Assembly: GCA_016786465.1 (NCBI GenBank)
Contig: JAEUWC010000028.1
Span: 1 to 62,390, forward strand
From: Bdellovibrionales bacterium
GTDB taxonomy: Bacteria > Bdellovibrionota > UBA1018
DNA length: 62,390 nt
Direction of reading: 5' to 3'
Of this stretch, positions 1-62,390 are shown piece after piece. The position numbers and the translations under genes were made by a program. Within the stretch, counting starts at the first letter, position 1, and every line of letters begins with the position of its first letter. Below the pieces are notes generated by a model. The model searched no databases. It saw only the letters and a list, made by a program, of their open reading frames with translations, and had not been told where the DNA came from.

Positions 1-21
1 ATGAGAAGTTTATTGGGTTAA
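1..21 (+). CDS. 3' tail of an upstream gene (partial)
   Basis: Frame 1 is open from the first base and ends at TAA (19-21), 13 bases before the fliA start. Only the last six codons are visible, so the product cannot be named. In many polar flagellates FlhF/FlhG genes precede fliA, so an FlhG-type ATPase tail is a reasonable but untested guess. Confidence 0.35.
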   Translation: MRSLLG

Positions 22-34
22 GGGTGGGGACAAG

Positions 35-1147
35 ATGAGCTTGAATCAAGGCATGAATAGGGGCATCAATCGCTATCGTGAAGCTGCGAAAGGTGCGACC
101 AAAAGCGCGGCTAAAGAAACGAAAGAATCTGCTGCTGCGGCGAAGGACGAACCCGCTAAAAAGAAAACCACCAAAACTGCCGCTCCGGCAGCTGCTGCTT
201 CGGCGCCTGTAGCTCAAGCGAAGAAGGCGAAGGGTTCAGCAGGCGGAAAAGAAAAAATCAAAGTTGAAGAAGAAGCCAACGCGGCGATTGCAGCCCAGGC
301 CGAAGCTGACGAAAAAGCCCGTGAAGAAGCCGAACTTCAGAAAGAAATTGCAGAAGAACTGGAAAGGGAAGCCGCGCAGACCAACGCTTTGGTTCGCGCT
401 GATTTCACTCCGGTCAATAGTTCGCGCGACAAGTTGATTTTGGAATACGCGCCATTGATCAAGTACATCGCACAGAAAATCGCAGCCCGTTTGCCTGCGA
501 ACATCGAACTAGATGATTTGATGTCATCGGGCGTGATTGGGCTGATGGATGCGATCGACAAGTACGATTCGTCGCGCGACAACAAGTTCAAGACTTATGC
601 TGAATTCCGAATTCGCGGCGCGATTTTGGATGAACTTCGTGCGCAGGACTGGGTACCACGTTCGGTTCGTGAAAAGGCCAAGCAGTTGGAACGCATCTAC
701 GCCAAGATCGAGCAGACCCAAGGTCGTCAGGCGACCGATGAAGAAGTCTGTGAAGCATTAGGTGTTAGCCAAGAAGAATACCACGACATGTTGAATCAGG
801 TTCGAAGCGTATCGCTTCTTTCCTACGACGACCTGTCTAGCTTCTCAAAAGCCGATAAGCGCAGCCTTCACGGCTATGGCGAAGCGGGATCGAAGACTCC
901 GACTCCGTTTAGCGAAGTCAGTTCCGCTAGCGTGAAGCGTATGATTTCAACAGCGATTCAGGACCTGCCTGAAAAGCAGCGTCTGGTGCTTTCGCTGTAC
1001 TATTACGAAGATCTGAACCTAAAGGAAATCGGACGCGTTTTGGACGTCACCGAAAGCCGGGTCAGTCAGCTTCACACGCAAGCGATCTTGCGCCTGAAAG
1101 CTAAGCTTCGAAATCATTTCGACGATTTCTTGCAGCTGATCGGATAA
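35..1147 (+). CDS. fliA: Flagellar RNA polymerase sigma factor FliA (sigma-28) with a long N-terminal extension
   Basis: This is a sigma-28 family factor that directs RNA polymerase to late flagellar and motility genes. Region 2 (about residues 132-205) contains the FliA-like stretches LDDLMSSGVIGL and FRIRGAILDELR. Region 3 follows, and region 4 (about 308-365) has the ESRVSQLH helix-turn-helix. Typical FliA is about 240 residues. This one carries about 125 extra N-terminal residues, rich in Ala, Lys and Glu and probably partly coiled coil. The start is supported by a GGGTGGGGA Shine-Dalgarno sequence just upstream. A second in-frame Met lies at codon 7. motAB lies elsewhere in this window (37196-38862). 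Identity is secure; the role of the extension is unknown. Confidence 0.93.
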   Translation: MSLNQGMNRGINRYREAAKGATKSAAKETKESAAAAKDEPAKKKTTKTAAPAAAASAPVAQAKKAKGSAGGKEKIKVEEEANAAIAAQAEADEKAREEAELQKEIAEELEREAAQTNALVRADFTPVNSSRDKLILEYAPLIKYIAQKIAARLPANIELDDLMSSGVIGLMDAIDKYDSSRDNKFKTYAEFRIRGAILDELRAQDWVPRSVREKAKQLERIYAKIEQTQGRQATDEEVCEALGVSQEEYHDMLNQVRSVSLLSYDDLSSFSKADKRSLHGYGEAGSKTPTPFSEVSSASVKRMISTAIQDLPEKQRLVLSLYYYEDLNLKEIGRVLDVTESRVSQLHTQAILRLKAKLRNHFDDFLQLIG

Positions 1148-1159
1148 GCCTAGCGCTTG

Positions 1160-1176
1160 GGCAGCCTTAAGCTGCC
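1160..1176. terminator. Short convergent-gene hairpin
   Basis: GGCAGC (1160-1165) and GCTGCC (1171-1176) form a perfect 6-bp stem with a CTTAA loop, between the convergent ends of fliA and the PilZ-like gene. There is no clear T-run on either side, so termination by this hairpin is only a weak suggestion. Confidence 0.25.
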
Positions 1177-1619
1177 TTCGGTGCTGAAAACGTGAATTCG
1201 CTCATGATCTGTTCGCAGAATTTGCGGACTTCAGCGCGCTCTTCTTCGTTTTCAAAAACAAACTCGATCGCTATCCGGTAAGAAAAAGTGTTTTCTTGAA
1301 TGATGTGCGTGTTCACGTCGTGCTTGTCACATTTGACGACCTTGCCTCGAACGTAGAAACGCTTGGGATCATCCATCGTCAAAGCCAGGATCTGGCCGTG
1401 ATCAAAAGGTTGGTCGACGAAGAACGCCATCTCGTCAGGAAAGATGTCGCTCAGAATGACCCTCGCTTCGGTTTGAACCGGTGCTGAAAGGTCTCCGACA
1501 GTCTTAATCTCTCCGCGGACGCGCCGCAGGTGAAGCTTGGGAGCCATCTTTTCCTGCTCGCGCTTTCGCTGAGCAGCCATAAAGCGGTTTTTATTGTTGT
1601 TTAAAGGTGCATTCCACAT
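1167..1619 (-). CDS. PilZ-like domain protein
   Basis: A 150-residue soluble protein with a basic N-terminus (residues 1-35). A beta-rich stretch follows (about 48-145), with FVDQPFDHGQILALTM, FYVRGKVVKC and YRIAIEFVFENEEER arranged like the barrel strands of a PilZ domain. A canonical RxxxR...[DN]xSxxG c-di-GMP motif is not obvious. It may therefore be a degenerate PilZ domain that does not bind the nucleotide. GGGGGAT lies upstream of the chosen ATG. It is convergent with fliA. The assignment is by overall pattern, with moderate to low certainty. Confidence 0.5.
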   Translation of the reverse strand: MWNAPLNNNKNRFMAAQRKREQEKMAPKLHLRRVRGEIKTVGDLSAPVQTEARVILSDIFPDEMAFFVDQPFDHGQILALTMDDPKRFYVRGKVVKCDKHDVNTHIIQENTFSYRIAIEFVFENEEERAEVRKFCEQIMSEFTFSAPKAA

Positions 1620-1851
1620 TCTCGGTGATCCCCCAGGCTATTTGGGCAAGCTCAGCAGAGCTCGCCCCAATTCATCCATTGTCTCAAATGCGCCCTAGCC
1701 CCGATAGATGCGTCATCGGTGACCCAGTCTCGAGCGTGCGTTGATCTCCTTCAGCTGGATCTACCTGAAAGGAAGGGTCTTTAACGATTAATTGACCATT
1801 AAGGTCCAGTAATGAGACCCTAGAAGGTACGCAGAATGGTTCGGGGGAACT

Positions 1852-3696
1852 ATGAAACTTCGGGGTCATCATAATATCGTTTTGGCAGCTTTGACTTTGG
1901 GCGTGGCCCTAAGCGCCTGCTTTAAGCCCGACTTCAAGGTTGCCCAAAAGCCTTCGACTGTTGAAACGGATTTGGCGCCGACCCCATCTGCGTCGCCCAG
2001 TGCGACTCCGTCCGTTACGGCAAGTCCGTCACCAAGCCCAAGTCCAAGTCCTTCGGTGACACCTTCAGCTTCTGCAATTCCGTCGCCTAGCCCAAGTCCT
2101 TCGGTGACACCTTCAGCTTCTGCAAGTCCGTCACCTAGTCCAAGTCCAAGCGCTACGGCAACTCCATCGCCAAGTCCATCTCCGTCCGCAAGCCCGAGTG
2201 TCGCGCCTTCTGGCGTCGCCGACGTGGCCCTGGGAAAATCCGTCACCGCACTGGCTGAAAACGCTGGGAATCCTGCGTCGAATTTAACGGATGGAAATTC
2301 AACTACCTTTTGGACGCCTCCGTCCGGGGCGCGTGCTTATCACTTTGCTCAGGTCGATTTGGCCGGAACATTTTCCATCAACAAAATCGATCTTGAAGTA
2401 GGAACGACGACCAACAGCGCGCCTGCGGATTTCGAAGTTCAGTATGAAGATCGCGGTTGCTATCAGACCATTGCTTCGACGGTCGTGACCGCAAACCCTG
2501 CAAGCGGACTGAATCATTCATTCACGCTTCCTTCGAACGTCGTGACCAAGAAACTTCGCGTGGTTTGCAAGGGCACGGGGTATTGCCGAATTCGTACTTT
2601 GAAAGCTTGGGGAGTATCCGTGAATCCGGACACGCAGCCAGGCTCGACCTGCAATGCAGGCCAACAAGTGGTCGCGCGTTCGGGAAATTACGACTACGCG
2701 CAGTTTTTGCCTAATAACTATAATGCGGATCCGGATGTGAAGTTCCCATTGGTGATTGCACTTCACGGAATCGGGGGAATGATCACGGAAGCCGATCGTT
2801 CTGCGGTTCGAGCATCTCCTGAAGGATTGCCCAAGCAGTTGAAAGTCACCACATTCAAGAATAACTTCCCAGCGATTGCGATTTCCGCCCACTGTCGTGA
2901 AGTCGGCGTGACCAGCGGCGATTGTTGGTTTTCGCGCACGCGCCTGGAAGCACTTTTGGAAGAAGCAAAGATGACCTACCGGGTGGACGAAGACCGAATT
3001 TACATGACCGGCTTAAGCGGTGGTGGAATGCGGACGATGGAATTTGCCTATTACCACCACGACATTCTGGCTGCCGTCGTACCGATTGCAGGGGGCTGGG
3101 ACGGAATTCCATCTGCAGGGCGCGGCTTTGACGCCGGTGGAGCGCCTGTGGTGGACACTCAGGGTCGTCACTTATGCGACCTAGTTTCGTTGCCGATTTA
3201 CGGCACGCACGGCACCAATGACGGAACGGTTGCGGCTTCCGGAACGATTTCGATTCGAAATATCTTGGTCACCCAGTGCGCGGCCGCGCCCCGCAAGGTG
3301 CAGATCAAGCTTTTCCCAGGCGCGGGCCACAGCGGAAGCACCTGGGATGCGACTTATGCGGATACCAAAGTTTGGGACTTTGTCTTTGCTCAAAGGCTCA
3401 GCACCAAGGGTCAGCCCTTGGCGAATCAGGAACCGATCGTCGATGCGGGCGCAAACCGAACGGTGACCTTGGGTGCGCCAGGTACGCTCACGCCCACGGC
3501 TTCGGATCCCGATGGCACGATCGCAAGTGCGGCTTGGATCAACACCAACGCAAACCCAGCTTGGCCTTTGGTTCAAAACGGTTTGAATTTAGATTTAAGT
3601 CTGCTTCCACAGGGTACAAATCGTCTGCGCTTGATCGTGACGGACAATTTGGGTGTTTCACGTTACGATGACGTGATTGTCACCGTAAATCCCTAG
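1852..3696 (+). CDS. Secreted modular lipoprotein with a PHB-depolymerase/feruloyl-esterase-like hydrolase domain
   Basis: A 614-residue lipoprotein with signal peptide and lipobox LSAC (Cys23). A Pro/Ser/Thr-rich linker (about 45-118) is built on a tandem DNA repeat. Next comes a discoidin (F5/8 type C)-like beta domain (about 122-253), and then an alpha/beta-hydrolase domain of the LpqC/poly(3-hydroxyalkanoate) depolymerase type (about 265-505). The likely catalytic triad is Ser389 in GLSGGG, Asp457 in GTNDGTV and His493 in GAGHSG. The C-terminus (about 525-614) resembles a PKD/Ig-like module (VDAGANRTVTLG, ASDPDG). Together these suggest a surface-anchored enzyme that binds a polymer and hydrolyses its ester bonds. 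The substrate cannot be read from the sequence. It is convergent with the following barrel gene. Confidence 0.85.
   Translation: MKLRGHHNIVLAALTLGVALSACFKPDFKVAQKPSTVETDLAPTPSASPSATPSVTASPSPSPSPSPSVTPSASAIPSPSPSPSVTPSASASPSPSPSPSATATPSPSPSPSASPSVAPSGVADVALGKSVTALAENAGNPASNLTDGNSTTFWTPPSGARAYHFAQVDLAGTFSINKIDLEVGTTTNSAPADFEVQYEDRGCYQTIASTVVTANPASGLNHSFTLPSNVVTKKLRVVCKGTGYCRIRTLKAWGVSVNPDTQPGSTCNAGQQVVARSGNYDYAQFLPNNYNADPDVKFPLVIALHGIGGMITEADRSAVRASPEGLPKQLKVTTFKNNFPAIAISAHCREVGVTSGDCWFSRTRLEALLEEAKMTYRVDEDRIYMTGLSGGGMRTMEFAYYHHDILAAVVPIAGGWDGIPSAGRGFDAGGAPVVDTQGRHLCDLVSLPIYGTHGTNDGTVAASGTISIRNILVTQCAAAPRKVQIKLFPGAGHSGSTWDATYADTKVWDFVFAQRLSTKGQPLANQEPIVDAGANRTVTLGAPGTLTPTASDPDGTIASAAWINTNANPAWPLVQNGLNLDLSLLPQGTNRLRLIVTDNLGVSRYDDVIVTVNP
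2046..2141 (+). repeat. 48-bp tandem repeat, two copies, encoding the Pro/Ser linker
   Basis: Two adjacent copies with a 48-base period start at 2046 and 2094. Each contains AAGTCCTTCGGTGACACC followed by the same Ser/Ala/Pro codons. The period is 16 residues, so copy-number change keeps the reading frame. It lengthens the spacer between the lipid anchor and the folded domains. Confidence 0.8.
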
Positions 3697-3703
3697 GTTT
3701 TGA

Positions 3704-4807
3704 TTAAATTTGAAAACCAATCCGAAGGGCGTAGCGACGGTCTTGAAGTGCTCCGGCATTCAGGGAAAGTTCTTCACCCGTGGTTGCAAAGTCCAAGGCA
3801 AACGCTGGAAAATCTAGACCCAGGCCAGCGGCCAGATAACCTTGATTGAAGCCCGTGCGGAACTTCACGATTCCGTACTGCGTTTCGCCGCCAAAGTGAA
3901 CCCACCGAAAAAAGCTTCCGTGTCGATTCAGACCGATATCGTTAATTTCAAACGCGAAGCGATTTTTATAAAAGCGACCGATCACGTCTCGGGTCGCTGC
4001 GACCCCTAGGTTGACTGATCTTCCTTGGGGTCTTGGAAGCGCGCTGCCCTTGGTCAGGTTCAGGCTGTACATCCGAAACCCGCCATCCAATAAATTGTTC
4101 ACGGAAGCCCCGGCGGAAAGTTTCCAGTTTTCGTAAGCGTACGGAATCTTGTAAGTCGCTCCGACGGATGCATCAACCATCCCACCGTCGCCACCCGTGG
4201 TTGATGGGCTTAGGCGAATCCCTTGAAGAAAATCCAGCACCGTCACGATCTTCGCAACGGAAACCCGATACGGAGCCTGGAAAGTCGCACCCAATGAAAG
4301 TTCGTCATTCACTCCGTACTTCCGTCCCACCGTCAAAAGCGGGCCGATATCGATCACGCTTTGCGGATCGATGATGTAGCTTTTCCGTAACTTAAAGTCC
4401 GTTTGTGCGCCCATCAGGACCCCAAAGGCGTAGCTCATTTTGCCCCGGTTGGGCGCGTAGAATGCCACTGGTATGATTTGCGCCCGGGTGTGGATATTGG
4501 TTCCCGACGTGTCCGACGCGATCGTAACCGCATCATCCATATTCGCTAGTGCAGTTCGCGCATTCAGGATCAGCGAAGAATTGATCGAAAAAGTTGTGTC
4601 CATGATCTGGACTTTGTTTTTAGGGTTCTCGGTGACCAATGCTGGATTGCCATAAAAGTTTTCTTCGTAAAGGCCCAGTGTCGTCCTTGTTCCGCCCATC
4701 CCCATGGTGCGAATCGAAAGGTAGGGTCGGATGATCTGATCCCCGGCATGTGCAAAGGCGCTCGAAAAAAAAGCGGCCAACACAATTCCGGCAGGGCTCA
4801 ATCTCAT
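3704..4807 (-). CDS. Outer-membrane beta-barrel protein (PorV/FadL-like)
   Basis: A 367-residue protein with signal peptide ending near AFAHAG. Directly after it, RTMGMGGT and YGNPALV match the N-terminal hatch pattern of UPF0164/PorV/FadL-type barrels (GMGG...NPA). The rest is alternating amphipathic strands, ending with the aromatic-rich RYALRIGFQI. It overlaps the upstream lipoprotein gene by 4 bp (ATGA), so the two are probably translationally coupled and may act together at the outer membrane. Ligand unknown. Confidence 0.7.
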   Translation of the reverse strand: MRLSPAGIVLAAFFSSAFAHAGDQIIRPYLSIRTMGMGGTRTTLGLYEENFYGNPALVTENPKNKVQIMDTTFSINSSLILNARTALANMDDAVTIASDTSGTNIHTRAQIIPVAFYAPNRGKMSYAFGVLMGAQTDFKLRKSYIIDPQSVIDIGPLLTVGRKYGVNDELSLGATFQAPYRVSVAKIVTVLDFLQGIRLSPSTTGGDGGMVDASVGATYKIPYAYENWKLSAGASVNNLLDGGFRMYSLNLTKGSALPRPQGRSVNLGVAATRDVIGRFYKNRFAFEINDIGLNRHGSFFRWVHFGGETQYGIVKFRTGFNQGYLAAGLGLDFPAFALDFATTGEELSLNAGALQDRRYALRIGFQI

Positions 4808-5649
4808 TGACCCACCTTTTGTTCCAAAAGCGTCAGGCGAAAACAGTCCGCGCCTTCGGCAGGGATCGTAAATGCGGTCAATGCGCTTCCGAATGCCGAA
4901 AGCTGGGATCCATAACTTCCGCTGACGCCGATTTGGCTTAGGCCAGCTTGCACTTGGCTCATGGCATTTGAAACCATGTCAAGCGTCGGGGCGCCGCTCA
5001 TGGTGGGTGCTACGGTTGCCCAAAGATCAATCGTCGCACCAACGACCAAAATCGTCCCGGTCTTCAGGCAGCTTGCGTCCAAGGCGCCAGCACAGGCGTT
5101 TCCTGCTGAAGTGCAAGAAGCCGGCGTATCGACCAATGTGGACTGACTGACGGCGGTTTGGCCCAAATTCAAAGCATCTTCACCCAAAAGTTCTGCAGCC
5201 AAGGCGGCAGCGCCCATGAATCGAACCAGTCCCTGAAGCTGGGTGCTTGAAATATCTTTAGCAGTTCGAAATGCGTTGAAGATTTTTAGGCGACGAGCTT
5301 CGGTGGGGCCGCTGCCTTTGTTCATCATCCGATTGGCGATGACCGTAAAGGTCTTTCCATAATCGCCGCCGGTGATGGATCCCCCCATCACTGCGCCAAT
5401 GTCTGCACCTTCTTCGTCAAAAATGGTGAAGGCGGTTTCTGAAATCCTGATGTCTTGGTAGCTGGTTCCGGTCAGTTTTGCGTAATAGTCTCGAGCGCAG
5501 TCATAGTCGCCTACGTCAAAACAAGCGCGTGCAGCAGACAAGTACTGTTCGTCGCCGCTGGGCGCATCAAAAGGTGCAAAAATATTGCAAGAAGCGGTCG
5601 CCAACCCAAGCCACACCGACAAGGACAAAGCTTTGAAGCGCATGCCCAA
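4804..5649 (-). CDS. Lipoprotein, possibly TPR-like
   Basis: A 281-residue predicted lipoprotein with lipobox TASC near residue 21. The segment after the anchor (YLSAARACFDVGDYDCARDYYAKL) has the look of a single TPR-type helical pair. The rest is Ala-rich and helical with several Cys. It is the first gene of a two-gene unit with the barrel protein at 3704-4807, sharing a 4-bp overlap. This suggests a lipoprotein partner of the barrel. I do not recognise a named family. Confidence 0.65.
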   Translation of the reverse strand: MGMRFKALSLSVWLGLATASCNIFAPFDAPSGDEQYLSAARACFDVGDYDCARDYYAKLTGTSYQDIRISETAFTIFDEEGADIGAVMGGSITGGDYGKTFTVIANRMMNKGSGPTEARRLKIFNAFRTAKDISSTQLQGLVRFMGAAALAAELLGEDALNLGQTAVSQSTLVDTPASCTSAGNACAGALDASCLKTGTILVVGATIDLWATVAPTMSGAPTLDMVSNAMSQVQAGLSQIGVSGSYGSQLSAFGSALTAFTIPAEGADCFRLTLLEQKVGQ

Positions 5650-5689
5650 AAGCCTAAGTGCACCCCGCTAAAATCACAAGAAAAGTTCG

Positions 5690-6343
5690 CTAGCCGACTA
5701 GTTTCTTAGCGACCTCAAGAACGGCGCGTCGAAGGTCGTTCAGGTCGCCTGCGTTTGGGACGATCCACTTTGCGATTTGTTTTCTTTCGGCATCGGTCGC
5801 TTGCGACTTCAAAATGGCATCTGCCAAATCTTCCGAAAGGCGATCACGTGCGACCAATCGTTTTTTTCGGATTTCCATCGGTGTATCGACGACGATGACT
5901 CCTTCGAATTCGCGATATCGACCCGTTTCCAAAAGCAGGGCCGCTTCATAAAGAACGATGGGCGGATCAAACTGGGATCCGCTCGCCGCTTTTTGAATCC
6001 GAAGCAGGCTTTCGGTTCGAATCAGCGGATGCAGGATGGCTTCTAGATCTGCACGTGCCTTCGGATCTTTGAAAATGATTTCGCGAAGCTTCATTCGATC
6101 GCCGGTTCCAAATCGACTGACGATGGCGGGGTAGGCTGCCCCGTTCGGAGAATTCAAGTCCCTGGAAATCTGATCCGCGTCCACGACTGGAAACCCAATG
6201 GACGCGAAAATCTGGGCGACTGTCGACTTACCGCTTGCGATGCCACCGGTTAGGCCAATCACGCGCGCCTGGGTCAGATCCGCTAAGCTTCCCGTGAATG
6301 GATCTTTCGGTTGGTCCAAGGGGTTTCCCAATTCGTCGCTCAT
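5690..6343 (-). CDS. coaE: Dephospho-CoA kinase
   Basis: Catalyses the last step of coenzyme A synthesis, ATP-dependent phosphorylation of dephospho-CoA. The P-loop GLTGGIASGKST and the following VVDADQISR are characteristic of CoaE, and the lid-region KKRLVARDRLS is also present. At 217 residues it carries about 27 extra N-terminal residues before the P-loop strand. The start is nevertheless supported by an ATGA overlap with the stop of mazG just upstream, implying translational coupling. Confidence 0.93.
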   Translation of the reverse strand: MSDELGNPLDQPKDPFTGSLADLTQARVIGLTGGIASGKSTVAQIFASIGFPVVDADQISRDLNSPNGAAYPAIVSRFGTGDRMKLREIIFKDPKARADLEAILHPLIRTESLLRIQKAASGSQFDPPIVLYEAALLLETGRYREFEGVIVVDTPMEIRKKRLVARDRLSEDLADAILKSQATDAERKQIAKWIVPNAGDLNDLRRAVLEVAKKLVG

Positions 6344-7227
6344 GACTGCTTTGACCTTTCGACCTTTTTGGCTTCATCCCAGTAGCGATCCATTTCTTCA
6401 AGGTTTGAAGTTTCCGGGGTTTTTCCCGCGTCTTTCAACCGATCTTCCACAAAGCGAAAGCGCCTTTCGAATTTCGATAGCGTCCCGCGAAGGGAATCTT
6501 CGGCCGAAACCCCAAAATGAAATCCGATGTTTACGATATTGAAAAGAAGGTCACCCAGTTCGTCTGAAACCTTCTTTTTGGTATCTGGAGAAAGATCCGA
6601 AATTTTCTGGCCACTTTTCTTCGCCGAAGCTTCCAGTCGGGAAACTTCTTCTTTCAGTTCATTGACTTCTTCTTGAAGTTTATCCAGCGGCCCCTGCATG
6701 TCCGGCCACTGAAAGCCCACGCGCGTGACCTTTTCAATGATCCGTTGGGTTTTTTGAAGCGCAGGCAATCCCTTGGGAAGGCCGGACAAAACGCTGTGGT
6801 CTGCCTTGGCGGCTTTTTCTTTCGCTTTTTGTTTTTCCCACGATTCGATCGCGGCTTGCGGGCCATCGGCGTGTTGATCACCAAAAACATGGGGGTGGCG
6901 CCGAATTAGTTTTTCATCTAGGCCCGCAACCACGTCATAGAAATCAAAAGCGCCGGCTTCGCGGGTCATTTCTGCATGCAACACGACTTGCATCAGCAGA
7001 TCACCCAGTTCTTCACGAAACGCGTCTTTGACTTTCGGGTTTTTCAAATCATCGGTGGTTGAAATTTGATCCAGAACGTCGACGACTTCATGGGCTTCTT
7101 CGATGACAAAGGGGCGAAGGCTTTGATGGGTTTGGGCGCGGTCCCAAGGACAGCCGTTGGGTGCGCGAAGGCGGTGAACCGTTTCCACCAGTTTTTGGAC
7201 TGCTTCTGCGTTTTGTCCTTTGCCCAT
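6340..7227 (-). CDS. mazG: Nucleoside triphosphate pyrophosphohydrolase MazG
   Basis: A house-cleaning enzyme that hydrolyses NTPs and dNTPs to monophosphates and pyrophosphate. Two MazG-fold repeats are visible. The first has NGCPWDRAQTHQSLRP, EEAHEVVD and EELGDLLMQVV; the second has DELGDLLFNIVNIGFHFG. The ATG at 7227 is preferred over one 16 codons upstream because AGGAG lies at the right distance before it and it removes overlap with the divergent ybeY. It forms a coupled pair with coaE. Confidence 0.93.
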   Translation of the reverse strand: MGKGQNAEAVQKLVETVHRLRAPNGCPWDRAQTHQSLRPFVIEEAHEVVDVLDQISTTDDLKNPKVKDAFREELGDLLMQVVLHAEMTREAGAFDFYDVVAGLDEKLIRRHPHVFGDQHADGPQAAIESWEKQKAKEKAAKADHSVLSGLPKGLPALQKTQRIIEKVTRVGFQWPDMQGPLDKLQEEVNELKEEVSRLEASAKKSGQKISDLSPDTKKKVSDELGDLLFNIVNIGFHFGVSAEDSLRGTLSKFERRFRFVEDRLKDAGKTPETSNLEEMDRYWDEAKKVERSKQS

Positions 7228-7273
7228 ACACGCTCCTAGCCTTTGGGATTTGATTTTGGCATACCATGGTTTC

Positions 7274-7798
7274 ATGCCCAGTCAGACCCGGATCTCTAGT
7301 GAAATCTCGGACGAACTTGCCCAGCGCGAATTGCGCCGGATCGTCCGCGTCCTTAAGCGGTCTGGGGAAAATTCTGGGAAAAGTTCACGGGCCCTTTTAG
7401 GACGATTTCAAAAGAGCATCGGCGGCCTTCCCCCGATTCAGATCACGGTCGCATTGGTGACGGATGCGACGATGAAGGCCCTAAATGCCCGGTATCGCGG
7501 CAAAGGCAAGACTACGGATATCCTTAGCTTTTCTGCGCCCTTGGCCCTGCAAAAGCTTGGGCAACTGGGCGAGCTGGTCATCAGTAAGGGCGCATTGAAG
7601 CGTCAAGCCGAGGATCACGGGCATAGCCAGAAAACCGAGCTTCGCATCCTATTGGTTCATGGGGTGGTTCACCTTCTGGGATTTGACCACGAACGGGATT
7701 CCAAAGAATTCGACGCTCAGCAAAGGGCCGAGCAGATGCTTTTTCGGCTTCTAGGTTGGAAACTTTCGGGCTTGATGAAAAGGGCGCCGGCCCGCTAA
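7274..7798 (+). CDS. ybeY: Endoribonuclease YbeY (rRNA maturation)
   Basis: A zinc-dependent RNase involved in 16S rRNA 3'-end processing and ribosome quality control. The hallmark HGVVHLLGFDHE (HxxxHxxGxDH zinc site) is near the C-terminus, and the upstream MKALNARYRGKGKTTDILSF block is typical. An in-frame ATG at 7220 exists, but 7274 keeps the protein near family length. It is divergent from mazG. The N-terminal 35-40 residues are more basic than usual. Confidence 0.92.
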   Translation: MPSQTRISSEISDELAQRELRRIVRVLKRSGENSGKSSRALLGRFQKSIGGLPPIQITVALVTDATMKALNARYRGKGKTTDILSFSAPLALQKLGQLGELVISKGALKRQAEDHGHSQKTELRILLVHGVVHLLGFDHERDSKEFDAQQRAEQMLFRLLGWKLSGLMKRAPAR

Positions 7799-7809
7799 AG
7801 TGCCGGGAC

Positions 7810-8971
7810 ATGACCACCAAAGGACTGCCCGTATTGGCCCCCCACGAAATCCGCGCGCGCTTGGAAGAAATGAAGACCAAGCTCGACTTCCTACGAGGTT
7901 CGCTTTGACCTGACGATCAAACAGCGCAGGATCGACGAACTCTCCCACCTTTCCACACAGCCTGAATTCTGGAACGATAACCGCAAGGCGCAAACGCTGA
8001 CTAAGGAAAAGTCGCGCCTGGAAGCCGAAGTGAATGAATTTTTGGATCTGGATCGCAGCTACAGTGATGCGACCACGATGAATGACCTAGCCAAAGAAGA
8101 AAACGACGAATCGCTTTTGGCTGAAGTCGGGCAGATGATTCACGATTTGGCGATCAAATTTGAAAACGCAGAATTCCGAAAAATGCTTTCGGAAGAAGCC
8201 GATCCAAAGAACGCCATTCTGACGATCAACGCGGGTGCCGGCGGCACCGAATCGCAAGACTGGGCGCAGATGCTTTTCCGGATGTACCAGCGCTACGGCG
8301 AAGACAAAGGCTTTAAGGTTTCTGTGATGGACGTTTTGCCGGGTGAAACCGCCGGCATCAAGAACGTCACGATGACGATTTCAGGTCCGTTTGCCTACGG
8401 CCAGCTGAAGTCGGAAGCCGGCGTGCATCGCTTGGTTCGGATTTCTCCGTTTGATTCAAACGCGCGTCGCCACACTTCTTTCACCAGCGTTTTTGTGACC
8501 CCGGAAATCGACGACGATTTTGAAGTCGTGATCAATCCCGCCGATCTTCGCATCGATGTTTACCGCGCAGGCGGGAAGGGCGGTCAGGGCGTCAACACCA
8601 CCGATTCCGCCGTTCGGATCACTCACAACCCTTCGGGCATCGTGGTCACCTGTCAGCAAGAACGTTCACAAATCAAAAACCGGGACTTGGCCATGAAGGT
8701 CTTGAAATCGCGTTTGTACGAACGGCACATGGAAGAAGAACGCAAAAAGCAGGCTGCCGTCGAAGACTCCAAAAAAGACATTGCCTGGGGAAGTCAGATC
8801 CGTTCTTACGTCCTGCACCCTTACAAGATGGTGAAAGATCATCGCACCGGCGAAGTGACTTCGGCTGCGGAAAAAACCCTGGATGGCGATTTGGACGCTT
8901 TCATCAAAGCGTTCCTAAAATGCCGAATCACGGGCGAATGGGCCCGCGGCGGCGGGGGCGACGACGTCTAA
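7810..8971 (+). CDS. prfB: Peptide chain release factor 2 (programmed +1 frameshift)
   Basis: RF2 reads UGA and UAA stop codons. The gene is in two frames. Codons 1-32 run from ATG 7810 to CTT (7903-7905), where frame 0 meets TGA (7906-7908). Slipping +1 over T7906 reads GAC next and continues to 8971, giving about 386 residues. The second frame holds SPFDSN (anticodon-mimicking SPF) and GGKGGQGVN (the GGQ peptidyl-hydrolysis loop). The interruption is therefore the classical autoregulatory frameshift and not a lesion. It starts 11 bases after the ybeY stop. Confidence 0.95.
7895..7909 (+). promoter_or_regulatory. prfB programmed +1 frameshift site
   Basis: GAGGT (7895-7899) acts as an internal Shine-Dalgarno-like element, three bases before the slippery CTT-TGA-C (7903-7909). 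The spacing and the CUU UGA C core match the classical RF2 autoregulation site. The SD-like element is shorter than the AGGGGG of E. coli. When RF2 is scarce, the ribosome pauses on UGA and slips forward. Confidence 0.92.
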
Positions 8972-8984
8972 AGGCGATCGGACC

Positions 8985-9617
8985 TTAGAATCCCACAAAT
9001 TGCCGTGCGAAAGTCACACCAAATGCGTTGGCGTTCAGTTCCAGGCCGCTTGGAAGTTTTGTTTTCATCAGCGTGTAACGCAAACCAATCAAGTCTTTTT
9101 CGCCGACCTGGTATTCGGCCTGAAGCAGAACGCCCGTGCTGGACGGCACAGATGACAACCCTGAAATCGTGAAATCGTAACCAGGGTTGCCCGCTTTTGG
9201 GGACGAAGACGGTTGAAGCCGGACGCCCGCGCCCATGCGAATCGGCGCGAAAGGCAGGTTTTTATGAACGGTGAAGTCGATGGGTGTCCGAAGCCAGGTG
9301 TTTGGAATCGAGAATTTAGTGAAGTAAAAATCCATCGAAAACTTCAGTCCGATGCCGACCTGAAATTCTAGATCCGGGATCGTCGCAATCGGCGAATAGG
9401 CGCCTTCGATCGAATAGTTGAAGCCGGCGCCGGCTTTCAAAGTGTTGGTGCTTGTACCGTTAAGCGAACTGGACGAACTGTCCGTCGTGGTCAGCACTGG
9501 GTCGCCGCCAAATTCGATTCCTCCACGCGAAAAAAGTCGAAAGCCCGCAACTGCGCTTGAAGCGCTAAAAGAAATCACAAGACCAGTCACGGCCAGAAGT
9601 CGGACAAAAGTTTTCAT
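8985..9617 (-). CDS. Small outer-membrane beta-barrel protein
   Basis: A 210-residue exported protein with signal peptide ending near SAVAGF. The mature part alternates short amphipathic strands with Ser/Thr-rich loops and ends in FGVTFARQFVGF, consistent with an OmpA/OmpW-size barrel and a C-terminal beta-signal. Its stop lies 13 bases from that of the convergent prfB. No specific family is recognised. Confidence 0.6.
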   Translation of the reverse strand: MKTFVRLLAVTGLVISFSASSAVAGFRLFSRGGIEFGGDPVLTTTDSSSSSLNGTSTNTLKAGAGFNYSIEGAYSPIATIPDLEFQVGIGLKFSMDFYFTKFSIPNTWLRTPIDFTVHKNLPFAPIRMGAGVRLQPSSSPKAGNPGYDFTISGLSSVPSSTGVLLQAEYQVGEKDLIGLRYTLMKTKLPSGLELNANAFGVTFARQFVGF

Positions 9618-9674
9618 TTGGGGGCACCCTAAAGGATTTTACTCTGTGCGGCAACCGTGTATGTTCCGCGCATT

Positions 9675-10364
9675 ATGAAAATGAATGCAGTGACATTCTT
9701 TGCCGTGATCACCGTTTTTGCGTCTAGCGGTTGCGCCACTCGCAATCCTGGAATGCGAATCCTTTCATCAGTTGAAGACGGCGAAGTCGGGTTGAAAGTC
9801 GATAAAGCTTTGGTCGAAAAAGCAGCGAAAATCAAAGAAGCCAAAGAAGGGATCACGATTTACCGAACCAAGCTTCCCGAAGGCTTCGCTCTTTCTGATG
9901 ACGACAAATCAGTTCAGGTCAAACCCGAATACCGTGCGAATTATCAATTCATGGGCGAAATCGAATCTGATTTCATGAAAGTCGATGGCAGTGAATACTT
10001 CCAAAACTGGCTCTGGGTGCCAGAATACACGGACAGCTGGCGTAACGTTTACTGTGGTGCTCAGGCGCCGCTGAAAGCCCTGACTTTGGGAACTTACAGC
10101 TACATGCCAACATTTTGGGTTTGCAATACCGCACTTCCGTCCGATGAAGACTCGCGCCTGGAAAGCCATATGGCGAATTTGAAAAAGATGGCCACAGTGA
10201 TGGATGGGGATGTCGTGATTCTAGTTGGTTCTAAGGACCTGCACGTGACCACGGTTTCAAGATATTCCAGCAGTACCAGCGTGACTCAGATGACGGCGTT
10301 GAAGGCCTTGGTGTTTCGTACCGTCAAGTCGCCCAAGAAAAAGGCAAAAGGGACTGAAGCTTAG
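9675..10364 (+). CDS. Lipoprotein of unknown function
   Basis: Predicted lipoprotein with signal peptide and lipobox SSGC near residue 17. The ATG at 9675 gives a normal signal peptide; a GTG six codons upstream is less likely. The mature part is about 210 residues, with a charged segment, a Tyr/Trp-rich middle (NWLWVPEYTDSWRNVYCG) and a basic C-terminus. It is divergent from the barrel gene at 8985-9617 and lies just before a tRNA gene. I do not recognise the family. Confidence 0.65.
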   Translation: MKMNAVTFFAVITVFASSGCATRNPGMRILSSVEDGEVGLKVDKALVEKAAKIKEAKEGITIYRTKLPEGFALSDDDKSVQVKPEYRANYQFMGEIESDFMKVDGSEYFQNWLWVPEYTDSWRNVYCGAQAPLKALTLGTYSYMPTFWVCNTALPSDEDSRLESHMANLKKMATVMDGDVVILVGSKDLHVTTVSRYSSSTSVTQMTALKALVFRTVKSPKKKAKGTEA

Positions 10365-10415
10365 TCTTGCCTTTTGGGTTTACCCCTACTAATAAAGTGG
10401 ACTCTCTGAAAATGC

Positions 10416-10492
10416 GGGGGCGTAGTTGAGTCGGTTACAACGTCGCCCTGTCACGGCGAAGGTCGTGGGTTCGAGTCCCATCGCTCCCGCCA
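10416..10492 (+). tRNA. tRNA-Asp (GTC)
   Basis: A full cloverleaf of 77 nt. The acceptor stem is GGGGGCG with CGCTCCC, followed by discriminator G and an encoded CCA. The D-arm is GTTGAGTCGGTTA. The anticodon loop CTGTCAC has anticodon GTC, and the T-arm is GTGGGTTCGAGTCCCAT. G73 is the expected identity base for Asp. It stands alone, followed by an intrinsic terminator. Confidence 0.97.
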
Positions 10493-10504
10493 TTTATTAG
10501 AGCA

Positions 10505-10538
10505 AAGCCCCCTTCTCACGATGGGGGCTTTTTTATTT
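10505..10538 (+). terminator. Intrinsic terminator after tRNA-Asp
   Basis: AAGCCCCC (10505-10512) pairs perfectly with GGGGGCTT (10523-10530) around a 10-base loop, followed by TTTT and more A/T. It lies 12 bases after the CCA end of the tRNA. Confidence 0.9.
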
Positions 10539-10637
10539 CTAGCGCACAAATCTATGAAATAATTGGTCTTTTCTGGGTTCCGATATCCGACCGTTTTGCT
10601 TTACATGTCGCTTGTGGCACGATAAACAGGCGTTCTT

Positions 10638-11399
10638 ATGGTGAAATTCACGCTGGTCTTATCGGGTTTGCTGGTCACTTTAACGGCTGCGGCTTCGCAG
10701 CCCAGTTATCAAGTCATTTCCGATGTCGACGACACTTTGAAATACGCCAACATTCAGAACAAGTTGGCCGCGGGCTGGAATGGCCTTTTCACTTCTAAGG
10801 AATTTGCGGGTTCCAGTGAATACATGCAGGCCGTGGTCGACGCACAAGCCAAGGTGAATTTCGTTTCTTCGACCCCTGAATGGTTACGCGGCAAGATCAA
10901 TCGATTCATCAAAAAACACGGCTTTCCAGATACCCGCGTGTTTTTGAAAAAGAAGATGAGCGACGATACCTATACCTATAAAACGGCTAAAGTGGCCGAA
11001 GTCGCTGGCGAAGGATCGGAACCTTTGGTGCTGATTGGCGATGATGTTGAAGTCGACGCAGAAGCCTTTACCGACTTCGCAAAACAAAATCCAAGCCGTG
11101 TTGCCGCAGTCTACATTCGCCGTGTTCGCAACCGTGCGCTGCCTTCTGGCGCGATTCCATTTACGACCTTTTTCGAAGTCGCACTTCGTGAATACCTGGC
11201 CGGACGTATCGAATTGGATGGCTTGGCTTCTGTTGCATCTGCAGTTTTGCAGGCCAAACACAAACTGGTCGTGCCTCGGTTCGGTTCGTGTGCGTCCCCG
11301 CAATCAGCCTTGGCCACAGACGATTTGACGCGGACCTTGGAATCCATGGTGAACGATCGAGTGGTTCAGGTCTGCCGCGATCACAAGCATCGAAACTAA
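10638..11399 (+). CDS. Secreted App1-like phosphatase (DUF2183, HAD-type)
   Basis: A 253-residue exported protein with signal peptide of about 19 residues. It shows SDVDDTLK near the N-terminus of the mature chain and LIGDDVEVDAEAF later. These match the DxDxT nucleophile motif and the distal acidic motif of App1/DUF2183 phosphatidate phosphatase-like HAD enzymes. VNFVSSTPEW fits the conserved motif II region. This suggests hydrolysis of phospholipid-derived or other phosphomonoesters in the periplasm. The substrate is inferred from the family only. Confidence 0.8.
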   Translation: MVKFTLVLSGLLVTLTAAASQPSYQVISDVDDTLKYANIQNKLAAGWNGLFTSKEFAGSSEYMQAVVDAQAKVNFVSSTPEWLRGKINRFIKKHGFPDTRVFLKKKMSDDTYTYKTAKVAEVAGEGSEPLVLIGDDVEVDAEAFTDFAKQNPSRVAAVYIRRVRNRALPSGAIPFTTFFEVALREYLAGRIELDGLASVASAVLQAKHKLVVPRFGSCASPQSALATDDLTRTLESMVNDRVVQVCRDHKHRN

Positions 11400-11409
11400 A
11401 CTGATTTTT

Positions 11410-11428
11410 GATATTGATAATCATTATC
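11410..11428 (+). promoter_or_regulatory. Near-consensus Fur box
   Basis: GATATTGATAATCATTATC matches the classical 19-bp Fur operator at 18 of 19 positions. It sits 26 bases before the ATG of the small gene at 11455, in a 55-base intergenic gap. It therefore probably places the downstream short genes under iron-dependent repression. Confidence 0.85.
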
Positions 11429-11454
11429 AACTTAGATAGGTTTGAATCAGGTCT

Positions 11455-11691
11455 ATGATTCGAACCAAACACCTTTTCATGAATGGGGACGGATTCGACA
11501 TCGAAATGAATCCGAACGGTGTGGTTCAGGTTTCTTTCGGCGCCACTCATGTCTGCATGAATTTGGAAGCCGCTATGGATTTGCGCCACCTCTTGGCCAA
11601 ATTTCTGACCGAAATTGAAGTGAACGAAGCTGCCCGCCCAGTTCACACGCCGTCGAACGTGGTGCTCTTGCCTGCCCGCAAGCAGCACTAA
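11455..11691 (+). CDS. Small protein downstream of a Fur box
   Basis: A 78-residue protein with no signal peptide or membrane segment. It reads as a compact alpha/beta domain (FDIEMNPNGVVQVSFG, then a helical MDLRHLLAKFLTEIEV) with a flexible His/Lys-ending tail. The AGGT upstream is a weak SD. It is the first gene after the Fur box, so iron-regulated expression is likely. No family is recognised; the strong operator and orderly spacing favour a real gene. Confidence 0.6.
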   Translation: MIRTKHLFMNGDGFDIEMNPNGVVQVSFGATHVCMNLEAAMDLRHLLAKFLTEIEVNEAARPVHTPSNVVLLPARKQH

Positions 11692-11708
11692 GTTCGGCGG
11701 CACTCTCT

Positions 11709-11736
11709 TTGCTCCTGTCGCGGAACAAAGGAGCAA
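11709..11736 (+). promoter_or_regulatory. Hairpin masking the ribosome-binding site of the 97-aa gene
   Basis: TTGCTCCT (11709-11716) is perfectly complementary to AGGAGCAA (11729-11736), with a 12-base loop. The right arm contains the AGGAG Shine-Dalgarno sequence of the gene starting at 11741. If it forms in mRNA it would block initiation, giving possible translational control. Confidence 0.5.
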
Positions 11737-11740
11737 TTCA

Positions 11741-12034
11741 ATGCTAAATAAAATCGTTCAATGGTTAGGTTTCGTCTCTGCTTTTGGCTCAACGGCCCAG
11801 GCGGCTGGCTTCGATTCAGTTCAAACCCCGGTCTTATTTCACGGCCAACAATCGGCGACTCTTTGTGTTCCCGTCCCTTCGGATCAATTGACCCTGCGTC
11901 CGCCGACCCATCCAGTTTCGGGTGGTCCGGAAACGGGACACTTGGTTCGGGAACTGTACGAAAACATCATTCGCCAGGGCACAGCGATTCGTGAATGCGG
12001 TTACACCGTCTGCGACGGCAACGGCAGTAAATGA
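11741..12034 (+). CDS. Small secreted Cys-containing protein
   Basis: A 97-residue protein with signal peptide ending at TAQAA. The mature part is about 75 residues, Pro-rich in the middle, with three Cys. Two of them are in the C-terminal ECGYTVCDG, a possible disulfide or metal site. AAGGAG lies just upstream of the ATG. It overlaps the next gene by 4 bp (ATGA). Lying in a probable Fur-controlled cluster, it may serve metal handling, but no family is recognised. Confidence 0.65.
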   Translation: MLNKIVQWLGFVSAFGSTAQAAGFDSVQTPVLFHGQQSATLCVPVPSDQLTLRPPTHPVSGGPETGHLVRELYENIIRQGTAIRECGYTVCDGNGSK

Positions 12035-12471
12035 ACGTGCCGGGGCTCGGTGCCAGAAATCAGGTCATTTCGGTTTTTCTTCGAGAATTCGATCTTCCGC
12101 GCGCGGAAGCGGAATTGATTTTTGATGATTTGCTGAAATGGCTGGAAATCTGCCGGCACCCCAGTCGGCCTGCGATCTTTCCGTGCATGTACGGGATTGA
12201 TCAAATGTGGCACAGCTTCATTCTTTGCACTCGGGCTTATGCTGAATTCTGCGCTGACCGATTCGGGGATTTTGTTCATCACGAACCCGCAGTCAAAGAA
12301 GCGCCCTTACTCGACCATCCATCAGCGGTTCAGAATCATGAACAGCTGATGGCTACAATCCAGCGGGTCGTCGACTGCTGGGGTCCTGCCGTCGCGACCC
12401 GTTGGTTTGGGGGCGAAAGTCCGGTCTGGGGACGCCGCCGAATCGAAGGCCTGAGACGGAGGTTCGAATGA
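12031..12471 (+). CDS. Protein with a WHSFIL...YAEFC...HH motif
   Basis: A 146-residue soluble protein. The segment IDQMWHSFILCTRAYAEFC followed by FGDFVHHEP resembles the conserved block of the family annotated as glycine-rich domain-containing protein-like (DUF1399-type), in which a Trp-His pair and a downstream His-His recur. The His/Cys content could form a metal site. It is coupled by ATGA overlaps on both sides, to the small secreted protein and to the GNAT protein, so the three are probably cotranslated. Function unknown. Confidence 0.65.
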   Translation: MNVPGLGARNQVISVFLREFDLPRAEAELIFDDLLKWLEICRHPSRPAIFPCMYGIDQMWHSFILCTRAYAEFCADRFGDFVHHEPAVKEAPLLDHPSAVQNHEQLMATIQRVVDCWGPAVATRWFGGESPVWGRRRIEGLRRRFE

Positions 12472-12923
12472 CCCAATTGATTTGGGAATCGGTCGATCCT
12501 TCCTGTTTTCGTGAAAAAGTAGCGGACTTCTACGCCGAAGAATTTGGGCGAATTCTGCCAGAAATGAAGCGAAAGGACTGGATCCGCTGGAAGCATTTCT
12601 TACTTTGGTCGGTTGGCAGTGAAAGGGCCCTGGTGGGCTGGCACTTTGGAAAATCTGCCGGCCCCGACCGGTTCTATCTGGCCAATACCTGCATCCTGCC
12701 GGCCTTTCGAGGCCAGGGAATTTACCAGGCGGCGATGCCTTTGCTTTTCCGAAAACTGCAAAAGTTGGGATTTCGAACAGTCGTCAGTCGCCACCTGGCT
12801 AAGAATTGGACCATTTTGCATTTGAAACAAAAACAGGGGTTTAGGAAAACCCGGGAAGACCAGCCCACTGCCGGCGGACTTGGGACAGAATGGTCACTTG
12901 CCCTGACCGAATCGTCGCGATAG
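12468..12923 (+). CDS. GNAT-family acetyltransferase
   Basis: A 151-residue GNAT-fold protein. TCILPAFRGQGIYQAAM matches motif A (the R/Q-x-x-G-x-G/A acetyl-CoA pyrophosphate loop), and LGFRTVVSRHLAKNWTILHLKQKQGF matches motif B. The ATG at 12468 overlaps the previous stop (ATGA) and is preferred to an in-frame ATG 22 codons upstream. It is the last gene of the presumed Fur-regulated cluster. The acetyl acceptor is unknown. Confidence 0.8.
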   Translation: MTQLIWESVDPSCFREKVADFYAEEFGRILPEMKRKDWIRWKHFLLWSVGSERALVGWHFGKSAGPDRFYLANTCILPAFRGQGIYQAAMPLLFRKLQKLGFRTVVSRHLAKNWTILHLKQKQGFRKTREDQPTAGGLGTEWSLALTESSR

Positions 12924-12932
12924 TCGAAAGTC

Positions 12933-13709
12933 ATGCTTCATTTGACGGCTTACCGTTTTATCCGCCTTCAGGATCTTCCGGCCTTGAAGGCCCGAATCCT
13001 AGACCTTGCTCGCAACCTAGGGTTGATGGGCACTGTTTTGCTGGCCGAAGAAGGCGTCAACATCCAGGTTTCGGGCACGGAAGACGCGATCTCCAGCTTC
13101 AAGGATTTTTGTCGCGAAAACTTCCCCGGTGTCGAAGATGCGTTCAAGGTTGCACAAGTTCCCAAGCACGTCTTTCCCAGGTTCTTGGTCCGAATCAAAA
13201 AAGAAATCATTTCCCTAGGTATTCCCGATGTCAGACCCGACCAGTTCACGGGCCCAAGGATTCAGGCGCAAGAACTGAAAAAGTGGCTGGACGAAGGTCG
13301 GCCTGTGACGCTTTTGGATACGCGCAACGAATACGAAGTTCGGGTCGGAACTTTTCGCGGGGCTGAAAGTTTTTCAATCGATTCGTTCCGAGAATTCGGC
13401 GCCAAGGCTAAACAGATCGCCCAAGATCCCCGATTTCAAGACCGTCCAGTCGTTTCTTTCTGTACAGGCGGGATTCGCTGCGAAAAAGCCAGCGCCCTAT
13501 TGATCCAGATGGGACTTAAAGACGTCTACCAGTTGGATGGTGGGATCATTCGATATTTTGAAGAAGTAGGTGCAGAACATTTCGAAGGCAGCTGCTTCGT
13601 TTTTGACGGGCGTGAAGCTGTGGATGGGGACCTCAATCCGGTTCCAAGATCGGATCAGCCTGACGAACAATTCGGACGATACAAAAGATCCTTGAATTGG
13701 GTCGGGTGA
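12933..13709 (+). CDS. trhO: tRNA uridine(34) hydroxylase TrhO (rhodanese-type)
   Basis: TrhO/YceA hydroxylates U34 of certain tRNAs on the path to cmo5U/mo5U. The N-terminal acylphosphatase-like domain (LLAEEGVNIQVSG, FPRFLVRIKKEIISLG) and the rhodanese domain (LLDTRNEYEVRVGTF, catalytic Cys in FCTGGIRCEKAS, YQLDGGI) are in canonical order. At 258 residues it lacks the long C-terminal Cys-rich tail of larger homologues. A 4-bp GTGA overlap links it to the next membrane-protein gene. Confidence 0.92.
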   Translation: MLHLTAYRFIRLQDLPALKARILDLARNLGLMGTVLLAEEGVNIQVSGTEDAISSFKDFCRENFPGVEDAFKVAQVPKHVFPRFLVRIKKEIISLGIPDVRPDQFTGPRIQAQELKKWLDEGRPVTLLDTRNEYEVRVGTFRGAESFSIDSFREFGAKAKQIAQDPRFQDRPVVSFCTGGIRCEKASALLIQMGLKDVYQLDGGIIRYFEEVGAEHFEGSCFVFDGREAVDGDLNPVPRSDQPDEQFGRYKRSLNWVG

Positions 13710-14629
13710 TCGCCCAACCTTTTTTCATGCTCCATTTTGTAGCCTTCAGTCTGGGCGTCGTTCTTCGAATTCTTCAAGACTTTCATCGTGCCGCCGGCGC
13801 TATGGTGAAAGAAGGCAAAAACTGGAAGATAGAATTTTTCTGGGCGGTTTTGCTCTATTTGGGGGCTTTGGTCCTAGCTGAAATCGTGGGTTATCAAGCC
13901 CACCGCACGTTCTGGTACCGATTCATGTGGGCAGGGGTCCCGATGGCATTTGTCGGAATCATTTGGCGCTATGGAAGGTGGATTCTACGGGAAATCCGCG
14001 AAGCGGATCTGATCCTGCCGACGGTCGTGCTTTGGTATTCGGTGCTGACATCTTGGTCCGAATCCGGGAACTGGTTTTGGAAAGTTCTTTCGGCAGTCTT
14101 TCTGGTTCCTTCGGGTATCGCCCTTTGGCAGATTTTTCACGATCAAGCGCTGCGTGCCGACCGAAGCACCGATTGGGTCAGGCGCGGGTTGATCGCATGG
14201 TATGGAATCACGCAAATGGCTTTTGCGTTTCAACTTTTCGTCAGGTCCGATATTCTGGGCCATTTCGCCGACGGATCACCTGAAACGGCGGTTCAACTTT
14301 TTGAATCGGGTTTCTATGGATTTTTGTCGATTCAATGGATGGTCGCGCTTTTGGTCTTTGTCCGGGTCTTCGCCCTGAACCGAAAGGCCAAGTACAAAGA
14401 AGACCGGGACGCCTCGCAGCTTTTGATTTCCCGGCTTTCCAATGATCAGGTTCATCCAATGTTGGCGCTGATTTTGGTTGTTCTAAATGCCGCGGGTCTG
14501 GGCGGAAATTATTTCTACCATTGGTGGGACGAAGGATTTCTTCTGGGGTCCCTATGGACGCTTCAACCCGTCGTTCTGAAATACGCGTCCAAGATCCCCG
14601 TCTTTTCGACCGCTCTTAAGCGAACTTAG
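13706..14629 (+). CDS. Polytopic membrane protein of unknown function
   Basis: About 307 residues with roughly seven hydrophobic segments, for example FFWAVLLYLGALVLAEIVGY, MWAGVPMAFVGIIWRYG, VLSAVFLVPSGIALWQIF, WMVALLVFVRVFAL and MLALILVVLNAAGLGG. I prefer the GTG at 13706, which overlaps the trhO stop (GTGA). A TTG at 13697 or an ATG at 13727 are alternatives. No catalytic motif or family is recognised. Its stop overlaps the convergent gene by 4 bp. Confidence 0.7.
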   Translation: MIAQPFFMLHFVAFSLGVVLRILQDFHRAAGAMVKEGKNWKIEFFWAVLLYLGALVLAEIVGYQAHRTFWYRFMWAGVPMAFVGIIWRYGRWILREIREADLILPTVVLWYSVLTSWSESGNWFWKVLSAVFLVPSGIALWQIFHDQALRADRSTDWVRRGLIAWYGITQMAFAFQLFVRSDILGHFADGSPETAVQLFESGFYGFLSIQWMVALLVFVRVFALNRKAKYKEDRDASQLLISRLSNDQVHPMLALILVVLNAAGLGGNYFYHWWDEGFLLGSLWTLQPVVLKYASKIPVFSTALKRT

Positions 14630-15756
14630 CGTTTCAGTGAAGCTGGCAACGCACGATAGGCCGACATCCACTGGTCCAGATGGTAATGAAATTTTTCGTG
14701 ATGGCGCGCGGGATGAGCATCAATCAGCTTGCGAATCTGGGGTTCTGCTTTTGCAATCAATGAAGCAGCTACGGCAAGGGAATCTGAATCGTAGCCTGAA
14801 ACTTCAGGATCATCCCAAAGCGCGGGTAAACTTCGTTTAAAGCTTTCTTCTTCCAGGAAGTTGAAGATTTCAGATCGCCCGCTGGTCAAGCCCGTGTTTT
14901 CGAATCCGTACGGAACCCATGCTTCGATGTAGTCCAAGTCACGACCAGATCCCATGACGTAAGTCCGATAGCCATAAAGTGAATAGTCGGGGTTGGCCAG
15001 GAAAAGGTTGGCAACCCGAATTTGACTGAAGGCCCTTGGGTCAAAGCGGTTCTTTGAAATCAAAGTGTCTATCCGATCCTGGTCGGAAGCGACTTCAGCT
15101 TTTGGAACCGGCTTCCAACCATAACGAAAAGCAAGGTCTTCGGCGGGTTCTAGAATCATCGCGTAATTCGGTTGGTTTTTCGAAGTGATCCAAACCAAGC
15201 GCGCCAAAGGCACTGCAAATCCCGCGGTTTCTAGAATCCGGTACTGCAGATGCTGTTCCAAAAGCTTTTCTTGTTCTTGTCGGTCTGGGTTTTTCTTGCA
15301 TGCTGAAACTAACTGAAAGGAATCCGACTGTGCTGCGATCCACAAAGGGTTCTTCTGTGTGGGTTCGGTGAATCGAATTTGCTGACTTTTCCAGTCGCAG
15401 GTCGAGCGGGTCACCCAATCCGATTCAGTGACTTGAACTGAAACTTTATAGTGGGTTGAATTGAGCCAGTCGTATTCAATGCGGCCCTGTCCGGTTTCAG
15501 AAGTGGCCAAGTGAAGCTTTAAAATAGAATTTTCTTCAAAAGCCGGTATGCGGTTTTCGCGCTGTGGTTGGTAAAAACGTGAAAAGGGTCGATGACTTTC
15601 TGCGGATCTTTCCAGGTAATCGGCTGGTGTCTGAACTGCGGAAGGGGTCATGAATCCGATCTTCAGCCAGCCCATTCGAACCGAAACGGCGAATCCGACC
15701 GAAAGCGCGATCACGCCCAACTGAATCCAAGAACCGATACGAAGACGGGTCTTCAT
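14626..15756 (-). CDS. Exported or membrane-anchored protein of unknown function
   Basis: About 376 residues when started at ATG 15756, where it overlaps the osmC-like stop by ATGA; a much longer ORF exists upstream but would run through osmC. One N-terminal hydrophobic segment (WIQLGVIALSVGFAVSVRMGWL) acts as signal or anchor. The large extracytoplasmic domain includes YAMILEPAEDLAFRYG and a C-terminal His-rich HPARHHEKFHYH. The middle vaguely recalls CotH-type proteins, but I cannot support that. Function unknown. Confidence 0.7.
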   Translation of the reverse strand: MKTRLRIGSWIQLGVIALSVGFAVSVRMGWLKIGFMTPSAVQTPADYLERSAESHRPFSRFYQPQRENRIPAFEENSILKLHLATSETGQGRIEYDWLNSTHYKVSVQVTESDWVTRSTCDWKSQQIRFTEPTQKNPLWIAAQSDSFQLVSACKKNPDRQEQEKLLEQHLQYRILETAGFAVPLARLVWITSKNQPNYAMILEPAEDLAFRYGWKPVPKAEVASDQDRIDTLISKNRFDPRAFSQIRVANLFLANPDYSLYGYRTYVMGSGRDLDYIEAWVPYGFENTGLTSGRSEIFNFLEEESFKRSLPALWDDPEVSGYDSDSLAVAASLIAKAEPQIRKLIDAHPARHHEKFHYHLDQWMSAYRALPASLKR

Positions 15757-16220
15757 GTGCCTTTCTGAACCTGAAACTGGGCGCGGCCTTGGTCGCGCAC
15801 TTCGCCATTTACCTTTAGGCTGTAAACGATTGGAGACACTTCGTTCACCATGGCGCTGACGCCGCAAAGCTTGGTCAAGGAAAGGTGTGCAGATTCCTTC
15901 AGCCGCTGGATCTGCTCTTCGGTCACGGAAGGCACCGAAATATCAAAGACCAGCTGCACTTCTTTAAACACCTTGGGATGCGTTGCCGTGGTTTCAGATT
16001 CGATATGGGCGTCGAATCGATCGGAAACGATCTTGTACTTTCGCATCAGCGCGGCCATGTCCATCGCCGAACAACCCGCAATCGCGGCTAAAAGAATTTC
16101 TTTTGGGCTAGGTCCACGGTTTTTTCCGCCTTGGGCAACCTGAGTATCGACCGTCAGTTTGTGGTCCCGAATTTCGGTTTCGAATTCGAATCCATCTTTG
16201 AAATGAAGAGAAGCTTTCAT
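15753..16220 (-). CDS. OsmC/Ohr-family thiol peroxidase-like protein
   Basis: A 155-residue protein of the OsmC family, which reduces organic hydroperoxides through two Cys residues. The first Cys is in LLAAIAGCSAMDM and the second in SLTKLCGVSAMV, both at the usual positions; GPSPKEILLAA is also typical. The YhfA-like subgroup is more likely than Ohr. It is transcribed ahead of, and coupled by a 4-bp overlap to, the exported protein gene at 14626-15756. Confidence 0.88.
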   Translation of the reverse strand: MKASLHFKDGFEFETEIRDHKLTVDTQVAQGGKNRGPSPKEILLAAIAGCSAMDMAALMRKYKIVSDRFDAHIESETTATHPKVFKEVQLVFDISVPSVTEEQIQRLKESAHLSLTKLCGVSAMVNEVSPIVYSLKVNGEVRDQGRAQFQVQKGT

Positions 16221-16258
16221 GCTATCCAGGCTAGCACGGGGAATGGCCCCCGGATGGC

Positions 16259-16297
16259 AAAAAAAAGCCCCAGTCAGGATCCCTGACCGGGGCTTTA
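16259..16297 (-). terminator. Intrinsic terminator for the gene at 16347-17417
   Basis: On the minus strand, AAAGCCCCGGTCAGG and CCTGACTGGGGCTTT form a long stem with one mismatch and a short loop, followed by eight T (the A-run at 16259-16266). It lies after the stop of the coiled-coil protein gene and before osmC. Confidence 0.92.
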
Positions 16298-16346
16298 GAT
16301 TTTTTACGGAACGAGCGCTTTCTGCCCGCCCTAAAGGCTTCCTTCT

Positions 16347-17417
16347 TTAGCGACGACCTGTTGGGCGACCGCTTGAAGAATCTCTGCAACCGCCGTTAAC
16401 CGACGTGTCCCAGAAAAGAAGGGCAGAAACCACTGCACCAGCTGCGGCACCGATTCCCAGCTTCGGAGCCAACTTGTGGTTGTCCGGAGCAGCTGCGATC
16501 AGGTCCGCTTCGCGTTCGTTGTATTCACGAACGTCAGCGTTGTATTCGTTCAGTTCCTGAGCCTTCAGATTCGCGACATAGACAGGATTCTGGTAGTTCT
16601 GCAATTCGTTTTGAACCATAGTGATGGTCGAATTGTTGTCCTGGATTTTGTCTTGAAGCTGCTGAATTTCGCGCAGCAACTGGTCTTTTCTGACAGGGTC
16701 AGAAGTGCCCAAAGCTTCACCGGTCTTGAAGATGATGTCGTTTGCGTACTGCTTGTTCTGTTCGTTCAAGCTTTCGATACGACGGCTTAGTTCCTGTGGC
16801 TTCTGGTCGATGCGATAGATGTCGTCGTTGTACTGCTTCAAAGCCTTGCGGCGCTTCTTGTTGAATTTGCGCTGAATGGCTGAAACTGGACGAGCCTTAA
16901 TTAAAGCAATAATGCCGACGGTGACTGCGGCTGCAGCCAATACCCATGCGGCAACGCGGCCAGCGCAACCCGTAATGGTCTGCTTGTCGCTTTTGTTGAT
17001 TTCGTCGGCGAACATCTTCATGACGTCTTCAGGCATTGCATCTTCGGTTTCTGCTTTTTTCGCAGCAGCCGAAAGCTTTGCCGAAAATTCCAAATACTTT
17101 TCGCGGGTCATGGTCGACTTCGCGTATTCTTTGAAATCACGCTGAGTCAAATTGGCTTCTGCCAAACCGTCGATAAAGCGGGTCACTGCCTGCTTCTTGT
17201 CGACGGACTTGTCGTTCTGAGCGTCGTTCAGAAGGCGAACGTGTTCAGCAATCGCTTGCTGAGCGGTTGGCTTCGTTCCAAGCGCGATTTTGGTGACTGG
17301 GGTTTCGCTGGTTTGAGCAAAAGCAATCGAGGTCTCTGACAGCATGGTCAAAGTCACGAGTGCCGCTACCGAGCGAAGGGCTAGGGAAGGCTGACGAATG
17401 GACTGGATCATTTTCAT
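16347..17417 (-). CDS. Exported coiled-coil protein with two hydrophobic segments
   Basis: A 356-residue protein with signal peptide ending near IAFAQ. It has a helical N-domain, a transmembrane segment (VAAWVLAAAAVTVGIIALI, about 157-175), a long charged coiled coil (about 185-300, LSRRIESLNEQNKQ and LLREIQQLQDKIQDNN), and a second Gly/Ala-rich hydrophobic stretch near the C-terminus (LGIGAAAGAVVSALLFW). It is monocistronic with its own terminator. The architecture suggests an envelope-spanning or structural role, but no family is recognised. Confidence 0.7.
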   Translation of the reverse strand: MKMIQSIRQPSLALRSVAALVTLTMLSETSIAFAQTSETPVTKIALGTKPTAQQAIAEHVRLLNDAQNDKSVDKKQAVTRFIDGLAEANLTQRDFKEYAKSTMTREKYLEFSAKLSAAAKKAETEDAMPEDVMKMFADEINKSDKQTITGCAGRVAAWVLAAAAVTVGIIALIKARPVSAIQRKFNKKRRKALKQYNDDIYRIDQKPQELSRRIESLNEQNKQYANDIIFKTGEALGTSDPVRKDQLLREIQQLQDKIQDNNSTITMVQNELQNYQNPVYVANLKAQELNEYNADVREYNEREADLIAAAPDNHKLAPKLGIGAAAGAVVSALLFWDTSVNGGCRDSSSGRPTGRR

Positions 17418-17521
17418 TCACTCCTGGGTTAAAAAGTAGTTGACCGTTTATAGCGGACATTACTACGTGGGGCAAGATAAATTTGACGCGTTTAGTCAAA
17501 TTTATCTAAATTTATAACTAT

Positions 17522-18766
17522 CTAATATTGTTCGCTTTTTCCTTTTTGGCGTTTCAGCTTCTTCAGCATCTTCGATTCGCAGCCCACAAATCGGCAGCGG
17601 ATCACGTTGCGAACGGCTTGTTCTTCGGCACCGACTTCACGGGCGGCCTTTTGAACCGCGTAAGTCAGATCATTGGCCACGTCACTGTCGCGATTCAGGT
17701 GGTTTAACGACCGAACCAGGGTCTGGGTTCCCTTTTCGCCTAGCTCTTGGTGGAAGTCCGTTAGAAGGGTGTAAACAAAGCTGCCGTGAGCAGCTACCGT
17801 CGAACCTTCTTCATCAAGCCCGTACATCAGCTGGGAACGGCTGTTCTTTGAACCGAATCCTTTGATGCGACTTTTTCCTCGGGCCATGATTTTGCTCAGG
17901 CCTGAAATCTCTCCGGCAAAAAAATTGGGAAAGCCTTCGGTGATCGGTGTCGAGCCCCGGTTTTCAAGCCATGGGGCCAGTGCGACATGTCCCATTTCAT
18001 GGTGAATCGCTTCAGGCACTAGCGCGCTGTCAAAGTAATAGGTTCTTTTAATGAACCGCGTGGACAATTCCATGATCGTCGGCATCGCGTTTGCGATTCC
18101 CAAAGAAAAAGCCATGCTGATCAAGTGGTCGACCGGATCAAAAGCACGAGCTTGGATACTTTGAACGACTTGGGTCAGGTCGTTGTACAAAAGGGATCCT
18201 GCCAGCATGGATCGGTACCAGCTGGAATTCAGCGAAGAAGCGACCTGGTGCGAATAGCTTTCGCTGGTCAATTTTTCCGCTTTCATAAACCAGATTTCAG
18301 AATTCCAAGGCTGGTCAATCATGATCAAGTTGGGATCCGAAGCGGCGATCGTGAAAGCGATGTTGCGAACGTCCCAAATGCTTTCGGGTTCGCGAAAATG
18401 GCGCGAATTAGAAAAATCCTTGTCCATTTCGATGCGAATCGTGGTCTGGCGTTTCAAATGTTGCGTCTTTTCCAAAACACGCATGAAGTAATCGCTGGCC
18501 AGGTGCAGATGATGGTAAACCGTCGCTGCCCGAAATTTCAGTTCAGGATCGCAATCCACCGAAATCGCGACTTCGTCCGTCGCCTTGACGATCTTGAATC
18601 GATCGCTTTCAAAGCGAAGTGGCTTCCCGGGTTCGGAGGTCTTCAGTTCCTTTAACGTGACCACTTCAACATCCAGTTTGCCCTTGGCCGTTCGGACCTG
18701 AACGGGGGTCTGGATTTCTGCTGCGTTTGCGACTGCCATCAGTCCCATCAATAAACTAACGAACAT
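17522..18766 (-). CDS. Secreted zinc metalloprotease-like protein (HEMGH gluzincin)
   Basis: A 414-residue protein with a short signal peptide (AVANAAE). The motif EAIHHEMGHVAL is an HExxH zinc site, and about 18 residues later ITEGFPNFFAG supplies a candidate third zinc ligand Glu, as in gluzincins. The C-terminus is basic, with two Cys (RCRFVGCES). It overlaps the upstream coiled-coil gene by 11 bp, so the pair is probably cotranscribed. Peptidase family and substrate cannot be assigned. Confidence 0.75.
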   Translation of the reverse strand: MFVSLLMGLMAVANAAEIQTPVQVRTAKGKLDVEVVTLKELKTSEPGKPLRFESDRFKIVKATDEVAISVDCDPELKFRAATVYHHLHLASDYFMRVLEKTQHLKRQTTIRIEMDKDFSNSRHFREPESIWDVRNIAFTIAASDPNLIMIDQPWNSEIWFMKAEKLTSESYSHQVASSLNSSWYRSMLAGSLLYNDLTQVVQSIQARAFDPVDHLISMAFSLGIANAMPTIMELSTRFIKRTYYFDSALVPEAIHHEMGHVALAPWLENRGSTPITEGFPNFFAGEISGLSKIMARGKSRIKGFGSKNSRSQLMYGLDEEGSTVAAHGSFVYTLLTDFHQELGEKGTQTLVRSLNHLNRDSDVANDLTYAVQKAAREVGAEEQAVRNVIRCRFVGCESKMLKKLKRQKGKSEQY

Positions 18767-20339
18767 AACGAATCCGATCTGCTTCCGCTTTACGGGCCTT
18801 CTTCATGCCTTGGTACGACTGCCAAAGAAGGGTCCCAATGGTCATGTAGGGCGCCGTCGCTGGGGTCGTCATCAGGATCATTTTTCCAAGATTCAACCCA
18901 AGGCTTCCGGCCTTCTGAAGCTGGGTCACATGGGTTTCCTGCATTCCTTCAAAGGTCACCATTTTTAACAGGGTTGATGAAGGCAGGTCGCCACGAAGGG
19001 CAACTGCACCCAAAATATCGCCCAGATCAGGGGTCTGGCCGCCGAATTCGCGTCCCATCCGAACCAAATTTGCTTGGATGTAATTCATGGTCAGCGAATC
19101 AGCATCGGCAGGGGTCAGATGAACCACGGTCTTGTTCTTGGCGACGGCTGCTTCTTGTACCGCAATGACTTCGTCCAGATCTTCGATTTGGTCGCGTAGG
19201 TCGGCCATTGCCGCTAGGTCTTTCGGGTCAGCTGATGCCAGCTGTTTAAGAAGCTCTTGGCGGCTCTTTCTTGAATCCTGAACAGCGACTTCAGAATTCG
19301 AAGCGGCCAGTTCGGCGCGTTTCAAGTCCAGTTCGTGAATCTTTTCGGCCAAAAGCTGCTGAGCTTCCGAAATCTGATCCGGCTGGGCGGCCAGTGCTTC
19401 ATCAGGGTCTTCGTCATTTTCAGTTTCGTCGGAATCTTCCTGGTCCTGCGATTCCGCCTGCTGGGCTTCCTTTTCTTCCAGGGCCAAAAGCAGTTCGCTG
19501 GTCATGTCTTCGACTTCCAATTCCAAATAGCGAATGTCCATCATCAGCTGTTTGAAATCTTCGCGATAATAAACGACTTCCGTTTTCAGCGACTTCATCA
19601 TTTGGTCGGCTTGCAAGGTTAGCCTAGACAGCGCTTCGATCTGAGCGCGGTTAAAGCGAGCTAACATTGAAGCTTCCAGGGGGACTCGTCCCGCACCATC
19701 GATTTTCCGCGGATATGCCTTTTTAAAAACCGCGGTCAATTCTGGAGCGATTTCAGCTTCAGCACCCGCGCTTAAGCGCTGCTGCCGGAATTCTTCTTTC
19801 GCGTTCAGGTACGCCATCATTCCGGGCATTGGGGCTTTACCTTTACGCAGAATTCGCGACATGCGGCGCTGAGCTCTGTTCGCGCGACGCTCGGTTTGTT
19901 TGAGGGTCGGTTCGCGACGCTTCTTTGGCTGCGCAATGCTGAATTCGCCTTGGTCCATGCGGAAGCTTTTCTTTTGGCGCAAAATCCCTTGGCGGATGAC
20001 AGGGTCCGAAATCCCGCGTCTTTCGGCCTGAATCATTAGTTTCTTCATTTTTTTGCGCATGCAGTTCGCAGCTTGGTTGGGGCGATTCAAAAGTTTCGAA
20101 TCATTGCACCAACCCGCTTTTTCAATCAAAGATGTAGAAAGGGAACTGAGCCAATCCGAAAGTGTGGCTTCGGCATCGACGCCTTGAAGTTGGATGTGAT
20201 CCTGTAGAATTTGGAACTCTGCTTCTGAAAAACTTTCGGTTGAAGCGATGCTTGGGGCGCTTGCAAAAGTCATCAATGCGACCAGCCAAAGCTTGGATGG
20301 GGTCCGGTTTAGACGCTGATATCGGTTTTTAAGCTTCAT
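18756..20339 (-). CDS. Large exported coiled-coil protein
   Basis: A 527-residue protein with signal peptide ending near SIASTES. It has a basic region with many Arg/Lys (residues about 130-180), then long heptad-rich helices. An extremely acidic stretch (about 293-318, EDSDETENDEDPDEAL) separates two coiled-coil parts. Near the C-terminus a hydrophobic segment (LGLNLGKMILMTTPATAPYMTIG) could insert in a membrane. It is cotranscribed with the secreted metalloprotease-like gene (11-bp overlap). Function unknown. Confidence 0.7.
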   Translation of the reverse strand: MKLKNRYQRLNRTPSKLWLVALMTFASAPSIASTESFSEAEFQILQDHIQLQGVDAEATLSDWLSSLSTSLIEKAGWCNDSKLLNRPNQAANCMRKKMKKLMIQAERRGISDPVIRQGILRQKKSFRMDQGEFSIAQPKKRREPTLKQTERRANRAQRRMSRILRKGKAPMPGMMAYLNAKEEFRQQRLSAGAEAEIAPELTAVFKKAYPRKIDGAGRVPLEASMLARFNRAQIEALSRLTLQADQMMKSLKTEVVYYREDFKQLMMDIRYLELEVEDMTSELLLALEEKEAQQAESQDQEDSDETENDEDPDEALAAQPDQISEAQQLLAEKIHELDLKRAELAASNSEVAVQDSRKSRQELLKQLASADPKDLAAMADLRDQIEDLDEVIAVQEAAVAKNKTVVHLTPADADSLTMNYIQANLVRMGREFGGQTPDLGDILGAVALRGDLPSSTLLKMVTFEGMQETHVTQLQKAGSLGLNLGKMILMTTPATAPYMTIGTLLWQSYQGMKKARKAEADRIRYVR

Positions 20340-20850
20340 TTTCTGGTCCGTTTGGGTCGGGTTTAGTGGTCGCTCTATAAGGTCGGGGCCGAGGGAATAT
20401 AGGGGGACCCTGTAAATAATTCAAGACCAAAATAGTCAGGTATTAGAAAAATTTCACGGTCCCCGTTCAGATTCTCGGAAATTATTTCAAGCCCAGGGAA
20501 TGAAAGGGGAAAAGGTTCCTAACCCCGCTGTGGGCACGGATCTAGGGGGAATCGCGCGCCCAGGGCTCAGGAAGGGTCCATAAAACAGTACTTGAGTAAT
20601 TTGGTTGTGAAGCTGCGGGTAATTTCGACTCATTTTGTGAGAATTTTTAACTTAATTTAAGTTCAGAAGGATTCGCCTTCAGAGTTCTTAAGTATTGTAT
20701 TCATTCATTATTTAATGTGCCGTTCCGGCTCAGGGCGCTGGCGGTGTGCTTCATCCGACAGAAAAAGTTTTTTGGGGGGTTGTATTTTTGACGCGCTGAG
20801 GTATTTTACAGGGCGTCAAAAACCAAACTCTTTTACGAGAGGAAAGAAAA
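20340..20850. other. Long intergenic leader before the gliding-type operon
   Basis: 511 bases between divergent genes, richer in A/T toward the operon. No convincing ORF or RNA gene is seen. It contains an imperfect repeat around 20660-20690, a perfect inverted repeat at 20785-20822 and an AGAGGAAAG ribosome-binding site just before the first ATG. Promoters for both directions must lie here, but I cannot pick a -10/-35 pair with confidence. Confidence 0.6.
20785..20822 (+). promoter_or_regulatory. Perfect inverted repeat in the operon leader
   Basis: TTTTTGACGC (20785-20794) is the exact reverse complement of GCGTCAAAAA (20813-20822), with an 18-base spacer. It ends 28 bases before the first start codon. 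It could be an operator for a dimeric regulator or a 5'-UTR hairpin. It lacks a terminal T-run, so simple termination is unlikely. Confidence 0.5.
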
Positions 20851-21555
20851 ATGCAGTCGATTCTAGAGCACTTCCGCGAAGGCGGACTTTTCATGTACCC
20901 CATTTTGGCAATCGGTTTGTTTACGATTGCTCTGGTTTGGGAGCGGTATCAATCGCTCTACAAAAAAACCAAAAACCTTCCGGCTGACTTTCGCGAGAAA
21001 GTTCGCCAGAGCATCGCTCGCCACGATTACCACTCGGCAAATACGTACGCTTCGTCGATCTCTTCGACGAACGGCACGGGCCGCGTGATCTCGGCAGGTC
21101 TTCACTCCCGCATCAACTCGGGCGGTTCAGAAGAATTGCAAGCGCGCATGGACGAAACGTTGGCCACCGAAATTTCTTCGTTGGATCGCAGCGTCGGCTT
21201 CCTGGCGATGTTCGGAAACGTCTCGACCCTTTTGGGTCTTCTTGGAACCATCTCTGGGATGATTTCGTCGTTCGCCGCTGTTGCGAACGCAAGTCCTAGC
21301 GAACGTGCAACCATGCTTTCGAAAGGTATTTCGGAAGCCATGAACTGTACGGCATTCGGTCTGATCGTCGCAATTCCTGCGCTGGTTGCTTACGCAATCT
21401 TCCAGAATCGCACCGACCGTTTGGTTTCTGAAATGACTGAAAACACCACCAAGATTTACCACGACATGGTTTTCTTGGCGGACGTTGAAAGCATTTCTGC
21501 TTCAAGCGCTAAGTCCGGTTCGAAGTCTGCATCGGCTCCATCTATTAGTCAGTAG
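20851..21555 (+). CDS. MotA/TolQ/ExbB-family proton channel subunit (AglR-like)
   Basis: A 234-residue proton-channel subunit with three membrane segments: MYPILAIGLFTIALVW near the N-terminus, then LAMFGNVSTLLGLLGTISGMISSF, then NCTAFGLIVAIPALVAYAIF. The last two carry the conserved Gly/Thr/Pro pattern of TolQ/ExbB/MotA pore helices. It is followed by two TolR-like genes, matching the AglR-AglQ-AglS order of Myxococcus gliding stators. It heads a long operon after a 511-bp leader and has AGAGGAAAG as RBS. It probably converts proton flow into motion of the envelope machinery encoded downstream. Confidence 0.88.
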   Translation: MQSILEHFREGGLFMYPILAIGLFTIALVWERYQSLYKKTKNLPADFREKVRQSIARHDYHSANTYASSISSTNGTGRVISAGLHSRINSGGSEELQARMDETLATEISSLDRSVGFLAMFGNVSTLLGLLGTISGMISSFAAVANASPSERATMLSKGISEAMNCTAFGLIVAIPALVAYAIFQNRTDRLVSEMTENTTKIYHDMVFLADVESISASSAKSGSKSASAPSISQ

Positions 21556-21588
21556 TAAGTCTCTGATTCAGGAATAGTGAGGTAATCC

Positions 21589-22071
21589 ATGGGTGTTTCA
21601 ATGCCAACAGGCGGCGGCGGTGGCCGTAAAAAGTCTCTCGACGCCGAACTCAATCTAGTCCCATTTATCGACCTTCTCTCGATGTGTATCTGCTTCTTGC
21701 TGATCACAGCGGTGTGGATCGAAGTGGGCTCGATGCAAGTGAAGCAGAGTCATGGAACCGAAGGAGCCGCTCAAGCTAAGAGCGATCTAGAACTCGACGT
21801 GAAGATGACTGGTCCTGGTGCTGTTCAAATTGCGGTGAAGAAAGGTGGCAAGTCCATCCGTTCAATCACTGTTAAGGAGAGCGCGCCGGACCAGTTCGTC
21901 TCAAAGTTGGACACACAGCTGAAGCAGGTCACCGGAATGGGACCTGTAACTGCAGCGATGGTGTCGCCAGCAAAAGGTACGTCTTACGGCGACTTGGTTC
22001 AGATCATGGACGTGCTTCGTAGAAACAAAATCTCGAACCTAGGCGTTGTGCCTGTGAGGGATGCAACATGA
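21589..22071 (+). CDS. ExbD/TolR-family stator subunit (AglQ/AglS-like), first copy
   Basis: A 160-residue single-pass protein. A Gly/Lys-rich cytoplasmic N-terminus is followed by LNLVPFIDLLSMCICFLLITAVW, whose Asp is the proton-carrying residue conserved in TolR/ExbD/MotB. A periplasmic domain follows. It overlaps the next gene by 4 bp (ATGA). An alternative ATG lies at 21601. With the channel protein upstream it should form the ion-driven stator. Confidence 0.85.
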   Translation: MGVSMPTGGGGGRKKSLDAELNLVPFIDLLSMCICFLLITAVWIEVGSMQVKQSHGTEGAAQAKSDLELDVKMTGPGAVQIAVKKGGKSIRSITVKESAPDQFVSKLDTQLKQVTGMGPVTAAMVSPAKGTSYGDLVQIMDVLRRNKISNLGVVPVRDAT

Positions 22072-22595
22072 GCTTGAATACAGCCCATTTTGGCGCAGGT
22101 ACTTTCAACAAGCGGCTAGTCGCACGTAAACATCGTCGCGGCGGCGGCAAGAAGAACTTGATGGCTTCGCTGAGCTTGACCTCGATGGTCGACATGTTCA
22201 GCTTGCTGGTCATCTTCCTTCTTCAAACCTTTTCAACGTCTCCAGAACTTTTGGCCATCACCAAGGGTGTGGAACTTCCAACCGCTCGCACGGGCTTGGA
22301 AATCAAAGACGCTCCAGTTCTGTCGATTACCCAGGAACTGATTTATTTGGACCAAAAAGAAATCGGAAAGACTGCGGATCTGATGAAGAACCCAGAACCT
22401 TTGATGGACAAGTTGGCCGAGCTTCGCAAGCAGTGGGTTCAGTCCCATCCAGGCGAAGCCTTCAAGGGCGAAATCAACCTTCAAGCTCACCGGGATCTTC
22501 CTGGAACCTGGATTTCGCAAATCATGGGCATGTTGCCTAGCCAACACTACGGTTCAATTAGCTTGGCCGTCGTAGGTGGATCTTCAGGCGGGTAA
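22068..22595 (+). CDS. ExbD/TolR-family stator subunit (AglQ/AglS-like), second copy
   Basis: A 175-residue single-pass protein with a basic N-terminus (LVARKHRRGGGKKN). The helix LTSMVDMFSLLVIFLLQTF carries the conserved Asp, and a periplasmic domain follows. Having two different TolR-like subunits next to one TolQ-like subunit is a feature of the Agl gliding stator, and sets this operon apart from a plain Tol-Pal or ExbBD system. Start shared with the previous stop. Confidence 0.85.
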   Translation: MSLNTAHFGAGTFNKRLVARKHRRGGGKKNLMASLSLTSMVDMFSLLVIFLLQTFSTSPELLAITKGVELPTARTGLEIKDAPVLSITQELIYLDQKEIGKTADLMKNPEPLMDKLAELRKQWVQSHPGEAFKGEINLQAHRDLPGTWISQIMGMLPSQHYGSISLAVVGGSSGG

Positions 22596-22620
22596 GCGAT
22601 TTCAGGAACGAATCATGACC

Positions 22621-22645
22621 AGGGCGGCCGAAGGCGGCCCGAGAT
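22621..22645 (+). repeat. Intercistronic hairpin element, copy 1
   Basis: A 25-base element starting AGGGCGGCCGAAGGCGGCCC. It folds as a stem with one internal G-G mismatch and a GAA loop closed by C-G, followed by GAGAT. A second copy lies at 25563-25587, after the next gene, with 22 of 25 bases identical. The pair C22628-G22634 here is replaced there by G-C, a compensatory change. Confidence 0.7.
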
Positions 22646-22668
22646 CGAAAGAAACTTGGGAAACGAAA

Positions 22669-25560
22669 ATGACTCAGAAAAATAGAACAACTTGGATTCT
22701 AGCAAACGCAGTTTCAGTCGCCCTTTCGGTGGCTTCTTCGACCGCTTTTGCAGCAGGGTCGTATTCTAGTGCTACTTTGATCCGTGAAGTTGACGGACTT
22801 CGTAACTCGCTTCCAATGAAGGATCCAGGCCGCGCGCAGCTGACCCTGCGTTTGGCGGACCTTTACTTCGATTATCAGGCCGAATTGTTCCGCGACGCGG
22901 GTGGCGACCCTAGTGATACGAAAGTCCGGCGCGCACGCCAGGACGCAGTTCGTATGTATGAAGAAGCACTTTCCGGAAATAACGGGATGATGCCAAAACC
23001 TTCGTACGCAGTTGAAACCAAGATCAAGTTTCAATTGGGACGTTTGCATTCCGACTTAGGTCAGACCGACAAGGCCATGACCATCTTTAAAGAATTGGCT
23101 CAGAAAGCCGACTTCCCTGAACTTCAGCGCGAATCGCTTTTGCGTATGGCGGAAAACGCTGAAAGCTCGGGTCGTTTCGAAGAAGCTGCCAAGCTTTTCG
23201 GAACGGTCGCCCAGATTTGCTCGGGCGGCGACGTTTGCGTTTACACCCGCTATCGTATGGCGTGGGCAAAGAATCGCGGCGGCGACGTCGCTGGCGCAAT
23301 CACTGAAATGAAGACCGCCCTTTATGATTCCAAGGGCCAGATCCGTGAAGAATCGCTTCGCGACCTGGTTCAGTTCATGGGTTCGGCACCTGCCCAAGCA
23401 CAAGAAGAAATGGTTTGGTTGGAACAGTTCGCGGGCAAGCATCACCGCATGAGCCTGATGGACGATTTGGCCGCTTCGTACTTTTCGGCCGGCAACAAGA
23501 CCCAGGGCACCCAGGTTCTTGAATTGCTTTACAGCCGCAAGCCAACCCTGGCTAAACGCGTGAAGTTGATGGAAGAAAACTACGGCGTGCGTAAGTGGGA
23601 TCGCTTCGTAAGCTTGCTTGAAGACACCGTCGGCGGTGAACTTCCAAGCGGACCCGATGCAGCCAAGGAAACGGCCGAAATCGAAGGCGTTCTTCGCCGT
23701 CTTTCGGTTCAGTTGGACGCTGAACGTAAAACACAGGCCGACAAGATTCCAATGTTCTTGAAGACGGTCGACTTCTACTTGGGGCTTTTCCCAAAGAGCA
23801 CGATTCGATCCCAGATGATCGACGGCTGGATCGCAGCTGAAACGAATCAAGAAAAGAAGATTGCTCGTTTAGCGTTGTGGATTAATGACTCGAACACACA
23901 AGGCAAAGAACTGATTCGCCTGCGTGAAATGCGCGCTTCGATCGCCCAGAAGGCAAAGAACCACGCCATTATCGCAGAAGAAATGAGCGCCTTAGCTTTG
24001 ATCGCAGCAACGCCTGCGAAGAAGCGCGAGTACCAGTACTTGGCCGCTCGTGCTCAGTACGAATTGAAGAACCTGGATCAGGCGATGCCGACTTTCGAAG
24101 CTTTGAGCGATCGAAACAGCTTTGGTAACGAACCCGATCAGTGGGCGATTCAAAGTAAGAACTTGGTTTTGGATATCCTGAACCAAAAGAAGGACTTCGC
24201 GAAAATCTTGGCTAGCGCCGAACAATGGACAAACGATCCGATCTTGAAGCGTAATGCCAAGCTTCGCGACGAATTGGCAGACATTCAAAAGATCGCTGAT
24301 CAGGCGAAGTTTGAATTGGCTGGAATCAATCGCGGCGTTGAAGGCCTGAAGACTTTCATGGACTTCTGTAAAACCGGACAGTTCACGCCTAAGTCTTGCG
24401 AAAATGCTAAGATCCTTTCGATCGAAACCAAGTCACAGGGCGACCTGATCGCAGTTCTTGAAAAGCAAGGCAACGAAACCGACTTGGCTGCTGAATACGA
24501 AGCTTCAGGATACTTCCTGAAAGCCGCCAAGCTTCAAGAGAAGCTTTTGGCTGGCAAGGATTGGACGCTGAAAAATGCTTTGCGTGTCGCACTTCTTTAT
24601 GAGCTGGGCGGCGATATGCGCGAAAGCCGCAGAATCGTCGAATCATTGACCAGTTCGAAAGGCGCGTCGATCACCAAGAACTGGTCTGAACAAGAACAGC
24701 TTTTGGTCTATCACACGCTACGCGATCAAAAGATGTTGAATGCCGGAAGCCTGAACATGGCTTGGACGACCAAGAATCGTCTGATGTTGGCTGAAGAACT
24801 GGAAGAAAAAGGCCAGGGCTCGAAGCTGACGAAAGAAGTGATCTTGTCTGCCGCCGAAACCTCGGGACCCGCATGGGCACGTTACGTTTTGGAAGAAGGT
24901 CGTGCGTTGGATGCAGAACAGCGCAAGATCGGCTTCTACGGTAAGAACGGTCAGAAGAAGTTCGACCAGCGCTTGAAGGCGATTGCAGCACTGAACAAGT
25001 ATGCTGAAAAGCGCCTGCCTGGTTCGGATGCCAAGACCCGCGTCGAATTGGCAGGAATTTGCACCGAAGCTTACCAAGGACTTTCTGACGAAATCTTGAA
25101 CAGCCCGATTCCCCAGGGTTTGCCTGAAGAAGCAGTGGTTCAGATCAAGGCTTCGTTGGATCAGATGGCTCTTCCATTCGTGGATCAGACCGGCAAGTAC
25201 CGCCAGGTCGTGATGGCGGAATGGGCAAAAGTCACCGACGAAAAAGATCGCCAAGATCTTTTGAAGCGTGTTTCGAAACTGGCAGCCTGGACCGGATCGG
25301 CTTCTGGAAACGATCTGGTCGTGACCAGCCAAGCGTCGGCACAGCCAACTGCCATTGCAAAGGCAACGCATTCGGTTTCCGACCAGGGAATCTTGGGTAT
25401 GGCAACTTCGAACGCTGGCGGCACCAACGCTCAGATCGAACGGTTGCACTCGAACCCGCAAGATCGGGACGCTTTGCAAGCTTTGAAAGAATACTACGCA
25501 AGCAAGCAGCAACCTCGCTTGAGCGCGTACTTTGAAGGTCGTTTAAGGGATTTGAAATGA
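22669..25560 (+). CDS. Large periplasmic TPR protein of the gliding-type operon
   Basis: About 963 residues with signal peptide ending near STAFAAGS. Helical repeats with TPR spacing run through most of the chain, for example TKIKFQLGRLHSDLGQTDKAMTIFKELA-type units near residues 90-180 and again around 470-650. Start 22669 gives a normal signal peptide; ATGs at 22576 or 22615 would put more than 15 residues in front of it. It resembles in place and kind the large TPR proteins GltD/GltE of Myxococcus (inference by architecture and neighbours). It probably scaffolds the periplasmic part of the machine. It is flanked on both sides by the same small hairpin element. Confidence 0.82.
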   Translation: MTQKNRTTWILANAVSVALSVASSTAFAAGSYSSATLIREVDGLRNSLPMKDPGRAQLTLRLADLYFDYQAELFRDAGGDPSDTKVRRARQDAVRMYEEALSGNNGMMPKPSYAVETKIKFQLGRLHSDLGQTDKAMTIFKELAQKADFPELQRESLLRMAENAESSGRFEEAAKLFGTVAQICSGGDVCVYTRYRMAWAKNRGGDVAGAITEMKTALYDSKGQIREESLRDLVQFMGSAPAQAQEEMVWLEQFAGKHHRMSLMDDLAASYFSAGNKTQGTQVLELLYSRKPTLAKRVKLMEENYGVRKWDRFVSLLEDTVGGELPSGPDAAKETAEIEGVLRRLSVQLDAERKTQADKIPMFLKTVDFYLGLFPKSTIRSQMIDGWIAAETNQEKKIARLALWINDSNTQGKELIRLREMRASIAQKAKNHAIIAEEMSALALIAATPAKKREYQYLAARAQYELKNLDQAMPTFEALSDRNSFGNEPDQWAIQSKNLVLDILNQKKDFAKILASAEQWTNDPILKRNAKLRDELADIQKIADQAKFELAGINRGVEGLKTFMDFCKTGQFTPKSCENAKILSIETKSQGDLIAVLEKQGNETDLAAEYEASGYFLKAAKLQEKLLAGKDWTLKNALRVALLYELGGDMRESRRIVESLTSSKGASITKNWSEQEQLLVYHTLRDQKMLNAGSLNMAWTTKNRLMLAEELEEKGQGSKLTKEVILSAAETSGPAWARYVLEEGRALDAEQRKIGFYGKNGQKKFDQRLKAIAALNKYAEKRLPGSDAKTRVELAGICTEAYQGLSDEILNSPIPQGLPEEAVVQIKASLDQMALPFVDQTGKYRQVVMAEWAKVTDEKDRQDLLKRVSKLAAWTGSASGNDLVVTSQASAQPTAIAKATHSVSDQGILGMATSNAGGTNAQIERLHSNPQDRDALQALKEYYASKQQPRLSAYFEGRLRDLK

Positions 25561-25562
25561 TC

Positions 25563-25587
25563 AGGGCAGGCGAAGCCGGCCCGAGAT
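25563..25587 (+). repeat. Intercistronic hairpin element, copy 2
   Basis: The second copy of the 25-base element (AGGGCAGGCGAAGCCGGCCC then GAGAT). It sits 2 bases after the stop of the large TPR gene and 19 bases before the next start. It has the same fold as copy 1, with an A-G mismatch at the same stem position and a swapped G25570-C25576 pair. Confidence 0.7.
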
Positions 25588-25606
25588 TGGTAGTTAGGAT
25601 CAGGAG

Positions 25607-25927
25607 ATGAATATGAAGCAATCGTTTTTAGCAAAATTAAGTTTCCTGGCTGGAGCAGTAGCTCTGGTCGCCATCTGTGAAGTGGCTTCGGTACATGCAG
25701 CCGAAGACAAAAGTTCTGGAACAACGACCGGCGAAGGTGGTGGCAAGGTCCGTTACCGCAAAGCTAAAGACGTCAACTTTGACGAAATGCTGATTAACGG
25801 TCAGCTGCAGCGTCCTGAAATTGCCGTCGTTACCGGTGAAGTCGGACAAGGCACGGACGGCTTGCTTCGCTTGCGCGAAAATTTCATCGACCAAGTAGCA
25901 ATCGATTTCGGTGAGGTGGCACAATGA
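25607..25927 (+). CDS. Small periplasmic protein of the gliding-type operon (GltF-like position)
   Basis: A 106-residue exported protein with signal peptide ending at SVHAAED. The mature part is about 70 residues, with RYRKAKDVNFDEMLINGQLQ and VGQGTDGLLRLRENF. It overlaps the next gene by 4 bp. In Myxococcus a small periplasmic protein (GltF) accompanies GltG/GltJ; the analogy is by position and size only. Confidence 0.7.
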   Translation: MNMKQSFLAKLSFLAGAVALVAICEVASVHAAEDKSSGTTTGEGGGKVRYRKAKDVNFDEMLINGQLQRPEIAVVTGEVGQGTDGLLRLRENFIDQVAIDFGEVAQ

Positions 25928-27168
25928 GTTCAGCAGTTAACGTCGAAGTCAGCCCGTCAATGGTTCTGGCCGTCATGGATGCAGAAGGAAAGCTTTTGCG
26001 TTCGTTGAAAACCCGCGCAGGAAGCTTGATCGGCTTCTATCCGGCTTTCGGCTTCTTGCCTGAAGCAAACGTTGCCGACCGTAACGATCACCGCGCGCAT
26101 CGCGGACTTTCGAATGCTCAGACTTCAGCTGAATTCAAAATTCAGTTGGGCAATGACGGAAAAATTCAATCCGTTGGAAAGAGCTCGATCAAGGCCCGCG
26201 AAAACGGCGAATGGGAAGTTCAAAGCTCAGTGGGAAGCTACCTTCTGAAAGTTTTGGAACCCGCAGTTCAGGGTGATTGGAAAATCGCTCATGAAGAAGA
26301 AATCGAAGAAGATGTCGACGGACACGCAAAGCGTCGCGCCGCGCTTCTGGGACTTTTGTTCCTTCTTTTCGCAGCTTTCAACGCTTTCTATCGTCCGGTA
26401 GTCAAAGAAGAAGAAAAACTTCTTGAGCCAGTCGAAGTGAAGATCGTCGAAGAGAAAAAAGTGGTGGTTCCTAAGCTGAACTACGTTTCTGAAATCGAAG
26501 TCCCAAAGGACATGAAGCAGGACGTGAAGAAGCAGTTGAACCGCGCGATCAAGCAGGACCTGGGCTTCTTGGGCTTGCTAGGTAAGAAGAATTTGACCAA
26601 GGCCCTGGGTGGCATGCCGACTGACATGAAAGACGTGTCAGCTGGTGCCGGTCCCGGAGGCAAAGAAGGCAGCGGCGGCGAAATGCTGGTTGGCTTAGGC
26701 CAAGGCGTGAAGCGCACGACGGTGGGTAACACCGGAATGGCAGGCTTGGGTGGCATCGGCACCAAAGGCCGTGGCGGCGGCGCTGGCGGATACGGGAACT
26801 CGATGGTGGGTTCTGGCGAAGGAAAAGGCCTGACGGCAATTCCTTTGGCGAACGAAGTGATGTTGGATGGTGGCTTGGATCGCGCAGCGATTGCAGCGAC
26901 GATCGCTAAGTACATCAGCCAAGTCCGCGCTTGCTACGAGCAAGGATTGAAGAAATCGGCCGGTCTTGCAGGACAGGTCACGATGGCTTTCGAAATCAGC
27001 GGTTCAGGAATGTTGAACTACGCACGTGTCGGCAAGTCGACCTTGGGTGACGGCGGCGTCGAAGGCTGTATTTCGAATCGAATGATGACGTGGCAGTTTC
27101 CTAAACCAGTCGGCGGCGTAAACGTGAAGGTCACGTATCCGTTCCTGCTGAGACCAAGTTCAGGCTAA
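25924..27168 (+). CDS. Single-pass envelope protein with AgmX/TonB-like C-terminal domain (GltG/GltJ-like)
   Basis: A 414-residue protein. The cytoplasmic N-domain spans about 1-138. One transmembrane helix follows (ALLGLLFLLFAAFNAFY, about 140-157), then a charged Val/Lys/Glu stretch. A Gly-rich flexible section spans about 240-305. The C-terminal domain has ATIAKYISQVRACYEQGLKK and an EGCISNRMMTWQFPKP signature, as in AgmX/PglI C-terminal domains (energy-transducing, TonB-like). This is the architecture of GltG/GltJ, thought to link the inner-membrane motor to outer-membrane parts. It is coupled to the small upstream gene by ATGA. Confidence 0.83.
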   Translation: MSSAVNVEVSPSMVLAVMDAEGKLLRSLKTRAGSLIGFYPAFGFLPEANVADRNDHRAHRGLSNAQTSAEFKIQLGNDGKIQSVGKSSIKARENGEWEVQSSVGSYLLKVLEPAVQGDWKIAHEEEIEEDVDGHAKRRAALLGLLFLLFAAFNAFYRPVVKEEEKLLEPVEVKIVEEKKVVVPKLNYVSEIEVPKDMKQDVKKQLNRAIKQDLGFLGLLGKKNLTKALGGMPTDMKDVSAGAGPGGKEGSGGEMLVGLGQGVKRTTVGNTGMAGLGGIGTKGRGGGAGGYGNSMVGSGEGKGLTAIPLANEVMLDGGLDRAAIAATIAKYISQVRACYEQGLKKSAGLAGQVTMAFEISGSGMLNYARVGKSTLGDGGVEGCISNRMMTWQFPKPVGGVNVKVTYPFLLRPSSG

Positions 27169-27184
27169 TAGAGGGGATAAGATC

Positions 27185-27961
27185 ATGAACAAGATGCAAA
27201 ACAAAGTAATGTTGATGACCGGGGCCTTGGCCCTAGTCCTAGTGGGCTGCGAGAGCAACCCTTTCCCAGCAGAAGGATACGTTCGTGAAACGGCTCCTCC
27301 ACAACGCGCGTTCATGCCGGCCTATGCGGTGAACGTTCCGCCGCTTCTTTTCGTCGAAGGCGAAGAAACCCCTTACACCTTGGGTGTGACGGTTCCTCCG
27401 TACGCAGGGGATCCAATCGTCGAAATTGACGGACTTCCTGCTGGCGCTTCGTTTGATCAAAAGGCTTTGATCATTAAGTGGAAACCTAGCCGCGTCGACG
27501 GAAATCCAAAAGATGGCAGCGATCCAGCAATTGGCTTTGCTCGTTATCCAATCAAGATTCGCCTTTCGGCAACTGAAGATCCGGTGACGACGATCGAACG
27601 TGAAGAATTCATCACGGTCGTGAACTCGCGGATCGCTCCTTCGGCGACCCTGAGCTTGACGAACCCTCGCTTCACGCAAGGCGTTTGGAATGAAATGAAC
27701 GTGAGCATCGCAAGCGTTGATTACCCACAAGGACCTTTCGTTGTGGAAGTCAGCGGAACGACCGGCGGGGTTCGCATCGTTCGCGGAACGGATCTGACCC
27801 AGTTGAAGATTGGTTATCGTCCGACGGCTGAAGACTTTGTTGGCTTCACCGGAACGGAAAGACCAATCAACGTCCTGATCCGGATTTATCAGACGGACGG
27901 AATGGTTCAGCAGATTTCGCAAACCTGGACTTTGGTGAAGAATCCTTCTTCGGCGATTTAA
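27185..27961 (+). CDS. Lipoprotein of the gliding-type operon
   Basis: A 258-residue lipoprotein with lipobox LVGC near residue 22. The mature chain looks like two beta-sandwich (Ig/cadherin-like) domains: YTLGVTVPPYAGDPIVEIDGLPAGASFDQ matches the pattern of putative-Ig 'GLPAG' repeats. The start has ATAGAGGGGAT upstream. Its place between the TonB-like linker and the barrel suggests a surface or outer-membrane partner. The precise homologue is not identified. Confidence 0.72.
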   Translation: MNKMQNKVMLMTGALALVLVGCESNPFPAEGYVRETAPPQRAFMPAYAVNVPPLLFVEGEETPYTLGVTVPPYAGDPIVEIDGLPAGASFDQKALIIKWKPSRVDGNPKDGSDPAIGFARYPIKIRLSATEDPVTTIEREEFITVVNSRIAPSATLSLTNPRFTQGVWNEMNVSIASVDYPQGPFVVEVSGTTGGVRIVRGTDLTQLKIGYRPTAEDFVGFTGTERPINVLIRIYQTDGMVQQISQTWTLVKNPSSAI

Positions 27962-27981
27962 GGAATTGAGGAATTACAAAA

Positions 27982-28707
27982 ATGAGTACTAAGATTTTTA
28001 GTTTAGTTTCAGTGATGGCCCTAGGCCTAGCAGCGGTTCAAGCGAAAGCTGAAACCACTCCATCCTCGGCTCCAGCTCAGCCTTCGTTGGAAGACCAACT
28101 TTCAACCTTGAGCCTGCCTCCGAACGAAGCTCCACTTCCGATGTCGTCGGAAAAGCTTTACTCGGTTCAAACCCGTTTCGTAGATCCGACCCTTCGTTTG
28201 GAAGTTTCGGCCAACGGCGGAACGCGTTTGTCAGGCGACAGTTTCTTGCGCAGCCAAGAAGTCGGCGGATCTCTTCGCTTCTACGTCACCGACCGGATTT
28301 ATCTGCAAGGTGCCTATGCAAAGGTTTACAACCAGTTGACTTCGACCGGTAAGCAGTTCTTGGCAGACGAAAACCGCCTTCCGGACAGCGCTTATGCAAG
28401 TCAGCGCGTGGACGGGATGCTGGGATACAACTTGTTTTACGGCAAGTTCCGTCTTTCGATGAATTCGACCATGTACTTTGACCACTACATTTCATTGGGT
28501 GGCGGTTCGGTACAGATGGCGACCGGATGGACCCCAAGCTACGTCGGCGAAACCGGCTTGCAGCTTTGGGCTGGCAAAAACATGACTTTCCGCTTGGGAA
28601 TCAAAGACTATTTCTACAAAGAAACCCGTCTTCTTTCTTCAAGCTACGAACACAACATCACCGGTTTGATCAGCGTTGGCTGGATCTTCGGCGGAGGACG
28701 TTCTTAA
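27982..28707 (+). CDS. Outer-membrane beta-barrel of the gliding-type operon
   Basis: A 241-residue exported protein with signal peptide ending near AVQAKAET. From about residue 60 it alternates amphipathic strands (LRLEVSANGG, GSLRFYVTDRIYLQGAYAKVYNQL, KNMTFRLGIKDYFYKET) and ends in ISVGWIFGGG. Myxococcus Glt complexes contain several such barrels (GltA, GltB, GltH), and this one occupies the matching place. Its stop overlaps the next start (TAATG). Confidence 0.75.
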   Translation: MSTKIFSLVSVMALGLAAVQAKAETTPSSAPAQPSLEDQLSTLSLPPNEAPLPMSSEKLYSVQTRFVDPTLRLEVSANGGTRLSGDSFLRSQEVGGSLRFYVTDRIYLQGAYAKVYNQLTSTGKQFLADENRLPDSAYASQRVDGMLGYNLFYGKFRLSMNSTMYFDHYISLGGGSVQMATGWTPSYVGETGLQLWAGKNMTFRLGIKDYFYKETRLLSSSYEHNITGLISVGWIFGGGRS

Positions 28708-30362
28708 TGAAAACTCTAAGCTTGGCGAAAGCCCTTGTTCCAGCACTTGTCTTGGCTCTGGGATCTGAGGCTCTGGCTCAATCCAAGAATCAACCCAAGG
28801 CTTCGGCAGCGGATTTGTTCTTGAATTCTGTCGGCGGCGCTCCGGTCCAGGCTGAAAAGCCGCAGACCCCAACGGCGGCCAGCGCAATCGTGCTGGACAC
28901 CGACCAGCCTGTGAAGTTGATCGACCCATTCGTCACTCAGCTTTATCAGATCTACCAATTGGAACCAGGCCTGAGCTACGAAGTTCGTGGCTGGTTCTTG
29001 AAGATCTGCCAACAGCGCTACACCGACGCTGCTCACCTTTGGGGAGCGATGTTGAATCAGATGCCTGCCAAGCTGACTAACGTGTCACGTGCAGGTTTCC
29101 TGTACACGCTTTGGAAGCTTCAACTGAAGAACACTTTCGTGTCCGAGTGGATCAAGGCGCAAGCCGTTCCAGGATTTAAGTCGGATCGGTTTTCGTACGC
29201 TTTGGACGAGATCGTTTCGAAGGGCTTTGACCAGTGGTTGGTCGAAAATCCATACGACGTGAATCCACAAGAGCTTTCAATTCTGAGCGCAGGTGGAACG
29301 GATCAAATGGGTCCGATCGCCATGTCATTGTACGCAAGCAGCTTCCTACGCAAGGGCACCGCAGCCCTTCCGATCTTGGAAAAACTGACTGCGAAGCACG
29401 CGTTCAAACTTGAGCTTGGAAAGACCGTTTCTTTGGCCTTGGCCAAAAAAGGCGATCTAGCCGGCGCAGGCCGAGTCCTGAAGCTTCACGTCGAACCTGC
29501 TTTGGAAGCTCGTAACGATCCAATGGATCTTGCGAACCACTACCTTCAGGTTGGACGCCTTCTGTACCAGGCAAACGTTTTGGATGGCGCACTGGCCTTC
29601 TACGAAAAAGTCCCAGAAAAATCTCCGGACTATCCTCGTGCAAAGGAAGAAGTCACCTGGCTTCTTCTTCGCCAAGGCAACCATGAAAGACTTCGTGGTC
29701 ACTTGGAAACTTTGTCGGCGAAGTTCTACAAAGATCGTTTCGCTCCAGAAGTTCCATTGGTTCGCGCAGTGGCAAACTTGAAGTTCTGCTACTACGACAA
29801 AGTGGAAGACGATTTCAAAAACTTCCTAGAAGTGAATTCAACTTGGGCGAAGAAGATCGACCAAGCTGTGAAGTCGACTGACCCCGTTCAGCCTCGTGAA
29901 ATGGACCGCTTTTCCAAGCGCGCTGACCAGATCTTGAAGGCTGCAACGGAAGAAAAGGCCCGTGTTGAAAAGCTGGCTCAGGAAAGTATCGGGGCTACAC
30001 TTCCAGCTGTCGGCCCTCAAAAGCACTGGGTGGATATCTCGAACGCGCTGAATGGTCGTGTCTTCGACGCGAACAAGAACCGATTGGCCGAGTACCGCAG
30101 ACAGTGGGGTAACGACCGCATTGTTCTGAACGAAGCCATTCGCAAGATGCAATTCGTCAAAGTCGAGACCCTGACTCAGGTTCGCGCTTTGGCCACACAG
30201 GGCGGAGCTCCAACGGATTCGATCTCGACTTCACAGGCGAAGTCGGTTTCGGTCGATAACGCCGAGATCGCGTTCCAGTTTGACGGAGTGATTTGGCCAG
30301 ACGAACTTTTCCGTCTGCGCTCGAATGCTCAGTCCAAGTGCTTGAACATGATCAAGAAGTAG
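28707..30362 (+). CDS. Periplasmic TPR protein (GltC/AglT-like)
   Basis: About 551 residues when started at ATG 28707, giving signal peptide ending LALGSEALAQS; an upstream in-frame extension lies inside the barrel gene and is rejected. TPR-like helices occupy most of the mature chain (FYEKVPEKSPDYPRAKEEVTWLLLRQGNHERL). It shares one base with the barrel stop (TAATG), so it is translationally coupled. Size, export and place match GltC/AglT of Myxococcus; orthology is inferred. Confidence 0.78.
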   Translation: MKTLSLAKALVPALVLALGSEALAQSKNQPKASAADLFLNSVGGAPVQAEKPQTPTAASAIVLDTDQPVKLIDPFVTQLYQIYQLEPGLSYEVRGWFLKICQQRYTDAAHLWGAMLNQMPAKLTNVSRAGFLYTLWKLQLKNTFVSEWIKAQAVPGFKSDRFSYALDEIVSKGFDQWLVENPYDVNPQELSILSAGGTDQMGPIAMSLYASSFLRKGTAALPILEKLTAKHAFKLELGKTVSLALAKKGDLAGAGRVLKLHVEPALEARNDPMDLANHYLQVGRLLYQANVLDGALAFYEKVPEKSPDYPRAKEEVTWLLLRQGNHERLRGHLETLSAKFYKDRFAPEVPLVRAVANLKFCYYDKVEDDFKNFLEVNSTWAKKIDQAVKSTDPVQPREMDRFSKRADQILKAATEEKARVEKLAQESIGATLPAVGPQKHWVDISNALNGRVFDANKNRLAEYRRQWGNDRIVLNEAIRKMQFVKVETLTQVRALATQGGAPTDSISTSQAKSVSVDNAEIAFQFDGVIWPDELFRLRSNAQSKCLNMIKK

Positions 30363-30405
30363 TCTGCTGATTCGTCTGAATGTCTCGGACCAATAGGAGG
30401 TCCCC

Positions 30406-31431
30406 ATGAAAATGAAAACGGTCTCTTCAAGGATTGCTCTCAGTTTTCTCAGCCTAGTGACCCTGGCGTCTTTCACCGCGTGCGGTAAAGACCCGGATTT
30501 GCTTTATTACAGAAACCCTCCTCCACGCGAAGAGGCTTTCCAAGAAGCTCAGGTCCGCGAGTTGGTCAACGGCGGGAAGGTCGACATTCTATTCGTGATC
30601 GATAACTCGGGAAGTATGGGGCCACACCAAACGGCGCTTTCACAGGCGACCGGTGACTTCATCGGAGAATTCGTCAAGCGCGGTACGGGCTTCGACTGGC
30701 AGATTGGAATCATTTCTTCGGATATTTCGCAGCAGCCGTTCCTGGGATTCAGCCCAGGCAGCAAGTGCGATAAGAACACTCCGTTTCCTGAATCGGTATT
30801 CAAGTCGGCAGTTGCTCGAGTGGGTACGATGGGCGACTCGACCGAGCGCTTTTTTCAGCCTATGATTCAGCATCTTTCGCGGGGGACTTTCCTTCGTAAG
30901 GGTGCCTACTTTGCGGTGTTCTTCATGACTGACGTCTATGAACAGTCGTCGGCTACGCCTCAGCAGTATTACAACCAGCTGACTTCGCTGGTTGGAGACG
31001 CGGCACGCACTTTGGTTTATGGCGCTTATGCAAGCAGCGATAACCCGAATTGCAGCCCAGAAACGACCTGGTACTGGAACGGTACCAGCAGCTACGAGCG
31101 CCGCTGGAAGGACTTCTTTAGCCTAAGCAAGGGTGCAACCCGCTATGACCTTTGCACGCGCAATCTGGGAACCCAGATGGCCGATTTCGCGAAAGACTTG
31201 ATCGTGAAGGTCGACAGCCCAAAGATTCTTTTGAAGGATCGCCCAGTTCCTTACACGATCCGTTTGGAATATCAGGGTCAGGTGCTTGAAGGCGGACGAG
31301 ATACAGGTGTTTGGTTCTATGACTACCAGCTAAATGCTATTGTTTTCAGGACCTTAGATGTTTTCCCCATCGACACCGCAAAGGTTCAAATCACGTATCA
31401 AGTGGACGACGGACGTCCAGAAACTGATTAA
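30406..31431 (+). CDS. VWA-domain lipoprotein, copy 1
   Basis: A 341-residue lipoprotein with lipobox FTAC (Cys26). The von Willebrand factor A domain starts at about residue 56: VDILFVIDNSGSMGPHQ carries the DxSxS metal-ion-dependent adhesion site, and FFMTDVYEQ supplies a later acidic site. The C-terminal part (ILLKDRPVPYTIRLEYQG) forms a separate beta domain. AATAGGAGG lies just upstream of the start. It is the last gene before a strong terminator, so it belongs to the gliding-type operon. VWA lipoproteins are adhesion candidates and could contact a surface or prey. Confidence 0.85.
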   Translation: MKMKTVSSRIALSFLSLVTLASFTACGKDPDLLYYRNPPPREEAFQEAQVRELVNGGKVDILFVIDNSGSMGPHQTALSQATGDFIGEFVKRGTGFDWQIGIISSDISQQPFLGFSPGSKCDKNTPFPESVFKSAVARVGTMGDSTERFFQPMIQHLSRGTFLRKGAYFAVFFMTDVYEQSSATPQQYYNQLTSLVGDAARTLVYGAYASSDNPNCSPETTWYWNGTSSYERRWKDFFSLSKGATRYDLCTRNLGTQMADFAKDLIVKVDSPKILLKDRPVPYTIRLEYQGQVLEGGRDTGVWFYDYQLNAIVFRTLDVFPIDTAKVQITYQVDDGRPETD

Positions 31432-31491
31432 ATCGCTTTAGGGTCAGGATAGATCGGGTTAGGGGACCTGGGGCTACCCCGGGTCAAGATC

Positions 31492-31529
31492 GGAGCCAAG
31501 TTCGGAAGAACTTGGCTCCTTTTTTTTTT
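31492..31529 (+). terminator. Strong intrinsic terminator closing the gliding-type operon
   Basis: GGAGCCAAGTTC (31492-31503) pairs perfectly over 12 bp with GAACTTGGCTCC (31508-31519), with a GGAA tetraloop and ten T at 31520-31529. It separates the two VWA paralogues. Confidence 0.96.
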
Positions 31530-31591
31530 ATCAAATAAACTGGGCCCAAGATCTAGAACCAAGTGTAACGCAGTGATACAAGGACGTACTG

Positions 31592-32593
31592 ATGAAAGTC
31601 GCTATTTCAAGTGTGCTCGCCCTGACTTTTCTTTCCGCCTGCGGTGATCCGCGGCTCCTCTACTACCGCAATCCTCCTGCACGCGAGATCGGCAAGCAAG
31701 TCGCAGCTGTTCGCGAAATGGAAAACGGCGGTAAAGTCGATATCGTATTCGTGGTCGACAATAGCGGAAGTATGGGATCGCACCAACAGCGCTTGATCCA
31801 ATCCACCGATGACTTCATGAACGAATTTCTTCGTAAGGGATCAAAGTTTGACTGGCGCATCGGCGTGATTTCTTCTGACGTTTCCGAATCGCCATACTTA
31901 GGTTTCACCCGGCTGGATCGTTGCGACGTGAATTCAGTCGATCCCAAAAGACAGTTTCAGAAAGCGGTCGGCTTCTTAGGTACCAGTGGTGATGCGACCG
32001 AACAGTTTTTGGAACCTTTGACCAAGCACTTAAAGGGGAATGATTTTCTTAGGAAGCGCGCTTTCCTGGCCATTTTCTTCATGACCGACACATATGAACA
32101 GTCGGCAAATACGGTTCAGAACTACTATCAGCAGTTGGTGAATTTGGTCGGTGAAGACAAACGGATTCTTCCTTACGGGGCTTTTGCTTCAGACGATACC
32201 GCCGGCTGTGCAAACGAAGGCTGGAATTGGGGAAGCACCAATGTAGAATACCGCCGGTGGCGCGAATTTTTCAATCTTCGCGGCGGCGGAAAGCGATACG
32301 ACCTTTGTCAGCCTGACTTGGGTAAGCAAATGGCTGACTTTGCGAAGGATTTGATCGAGAAAGTCGATAATCCGAAGATTCTTTTGAAAGAGCGGCCCGT
32401 CCCTTACACGATCCGTGTCAGCTATGAAGGGGAAGAGCTATTAGGCGGACGCGCGAGCGACAAGAACGCGATCTGGTACTACGATTATGCGCTTAACGCG
32501 ATCGTCTTCAGAAACATGGACAAGTTCCCGGATGATACTTCGAAAGTAGAAGTGACTTTCGAAATCGACGACGGACGTCCCGAGACGACCTAA
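31592..32593 (+). CDS. VWA-domain lipoprotein, copy 2
   Basis: A 333-residue lipoprotein with lipobox LSAC (Cys17), clearly paralogous to the preceding gene. It shares LLYYRNPP at the mature N-terminus, VDNSGSMG (MIDAS), FFMTDTYEQSA, MADFAKDLI, VPYTIR and DDGRPET. Copies differ most in the signal peptide and middle loops, so the duplication is not recent. It lies beyond the strong terminator and needs its own promoter, so it may be expressed separately from the operon. Its 3' end overlaps the convergent deaminase gene by 4 bp. Confidence 0.85.
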   Translation: MKVAISSVLALTFLSACGDPRLLYYRNPPAREIGKQVAAVREMENGGKVDIVFVVDNSGSMGSHQQRLIQSTDDFMNEFLRKGSKFDWRIGVISSDVSESPYLGFTRLDRCDVNSVDPKRQFQKAVGFLGTSGDATEQFLEPLTKHLKGNDFLRKRAFLAIFFMTDTYEQSANTVQNYYQQLVNLVGEDKRILPYGAFASDDTAGCANEGWNWGSTNVEYRRWREFFNLRGGGKRYDLCQPDLGKQMADFAKDLIEKVDNPKILLKERPVPYTIRVSYEGEELLGGRASDKNAIWYYDYALNAIVFRNMDKFPDDTSKVEVTFEIDDGRPETT

Positions 32594-33378
32594 GTTTTGT
32601 AGGCCCTTTCTAAGCCCAGTGCCCTGAGCACCGAGTTTGCTGCGGAGCCGCACGTTTCCTTTTTCAAGTACAGGACTTGAAAGTCGATTCCTTGAGGGAA
32701 ATCTTTTTCCGTCCTTAATGGTTTTCCGGCGGCCAGACTTGCGACCGCTACAGCGCACATTTCGCAGCATTGAAGGCTGACCCAAAGTCGCGATCCCTTG
32801 GGGAAGGGTGACTTGTTCTTGAGCCACCAATCGTTGCACACCTGAATTTCGGCGTGGCGACTTCGAATCAATCGATTTCCATTTCGGTGAGCCGTCAAGA
32901 TTTCTCCCGATGCGGAAACAAGCGCGGCCGACACTTCGCGATCATTTTCAAAGCGCTTTTCAGACCTGTTTGCGCCCCGAGCTTCCTTGAGCAACAAGCC
33001 TGGGAAATCACCGGTCGCACGGGGAAATTTGCCCGTATCAATCCTTGAATCTTCGAGCCCGTGTTTTTCGTCGAAATCCAGCTGGATGGCATCTGGATAC
33101 GGGTTGAAGGAATCATAGCTGATTCGTTTTCCAATCAGTTTCTTGAAGCTTTGCGCCATTAGGTTTCTGGGTTCCGAGGTTTCAATTCGGTTTCGAACCC
33201 ACCTTCGCGCATCTTTGGGGAAATGAAACCAAAGCGCTTGAAGAAGATTCGCTGCGGCACTGAAACGCAGGGGTGAGTCCAGATCGGGGTCTCCGGAAAT
33301 CGCGGAAAAGACCCTGCCTTCAGTTTTTAGAAATGCGACATGACGGGGAACTGAGGTGGCGATGGGTTGAATTGCCAT
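32590..33378 (-). CDS. Bd3614-like nucleic-acid deaminase
   Basis: About 262 residues from ATG 33378; a longer in-frame ORF would overlap the divergent PilZ gene. The C-terminal half holds a cytidine-deaminase-like zinc site: RSRHAEIQVC (HAE) and SLQCCEMCAVAVASL (CxxC, with Cys where most families have Pro), followed by a typical strand-helix. This pattern fits the Bd3614 family named from Bdellovibrio (deaminase superfamily). Substrate (tRNA, other RNA or DNA) is unknown. The N-terminal half has no clear domain. No toxin-delivery tag or immunity gene is adjacent, so an editing or housekeeping role is more likely than an effector. Confidence 0.75.
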   Translation of the reverse strand: MAIQPIATSVPRHVAFLKTEGRVFSAISGDPDLDSPLRFSAAANLLQALWFHFPKDARRWVRNRIETSEPRNLMAQSFKKLIGKRISYDSFNPYPDAIQLDFDEKHGLEDSRIDTGKFPRATGDFPGLLLKEARGANRSEKRFENDREVSAALVSASGEILTAHRNGNRLIRSRHAEIQVCNDWWLKNKSPFPKGSRLWVSLQCCEMCAVAVASLAAGKPLRTEKDFPQGIDFQVLYLKKETCGSAANSVLRALGLERAYKT

Positions 33379-33391
33379 GTAGACTTTTCCT

Positions 33392-34126
33392 ATGACGGAC
33401 AACTCGGGTCGAATTTCATTTGAACCGATTGAGACCAAGGACGAAGCGCATAAAGTGCTGAACGAAGCAGCGCGCGCACGTTCGTTTACCCAGTTGTTTT
33501 CACAACTGAAAAGGCGGGTTCTGACCTGCCACTTTTCCCATTTTCGCCCGGAAGAAAACCAAGTCGGTTTCAAACCCGAAAGACCGAATGACATCGGCCC
33601 GTTTCTTCTGGAAATCAAAGAAAGCAAATCGCCTTTCGTCTTCGTTAACATCGCAAACGATCGAAACAAAGTTTTCTTCAAGTCTCAGATCACGTCCTAT
33701 AAGGACAATCTTTTGGTCATGAATTATCCCGTGGGGGTGTTTCGGGTTCAGCGCCGCCAACACCTGCGCTACAAAATTCCGCAAGGCCACACGATGCGCT
33801 TGGACGTGGAATCTGCGACGACTCCGGGCGGGATGTTTTCCAAGAAGATCATCGATATTTCTGCCGGCGGGGTCGCTTTTTACATCGAGGCACCCGAAGC
33901 TGAACACTTCCCGTCGGGAAAAACCATTCAACGAATTCGATTCCAAATTGACCGGTCCACCGTGCTTTGTTCGGCCCAGATTCGGCATGTTCGGCCCGCA
34001 AGAATGGAAGGGTCAGAAAAGATGATCGTCGGTGTTCTTTTTACCGAACTTCCCTTGGAAGACCAGATTCGAATCGAAACCTTTATTCGCGGGAAGATGA
34101 AGGCCCTGCTGTCCAGAATGCTGTAG
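33392..34126 (+). CDS. YcgR-like PilZ-domain protein (c-di-GMP binding)
   Basis: A 244-residue cytoplasmic protein. The N-terminal half (about 1-110) resembles a YcgR-type split barrel. The C-terminal PilZ domain has the c-di-GMP motifs QRRQHLR (RxxxR) and DISAGGVAF ([DN]xSxxG). YcgR proteins brake flagella or adjust motility in response to c-di-GMP, and motAB lie 3 kb downstream. It is divergent from the deaminase with only 13 bases between starts. Confidence 0.87.
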   Translation: MTDNSGRISFEPIETKDEAHKVLNEAARARSFTQLFSQLKRRVLTCHFSHFRPEENQVGFKPERPNDIGPFLLEIKESKSPFVFVNIANDRNKVFFKSQITSYKDNLLVMNYPVGVFRVQRRQHLRYKIPQGHTMRLDVESATTPGGMFSKKIIDISAGGVAFYIEAPEAEHFPSGKTIQRIRFQIDRSTVLCSAQIRHVRPARMEGSEKMIVGVLFTELPLEDQIRIETFIRGKMKALLSRML

Positions 34127-34156
34127 GCATCAGCCCAGCTAGGTTAAGGAGAACCG

Positions 34157-35530
34157 ATGCGTTTAGGAAAAATTTTGCTTTTGGCTTTGGGGCTTTGCGG
34201 TTTGGCTTCCAGTTCGAAATCCCTGACGGTCACCAGTGAATATCAGGTCGGCTTCAGTAGCGTTGATTTCAATCTTCCCGAAGGCGCCCCCTTGGGTGGA
34301 TTCGGCACGGGTTTTCGTCGCGCGAAAAAAATCAATTTGAAATCCAAGAAGAATCACACCTTTTTTGCCCCGAACCAGGGAACCTTGGATCCGGTTCGCG
34401 CAAAGGCTTTTGTGGTGAAACGTGGAAACGAAAAGCTTCTTTTCCTAAGTCTAGACGTCGTCGGTGTTTCAGATGAAATTGGTCGCGAATTGAAGAAGCC
34501 GTTAAAAAAGCTGGGCTTCAAGCCCGAGAATGTTTTTATTTCTGCAACCCATACGCACAGCGGGCCAGGCGGACTGACTCGAAGTCTTTTCTTTGGTCTA
34601 GTCGCCATGGACACCTTTCAAAAGCGAGTGTTCAAGTCTTTCATCCAATCGGTTGAAGAAGCAGTTGTGAAAGCTGACGCGGCTGTCGAGCCCGCAGAAA
34701 TCATCTTTTCTAAGTTCGACGTTCCCGGAATTTCTAGAAGTCGGCGCCGGCGCCCTGTTGACCCTGCAGCGCGCGTTTTCTGGGCAAAAAGCTTGGTTTC
34801 GGGCCAGTGGCTGGGCGCGGCGGTTCACTATGCCATTCATGGAATCGCATTGGACGATGACAACTTGAAATTCAGCGCCGATGTACCAGGCGGAATCGAG
34901 CGAGGAATTGCGCAAGAACTGGAAGACCGCAACCAAGCGATCGCGGCGGCAACGGGAAGTCAGGTGGTCGTGAAGCCGTTGACGCAAATGTGGAATGGCG
35001 CGGAAGGCGATGTTTCCCCACAGTTTTTCGGAACCGACGGGATCACAGAAATTCAGGATCGTTTTCGGAAGGCTGCTGCCGCTTGGGTAGGCGTGGGGCA
35101 GACGATGAAGGGTTCCTGGAATGTACGACGCTTCATGAATGAAATGGGGTCTCCGGGGCTGACGCTTCGAACTTGTTTTAAAGATTGGTTCGGTGGGAAG
35201 GAACAAAAATGGTTGCCGAAAACCCTGGCTTTAGCTTTGGATCTGTTTTTTCGCGACGAAGTCGATCTAGGCTGGATTGAATGGGATGGGCTTCAAATGA
35301 TGACTTGGCCAGGGGAACCCACACACGGTCTTGGCGAACGACTTCGCGACTTGGCTTTGAAGAAGAAGCCCAACCTTTCAGACGCATGGGTCTTGGGGCT
35401 GACCAATGGACATTTTGCTTACTTTGTGACTCCGGAAGAACATGTGGAAGGGGGCTACGAAGCTTGTTTCTCTCTTTGGGGGAAATTCGGGGGATCTTCG
35501 GTGATTGCCGGGTATAGAAGTTCATTCTAG
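34157..35530 (+). CDS. Secreted neutral/alkaline ceramidase-like protein
   Basis: A 457-residue protein with an N-terminal signal (LLLALGLCGLASSS) and the neutral ceramidase domain. ISATHTHSGPGG carries the zinc-binding His pair, and VHYAIHGIALDDDNLKFSADVPG corresponds to the second metal and catalytic block. It is shorter than typical 650-residue ceramidases and apparently lacks the C-terminal Ig-like domain. Possible activity is hydrolysis of an amide-linked lipid, exported. AAGGAG precedes the ATG. Substrate unknown. Confidence 0.82.
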   Translation: MRLGKILLLALGLCGLASSSKSLTVTSEYQVGFSSVDFNLPEGAPLGGFGTGFRRAKKINLKSKKNHTFFAPNQGTLDPVRAKAFVVKRGNEKLLFLSLDVVGVSDEIGRELKKPLKKLGFKPENVFISATHTHSGPGGLTRSLFFGLVAMDTFQKRVFKSFIQSVEEAVVKADAAVEPAEIIFSKFDVPGISRSRRRRPVDPAARVFWAKSLVSGQWLGAAVHYAIHGIALDDDNLKFSADVPGGIERGIAQELEDRNQAIAAATGSQVVVKPLTQMWNGAEGDVSPQFFGTDGITEIQDRFRKAAAAWVGVGQTMKGSWNVRRFMNEMGSPGLTLRTCFKDWFGGKEQKWLPKTLALALDLFFRDEVDLGWIEWDGLQMMTWPGEPTHGLGERLRDLALKKKPNLSDAWVLGLTNGHFAYFVTPEEHVEGGYEACFSLWGKFGGSSVIAGYRSSF

Positions 35531-35541
35531 ACTGATTGAAG

Positions 35542-36081
35542 ATGAAACCAACGACGATTCCGATTCCGTTCTTACTTGCTGCAGCCGCGATTTTTTCGCA
35601 GGGGTGTTCGACCGCGCAGCAGCGCGAAGCTCAACGCAAGATGGATGTGGTTTCGGAAAAATTTGGTTTTGGCTGCGACTTTGTGAAGACCGATTCCGCC
35701 TATGACATGGAAGCGGAACTGACCAATCGAATGTATGAACGTTGCGATGAAACCAGGCCCTTTACCGTCAGCCCATTCGTAACCGCCACTGATATCCGCG
35801 GAATGATTTTTTGCTGCAGTATTGATCCGAACAAGTACAAGAAGCGGGCGACTGACCTTCGGGCAGCTTGGGGCGCCCAATCTTTGCCGCCAGCGCCTGA
35901 ACCCAAGGTGGAAGTCAAACCCGTCGAAGAACCGCAACCGACGGCTTCAGCCGAACCTGAACCCAAACCATCGCCGACGCCGACACCGACGGAAACTGCC
36001 GAACCTAAAAAGAAGAAGAAGCCCGCTTATGAATCTTCCGGGCCGGCAAAACCCGTAACGACGGTACCCACCGTTCAGTAG
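35542..36081 (+). CDS. Lipoprotein with a Pro/Glu/Lys-rich tail
   Basis: About 179 residues from ATG 35542 (a TTG two codons upstream is possible). Lipobox SQGC is followed by a 90-residue Cys-containing domain (FGCDFVK, RCDETRPF, IFCCSID), then a low-complexity Pro/Glu/Thr/Lys tail (about 115-179). It has no recognised family. It sits between the ceramidase-like gene and the DTW-domain gene, all in one direction with short gaps. Confidence 0.68.
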   Translation: MKPTTIPIPFLLAAAAIFSQGCSTAQQREAQRKMDVVSEKFGFGCDFVKTDSAYDMEAELTNRMYERCDETRPFTVSPFVTATDIRGMIFCCSIDPNKYKKRATDLRAAWGAQSLPPAPEPKVEVKPVEEPQPTASAEPEPKPSPTPTPTETAEPKKKKKPAYESSGPAKPVTTVPTVQ

Positions 36082-36087
36082 GTTCAA

Positions 36088-36741
36088 GTGTCCCGAGTTC
36101 ATTTGAAGAATCACTGCGAGGAGTGCCGACAAAGGCAGGAGCTTTGCATTTGTCAGGATATCCCGGTGCTTGAAACCGATGTTCGCCTGATGTTGGTGGT
36201 TCATTACGGTGAACTGAAAACAACATCGAATACGGGAAGAATCACTGCAAAGTGCTTTAAGGATCATCAGATTCTGGTTCGGGGTTTGGCTGGAAAACCT
36301 ACGGGGGTGGCCGAAGCACTTAAGCCTGGGTTTTCTCCTGTCTTGCTATACCCAGGCGAACGGGCACAGGTCTTGGGACCCAGTTGGCGTGAAAAGAATC
36401 CGGGTCCCATTCAATTAATTGTTCCCGATGGAACTTGGCGACAAGCTTCGAAGATTCCGTTTCGGGAACCCGGATTAAAAGAAATTCCGATGGTTACACT
36501 TCCTGAAGGTGAACCAACCCGATACCGACTTCGTTCTGAACCGCATCCCGGACATCTTTGTACGGGTGAAGCGATCGCACGCGCGATGGAATGGATCGAA
36601 CCCCAAAAAGGGACGACGATTCGAAATCAGATCGAAACATTAATCACTTTGCACCAAAATCGAATTTTGTTTTCACGAGGAGAGATCACTTCCCCCGAGG
36701 CGCAAGCTTTTTTGCCGAAGGGGTATCGGCGGCCGGGGTAA
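36088..36741 (+). CDS. DTW-domain protein, probable tRNA-uridine aminocarboxypropyltransferase
   Basis: A 217-residue protein. CEECRQRQELCIC gives the N-terminal zinc-type Cys cluster. VPDGTWRQASKI holds the DTW-family core motif (as DGTW), and LRSEPHPGHLCTGEAIA matches the downstream conserved block. DTW proteins (TapT/Tuaa type) add the acp3 group to tRNA uridines from S-adenosylmethionine. The start is GTG with AGGT upstream. Its 3' end overlaps the convergent lipoprotein gene by 56 bp. Confidence 0.85.
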   Translation: MSRVHLKNHCEECRQRQELCICQDIPVLETDVRLMLVVHYGELKTTSNTGRITAKCFKDHQILVRGLAGKPTGVAEALKPGFSPVLLYPGERAQVLGPSWREKNPGPIQLIVPDGTWRQASKIPFREPGLKEIPMVTLPEGEPTRYRLRSEPHPGHLCTGEAIARAMEWIEPQKGTTIRNQIETLITLHQNRILFSRGEITSPEAQAFLPKGYRRPG

Positions 36742-37111
36742 TCCAATCCGCCTGGCGTCCCAGCTTCGAAATCTGATCTGCCAATTCAGAAAGTTTTGCG
36801 GCGGGCCCACCCGTAAGAAGCAGCGAGTACTTTTCTGGAATCCCTTTGACAAATTTTTGACGCTCTTCAGGGCTGTCCACCAATGCGTGATTCAAGAAAA
36901 GTCGGGCCGCAGGAAGTCCCTGAGTCGGTGGCGTCCCAGGCATTTTTAAGTCGATTAGGACTGCGAATTGATTTTGAAGAAGCCCCTGTGCTTCCTGTGC
37001 GGAAACTTCGCGTGGAGCCGAAATTCGACGCGAACAGCTAAGGGCGGTCAAAAACGCCAACAAAACCAATGAAAAACGGATCCAACTTGCGAATCTGCTA
37101 GGGGAATTCAT
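36686..37111 (-). CDS. Small lipoprotein with rhodanese-like fragment
   Basis: A 141-residue predicted lipoprotein with lipobox ALSC. The mature part (VSAQEAQGLLQNQFAVLIDLKMPG... YSLLLTGGPAAKLSELADQISKLG) follows the strand-helix order of rhodanese domains. Where a catalytic Cys would be expected there is Thr-Gly-Gly, so it is probably inactive. It overlaps the convergent DTW gene by 56 bp. Confidence 0.6.
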   Translation of the reverse strand: MNSPSRFASWIRFSLVLLAFLTALSCSRRISAPREVSAQEAQGLLQNQFAVLIDLKMPGTPPTQGLPAARLFLNHALVDSPEERQKFVKGIPEKYSLLLTGGPAAKLSELADQISKLGRQADWITPAADTPSAKKLAPRGK

Positions 37112-37195
37112 GGTCGGGATTCTGACCCCGGCCGATCAAAACTTCCAGCAGATTTTTTTTATGAAGTTCACTAGTTACGCCGATAGGAACCCAGT

Positions 37196-38059
37196 ATGGC
37201 GATTCTTGGAATGCTAGTGGTGATTGGCAGCGTTTTGGGCGGGTACGTGGGTCACGGCGGGAAAATTCCTGTTCTGATTCAGCCGACCGAACTTTTGATC
37301 ATCGGCGGAGCCGCGTTGGGGTCGGTGATGATTTCCGCGCCGGTTGCGCTGATCAAAAGAATGATGAAGCAACTGACTGGAGCGCTGGGGGGACACCAGC
37401 CGGACACTGAAGAGTACATGGAGCTTCTGAAGCTGATCTTTGAAGTGACCAAGATGGGACGTCAGAATCTGATGGGCCTTGAAGCGCACGTCGAAAAGCC
37501 AGACGCCAGCGATATCTTTAAAAAGTATCCCAAGTTTTTGAAGAACCACCACGCGGTTCATTTCCTTTGCGACACCTTGAAGGTTCAGATCAGTTCGCCG
37601 ATGTCGCCCTACGATTTGGATGACCTTCTGACTTTGGACATGGATTCCGCACACCAGGAAGAAAACCAAGCCCCAGCCGCCGTCACGAAAATTGGCGACG
37701 CGATGCCGGGTCTGGGGATCGTCGCCGCCGTTTTGGGCGTCGTCATCACCATGGGTAAGCTGACTCAGGGTAAAGATGTGATCGGTCAGTCGGTCGCGGC
37801 CGCCCTGGTTGGAACATTCTTGGGGATTCTTTTGGCTTACGGATTCATCCAGCCTTTGGCTGCGAAAATGGAAAGCAATATCGCCGCCGAAGGAAAATAC
37901 CTGGAAGTGATCAAGGCTGGGATGGTTGCCTTTGCAAAAGGGCTATCACCGAAAGTTTGCTTGGAATACGCGCGTCGCACGGTTCCGCCGGAACTTCGCC
38001 CAGATTTTTCTGAAATGGATGCCGCAACTGCTGGCGGCGCTGTGAAGAAGGCAGCCTAA
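37196..38059 (+). CDS. motA: Flagellar motor stator protein MotA
   Basis: A 287-residue MotA: four membrane segments in the usual places (LGMLVVIGSVLGGYVGHGG, TELLIIGGAALGSVMIS, PGLGIVAAVLGVVITMG and AAALVGTFLGILLAYGFIQPL), a large cytoplasmic loop, and PELRPDFSEMDA near the C-terminus. It couples proton flow to torque with MotB. The stop and the motB start share a base (TAATG). Confidence 0.94.
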   Translation: MAILGMLVVIGSVLGGYVGHGGKIPVLIQPTELLIIGGAALGSVMISAPVALIKRMMKQLTGALGGHQPDTEEYMELLKLIFEVTKMGRQNLMGLEAHVEKPDASDIFKKYPKFLKNHHAVHFLCDTLKVQISSPMSPYDLDDLLTLDMDSAHQEENQAPAAVTKIGDAMPGLGIVAAVLGVVITMGKLTQGKDVIGQSVAAALVGTFLGILLAYGFIQPLAAKMESNIAAEGKYLEVIKAGMVAFAKGLSPKVCLEYARRTVPPELRPDFSEMDAATAGGAVKKAA

Positions 38060-38862
38060 TGGCCGAACAGAAGGGCACGACGATCATCATTAAGAAGATC
38101 AAGAAGCACGGCCATGGCCACCACGGCGGCGCATGGAAAGTGGCTTACGCTGACTTCGTGACTGCAATGATGGCGTTTTTCATGGTCATGTGGCTGATGG
38201 GTGCCGATGACGACACGAAGAAGGCGATCGAAGACTACTTCAAGGGCGTAAGCAAAAGTGCTCCGACCGCGCCGTTTCCTAGCGAACCCGTCGCGGGGGA
38301 AACCACGGTCTTGGACGGAATACCGGTTACCCAGGGGCGCTTGATCGATCAAGCAGCTGGAAAAACCAATGTTCAACAGACCGCAGACAATTCAGTCGAT
38401 GAAGTGAAGGACCTGATTGAAGAAACAGTCACGTTAGAAGCGTCGTCGCCAGAAATTGCAAATCGCGTTGATGTTTCATTCGATCCAAAAAATTCGCTTT
38501 TGAAGATTTCGGTCAAAGACGCTTTTGAATCCGGCGATTCCAAGATCCGGGGCGATTTCATGCCGCTTTTCAAAAAAATCGGTCGCGCGCTGACGCTGAC
38601 CAATAAGCCAGTTCGAATCGAAGGGCACGCAGACAAGAAAGAAGTCGTAGCAAAGCCCTATACCAACCATTGGGAACTTTCTAGTGGACGCGCCGCACAG
38701 GTCGTTCAGTTCTGGATGAAGATTGTTCCTGGCTTGGACCCTTCGCGATTTCAGACCGTGGGGAATGGTTCCTTTCGTTCGATTGCATCCAGTCAGACAG
38801 AAGAAGGCCGCGGCAAGAACCGTCGGGTGGAAATTCAGCTTCTGGGCGGCGACGGGAAGTAG
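38059..38862 (+). CDS. motB: Flagellar motor stator protein MotB
   Basis: A 267-residue MotB. GAWKVAYADFVTAMMAFFMVMWLMG contains the conserved proton-carrying Asp in a single transmembrane helix. The periplasmic OmpA-like peptidoglycan-binding domain (about 150-262) has IEGHADKKE and a SSGRAAQVVQF-type motif, ending GKNRRVEIQLL. It is coupled to motA by a one-base overlap. Confidence 0.94.
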   Translation: MAEQKGTTIIIKKIKKHGHGHHGGAWKVAYADFVTAMMAFFMVMWLMGADDDTKKAIEDYFKGVSKSAPTAPFPSEPVAGETTVLDGIPVTQGRLIDQAAGKTNVQQTADNSVDEVKDLIEETVTLEASSPEIANRVDVSFDPKNSLLKISVKDAFESGDSKIRGDFMPLFKKIGRALTLTNKPVRIEGHADKKEVVAKPYTNHWELSSGRAAQVVQFWMKIVPGLDPSRFQTVGNGSFRSIASSQTEEGRGKNRRVEIQLLGGDGK

Positions 38863-38874
38863 TACCCTTCGTTC

Positions 38875-39681
38875 ATGGTTCTTCGTCCAGTGGATTTTAC
38901 TTGGCTGATCTTGGGCCCCTTGATTTTTTCAGCGATGACCCTTCTTTGGGCACGCCAGCTAAAGACCAAAAATGCAACTTCGGTTGATTTAGCTTGGTCC
39001 GTCGGCACTGGGCTGACCACGTGGATCTTGGTTCTGGTTTCAGAAGGTGTCATGGATCGTCGAACTTGGATCGCCATGATCGTAACTGCCTGGTCGGTGC
39101 GACTTGCATTGCTGCTTTTTCGACGTGTCCGTTCAGGCGTTGAAGACGGGCGTTACCAGGACCTTCGTCGCAACTGGAAACCCAAAAATTTTCTTTTTTT
39201 CTATTGGGGTCAGGGCGCATTGATTTGGTTTTTGCCTTTGGTGCATCTTGGAAGCTTAGAAGGAATCCAAAGCTTTCCGTCGGCCTGGGATCTGATTTTC
39301 ATCGCCCTGTGGCTTTTTGGGTTTGTCGGAGAATGGATGGCAGACCACCAGCTTGAAGTCTTTCGTCGCGAAAATCGCGGGGCAAAGGAAATCTGTCGGG
39401 TCGGGTGGTGGAATCGCTGTCGACACCCGAATTACTTTTTTGAATCCTTGCAGTGGATCAGTTGGGGCATGATCAGCCTTTTTGCGGGGCTTTCGTCAGA
39501 TCGCCCTGTTCTTGCTGCCGCGCTTGCAATCCTTTGTCCCACGCTGGTCGTTTTGTCGATCTTTCGCGTAACGGGAATTCCAGCGACGGAAGAACACATG
39601 CTAGAAACACGGGGCGACGCCTACCGTGACTATATGAAAGAAGTTCCCGCTTTCTTTCCAAGATTCAGACCGCGGGCTTAA
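38875..39681 (+). CDS. DUF1295 integral membrane protein (steroid 5-alpha-reductase-like)
   Basis: A 268-residue membrane protein with about six hydrophobic segments. The C-terminal block CRVGWWNRCRHPNYFFESLQWISWG and the ending EEHMLETRGDAYRDYMKEVPAFFPR are the DUF1295/ICMT-like signature. Members of this fold use NAD(P)H or SAM, but the DUF1295 role is not settled. The gene starts 12 bases after motB, yet is probably unrelated in function. Confidence 0.87.
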   Translation: MVLRPVDFTWLILGPLIFSAMTLLWARQLKTKNATSVDLAWSVGTGLTTWILVLVSEGVMDRRTWIAMIVTAWSVRLALLLFRRVRSGVEDGRYQDLRRNWKPKNFLFFYWGQGALIWFLPLVHLGSLEGIQSFPSAWDLIFIALWLFGFVGEWMADHQLEVFRRENRGAKEICRVGWWNRCRHPNYFFESLQWISWGMISLFAGLSSDRPVLAAALAILCPTLVVLSIFRVTGIPATEEHMLETRGDAYRDYMKEVPAFFPRFRPRA

Positions 39682-40541
39682 GACGTCTTTGCGGAAACCG
39701 AAGGTGAAGGCGAGGGCTTTGGAGTGTTCGAAAGCGAAACTTTCTTGTCCTTTAGAAAATCCTGCAACTGATTCCACGCTTCTAGGGATTCATAGTCATG
39801 CGCTTCTGGTTTAGCTAGGACTGCGCCCTTTTTTGCGACTTCGATCGCTTCTTCGGGCTTGTCCATGTTTTTGTCCAGGTGCTTGGCCAATTCCCAATAG
39901 TTCATCGGTTCCTGCGGTACGGCGGCGATCGCTTTTTCGAAGTATTCTTTCGCACGACGATTGCTTCCGCCCAGGATTCCCGGCAGCCCGATTTCTACCT
40001 GCCCCAAAAGCCGGTAGCCCCCTGCTTTGGTGCAGGTTGGATCCAATTCTGTGCTGCGAATCGCAAAGCGTCGGACATAATTGATGTTCACCAAAAGATT
40101 CACTGAACTGCTTTCGTTGGCTTCTAGCGCAGAATGAATCGCGTGCCAAAAGTGGCAGGCTGCGCAGTTTGCGTCATTCTGAATCGCTTCTTCAGTGATT
40201 TTCTTGCCTTCGGTGAAATACTCGCGCTTCTTTTTGTCGTCTTTTTCCACTTTGAAACCCATATGGTAAAGGGCGACGGAATAGCGCCAAACGTTTTCGT
40301 TATCCTTGGGTTTGGCTTGGTAATTGGCTTTGTAGATTTCCAGCGCTTTACGAGCCGATGCCTCGTTGTTTCGATTTCGAAAAAGGCGGTCTCCTTCTTC
40401 GCGCGACTGAATCGCGGGCGTCGGTGAAGCCGACGGAGCCTGACTTGGGGTCGGAGTCGGAGAAGGAGTCGGCGATGGCGCCGCTGCTAAGGCCAGCGTG
40501 AAGAAATACGTCGATAGTCCCGCAATTGTGACGAGTTTCAT
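39678..40541 (-). CDS. Exported TPR-type protein
   Basis: About 287 residues from ATG 40541, where a signal peptide begins (YFFTLALAAAPSPTPSP); the longer ORF would run into the divergent dsbD-like gene. A Pro/Thr/Ser spacer follows the signal peptide. TPR-like helices fill the rest (KALEIYKANYQAKPKDNENVWRYSVALYH), with a CAACHFWHAI stretch resembling TRAP/RMD1-like proteins. CAACH matches the haem c motif CxxCH by letter, but the TPR context makes haem binding doubtful. Confidence 0.72.
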   Translation of the reverse strand: MKLVTIAGLSTYFFTLALAAAPSPTPSPTPTPSQAPSASPTPAIQSREEGDRLFRNRNNEASARKALEIYKANYQAKPKDNENVWRYSVALYHMGFKVEKDDKKKREYFTEGKKITEEAIQNDANCAACHFWHAIHSALEANESSSVNLLVNINYVRRFAIRSTELDPTCTKAGGYRLLGQVEIGLPGILGGSNRRAKEYFEKAIAAVPQEPMNYWELAKHLDKNMDKPEEAIEVAKKGAVLAKPEAHDYESLEAWNQLQDFLKDKKVSLSNTPKPSPSPSVSAKTS

Positions 40542-40589
40542 TGTTTTACTAGTGTAGACGCGGAAAGGTCGAAACACTACAATGAAGGT

Positions 40590-42785
40590 ATGCCAAGCCC
40601 GGTCATCTGGTCTGCTTTCATCGGTATCTTCCTGACGGTTTTTTCTGCGCATGCGAAAGAGCGCCCGCAGCATTCCCAGGTCGAAGTATTCTTTGAAAAA
40701 ATGATCGCTGCTCCGGGTGAAACGGTGACGTTAGCCTGGGTGATCCGGCCGGACTCGGGGTGGCATATCTACTGGAAGAATCCAGGGAATTCAGGGTCGC
40801 CTCCTGAAGTCCGGTGGGTCGGAATACCTCAGGGAACGGCGATTTCAGAATTGGAGTTCCCGGTTCCGGATCGAATTCCGTATCGCGGTCTAGTGAACTA
40901 TGGCTATTCCAGCGAAACGTGGTTTTTTCAGAAATTCACTTTGCCCAAGACCGCAACGACCGGAACCTTGAACTTTCATGGCGACGCAAAGTGGTTGATT
41001 TGCAAAGACGAATGTCTGCCAGCGAAAGCATCGCTGAAGGCAGAAATTTCATTGGGCACCCACCAAGCCACCTATGTGGGGCAGGATCCCCAAGCGGAAT
41101 CCGCAAAAAGAAGCGACCGAGCTGCGCGCTGGATGAAGGCAGTGGATCGATTTCCAAAGGCGGGCGCTGAATCCTTCGGTCTACAGATCGGCGCCCGGTT
41201 AGCCGAGACCCCTTCGAGGGCGTTTATCGTGTTGACGGTCCGGGATTCAATGCAAGACCGTCAGTTGACTCAGCAGTTTGCCCAGCCGTACTTTTTTCCG
41301 CTTTTGGCAAATGTCGATTCGAAAGCGATGCAAAAGCATCGGATCCACGTCGACGGATTTTCCGAGCTTTGGATTCCATTCAAAAAGCCATCTGTACCTG
41401 GCCCCTTTTCGATCGACGGAATCTACACCTTTTCAATGGAAGGACGTTCGGGTTTCCGATTTCAAACGAATGTTTCAGAAACCGCGTCGCTTTCCGAAGA
41501 AGAATTTCAAAAGCTTGAGCTAGTCGATTCTGTCCCACCTTCAGCGCACGAAGGCGGCGATGGACTTTTCTTGATGCTGTTTTTTTCGTTTTTGGGTGGG
41601 TTGATTTTGAATCTAATGCCCTGTGTGCTTCCGGTGCTGTCCATTAAGCTGATATCTGTATTTGAAACCGCACAAGCTTCACCCAAGGAAACAAGACGGG
41701 AAACCTGGGCCTACTTTTTGGGAATCCTGTCTACGTTTTGGCTGATTGCGACGGTAGGGATTGCGCTAAAGGCGGCAGGGCAATCCGTGGGGTGGGGCTT
41801 TCAATTGCAGTCACCCATTTTCGTAGGTGTACTGGCGTTGGTCTTTTTCGGGATGGCTTTGAATCTTTGGGGCGTCTTTGAAATGACCTTTTCGACTTTA
41901 GGTCGGGTGTCTGGAATTCGCGGCGTCGGTTCCTTTTTGTCGGGGTTTCTGACGGTCGTTGCAGCGACCCCTTGTTCGGCGCCCTTTATGACCACAGCCC
42001 TGGGCTATGCGTTGACCCAACCCAACTGGGTTCTGTTCTTGATTCTGACCTTCCTGGGTCTGGGTTTAGCGTTACCCTTTTTGCTGGTTGCGGGATTTCC
42101 ACGCTTGAAGGGGTTCATTCCCAAACCGGGGCGTTGGATGCTGACTTTCAAGAAAGCGATGGCTGTTCCACTTTTGGGAACTGCAGTTTGGCTGGGTTGG
42201 GTATTGGATTCCCAGGCTGGTCGCATGGCTGTTTTCCATCTTGCCAGTTTGGGTGCCCTTGTTTTCGGTTTGGCATTCAGCGTCGGACGTTCCCAGAGGC
42301 ACCCGGGGCGTCACGTCAAGAACGTCGTGGCAGCTGCGGCGGGACTTCTAGTTTTTGTTGCTACGTTCATCTTCCTGGGGGCGCCAACTTCGGTTCCGAA
42401 CAAAGGCGCCATTGCGACCGCGCCCAACACTGGATTGAGTTGGAAGAAATTTTCCGAAAAAGATGTCGAAGCGGCGCGCGCCCAGGGGCGCCCGGTCTTT
42501 GTGGATTTCACCGCTGATTGGTGCGTGACCTGTCACGTCAATGAATCCTTAGTTTTAGAAACCGAACCCGTACGCCAAGCGTTTGCGGCTGCCGGAGTCG
42601 AACTTTTTCGCGCGGACTGGACCAACGCGGATCCAGAAATCACGTCTGCACTTGAAAAAGTCGGACGTAACAGTGTTCCTGTGTACCTTTGGTACCCACC
42701 CGACACACTTCGGCCTGAAATTCTTCCTCAGATTCTTTCTCAAGGAATGCTTCTCAGTCGCGTCAAGCCCTTGAATCGAGATTGA
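40590..42785 (+). CDS. DsbD/ScsB-like thiol:disulfide interchange protein
   Basis: A 731-residue protein. A signal peptide is followed by a DsbD-alpha/ScsB-like periplasmic domain (about 30-310, with WHIYWKNPGNSGSPP and WLICKDECLP). A membrane core comes next (about 325-600; LNLMPCVLPVLSIK and AATPCSAPFMT carry the redox-active Cys). The C-terminal thioredoxin-like domain has FTADWCVTCHVNE. It passes electrons from cytoplasmic thioredoxin across the membrane to periplasmic partners. The long N-terminal domain favours the ScsB type over classical DsbD. Confidence 0.9.
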   Translation: MPSPVIWSAFIGIFLTVFSAHAKERPQHSQVEVFFEKMIAAPGETVTLAWVIRPDSGWHIYWKNPGNSGSPPEVRWVGIPQGTAISELEFPVPDRIPYRGLVNYGYSSETWFFQKFTLPKTATTGTLNFHGDAKWLICKDECLPAKASLKAEISLGTHQATYVGQDPQAESAKRSDRAARWMKAVDRFPKAGAESFGLQIGARLAETPSRAFIVLTVRDSMQDRQLTQQFAQPYFFPLLANVDSKAMQKHRIHVDGFSELWIPFKKPSVPGPFSIDGIYTFSMEGRSGFRFQTNVSETASLSEEEFQKLELVDSVPPSAHEGGDGLFLMLFFSFLGGLILNLMPCVLPVLSIKLISVFETAQASPKETRRETWAYFLGILSTFWLIATVGIALKAAGQSVGWGFQLQSPIFVGVLALVFFGMALNLWGVFEMTFSTLGRVSGIRGVGSFLSGFLTVVAATPCSAPFMTTALGYALTQPNWVLFLILTFLGLGLALPFLLVAGFPRLKGFIPKPGRWMLTFKKAMAVPLLGTAVWLGWVLDSQAGRMAVFHLASLGALVFGLAFSVGRSQRHPGRHVKNVVAAAAGLLVFVATFIFLGAPTSVPNKGAIATAPNTGLSWKKFSEKDVEAARAQGRPVFVDFTADWCVTCHVNESLVLETEPVRQAFAAAGVELFRADWTNADPEITSALEKVGRNSVPVYLWYPPDTLRPEILPQILSQGMLLSRVKPLNRD

Positions 42786-42816
42786 TTCGGCATCGGGATT
42801 CGTTAAACTTCCGGTC

Positions 42817-43338
42817 ATGCTGATGAAACAATTGTATGGCCTGTTTAAATTGCTGAATTCCGACAAGGGCACCAACCAGATCGCTGCGGGCATCGCTTGC
42901 GGATTTATTTTGGGGATGTCCCCGATTCTTTCACTTCAGGCGCTTTTGGTTTTTTTCCTGATGTTCTTCTTTAGAATTCAGATTGGCGCTGCTTTTCTTT
43001 TCGCTGCTTTTTTCAAGGGGATTGCTTATTTGCTCGACCCTGCTTTTCACGAACTAGGTTCGGCGATCTTGGAACTTCCATCGCTTCAGCCGCTGTACAC
43101 CCAGATGTACAACATGCCCCTGGTGCCGTTTACCCGTTTTAATAATTCGATCGTCATGGGTGCGGGCGTATTCGCTATTGCGATGACCCCGGTCGTTTTC
43201 TTCATCGGTAAAAAAATGATCGCGACTTACCGTGACCAGATTGTGGCGCGCTTTGAAAAAACCCGTCTTTGGCAGGGGATCAAGGCTTCCGGATTCTACC
43301 AGTGGTACGCGAAATACGAGGAACTGAAAAATGGCTAA
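42817..43338 (+). CDS. TIGR03546-family membrane protein
   Basis: A 173-residue membrane protein with hydrophobic segments ACGFILGMSPILSLQALLVFFLMFFF, GAAFLFAAFFKGIAYLL and GAGVFAIAMTPVVFFIG. The composition and the pairing with the next gene fit TIGR03546, a family almost always adjacent to TIGR03545 in deltaproteobacteria, spirochaetes and gammaproteobacteria. The 8-bp overlap with the next gene supports joint action. Function unknown. Confidence 0.75.
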   Translation: MLMKQLYGLFKLLNSDKGTNQIAAGIACGFILGMSPILSLQALLVFFLMFFFRIQIGAAFLFAAFFKGIAYLLDPAFHELGSAILELPSLQPLYTQMYNMPLVPFTRFNNSIVMGAGVFAIAMTPVVFFIGKKMIATYRDQIVARFEKTRLWQGIKASGFYQWYAKYEELKNG

Positions 43339-45235
43339 TCCATCCGAGAAACCCCGCTACAAAAAGAAGGGACCGATCCGTTTCGAAGCAATTGGACCTT
43401 TTGCAATCGTTGTCGGATGCATTTGGGCCTATTTTTTCTTTCTATTCGACCACCAGCTGCGGTGGGGCCTTCAGTACGGACTGACCCAAGGAAATGGTGC
43501 CGAAGTGAACGTCGGGTATTTGAAGACTTCGTTTTGGAAAGCTTCATTTGCGATGGGAGCAATTCAGGTCACTGACCCAGAAAATCCGATGCAGAACCGA
43601 GTCGAAGTCGGCGAGGTCAGCTACAAGCTGAGCTGGGATGCGCTTCTTCGCGGAAAATTCGTGACGAATATCGCGGCCATTCGAACGATCGAAGTGAATA
43701 CGCCTCGTAAGGCCAAAGGGTTCATTGTTCCGCCTTCGCCGCCGTCCGAAAGTGAAGGAGAATCCAAAGCCTGGTCGATGATGAAGGAAAGTCTGGCTTC
43801 AACGCCGATGGGTGAAATCGGTGAAATGCTGAACGGCTTTAATCCTTCGGAAAAGATCAAGGACCTGGGCAATTTGAAATCGGCAGCCCGGATTCAGGAA
43901 TTGAAAGGACAGTTGGGCACAAAGGAACAGGAATGGGCAAAGGCCTTGTCTTCGGTTCCGGGGACGCAGGAAATTGACAACGTTAAGAAGAAGATCGCTT
44001 CGGTGAATATTGGCGGAAGCAATCCGGCTGAAATTCAAAAAAACATTTCGACGCTGCAAGATGCTTTGAAAGAAGCGCAGGCAGCGCAAGAAAAAGTCAC
44101 CAAGACCACGGACACACTGGTGGGTGACGTCAACAAGTTCAGTTCTTCAGTCGGTGAAGTCGACAACTTGGTTAAAAAGGATCGGGAAGATCTTGAACGA
44201 AAACTGAAGCTTCCCAAAATTGATGCCAAGAGCATCGGAAGCCAGCTTTTTGGCGATCTGGTCATGAGAAATCTGGGAAGCTACGCCAAGTATTACTACA
44301 TGGCGAAGAAGTACATGCCCCCGAAGAAGAAGCCTGAAAAGAAAACCCCAGAACAAATCGCTGAAGAAAAAGCGCGCGCCAGGGCCAAGGGAAAGAATTA
44401 TCGATTCCCGGTTACAACCGGCTATCCTGTTTTTTGGCTTCAGAAAGCTGAAATTTCGTCCAAGGCGGAAAACACGGAATTGGGAGGAAATGTTGCGGGT
44501 GAACTGACGAACGTTTCTTCAGACCCTGATCGAATCGGAAAGCCAGCGATGCTTCACATCACTGGTGAATTTCCGAAAAAGAACGTCACAGGCGTGATCT
44601 TCGACGTCATTTTTGATGCAGTCGGCGACAAGATGGAAATGCGGATCAATGGTGCCGTGGGAAGCTATCCTGTTTCGGGCCAAAGCTTTTCGGATTCTGC
44701 GGATCTTAAATTTGTGATGACCGAAGCTGTGGGTTCGACTTCGATCAGCGGTAAGATTGCAGAAAATGGATTCTTGTTGGCGATGACCGGAACTTACAAG
44801 AACCCCAAATACGACATCCAAGCAAAATCAAAACTTTTGGAAGGCATTCTAAAAAACGCGACGGGATCCTTGCCGATGGTGACCTTGGGGGCAAAGTTGG
44901 AAGGCGAATTCCTAAGCCCATCGATTTCGATTACGACAAACTTGGCTAGTGCCTTGGAAGCGGGCCTTCAAAAGCAACTTCAGGGGCAGGTCGCTGAAGC
45001 ACGCAAAAAGCTGGATGGCATGATCCATGACAAAATCGGCAAGGAAAAAGCTGCGCTGACGAATCAGATGAATCAGGCCAAAGCTAAGGTCTTAGGGCCG
45101 ATCGAAGAAAAGAAAAAGGCCGTCGCCGCAGTTCAGTCGGAAGGGCAGAACAAGTTGGCTCAGGCCCAGAAGTCGCTTTCGAACGCCGGCAAGTCGCAAG
45201 CGACTGACGCGATCAAGAAGAAGCTTCGCTTTTAG
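43331..45235 (+). CDS. TIGR03545-family protein
   Basis: A 634-residue protein with one N-terminal membrane anchor (FAIVVGCIWAYFFFLF). Beta-rich and helical segments follow, including a coiled-coil Lys/Ala/Gln stretch near residues 185-300 and another at the C-terminus (about 555-634). The middle (NYRFPVTTGYPVFWLQKAEISSKAE) and the AsmA-like strand repeats fit TIGR03545. It is coupled to the TIGR03546 gene. AsmA-like architecture suggests lipid handling between membranes, which is inference. Confidence 0.75.
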   Translation: MANPSEKPRYKKKGPIRFEAIGPFAIVVGCIWAYFFFLFDHQLRWGLQYGLTQGNGAEVNVGYLKTSFWKASFAMGAIQVTDPENPMQNRVEVGEVSYKLSWDALLRGKFVTNIAAIRTIEVNTPRKAKGFIVPPSPPSESEGESKAWSMMKESLASTPMGEIGEMLNGFNPSEKIKDLGNLKSAARIQELKGQLGTKEQEWAKALSSVPGTQEIDNVKKKIASVNIGGSNPAEIQKNISTLQDALKEAQAAQEKVTKTTDTLVGDVNKFSSSVGEVDNLVKKDREDLERKLKLPKIDAKSIGSQLFGDLVMRNLGSYAKYYYMAKKYMPPKKKPEKKTPEQIAEEKARARAKGKNYRFPVTTGYPVFWLQKAEISSKAENTELGGNVAGELTNVSSDPDRIGKPAMLHITGEFPKKNVTGVIFDVIFDAVGDKMEMRINGAVGSYPVSGQSFSDSADLKFVMTEAVGSTSISGKIAENGFLLAMTGTYKNPKYDIQAKSKLLEGILKNATGSLPMVTLGAKLEGEFLSPSISITTNLASALEAGLQKQLQGQVAEARKKLDGMIHDKIGKEKAALTNQMNQAKAKVLGPIEEKKKAVAAVQSEGQNKLAQAQKSLSNAGKSQATDAIKKKLRF

Positions 45236-46377
45236 GGCTTTTTACCGCTGATTTTTTCGCAACCGTTAAAGGTTGCGAACTGGACCAGCGCTTTTCGAAG
45301 CGAAGGGATGTCTGCGTTCTTTTTTTCGCCTTTTTCCCAGTGAAGCGACCGGATGATCAAGTTTTTGTTAGCGCGGTCTGATTTGGCGTCCAGCCGCGCG
45401 ACCAGGCGATCGCCTTGTAAAACCGGCAGGCAGAAGTAGCCAAACTTTCGCTTGGGTTCTGGGATGTAGCATTCAATGAAATAGTCCATGCCAAAAAAAT
45501 TTTTGACCCGCTTGCGTTGAATGACCAGTGAATCAAAGGGTGAAAGAATTTGGGTCAGCCCAGGCTTGGGCGCTGATCTTAGCCAAGATTCGAAAGTTTC
45601 TTTCCAAGCAAAGTACGGGTCTTCTGAACCTTCAAGCTGCAGCGGAATCAGCCGGCCTTCGTGAACTCCTTTTTTTAGTTCGGCAGTGACTAAAGGCAGA
45701 ACGTTTCGTCGAAGGTAGATGATTTCGCGCGCTGTCGCGATGCCCTGGGCCTTTAAGGTTGTTTCAATCAGGTGGCGAGCACGTTCAGAATCCGTGGGGA
45801 AGCGGGTGTCGATTCCCGCGGGTAAAGATCTTTCAGTCAAATCATAAATCTTTTGGAAACCCTGACGGCCGATGACCATCAGTTTTCCCTCCATGAAAAG
45901 TTGTTCTAATGCGCGCTTGGAAGGCTTCCAATCAAACCAAGGACCTGACTTGGCGCCCTTGGGCTTTTCAAAATCTGCGGATCGAAGTGGACCTTCAGCC
46001 CGGATTCGATCCAGAACCATTTTCATTTCGCCGCGATCGCGCCGATGCCAGTGTCCTTCTTTTTCGATTTGTTTTTTTCTAGGCAAAGTGAATCGGTACG
46101 CGTGCATCGGAAGATAGGCGGCGGCGTGTGACCAGTATTCCAGAATCTGCTTGGATCGAACGGCGTCTTCCAAATGCTGGGGTTGGTAGCTAGGAATTCG
46201 CGACCAAAGCGTATGGTGGTGTGCGCGTTCGACCACTGAAATGGTATCGATCTGAACGTACCCCAAATGGTCTAGAGCAGACGGAATGGATGACCCAAAG
46301 GGTGCCGGGGTCGTTAGCCCTTGGGCATAGAGAACTAAGCTACGTGCTTCAGGTAGCGATAATGTATTTTTTCCCAT
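45232..46377 (-). CDS. YcaQ/AlkX-like winged-helix DNA glycosylase
   Basis: A 381-residue member of the YcaQ family (formerly DUF1006), which unhooks interstrand crosslinks and removes alkylated bases. LGYVQIDTISVVERAHHHTLWSR carries the QxD catalytic motif (QID) and the conserved HH-LW block. HAAAYLPMHAYRF and the three winged-helix modules follow. Its stop overlaps the TIGR03545 gene end by 4 bp (convergent). It is divergent from the kinase gene. Confidence 0.88.
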   Translation of the reverse strand: MGKNTLSLPEARSLVLYAQGLTTPAPFGSSIPSALDHLGYVQIDTISVVERAHHHTLWSRIPSYQPQHLEDAVRSKQILEYWSHAAAYLPMHAYRFTLPRKKQIEKEGHWHRRDRGEMKMVLDRIRAEGPLRSADFEKPKGAKSGPWFDWKPSKRALEQLFMEGKLMVIGRQGFQKIYDLTERSLPAGIDTRFPTDSERARHLIETTLKAQGIATAREIIYLRRNVLPLVTAELKKGVHEGRLIPLQLEGSEDPYFAWKETFESWLRSAPKPGLTQILSPFDSLVIQRKRVKNFFGMDYFIECYIPEPKRKFGYFCLPVLQGDRLVARLDAKSDRANKNLIIRSLHWEKGEKKNADIPSLRKALVQFATFNGCEKISGKKP

Positions 46378-46468
46378 ATATTACAAGTAGTTAATGATAA
46401 CGCACGGCAACATAATCCAATTGAAATTCCGGCCTAAGTTCGCTAGACCCAATATCGGGGAGATTCAA

Positions 46469-47971
46469 TTGAAGCAAGTAGGACCCTATCAGCTTGATCG
46501 TCGCCTTGGAAAAGGGGCAACCGCCGTGGTCTATCGCGCACTGAAAGCGACCGATACGGGCCCAAAAGAATTTGCGGTCAAAGTTTTCCACCCTGGTTTT
46601 TTTGAGAGCAATGAACTTCGTCGCCGGATTTTGGCCGAATTCCGAGCGGCTGAAACCCTTAAGCACCCCAACGTCGTTCAAGTCGTCGAATCCCTTTTGG
46701 ACAATGACCCAGCCGCCGTTGTGATGGAATTTGTCGACGGGGCCCCCTTGGATCAGTTTCAGGCTCGGCTTCCTTATGTTCTTCCTGAACTTTCGGCGCG
46801 CTTGATCATGGACGTGCTTTCAGGACTTTCGCACGCTCATGGCAAAGGAATCATTCACCGCGATCTAAAACCCGCAAACATCATCGTCGATCACACGGGG
46901 CGAACGGTGATTACCGATTTGGGACTGGCCCGGATGATCGATGTTTCAACGATGACCTTGTCAGGAACGATCTTGGGAAGCCCGGACTTCATGTCGCCCG
47001 AGCAGGCTCGCGGCGAACGTTGCACGGAAAGAAGCGACCTGTTTTCGGCTTCGGCTATTTTGTACTTTCTGGTCACAGGGACTAAACCCTTCACCCGTTC
47101 AAGCCCGCTGGCGACGCTTGCGGCCGTTTGTAATTCTCAGCCCGAACCGCCGCAGGCTAGAAACCCAAAACTTTCGGCCGAACTTTCGGCGTTGATCCTT
47201 AAGGGGCTTTCAAAGGACCCTTCCTTGCGCTTTCAGTCGGCCGATGAAATGCGTGAAGCGCTTTCGGATTATTTGAAAAGCCTGGAACTTCAGCCCGAAA
47301 ACTTTTCGGTCGCCGCATTCTTGGCAGAACCCACGCCGTTTCTTTTAGGAGCAATGCAGACCATCGCGGAAAGTCTTGAAAAAAAAGCTGAAGCCGCAAT
47401 TGCATCCGAAAGTTTGGAATCCTTTCATCGCTTGCTGAGCCACTTAAGTTCAATTGCGCCTGAAAGCACCGCCTTGGATCGGCTTTTGGAAATGCAGGCC
47501 CTGGGTCAACGTCGCGCGCGAACCAAAAAGCGCTGGGCATGGGCAGGGGCAAGCTTACTGATCCTATTGGGTTTCGGATTTGGGGCAAGCCAATGGGTGA
47601 AAATCCAAAGCACCGTTCATACCCCGGCACAAGCGGTCGTGACGTCTGCGCCGCAATCGACTGCTGAAGTTTTGGCCCAGCAAGTCCCCGCCGCTGCCAG
47701 TGTTGCGGCATCACAGACTAGTTCAGCGCAAGCTGCACCGGCCCGCAAACCCGTGAAGGACCCCGGCTTGGTCGGCAAAGGTGTCGTGAAATTCGACGTC
47801 GGCCGCGAAATCGAAGTCTTTTGGGATGGCGTGCGCGTCGATATGGCCCAGGGACTTCCAAAACAAAAAGCCGGGATTCATCGCATTCGGCTGGTTCGCC
47901 CGGGCATGCGACCCATGGAACAAAACATCGTCGTTCGGTCGGATGAGCCCACAGAAATTCGGGTGCGCTAA
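46469..47971 (+). CDS. Membrane-anchored Ser/Thr protein kinase with PEGA-like periplasmic end
   Basis: A Hanks-type kinase of about 500 residues. GKGATAVVY is the glycine-rich loop; the catalytic Lys is in FAVKVF; IIHRDLKPANI (HRD) and ITDLGLAR (DLG in place of DFG) follow, then SPEQARGE. A transmembrane helix follows (WAWAGASLLILLGFGFGASQW, about 353-373). The C-terminal periplasmic part is Ala/Gln-rich and then PEGA-like (FWDGVRVDMAQGLPKQKAGIHRIRL). I prefer the TTG at 46469 because GGGGAG lies 6 bases before it and it frees space for the divergent ycaQ promoter. ATG 46394 without an SD is the alternative. Its last base is the first base of the next gene's ATG (TAATG), so kinase and activator are coupled. 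Confidence 0.88.
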   Translation: MKQVGPYQLDRRLGKGATAVVYRALKATDTGPKEFAVKVFHPGFFESNELRRRILAEFRAAETLKHPNVVQVVESLLDNDPAAVVMEFVDGAPLDQFQARLPYVLPELSARLIMDVLSGLSHAHGKGIIHRDLKPANIIVDHTGRTVITDLGLARMIDVSTMTLSGTILGSPDFMSPEQARGERCTERSDLFSASAILYFLVTGTKPFTRSSPLATLAAVCNSQPEPPQARNPKLSAELSALILKGLSKDPSLRFQSADEMREALSDYLKSLELQPENFSVAAFLAEPTPFLLGAMQTIAESLEKKAEAAIASESLESFHRLLSHLSSIAPESTALDRLLEMQALGQRRARTKKRWAWAGASLLILLGFGFGASQWVKIQSTVHTPAQAVVTSAPQSTAEVLAQQVPAAASVAASQTSSAQAAPARKPVKDPGLVGKGVVKFDVGREIEVFWDGVRVDMAQGLPKQKAGIHRIRLVRPGMRPMEQNIVVRSDEPTEIRVR

Positions 47972-49812
47972 TGGCGGTTTTAATTGTTTCCAAAGATTCA
48001 AATCCTAGCCAACGCGAAGTGCGATTCCATCTGACCAAGCGGATGACGACCGTTGGGTCTGAATCCGTCCAGGACGTCGTCGTGAAATCCGATTCACCGG
48101 GACTTCTTTTTTCAATTTTGAAATCGCAAAAAGGGATTGAAATCAGCCCCGCGCGCGCCAAGGTCAAAGTCAACGGTCAGGTCGTATCAGGGACCAAAAG
48201 CGTAGGAAGTTGCGATCGAATCGAATGGCCGGGTGGTTCTGCCGTGGTTTTGGATTCGGCCCTTTCGGCAGGGGAATCCATGTCGGAATCCAAGGCGCTT
48301 GAAAGCCTGCTTCGGCTTCAAAACATTGCCGCAAGCTTGGAAAATTCCGGAAACCTGAACCAAACTGCACAGCTGATCTTGGATTCATTGATCGAATTTT
48401 CGGGCGCTGAACGCGCGTTTTTGATCGGAGATTTTTCCAGGCGGTCAAAATGGTCCGTGATCGTCAGTCGATCCACTTCGGCTTCGACGATTCCAGAAGT
48501 GAATCCTTCCCGACGCGAAGTTCTTTCATCGACGATTTTGAACGAAGCGCTGAAAAAAAGGGATCTGGTCTATGTTGAAAACATGATCGGCCACCCTTGG
48601 TCAGAAGCCGATTCGATCATCCAGGCCAGAATTTTTTCGGTAGCCTGCTTTCCGTTGATTTTGAATGGCGAAGTCTTTGGCGCGGTTCTTTTGACGACTT
48701 CTTCGCCAGGACGGTTCATTCGCCGGGAAACTTTAAGCGAAGTGACGCTTTTCGCGTCACAGGCCGCGCTTCTTCTGACTTTCCAGGTGACTGCGAAGGC
48801 GAAGACCAGTCCGGAAGTCCTGACCGAAGCCGACGGAAAGATCCTGTATACTTCTGGATCACCCATGGAAGAAGTGACCCGTAAGGTCGCGAAAGTTGCG
48901 GCAACGCCGCTTAGTGTTTTGATTCAAGGCGCTTCAGGAACCGGAAAAGAATTGATCGCCCGCGAGATCCACGAAAAGAGCGCCCGTAAGAATGGTCCAT
49001 TCGTTGCGATCAATTGCGCGGCGATTCCTGCATCGCTTTTGGAATCGACGCTTTTTGGTTATGAAAAAGGCGCTTTCACCGGGGCAGTGAAAAGTCATTC
49101 CGGAAAATTCGTTCAGGCCGACGGCGGGACCCTTTTTCTGGATGAAATCGGAGACCTGCCTTTGGAGCTTCAGGCGAAGATCTTACGTGCACTTCAAGAA
49201 AAGAAAGTCGATCCTGTCGGCGCAACCGCTTCGGTCGCTGTCGATGTTCGAATTGTTTCTGCGACACACCAAAATTTGGAACAAATGATCCAAGCAGCAC
49301 GCTTCCGCCAGGATCTTTTCTTCCGATTGAATGGAATCTCAATCACTCTTCCATCCCTAAAAGAACGTCCGATGGACATCGAAGGGTTGGCCAAAAGTTT
49401 CATCGCCAAGGCTGGATCCGCAATCCCGATCAGTTCGTCTGCACTTGCGGTTTTGAAAAGCTACGATTGGCCGGGCAACGTTCGCGAATTGGAACAAGCA
49501 ATGACCCGTGCAGCCCTTCTTTCAGATGGGCCCGAGATTCAGCCCGAAGACCTGGGGATTCAGACCCAGGATTTTTCAACAGCACCTGCGCGAGCAACCG
49601 CGCTATCAGTCGAATTCAATGGCCAAAGCCTAGAAGAAGCGCAGGAAGCGTTCACGCTAGGGTTAGTTGAAAGCACGCTGAATCAATTGGGGGGCAACCG
49701 CGCCGCAGCTGCTCAGGCTTTGGGGATTTCCGAGCGGACTTTGTACCGACTTCTGACAAAACTGTCTGACAAATCTGGCAGTAGGTCCGATTTGGCAGAT
49801 CCACAAAGGTAA
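47971..49812 (+). CDS. Sigma-54-dependent transcriptional activator (FHA-like, GAF, AAA+, Fis HTH)
   Basis: A 613-residue enhancer-binding protein. The N-terminal domain (about 1-95) has the length and strand pattern of FHA, but the usual Gly-Arg and Ser-x-x-His signature is replaced (TTVGSES, SILKSQKG), so phosphothreonine binding is uncertain. A GAF domain follows (about 105-265, AERAFLIGD). The AAA+ domain (about 285-515) has ASGTGKELIA, the sigma-54-contacting GAFTGA, LFLDEIGDLP, and an R-finger region. The C-terminal Fis-type HTH is GGNRAAAAQALGISERTLYRLL. It lacks a receiver domain, so the upstream kinase is the obvious input. A sigma-54 promoter begins 29 bases after its stop. Confidence 0.93.
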   Translation: MAVLIVSKDSNPSQREVRFHLTKRMTTVGSESVQDVVVKSDSPGLLFSILKSQKGIEISPARAKVKVNGQVVSGTKSVGSCDRIEWPGGSAVVLDSALSAGESMSESKALESLLRLQNIAASLENSGNLNQTAQLILDSLIEFSGAERAFLIGDFSRRSKWSVIVSRSTSASTIPEVNPSRREVLSSTILNEALKKRDLVYVENMIGHPWSEADSIIQARIFSVACFPLILNGEVFGAVLLTTSSPGRFIRRETLSEVTLFASQAALLLTFQVTAKAKTSPEVLTEADGKILYTSGSPMEEVTRKVAKVAATPLSVLIQGASGTGKELIAREIHEKSARKNGPFVAINCAAIPASLLESTLFGYEKGAFTGAVKSHSGKFVQADGGTLFLDEIGDLPLELQAKILRALQEKKVDPVGATASVAVDVRIVSATHQNLEQMIQAARFRQDLFFRLNGISITLPSLKERPMDIEGLAKSFIAKAGSAIPISSSALAVLKSYDWPGNVRELEQAMTRAALLSDGPEIQPEDLGIQTQDFSTAPARATALSVEFNGQSLEEAQEAFTLGLVESTLNQLGGNRAAAAQALGISERTLYRLLTKLSDKSGSRSDLADPQR

Positions 49813-49840
49813 AATCCCATGAAGTTTCAAGCAGTTAAAG

Positions 49841-49858
49841 TTGGCATTCTCCCTGCTT
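49841..49858 (+). promoter_or_regulatory. Sigma-54 (RpoN) promoter
   Basis: TTGGCATTCTCCCTGCTT has the invariant GG (49843-49844) and GC (49855-49856) with the exact 10-base spacing, and TTGGCA plus TGCTT around them. A start site near 49868 is expected, about 20 bases ahead of the first array ATG, whose AAGGAG SD sits at 49873-49878. It lies just behind the sigma-54 activator gene, so it is probably that protein's target. Confidence 0.85.
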
Positions 49859-49887
49859 TAGATAGCAACCGGAAGGAGAATCGCGGA

Positions 49888-50340
49888 ATGAAAATCAATC
49901 GATTTTATCGTCTTTTAGGTGTCGCGATGGTCAGTGCCTTGATCGGCACAGCGACTGTAGCGGCGCTTTCCGCATATGGGGCAACTTACAACTTTTACTT
50001 TAACAACACCGAACAAGGGGATGGTTCGACAGCGACACCGAATCTAAGTGTCGCGGCCAATGGGGTTCCAAACGGAATCGCCAGCGGGAAACCCGGGACA
50101 TCTACGATCGAGCGCGGTGGCTTGGATGGGGTTGGCTTGAAACCGAAGCTGAAGGATTCCAAGGGTGATGACGAATCGCCAGAGTCTGGAGATTCCAAGG
50201 GCTCAAAGCTTGAAGAAGGTTCCAAGAAGCTCAGGGAATTGAAAAAGCCCGTTCCAAGCTCGTTGCCAAAAACTGAAAAATATCCAGCCGGTTCTGCAGA
50301 CGCTGACAGTCTGACCCAACCGGATTCGAGCGCTACTTAA
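49888..50340 (+). CDS. TYN-FN-TEQ family secreted protein, member 1 (no barrel)
   Basis: A 150-residue exported protein. The signal peptide ends near SAYGA, and the mature chain opens ATYNFYFNNTEQGDGST. The rest is polar and low complexity (Gly, Ser, Lys, Glu, Pro), with no beta-barrel domain. The start is ATG 49888 with AAGGAG upstream; an ATG at 49819 lies upstream of the sigma-54 promoter and cannot be used from it. It is the first of five tandem paralogues, and the only one lacking the C-terminal barrel. It may be a secreted soluble or processed partner. Family not recognised. Confidence 0.78.
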   Translation: MKINRFYRLLGVAMVSALIGTATVAALSAYGATYNFYFNNTEQGDGSTATPNLSVAANGVPNGIASGKPGTSTIERGGLDGVGLKPKLKDSKGDDESPESGDSKGSKLEEGSKKLRELKKPVPSSLPKTEKYPAGSADADSLTQPDSSAT

Positions 50341-50366
50341 GCAGCTCAATACAAGGAGACCCTAAA

Positions 50367-51119
50367 ATGAAAACGAATCAGCAGTGGTTCAAGATTGTTG
50401 CTGCCGCGGTTGCGCAAGCCGCAATTGCGACTAGCGGAATGGCCGCGACTTACAACATCATCTTCAACAACACCGAACAAAAAGGAAACGGTTCGGTAGC
50501 GAAGCCTTCGATTGCGGTTGATGGAAACAAAGTGAAAGCCGAAGGCGCGGATGAAACTTTCCAGTCTTCAAAAGAAACCGGAAAAGAAGACGAAGAAAAA
50601 TTGGCGAACGGTGACGAATCTGAGGCCGAAATTGCGGAATCGGAAGAAGCCGAATCCCGGTCAGTTCGTAAGAAGAAGTGGAAAAGTACAGGATCGGATT
50701 TTGGAAGGTTTCGTATTGCTGGATCTTACCTTTTGCCCGAAGCGGGAAATGGGAACTATCAGGGCCTGAGTAACGGATTCGTAGGGTCGCTTGGAGTTTA
50801 TCTGTCTGAGCGCCTTGTCTTAAACGCATTTTATCTTCCTGTGGAAAACCGACATTTCGGTCTTGAGTTCGAGATCGCTCCCGTGATCGTACCGGGCCGC
50901 AATCTGCCCCACATTTTCGAGCTGGCTCTATTGGCCGGCGTGAACCAGTTGGGGTTCAGTCAACAGAACGATCGTGCTTCTTACCTGTCTTCCAGGTTGT
51001 CGGCCCATGCCGGCGCCCGGGCGACTTTTTACGGAAGTCAGCATTTTGGTTTTACCGCTTCGTATAGACGTGCGGTTGACACCTACTTCGCCGACGTCGG
51101 TGTGGTCTTGAGGTTCTAA
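50367..51119 (+). CDS. TYN-FN-TEQ family outer-membrane protein, member 2
   Basis: A 250-residue exported protein. After the signal peptide the chain opens AATYNIIFNNTEQKGNGS. An acidic linker (about 60-105) follows, then a barrel-like region with GVYLSERLVLNAFYLP, FGLEFEIAPV and HAGARATFYG, ending in GVVLRF (a C-terminal aromatic, beta-signal type). AAGGAG precedes the ATG. It is cotranscribed with its neighbours. The N-terminal motif is shared by all five members, and the barrel by members 2-5. Confidence 0.8.
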   Translation: MKTNQQWFKIVAAAVAQAAIATSGMAATYNIIFNNTEQKGNGSVAKPSIAVDGNKVKAEGADETFQSSKETGKEDEEKLANGDESEAEIAESEEAESRSVRKKKWKSTGSDFGRFRIAGSYLLPEAGNGNYQGLSNGFVGSLGVYLSERLVLNAFYLPVENRHFGLEFEIAPVIVPGRNLPHIFELALLAGVNQLGFSQQNDRASYLSSRLSAHAGARATFYGSQHFGFTASYRRAVDTYFADVGVVLRF

Positions 51120-51123
51120 GATC

Positions 51124-51939
51124 ATGAAACACAATCGAAGAATCAGTGCATTTTTAGCCGGAACCCTAGGAGTAGCGATGGCCTTGCAAGCCAAAGCAGC
51201 GACCTATAACTTCTACTTCAACAATACTGAACAGGGTGATGGGTCGACGGCCAACCCGAATGTCCATGTGGTGCCATTGCCTGAAGGCGGTGCACAGGTC
51301 CTGACTGGACCGGACGCGGTTGCGGCAAAAGCAGGGGCATCGCCCACACCATCGCCAAGTCCTTCTGTCGCAGAAGCCCAGGCAGTACCTGTGCCGGCTG
51401 CGCAAGGGGAATCCGTGCAAGCCGCGCCGGTGCCTTCGGCGTCGCCCCTTTCGAACGCAGGACGTGTTCGCCTGATCGTGTCGGCAGTGGGTGAAAGCAG
51501 TCAGTACGAACCCAGGCCCACATTTACTACTACGGCTTCATCGTGGGGTAGCTATTCATCCCGTTCGAGTGAAACAAACGGTATCGGCGCCAATCTTGGG
51601 GTTTACCTAAGCGACTATTTTGCACTGAACGGATTTGCGAATACGAATTCCCGTCGCGGAATCGAAATGGAAATTTTTCCTTGGGGAGCCGCTACGGCCG
51701 GTAAAGGCGTATCGTTCGAGTTTTCGCTTCTGCTTGGGATGAACTGGGGCCGCGCCAGTCGGACCGATTCGATTTGGGAAACGGGGTATTCATCGTCAAT
51801 TTCAGGAAGCGATTCGGTTTCAACGGGACATGCCGGCGCCCGGGCGACCGTTTATTTTTGGGATCGTGTGGGTTTGACAACCTCTTACCGATCTTTTGGC
51901 GGCGGAGCAGCAGAAGCAGGATTGGTGTTTAGGTTATGA
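51124..51939 (+). CDS. TYN-FN-TEQ family outer-membrane protein, member 3
   Basis: A 271-residue exported protein. The signal peptide ends ALQAKA, the mature chain begins ATYNFYFNNTEQGDGST (identical in this stretch to member 1), and a Pro/Ala/Ser linker (about 70-110) follows. The barrel part has LGVYLSDYFALNGF, RGIEMEIFPWG and HAGARATVYF, and ends in GLVFRL. It overlaps member 4 by 4 bp (ATGA). A 20-base stretch is identical to member 2. Confidence 0.8.
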   Translation: MKHNRRISAFLAGTLGVAMALQAKAATYNFYFNNTEQGDGSTANPNVHVVPLPEGGAQVLTGPDAVAAKAGASPTPSPSPSVAEAQAVPVPAAQGESVQAAPVPSASPLSNAGRVRLIVSAVGESSQYEPRPTFTTTASSWGSYSSRSSETNGIGANLGVYLSDYFALNGFANTNSRRGIEMEIFPWGAATAGKGVSFEFSLLLGMNWGRASRTDSIWETGYSSSISGSDSVSTGHAGARATVYFWDRVGLTTSYRSFGGGAAEAGLVFRL

Positions 51940-52760
51940 AAGCAAGGATAGCGTTCATCTTAAGTTTTTCGTTGGCGATCGGACCTTGGGCTAGCGCCGG
52001 AACTTACAACTTCTTTTTCAATAACACCGAGCAGGGAGCAAATGGAAATGCGGCCCCGACACTTACCGTGGGGCAACCCCCTGTTGCGGCAGCTTCATCA
52101 GTCCCTGTGCCTAGTCCAGGACCTTCGCATGCGGCACCGGTAGCAGAAGCGGCCCCAAGTCCAGTGCCGAGCGCGGTTCCTTCGGCAGCGGCGCCAGCCG
52201 CAGCTTCGGATTCACAAAGTGTTGCACAGGCAGCTGCCGTTCCATCAGACGGCTATCGCAGCCCAATGGGCGGCGTTCGCCTTCGAATGTCTGGAATCGG
52301 ATTTAAACGCGACGTGAACGGAACCGAAGTGGGTGAATTTGGGCTAGGTCCGAATTACAACCGATACCTGGGCTTTGATGTAGGCGTGTATTTGTTCCGC
52401 TACATGGCATTCAATTTTTTCTATTCCACGCAAAAACGCCTGGGTGCTGAACTAGAAGTTTTCCCAATGAAAGCGCTTTCGCGAAACGCGGGCGGAGGGT
52501 TCGAATTTTCGTTCCTGGCCGGAGCTTCTACTACTGGGCCTTCAAATCAGCTGAAGACTTACAGCACAGGATGCAGCTGGAACGGAACCACTTGCGCGCC
52601 GACCTACGCTTCGTACCGCGACGATGACTGGCAGTTCCAAGGACACTTGGGTGCTCGTTTCGGACTTCTACTGGCCGATTCGGTCGGGTTTGACGTGGCT
52701 TATAAGCATTATGTGGATTTAGGCAATTCCATCGAAGCCGGAGTTGTGTTTAGGCTTTAA
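51936..52760 (+). CDS. TYN-FN-TEQ family outer-membrane protein, member 4
   Basis: A 274-residue exported protein. The mature chain opens with GTYNFFFNNTEQGANGN. An Ala/Pro/Ser/Val linker (about 45-105) precedes the barrel, with VGVYLFRYMAFNFFYS, GAELEVFPM and HLGARFGLLL. It contains two Cys that could pair in one loop (GCSWNGTTCAP), and ends in GVVFRL. Coupled to member 3 by ATGA. Confidence 0.8.
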   Translation: MKARIAFILSFSLAIGPWASAGTYNFFFNNTEQGANGNAAPTLTVGQPPVAAASSVPVPSPGPSHAAPVAEAAPSPVPSAVPSAAAPAAASDSQSVAQAAAVPSDGYRSPMGGVRLRMSGIGFKRDVNGTEVGEFGLGPNYNRYLGFDVGVYLFRYMAFNFFYSTQKRLGAELEVFPMKALSRNAGGGFEFSFLAGASTTGPSNQLKTYSTGCSWNGTTCAPTYASYRDDDWQFQGHLGARFGLLLADSVGFDVAYKHYVDLGNSIEAGVVFRL

Positions 52761-52788
52761 ACGCAGTTGATTTCAACAGGGGGAGTGT

Positions 52789-53529
52789 ATGTTTCAGGGG
52801 ATGAAGTTTGTTTCGGTGATCGCAGTTTCATGGGCCACGACTGCAAGTGCAGCGACCTACAATATCTACTTCAACGGAACCGAGCAGGGCGCGAATAGTG
52901 TCGCAAGCCCGAACATCGCGGTCGGCGCACAAGCACACACAGAAGCTGCGCCAAAGCCAACTTTGGGTGATTGCGAACCCCTAGAAGACGGAAGCTTCAA
53001 ATGCCGTCCGGTGGGTGTGCAGCAAGCCGCGGTTAAAAAGAAGTCGCCCACCTTGCCCGTTCCAATCGTTGAACCTGTGACTTCAACGGCGACGGCGCAG
53101 ACCTTGTCGCCGAAAGAAGAAGGCTTTCAACGATGGCGTTTGTCATTGGGCGTTGCTGGTGAATCCACAAGGTATTCGGATATTTTTGAATTCGAAGACT
53201 TCAATAAATGGACGGGTGCCTATTTGTCTGGTGACTACCGCGTGAATCGGAATTTTTCGATGGGGGCTTATGTGAACAGCGGCCCCAGTTTTGGACTTCA
53301 CTTTGAAATTTTGCCGTTCCAGAAGTGGTTTGGCGATTCTTTCGAAATGGGATTCAAGTTGGGCATGAGCTTCCTGAACGAACAAAAAGGCAACGTGGGT
53401 CGATCGATTCCTTTGACAGGAATCCGTCTGAATTACTTTTTTGAAAGTAACTTTGGCCTAGGCGCTGAATATCTGACCAGTGTTGGATGGGGTGATTCGG
53501 TCTTCATTGGCGGAGTCTTTAGAATCTAG
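52789..53529 (+). CDS. TYN-FN-TEQ family outer-membrane protein, member 5
   Basis: A 246-residue exported protein; mature N-terminus ATYNIYFNGTEQGANS (Asn to Gly in the motif). A linker with two Cys (GDCEPLEDGSFKCRPVG) follows, then barrel strands FGLHFEILPF and FEMGFKLGMSF, ending in GGVFRI. GGGGGAG precedes its ATG after a 28-base gap. It is the most divergent member and the last gene of the array; the next gene is convergent. Confidence 0.78.
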   Translation: MFQGMKFVSVIAVSWATTASAATYNIYFNGTEQGANSVASPNIAVGAQAHTEAAPKPTLGDCEPLEDGSFKCRPVGVQQAAVKKKSPTLPVPIVEPVTSTATAQTLSPKEEGFQRWRLSLGVAGESTRYSDIFEFEDFNKWTGAYLSGDYRVNRNFSMGAYVNSGPSFGLHFEILPFQKWFGDSFEMGFKLGMSFLNEQKGNVGRSIPLTGIRLNYFFESNFGLGAEYLTSVGWGDSVFIGGVFRI

Positions 53530-53532
53530 CTA

Positions 53533-54762
53533 CTACTTGCCCTTCAAACCACGCGAAAGCGCCATAGCCAGCATCGTGGATACGACGGCTAGAACGCCAA
53601 CACGGTCATAATGCTGAATCGCTTGCCCCGGCGCCTGCATTATCAGGTAGCCGCCCACTGTTGCGGCTAATCCGGAACCCAGGTGTTGAAGGGCTGTGTT
53701 CAGGCTTAAGAAACCGCCGCGCTTCGAAGGTTCGACTTGTCCGGTCAGCATCGCCATTGCCGGAACCATGCGGCCGGACATCGTGATCATGAAAAAAGTG
53801 GAAGATGCAATCGCTACCCAAACCGGAACGACGGGCAATCGCGTGATGATGGATACGGCCGCAAGACTAAAGAAAGCGGCGATCAAGAAGACTTTCTTCT
53901 TTCCGAAGCGATCCGAAAGAATTCCCACGCCCCGTGACGCGAACATCGTGAAAATTCCGCCGATCAGATACAAAAGTGGAAGCTTGGATTCAGGAAATCC
54001 CACGGTCGTTACAAAATAAGGACTGATGTAGGGGATCACCGAAAAAGATCCAAACATCAGCAAAACCGTGAAGACAAAAGTTGAAAGCAATCTAGGGTCA
54101 AAAAGAATTTCCGACATCGACTGGTACGACTTGCCAATCGACGGCTTCGGGCGCGAACTGGCTGAAATATGTCCGCGCACCGGGGGCAGAACCCAAGAAA
54201 CCAAAATCCAAACCAAAACCGCACTTCCCGCCAAAAGAAAAAATGGTGCATGCCAACCCCACTGCTGGGCCAGCCAAAGACCCGAAGGGACCCCGACCAC
54301 GGATGCGACTGAAAAAGAAGCCATCACGGTTCCCGTCGCCGCGCCCCTTCGATTTTCAGGAATCAAGTCACCAATGATGGAAAAAACGGTAGCCACCATC
54401 AGGCCTGCAAATGCTCCGGCAGCGATCCGCCCCAAGATAAAGACGTTGTGATTCGGGGCAATTGCGCAAATCGAAGTCCCAACAATGAAGCCCGAATATA
54501 AAAACAGAAGGGCCTTCTTGCGATCGAAACGGTCAAGAAACGGTGCACCAAGCATTCCGACCAACGCCGAAGCATAGGTGTACGCTGAAATCATCCAGCC
54601 AAACTGTTTGGTCGTGATGTCAAAGGCGCGAAGAAACTGGGGTCCCAGCGGCATCATGATCACGAAATCGACCATGTGGGTGAATTGAATCGCCGCAAGA
54701 GCCAGGATGATGGCCCATTCACGGCGATTCGCACTTGAAGAGGACGCAAGGGAAGGTGCCAT
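53533..54762 (-). CDS. Major facilitator superfamily transporter
   Basis: About 409 residues from ATG 54762; the longer ORF adds an implausible polar N-terminus. Twelve hydrophobic segments are evident. GAPFLDRFDRKKALLF is the MFS motif A loop between helices 2 and 3, repeated in part as LSDRFGKKKVFL in the second half. Helix 5 holds SVASVVGVPSGLWL. Likely a drug or metabolite exporter of the DHA1 type. Substrate unknown. Divergent from kup. Confidence 0.88.
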   Translation of the reverse strand: MAPSLASSSSANRREWAIILALAAIQFTHMVDFVIMMPLGPQFLRAFDITTKQFGWMISAYTYASALVGMLGAPFLDRFDRKKALLFLYSGFIVGTSICAIAPNHNVFILGRIAAGAFAGLMVATVFSIIGDLIPENRRGAATGTVMASFSVASVVGVPSGLWLAQQWGWHAPFFLLAGSAVLVWILVSWVLPPVRGHISASSRPKPSIGKSYQSMSEILFDPRLLSTFVFTVLLMFGSFSVIPYISPYFVTTVGFPESKLPLLYLIGGIFTMFASRGVGILSDRFGKKKVFLIAAFFSLAAVSIITRLPVVPVWVAIASSTFFMITMSGRMVPAMAMLTGQVEPSKRGGFLSLNTALQHLGSGLAATVGGYLIMQAPGQAIQHYDRVGVLAVVSTMLAMALSRGLKGK

Positions 54763-54847
54763 CCCCCCAAGGCTATCACTAAGCGACTGAAAACAAGAGA
54801 CTTTTCTGGCTGGACTTGGTCTGTACCCGGCGATAGTTCTCGGTCTC

Positions 54848-56830
54848 ATGGTCATCCGAAAAATTCCCACGCGGCAGGCGCGGCTTGCACGAAAGGAATC
54901 TTCGCATCCTGAACATCCCGGACTGATCGTTACAGCGATCGGAGCCCTGGGCGTTGTTTACGGCGATATCGGAACTTCGCCACTTTACGCATTCAAAGAA
55001 TGTTTTGATCCCACGCACGGATTGGCCCCAACGCCAGAAAACATCTTGGGAATTCTTTCTTTGATTTTCTGGTCTTTGGTTTTGGTGGTCGTATTCAAAT
55101 ATTTAATTTTCATCGTTCGCGCCGACAACAAGGGCGAAGGTGGAATCATGGCGCTTCTGGCGCTTCTTTTGGCCAAAGCCCAGGCGACCCCGGGATCACC
55201 GCAAGCGCCTAGCGAAGTTGCGCAAAATTCGAATCACCGCACCGGCTATCGTGCCGCAATGATTATTTTAATGGGCCTGATCGGTGCTTCTTTGCTTTAC
55301 GGCGATGGCTTGATTACTCCGGCCATTTCCGTTTTGTCTGCCGTGGAAGGTCTGAAAGTGGCGACCCCTGGGCTTCAGAACGTGGTCGTGCCCATCACGA
55401 TTTTTATTTTGTTTTGCCTTTTTAGTTTTCAGAATTTTGGAACCGCCAGAATTGGTTTGATCTTTGGTCCAACGATGCTTCTTTGGTTTGGCACCATCAC
55501 GGCCATCGCGATTCCTTGGTTGATTCAGAAGCCAGAAGTTTTTGCGGCGCTCAGTCCGCATTACGCAGTTCAGTTCTTTATCAATAATGGAACGGCGGGT
55601 TTCTTGGTCCTTTCAGCGGTGGTCTTGTGCATCACCGGCGGCGAAGCCCTTTACGCCGATATGGGGCATTTTGGAAAAAACCCGATTCGTCTAGCGTGGA
55701 TTGCAGCTGTGTTTCCTGCCCTAGTGATCAATTACTTTGGACAAGGGGCGCTGGTTTTGGCCAAGGGTCCTGAAGTTCTATCGAACCCTTTTTATGGGCT
55801 AGTGGATGGTTGGATGCTTTACCCTTTGGTGGGGATTGCGACTTTAGCTACTGTGATTGCGTCGCAAGCCTTAATATCAGGGGCTTATTCCTTGACCCAG
55901 CAGGCGGTTCAGCTGGGGTATCTGCCGCGTCTGACGATCCATCACACGTCGCGCGCAACCGAAGGACAGATCTTTGTTCCAAGGATCAACCAATTCTTGA
56001 TGATCGGCTGCATTGCCTTGGTCATTGCGTTTGAAGAATCCACGCACCTAGCGGCGGCCTACGGAATCGCCGTCACCGGAACGATGATCACGACATCGAT
56101 CCTTTTCTATTTTGTGCTTCGCTACCTTTGGGGCTGGTCGCGTTGGGTTGCGTTTCCTTTGTTCCTGGCCTTTTTCGTCGTCGATACCGCATTCTTTAGT
56201 GCCAACTTGGTGAAGATCCATCACGGGGGCTGGGTGCCATTGGCGATTGCGTACGGAATGTTCACCATCATGACGACCTGGAAAAGGGGTCGGGAAATCC
56301 TGGCACAGTCGATGATGGAAATTGCGCAGCCTTTGGATCGTTTCTTTACAGAAGTGGGGCGTGTGAAACCGCCCCGTGTGAAGGGAACTGCTGTGTTCAT
56401 GACGTTGACGCGAAATATTGCGCCGTCCGTTCTTCTTCATCACTTTCGCCACAATCAGGTGCTTCACGAAAAGGTGATTTTGCTTTCGATCATCACTAGG
56501 AATGATCCTGAAATTGATTCGCTCGAGCGCGTTCGGGTCACCGAACTGTCTGAAGGATTTTTCAAGGTCATCGCTTGGTATGGTTACATGGAAACCCCAG
56601 ATATTTCGGAAATCCTGGCCAGGTGCGATCAGGCCGGATTGAAGATCGAACACGATCATCTTTCGTTTTATCTGGGCCGAGAAACTTTCTTGACCACGGG
56701 TTATTCAAAAATGGCGCAGTGGAGAAAGCGTCTTTTTGTGCTGATGTCTCGGAACGCCAGAACCGCGACCGAGTTCTTTAGAATTCCTCCTGACAAGGTG
56801 ATCGAAATCGGATCACAGATTCGGATTTAA
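54848..56830 (+). CDS. kup: Kup-family potassium uptake protein
   Basis: A 660-residue Kup/HAK/KUP transporter that brings in potassium with protons. The diagnostic GALGVVYGDIGTSPLYAFKECF occurs at the N-terminus. Further conserved blocks are GEGGIMALLAL, YGDGLITPAISVLSAVEGL, GGEALYADMGHFGKNPIR and GAYSLTQQAVQLGYLPR. About twelve membrane helices are followed by a cytoplasmic C-domain ending IPPDKVIEIGSQ. Length is typical. Confidence 0.95.
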   Translation: MVIRKIPTRQARLARKESSHPEHPGLIVTAIGALGVVYGDIGTSPLYAFKECFDPTHGLAPTPENILGILSLIFWSLVLVVVFKYLIFIVRADNKGEGGIMALLALLLAKAQATPGSPQAPSEVAQNSNHRTGYRAAMIILMGLIGASLLYGDGLITPAISVLSAVEGLKVATPGLQNVVVPITIFILFCLFSFQNFGTARIGLIFGPTMLLWFGTITAIAIPWLIQKPEVFAALSPHYAVQFFINNGTAGFLVLSAVVLCITGGEALYADMGHFGKNPIRLAWIAAVFPALVINYFGQGALVLAKGPEVLSNPFYGLVDGWMLYPLVGIATLATVIASQALISGAYSLTQQAVQLGYLPRLTIHHTSRATEGQIFVPRINQFLMIGCIALVIAFEESTHLAAAYGIAVTGTMITTSILFYFVLRYLWGWSRWVAFPLFLAFFVVDTAFFSANLVKIHHGGWVPLAIAYGMFTIMTTWKRGREILAQSMMEIAQPLDRFFTEVGRVKPPRVKGTAVFMTLTRNIAPSVLLHHFRHNQVLHEKVILLSIITRNDPEIDSLERVRVTELSEGFFKVIAWYGYMETPDISEILARCDQAGLKIEHDHLSFYLGRETFLTTGYSKMAQWRKRLFVLMSRNARTATEFFRIPPDKVIEIGSQIRI

Positions 56831-56832
56831 CG

Positions 56833-57216
56833 ATGACGGTACTGGACGAACTTCTTTTCATTCAACGCGAATGGGGTCTTTCGGATCCGCAGCTAGCTGA
56901 CCTTTTGCACGTGCCGCTGATTCGTCTGGAAGAAGCGCGCGCAAACGTGGGCCAAAGCCCGATGCAACCGACCATCCCACCGGGGTTGGAATGTGGAATC
57001 CACCTGATTTCAATTCATCGCCGCCTTTGCCAGGTCTTTGACCAAAAGGAAAAGCGCGTGGAATGGCTGGATACTCCGCATTCGGCCTTTGGCGATACAC
57101 GACCGATGGCGGTTATGCTTTCGTCCGCGGATAACCTGGCGTGGGTTGCTTATTTTCTAGCGCATGCGTCTGCACGGCCAAGTCAGAACCGTGAGCCGAG
57201 CCAGGAGCTTCACTAG
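56833..57216 (+). CDS. Orphan antitoxin-like protein (MbcA/ParS/Xre C-terminal domain)
   Basis: A 127-residue protein. The N-terminus resembles a divergent helix-turn-helix (SDPQLADLLHVPLIRLEEARANVG). The C-terminus VEWLDTPHSAFGDTRPMAVMLSSADNLAWVAYFL follows the MbcA/ParS/Xre toxin-binding domain pattern (W-L-x-x-P...G-x-x-P-M). No RES/MbcT-type toxin gene is adjacent. It starts 2 bases after kup, so it may be cotranscribed and regulate something else. Its last 104 bp overlap the convergent MMPL gene. Confidence 0.68.
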   Translation: MTVLDELLFIQREWGLSDPQLADLLHVPLIRLEEARANVGQSPMQPTIPPGLECGIHLISIHRRLCQVFDQKEKRVEWLDTPHSAFGDTRPMAVMLSSADNLAWVAYFLAHASARPSQNREPSQELH

Positions 57217-59695
57217 GGTCTGCCGCAGGCAATTCGATTTCTTTGTTCTTCTTTCGTCTTTCCAGCCAAAGAATCAATGCGGGGATCGAAACAACAGCCG
57301 CAACTAGGCTAGTGACTTCACCCAAGACAGCCAGAATTCCGAAGCTGACAAACGATTGGTTTCTAGCAATCAATAGCGAACTGTAGCTGACGATGGTGGT
57401 GAAGCTGCAAAGTCCGACGGCGCCGCCGGTTTCGCGCACGCATTTTAAGATGTCCTTCGAAGGTTCGTGCAAGTAGCGGTGGAAGATATTAACGCCATAA
57501 TCAACGCCGATGCCAAACGTAATGGGAAGAGCGATGAAGTTCAGGAAGTTGATCTTGAAGTCCGTCAGCAAAACCCAGCCGAACATCCAAAGATTCCCAA
57601 TGATCAAAGTCGACAGCATCAGTGCTGCGATCCTGGGTTGACGGAAAAGGATCAGAATCATGATCACGACGGCCAGAAAGGACAAGGCGGTGGCCTTCGG
57701 GCCATCCCGAAGAATCGAAGCAATCATGTCCGAAGTAACGGTAATCTGTCCTGCGACCGGGACGACGCGGCCTTCGACTTCGTCGGCGATTCGTCGCATC
57801 GAGCCCACGAAGTCGTTCAGCTGCGGCCCGCTCCAGCGTCCGCTGTCCTGGCGTGGATCGACCAAAACCAAATTACCGACCGCACCGCTTTTTTCTTCAA
57901 ACTTGTCGCGAACCAGTTCTGGAAGTCCTTCGATCGTGATGGGCTTTCTAAGTTCGGGGCGAAGCAGGTCTTCCACTTTTTCGCGATCCGCTTTCGCTAG
58001 CCGCGATCGAAGTTTTTCGGGCAGCAGTTTTTCGATTTCATTCAAAAGCTTGAACTTCTGGGGCTGATCAGCAGGGACAAAGGTTCGAATGTCACCCACA
58101 GCCATAATCAAACTGTCGGGGCCGTCTGCTTCTTTCTTTTTGCGGACACGGTCGGCGATTTCTTTCGCCGTTTCAAGCGAATGCGCCAAGATGACGACCG
58201 GAGTATTCGGAGACTGCATGATTTCGTCGACGTACTTGGTGAAAAAGCCCGAGCCTTTTTCCATCGATTCTTTGTTGCGAAGATTGGCCAGGTTTTTTTC
58301 GATGATTTTTTCAGAATCGAATTTGACGAAGGAAACAAGCGAAATCAAAGTCAACACGCCCGAAACGGCGACTACGGTTCCCGGATACTTATCCAAAAGA
58401 ACCGTCAAAGGTCCAAAGATCCAAGCTTTGCGGGGTTTATATCCACCTGGACTTTTCTTCACGATTTTGATGACCCGCTCGATTTGAATCAAAAGCGCGG
58501 GCAAGACCAAAACGGAACTGATCCAGCAAAAAATCATTCCGGTCAAACCCATGATTCCGTATTGCTTGAAGCCTTCGAATTCCGTGAAGTACAGGCTTCC
58601 GTAAGCAAAGCCGGCGCATAGGGCTGCAGTCCAGGTCGCCCGGGCGGTTTTCAAAATGGAAGTGTATGCGGCACGCAGCGGTTTTTTGTCTTTTCTGCGT
58701 TCTTCCAGGTAACGCGATAAAAGCATGACCCCGAATGTGATTCCGCTACCTAGGACGATGGCGCCCATGAAGGCTGAATTGGCGTTCAGCGATCCGACCA
58801 AAAACCAGCTGGCGCCGAAAGTCCAAAAGCGCGCCATGAAAAGCGCCAGAAGCAGGGCAGCCGTCGCCAAGAAAGACTGAAAGAAAAGAATCTGAGACAA
58901 GGTGACGACTACGAAAACCAATTCGGCCGAAGTTTCGACGTCGTCGATCAATGCCGTGAATTCTTCGATCACGTCCTGTGCACCGCCGGCGTAAAGAATT
59001 TCCATGTCCGATGAATATTTTTTCGGGTCGACGGCAGCGACGATTTCCAGAATCCGTTTCTTGAAAACCTGAATTCCGGTGACACCGGATTTTTCTGGCG
59101 GAAGGTAGATGACCACCATCCGCATTTTTCCGTCGTTGGTGGAATAGAAGCCTTCTGGAAAATGGGAATAGCTGTCGGCCTGTCCTTGGTACTTGGTTTC
59201 GATGGCCCTGAAGTCCATCCTGGGTTCTTTCAGTTCGATTTCGCTGAAGATGTTCAGGGGGTTGTACAAGGCTTTTTCGAATTCGATTCGGTTGCCGATG
59301 TAATTTCTGATCTTGCGAAGGTCTTCGGTTTCTAGAAAAAGAACCTTTCGGTCGCCGAAAAATTTCAGTTCGCGATCAATTCGGTATTCAACGGACGCGA
59401 CCATTTCTTTAGGTTCGGCCTGAAGCTTTTCGGCCAGATCGACTTGAAGTCTTTTCGCGGCAACCGGGTCTTGCGAACGGATCAGAATGTTCAGCTTTTG
59501 AACCGACTTCATTCGGGCCCGAATTTCGTCTAGGTCCGTGATCGCGCGGGATTTACGGGGCAGAAGTTCTTCAAGATCGGGCTTCACGTTGGCGCCCAGA
59601 AGGGCCGCCCAGTGGGCACAGGGAATTGTGATCAAAAATAGTCCGATCAAAAACCAACCGGAATATCTGAGAAAAGTCCCTACCCATTTTGACAT
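57113..59695 (-). CDS. MMPL/HpnN-like RND-superfamily exporter
   Basis: An 860-residue protein with the two-fold RND layout. The first transmembrane helix (FLRYSGWFLIGLFLITIPCAHWAALL) is followed by a large periplasmic loop (about 35-270), then a bundle of five or six helices (FVVVTLSQILFFQSFLATAALLLALF on). The arrangement repeats from about residue 440. FGIGVDYGVNIFHRYLHE is the MMPL-family signature helix. Likely lipid, hopanoid or hydrophobic-compound export. Its 3' end overlaps the antitoxin-like gene by 104 bp. Confidence 0.88.
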   Translation of the reverse strand: MSKWVGTFLRYSGWFLIGLFLITIPCAHWAALLGANVKPDLEELLPRKSRAITDLDEIRARMKSVQKLNILIRSQDPVAAKRLQVDLAEKLQAEPKEMVASVEYRIDRELKFFGDRKVLFLETEDLRKIRNYIGNRIEFEKALYNPLNIFSEIELKEPRMDFRAIETKYQGQADSYSHFPEGFYSTNDGKMRMVVIYLPPEKSGVTGIQVFKKRILEIVAAVDPKKYSSDMEILYAGGAQDVIEEFTALIDDVETSAELVFVVVTLSQILFFQSFLATAALLLALFMARFWTFGASWFLVGSLNANSAFMGAIVLGSGITFGVMLLSRYLEERRKDKKPLRAAYTSILKTARATWTAALCAGFAYGSLYFTEFEGFKQYGIMGLTGMIFCWISSVLVLPALLIQIERVIKIVKKSPGGYKPRKAWIFGPLTVLLDKYPGTVVAVSGVLTLISLVSFVKFDSEKIIEKNLANLRNKESMEKGSGFFTKYVDEIMQSPNTPVVILAHSLETAKEIADRVRKKKEADGPDSLIMAVGDIRTFVPADQPQKFKLLNEIEKLLPEKLRSRLAKADREKVEDLLRPELRKPITIEGLPELVRDKFEEKSGAVGNLVLVDPRQDSGRWSGPQLNDFVGSMRRIADEVEGRVVPVAGQITVTSDMIASILRDGPKATALSFLAVVIMILILFRQPRIAALMLSTLIIGNLWMFGWVLLTDFKINFLNFIALPITFGIGVDYGVNIFHRYLHEPSKDILKCVRETGGAVGLCSFTTIVSYSSLLIARNQSFVSFGILAVLGEVTSLVAAVVSIPALILWLERRKKNKEIELPAADPSEAPGSAHGSDLAVQTHALENKQPTPGYPRTKA

Positions 59696-59704
59696 TCAAA
59701 AATC

Positions 59705-60463
59705 CTACAGGGTTCGGCTCGAGATTTCAGTATAGAAGCGTACGTAACGCTTCATGACACGAGTCGGGTAAACCTTGGGCATCGTCTTGCTGGCCAGGTA
59801 ACGTTTCACATTTCCTGAACCCATGTTGTAGGCCGCTAGGTACAGTTGGCCATGCGAATCAAACTTTTCGCGAAGGTAGGCAATGTACGCTGCACCTAGG
59901 CGGATGTTTTGCACAGGATCTTCCAGGGTCTTGGCACCGGCATAAGGAAGACCACTGTTCTTTGCGATCCAAGCTGCCGTGTCAGGAAGAATTTGCATCA
60001 AGCCGATTTCGCCCGAAGTTCCGCGGACCAAGGGATTGAAACTGCTTTCGTTTTCGATCACGGCCATCAGAAAAAGTGGGTCAAAGCCGTAGCGTACCGA
60101 TTCTTCAACCAAGGTCTTGGCGACTTCGCCTGCGACTTTTGCGAAGCGTCCACCGTGCTTCTTTTTGAAAGCTTTTTCAAAGCTGTCCTTGATGTAGGTG
60201 TCATAAGCGGCAACAGCAGGATTCTTCTTAACGCTTTTTCCGACAATGCTCTTGTCGAAGTACTTGCCCAGAAGCTCTTTCGCGTGGGCTAGGCGAATTT
60301 GGTATTCATTCATCGTCGGCTTTGAATTGGGTTCAATCTGCTCGGCAACCGGTGCGGAAACCGGAAGCGTCTTTGGCATTTCAGTGATGCCTGCGACCTG
60401 AGCATTTGCTGCATTTGCTTGAACCAGAGCTGCGACGATTCCTGTGTAAAACGTGTACTTCAT
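59705..60463 (-). CDS. Lytic transglycosylase (SLT family)
   Basis: A 252-residue exported protein with signal peptide near ANAANAQ and an SLT domain (about 115-250). The catalytic Glu is in VIENESSFNP, and GEIGLMQILPDTA and YLAAYNMGSGNVKRYL are the remaining family motifs. It cleaves peptidoglycan glycan strands, with 1,6-anhydro product. It sits 9 bases upstream of the MMPL exporter in the same direction. Confidence 0.92.
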   Translation of the reverse strand: MKYTFYTGIVAALVQANAANAQVAGITEMPKTLPVSAPVAEQIEPNSKPTMNEYQIRLAHAKELLGKYFDKSIVGKSVKKNPAVAAYDTYIKDSFEKAFKKKHGGRFAKVAGEVAKTLVEESVRYGFDPLFLMAVIENESSFNPLVRGTSGEIGLMQILPDTAAWIAKNSGLPYAGAKTLEDPVQNIRLGAAYIAYLREKFDSHGQLYLAAYNMGSGNVKRYLASKTMPKVYPTRVMKRYVRFYTEISSRTL

Positions 60464-60580
60464 GCAGATAACTTAAAGCACGCACCGTGCCATAATCTGA
60501 AAAAGGTGGGTTAACCCCTTGTGGCTAAAGGGAAAGTCACTTAACTTTGACCCAAAGTCGAAATCGCCACGTCGAGGGCG

Positions 60581-60610
60581 TTGTTTACCCCCGGAAAAAC
60601 TGTCTAGAAT
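60581..60610 (+). promoter_or_regulatory. Possible sigma-70 promoter of the dipeptide-transporter operon
   Basis: TTGTTT (60581-60586) and TAGAAT (60605-60610) are separated by 18 bases. The -10 lies in the near-palindrome CTAGAATCTAG. The predicted leader of about 70 bases holds the small inverted repeat GTGTC/GACAC (60634-60649). Match quality is moderate. Confidence 0.35.
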
Positions 60611-60685
60611 CTAGTCAGTTTCACTAAATGACCGTGTCTGGCGGGACACAGTGGGTTTTAAAGTTTCCATTTAAAGGATCCATCT

Positions 60686-62320
60686 ATGTTGAAAACCTTT
60701 GGTTTTGTTCTTTCTTTCACTTTCTTCGCGTTCAGCGTTTCGGTTCAGGCCGCTGCCCCGGTTGTTCTTGGAAATTCCAAAGCACCCAAAGGCGGTACCT
60801 TGATCCTGAATCTTTCTTCTGAACCCACGACGATCAATCCGATCACTTCTACGGACCTTCCGGCTCAGCAGGTTCAATCGTTCATCGTTGAAAGCCTGAT
60901 GGATCGAAACGCTGATACTTATGAATTCGAGCCCGCCATCGCAGAAAGTTACAAGATTTCGGATGACGGCAAGGTTTTCACTTTCAAACTTCGCGATGGG
61001 GTAACCTGGCATGACGGAAAGCCCGTGACCGTTGAAGACGTGAAGTTCAGCTTTGATGTGATCTTCAGCGACAAATACACCACCGCGCACATGCGTCCTT
61101 ATTATGAAGGAATTGAAAAGGTCGAAATCGTCGATGCCAAAACGGTGAAGTTCACGACCAAGGACAAGTACTTCAAGAATTTTGAAGTCGCAGCTGGCCT
61201 AAGCGTTTGGCCCAAGCACATCTATGAAGATGCAGAAAAAGGAAAGAACCTGAACCGTGAATTGATCGGAACGGGACCTTACAAGCTGGAAAAGTACGAA
61301 AAGGGAAAGCGCATCGTCCTGAAGCGAAACGAAAAGTGGTGGGGTGCTTCCTTGCCTGCACTGAAAAGCCAGCACAACTTTGGCGAAATCGTCATGCGCT
61401 TTGTGACCGAAAACAACGTTGCCTTTGAAATGTTGAAAAAGGGCGACATCGATTACGAAGAACTGACCCCCGAATATTACACCGAAAAAGCCGTTGGACC
61501 GGAATGGGGCAAGAAGGTTTTGAAAGTGAAAACGGTCAATAAAGGACCCAAGCCCTATGGCTTCATCGGTTGGAACCTGACCCGTCCGATTTTCCAGGAC
61601 AAGAAAGTTCGAATCGCACTGACCCACTTGGTGAACCGCCGTCTGATGATTCAGAAGTTCCGCTATGGAATGGCGGATCCGGCGACCGGACCCTGGCACT
61701 TGGCCAGCGATTACGCTTCCAAAAAGGTGAAGCCGATTGAATTCGACCCGAAAAAAGCTTTGGCGCTATTGAAAGAAGCCGGTTGGGAAGACACCGACAA
61801 AGACGGGGTCTTGGACAAAGTGATCGACGGCAAAAAGACCCGTTTTGAAATTTCCGTGTACACGGCAAACCCAGATGCTTTGAAGTACCTGACGGTTTTC
61901 AAAGAAGACGCCAAGCAAGCAGGCATCGTCATTGATACCAAGCAACTGGAATGGAACAGTTTCGTGAAGCTTTTGGACGAAAGAAAGTTTGACGGAATGA
62001 TGCTGTCCTGGGGTGCTGGTTCGGTGGACCTAGACCCAAAACAGATCTGGCACAGCGCCAGCGCTGTAGAAAAGGGATCCAACTTCATCGGCTACAAAAA
62101 CCCCGAAGTCGACAAGCTGATCGATGAAGCGCGTGTCACGATGGACAAGAAAAAGCGTATTCCGATCCTTCAGAAAGTTTACGAAGTCATCGCGGCAGAT
62201 GCTCCGTACACATTCTTGTTTAATGATAAGAACACGCTTTATGGGCACACGGCGAAAACCAAGAAGCCCGTGGACACTTTCAAGTACGCCGTCGGAACGG
62301 CATACTGGTGGACTGAGTGA
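60686..62320 (+). CDS. Peptide ABC transporter substrate-binding protein (family 5)
   Basis: A 544-residue periplasmic binding protein. The signal peptide ends SVQAAAP. GGTLILNLSSEPTTINPITSTD is the family 5 (OppA/DppA) opening. FKLRDGVTWHDGKPVTVEDVKFSFD and GTGPYKLEKYEKGKRIVLKRNEKWWG are hallmarks. It captures oligopeptides or nickel-type ligands for import; the dipeptide/oligopeptide kind is most likely. It is followed with a 4-bp overlap by a permease gene. Confidence 0.93.
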   Translation: MLKTFGFVLSFTFFAFSVSVQAAAPVVLGNSKAPKGGTLILNLSSEPTTINPITSTDLPAQQVQSFIVESLMDRNADTYEFEPAIAESYKISDDGKVFTFKLRDGVTWHDGKPVTVEDVKFSFDVIFSDKYTTAHMRPYYEGIEKVEIVDAKTVKFTTKDKYFKNFEVAAGLSVWPKHIYEDAEKGKNLNRELIGTGPYKLEKYEKGKRIVLKRNEKWWGASLPALKSQHNFGEIVMRFVTENNVAFEMLKKGDIDYEELTPEYYTEKAVGPEWGKKVLKVKTVNKGPKPYGFIGWNLTRPIFQDKKVRIALTHLVNRRLMIQKFRYGMADPATGPWHLASDYASKKVKPIEFDPKKALALLKEAGWEDTDKDGVLDKVIDGKKTRFEISVYTANPDALKYLTVFKEDAKQAGIVIDTKQLEWNSFVKLLDERKFDGMMLSWGAGSVDLDPKQIWHSASAVEKGSNFIGYKNPEVDKLIDEARVTMDKKKRIPILQKVYEVIAADAPYTFLFNDKNTLYGHTAKTKKPVDTFKYAVGTAYWWTE

Positions 62321-62390
62321 TCCAATATCTGGCTAGACGACTATTGGCGATGATCCCCACGCTTTTGGGGATCACGCTGATTGTCTTCAT
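62317..62390 (+). CDS. ABC transporter permease (DppB/OppB-like), 5' part only
   Basis: A GTG at 62317 overlaps the binding-protein stop (GTGA). The visible 24 codons read as IQYLARRLLAMIPTLLGITL, the typical first transmembrane helix of DppB/OppB permeases. The gene runs off the window. Confidence 0.85.
   Translation, partial: MIQYLARRLLAMIPTLLGITLIVF

Follow-up and report, generated by a model that had tools for sequence, protein, structure and literature searches.

A Fur box with a 78-residue gene beside a putative RiPP-like gene trio containing an uncatalogued protein family in a Bdellovibrionales bacterium

RESULTS

We lean toward reading this locus as two modules lying side by side, namely, a Fur box with a 78-aa gene and a RiPP-like trio encoding a candidate precursor peptide, a protein of a family that we call MWH, and a GNAT acyltransferase (Table 1). 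The genes lie in a 62,390-nucleotide stretch of the genome (contig JAEUWC010000028.1), the whole of which is referred to here as the window. A preliminary description of this DNA had presented a single cluster of four small genes behind an 18/19 Fur operator, with ATGA overlaps linking the last three, and had proposed a possible iron-starvation response in which a small secreted metal binder is accompanied by a maturation factor and an acetyltransferase. The operator is present with the first of the genes just downstream, and the four open reading frames were confirmed, as were the overlaps at 12031 and 12468 that join the 97-aa, 146-aa, and GNAT genes. Furthermore, the acetyltransferase has both the Pfam match (PF00583) and the fold of a GNAT, and the peptide, its putative maturation factor, and the acetyltransferase form a real module that occurs in seven genomes, the window's own included.

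Table 1. Features of the locus and its flanks (positions in the window)
Feature	Position	Strand	Remarks
APP1-type phosphatase	10638..11399	+	Upstream neighbor; ends 10 nt before the Fur box
Fur box GATATTGATAATCATTATC	11410..11428	.	18/19 match to the Fur 19-mer
78-aa protein	11455..11691	+	Bdellovibrionota family usually directly behind rpsD; outside the conserved trio
RNA hairpin, 22 bp	11649..11701	+	Over the end of the 78-aa gene, including its stop codon; without a clean U tract
97-aa candidate precursor	11741..12034	+	Sec-like signal and C-terminal ECGYTVCDGNGSK; good SD (AAAGGAG)
Predicted signal peptide MLNKIVQWLGFVSAFGSTAQA	11741..11803	+	Sequence reading; 21 aa, AQA site
Putative core RECGYTVCDGNGSK	11990..12031	+	Aligned with the CG motif of other trio peptides
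146-aa protein, MWH family	12031..12471	+	Uncatalogued family; candidate maturase or leader-binding partner
MWH signature D57-x-M-W-H61-x-F ... Y70 ... C74 ... H83-H84-x-P86	12199..12288	+	Alignment of 57
GNAT acyltransferase, 151 aa	12468..12923	+	Pfam and structure
trhO (tRNA uridine hydroxylase, rhodanese)	12933..13709	+	Starts 10 nt after the GNAT stop

The order peptide, MWH, GNAT was found in the genome of the window, in G048, in four Bdellovibrio-like species (G191, G193, G201, and G211), and in G253. G048, which belongs to the same order as the window's bacterium, encodes a peptide of 61 aa that ends in ...KECGYVTGGKV, followed by an MWH protein of 151 aa and a GNAT of 146 aa. The peptides of the Bdellovibrio-like species and G253 bear an evident signal sequence (tails such as YRTCGAGSHGGDGDPV), and MWH and GNAT follow them. 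When the trio label was mapped onto a tree of 75 MWH proteins, it required 2 changes, compared with a shuffled mean of 6.8 (0/500 as low), and the nearest row to the window protein was that of G048. The GNAT and MWH trees neither show nor exclude a single origin of all trios. In another genome (G197, locus L161), the GNAT is kept and no intact MWH or precursor gene was called, so that the trio has apparently decayed. Downstream, trhO, which lies outside the conserved module and is not beside the trio in G048, is possibly cotranscribed.

In the 97-aa protein, sequence reading points to a modest Sec-like signal; the protein contains three cysteines. A hydrophobic stretch and an Ala at the predicted cleavage site aligned in all seven trio peptides, the signal of the window peptide being the weakest, and Cys86 and Gly87 are invariant (7/7); this dipeptide and the Ala are all that the seven have in common. 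Identity between lineages is 14 to 25%, and a TCGxGSHGxxxDPV-type tail is almost constant across the four Bdellovibrio-like species. The SD of the 97-aa gene sits within a short inverted repeat (TTGCTCCT...AGGAGCAA, positions 11720 to 11750), a possible means of translational control.

A scan of genome contigs retrieved 60 relatives of the 146-aa protein from many phyla, including Bdellovibrionota, Bacteroidota, Myxococcota, Cyanobacteriota, Planctomycetota, and Pseudomonadota. Residues D57, W60, H61, F63, Y70, H84, G118, and W125 are invariant in the 57 aligned sequences, with C74 (56/57) and H83 (51/57) nearly so, and the family can be searched for with the pattern D..WH.F......Y..FC....F...HH.P. 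Pfam and NCBIfam gave no convincing match for the 57 aligned members, a PDB sequence search with the family gave no match, and no description of the family was found in open-access papers, the latter being weak evidence of absence. The AlphaFold model of the 146-aa protein is confident and all helical (pLDDT 88.5), and Foldseek and VIA-align searches of the PDB with it returned only weak helical-bundle matches (best E value of 0.51 and Z score of 3.2), so we make no claim about the fold. Judging from conservation, D57, H61, C74, and H84 probably form a metal site. Catalysis by MWH is a guess, since homologues with a known function were not detected and the fold matches were not strong, and the protein could be only a leader-binding partner.

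In the loci that we read, tiny open reading frames encoding a hydrophobic LIxxLIxK leader and a Cys-rich tail lie just upstream of MWH genes (e.g., MKNDLIEKILTKRRAQGCRPKCCAWIR, MKQDLISKIMKANIHNACTPKCCAVF, and ESKHELIERLLKKADLDFKCCG), with the same layout across unrelated genomes. The preliminary description had suggested looking for small Cys proteins beside relatives of the 146-aa protein, and such an association was found: an SD-preceded short open reading frame with a late Cys lay directly upstream of 27/67 MWH genes against 20/323 other genes of the same loci, and a peptide with the leader motif and Cys lay within 500 nt in 33/69 MWH loci against 8/217 control genes, ratios that are descriptive because the peptides had already been spotted when the two tests were devised. 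Thus, the pairing of a short precursor with a candidate maturase gene, by which RiPP loci are recognized, is seen for the MWH family in the latter comparison and for the window in gene order and the C-terminal CG. Where Bdellovibrionota MWH genes neighbor tiny peptides, no gene for another maturase adjoins them, which leaves MWH as the only maturase candidate there. The ultra-short frames in front of Bdellovibrionota MWH genes (26 to 30 aa, e.g., MKEKLITKILKERKACGCKPKCCLWKRY) are probably unannotated; they occur at L136:3484-3576, L142:3478-3585, L145:2888-2998, L140, L141, L143, L144, and L146.

Other MWH genes have further neighbors. The MWH gene of Aquimarina agarilytica (L088) is flanked by a ...KGGCC... 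peptide on one side and by the grasp-with-spasm maturases on the other (TIGR04192, 4.6e-99; TIGR04193, 2.5e-97), and L091 and L094 look similar. At L073, L059, L089, and L093, the MWH gene is followed by an ABC-transporter-like gene, with no precursor identified at these loci, and in those of Kosakonia and Pseudomonas also by a JmjC/cupin-type gene (Pfam match run for L073). In a relative (G041), YcaO-like, heme-oxygenase-like, and GNAT genes lie together (L033:2826-5112), possibly as a second RiPP-like locus.

The window GNAT matches its Pfam family at 22.0 bits (cutoff, 20.7), and its structure retrieved 617 PDB chains at E values of ≤0.001. Among solved GNATs, RimI-type and small-molecule acetyltransferases come closest to it in both sequence and fold. 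Genes of a closely related GNAT family are common across the phylum (69/369 genomes) in unrelated contexts, and a RiPP-specific GNAT subfamily was therefore rejected.

The Fur box is the sole site in the window with three or fewer mismatches to the Fur 19-mer (0.01 expected per window). The whole genome holds three such sites and a single FUR-family protein (PF01475, E value of 1.4e-30). Of the other two, one precedes a bacterioferritin-like gene that adjoins a Bfd-like gene, at a distance of about 100 nt, and one lies upstream of a c-type cytochrome/ApbE-like pair (names by sequence reading); these neighbors fit a real Fur regulon. Two TonB-plug proteins are encoded in the genome.

A profile of the 78-aa family, built from three weak relatives and run on 369 Bdellovibrionota genomes, detected it in 22 of them, 21 besides the window's own. 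In most of the genomes inspected, the member lies directly downstream of rpsD (S4), in the form without N-terminal cysteines; the alpha-operon copy in the window's genome has them. The proteins behind this second-type rpsD are about 75 to 95 aa long (L165, L166, L167, and L168-L183). Fur-like boxes lie 33 to 53 nt upstream of the rpsD-78-aa pair in three relatives of the window's genome (G015, 14/19; G024, 14/19; G047, 15-16/19) and are absent before the pair in the Bdellovibrio-like genus. The pair looks like a metal-starvation operon and, given the boxes in these three relatives, the window Fur box belongs most naturally to the 78-aa gene. The preliminary description had treated the four genes as one unit and had held that their separation in relatives would speak against it. 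The 78-aa gene is indeed separated from the others in about 20 further genomes, where it follows rpsD, and a conserved four-gene cluster was consequently rejected.

The iron theme did not hold as a shared trait of the trio either. The best Fur-box matches at the six other trio loci are 12-13/19, and none of 58 scanned wider MWH-family loci exceeds 14/19, so Fur control as a family trait was discarded. In the window, the 78-aa and 97-aa genes run in the same direction with a gap of 49 nt, and the hairpin region folds at -48.6 kcal/mol over a 106-nt stretch (z score of -5.45; 0/200 shuffles); the hairpin may terminate or attenuate transcription or serve as a site of processing. In this genome only, the trio might come under iron control if transcription from the Fur promoter reads through.

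DISCUSSION

Under the two-module reading, the first module would supply a small cytoplasmic protein under the control of Fur, from a family found alongside rpsD in relatives. In the second, the 97-aa protein would be a ribosomally made precursor that carries a Sec signal at its N terminus, which is unusual. The MWH protein would bind it and, via the putative metal site, modify or prepare the Cys of the C-terminal ECGYTVCDGNGSK; the GNAT may acylate an amine of the peptide, and Sec would then export the product to the periplasm, with trimming possible. Against the RiPP-like part stand the distance of the window peptide from the tiny peptides (it is longer and has a Sec-like signal, the weakest of the seven), the abundance of related GNATs elsewhere, and trees that do not show a single origin of the trios. 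A broader version, which we put forward only tentatively, is that MWH is an unnamed multiphylum family of RiPP maturases, small helical metalloenzymes acting on Cys of precursors of about 26 to 60 aa, of which the window would hold a Sec-exported, GNAT-acylated variant captured by a Fur promoter.

It is important to consider how other readings fare against the same observations. If the trio were read from the Fur promoter during iron starvation, the modified periplasmic peptide could bind iron or buffer another metal, in keeping with the good Fur box, the iron genes beside the other Fur sites, the single FUR protein, the TonB-plug proteins of the genome, and the close, codirectional placement of the 78-aa and 97-aa genes; metal binding is also possible for Cys-rich Sec-exported RiPPs (PMC12452194). 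However, Fur-like boxes go with the 78-aa family instead, with none above 13/19 at the other trios or above 14/19 in the wider family, a strong hairpin precedes the trio, and the cluster has no TonB receptor or transporter, so a metallophore or metal-binding role is unlikely. It is very improbable that the three genes came together by chance and that the 97-aa product is an ordinary secreted protein: order and spacing are alike in at least seven genomes, C86-G87 is invariant, the tail is almost constant in the Bdellovibrio-like species, and start and stop codons are coupled, even if the low peptide identity between lineages would agree with it.

The role of MWH itself is a separate matter. The family may be nonenzymatic, working as a chaperone that binds short secreted peptides or as an immunity-like partner to them, with the GNAT acylating MWH or an unrelated target. 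Such a role would suit an all-helical fold without a known catalytic match, as well as MWH genes in loci that already have maturases (grasp-with-spasm, or JmjC with an ABC transporter in Kosakonia), where the catalyst may be another protein. Nevertheless, we find it rather doubtful, as the invariant D/H/Y/C/H set within 28 residues resembles a metal or active site and the tiny-peptide Bdellovibrionota loci offer no other maturase candidate.

In our view, these results are most interesting for the MWH family, which is uncatalogued, and for the hidden peptides beside it. The peptides are probably overlooked by most gene callers because of their shortness, and the MWH pattern beside short Cys open reading frames provides a simple search handle. 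If MWH is a maturase, a large hidden set of cysteine peptides would be opened up, including in predatory bacteria, where the products could act on prey or serve in metal supply.

Grasp-with-spasm is a recognized RiPP system, and some of its loci contain MWH genes beside ...GGCC... peptides; in contrast, the trio has no ATP-grasp or SPASM gene, and its precursor has a Sec-like signal. Among known families, only a distant MWH relative (L014) resembles the GRDP-like PF07173, over the D..WH...Y...C region (E value of 0.0025; 18.9 bits, below the cutoff of 22.7), whereas the window protein and the 57 family members gave no PF07173 match at an E value of 0.1, and the window protein has no glycine-rich domain. 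No known RiPP maturase was found among the trio genes of the window with Pfam and NCBIfam, and no MNIO (DUF692) match was found in the six window genes searched. Sec-signal precursors are rare among RiPPs and are best documented in MNIO-modified bufferins, which buffer copper (PMC12452194). Like bufferins, the trio combines a Cys precursor, here with a predicted Sec-like signal at its N terminus, with an adjoining partner protein in a small operon (PMC12452194); it differs in having no MNIO or DUF2063-type gene among the genes at its loci, an MWH protein without a Pfam match, a GNAT, and no link to copper. Were a precursor outside the MNIO group exported by Sec, that unusual route would be more general. 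Finally, although the trio has no azole or dehydratase genes, it resembles the goadsporin system in encoding a GNAT alongside a ribosomal precursor, and in that system, the GNAT GodH finishes the RiPP (PMC5303826).
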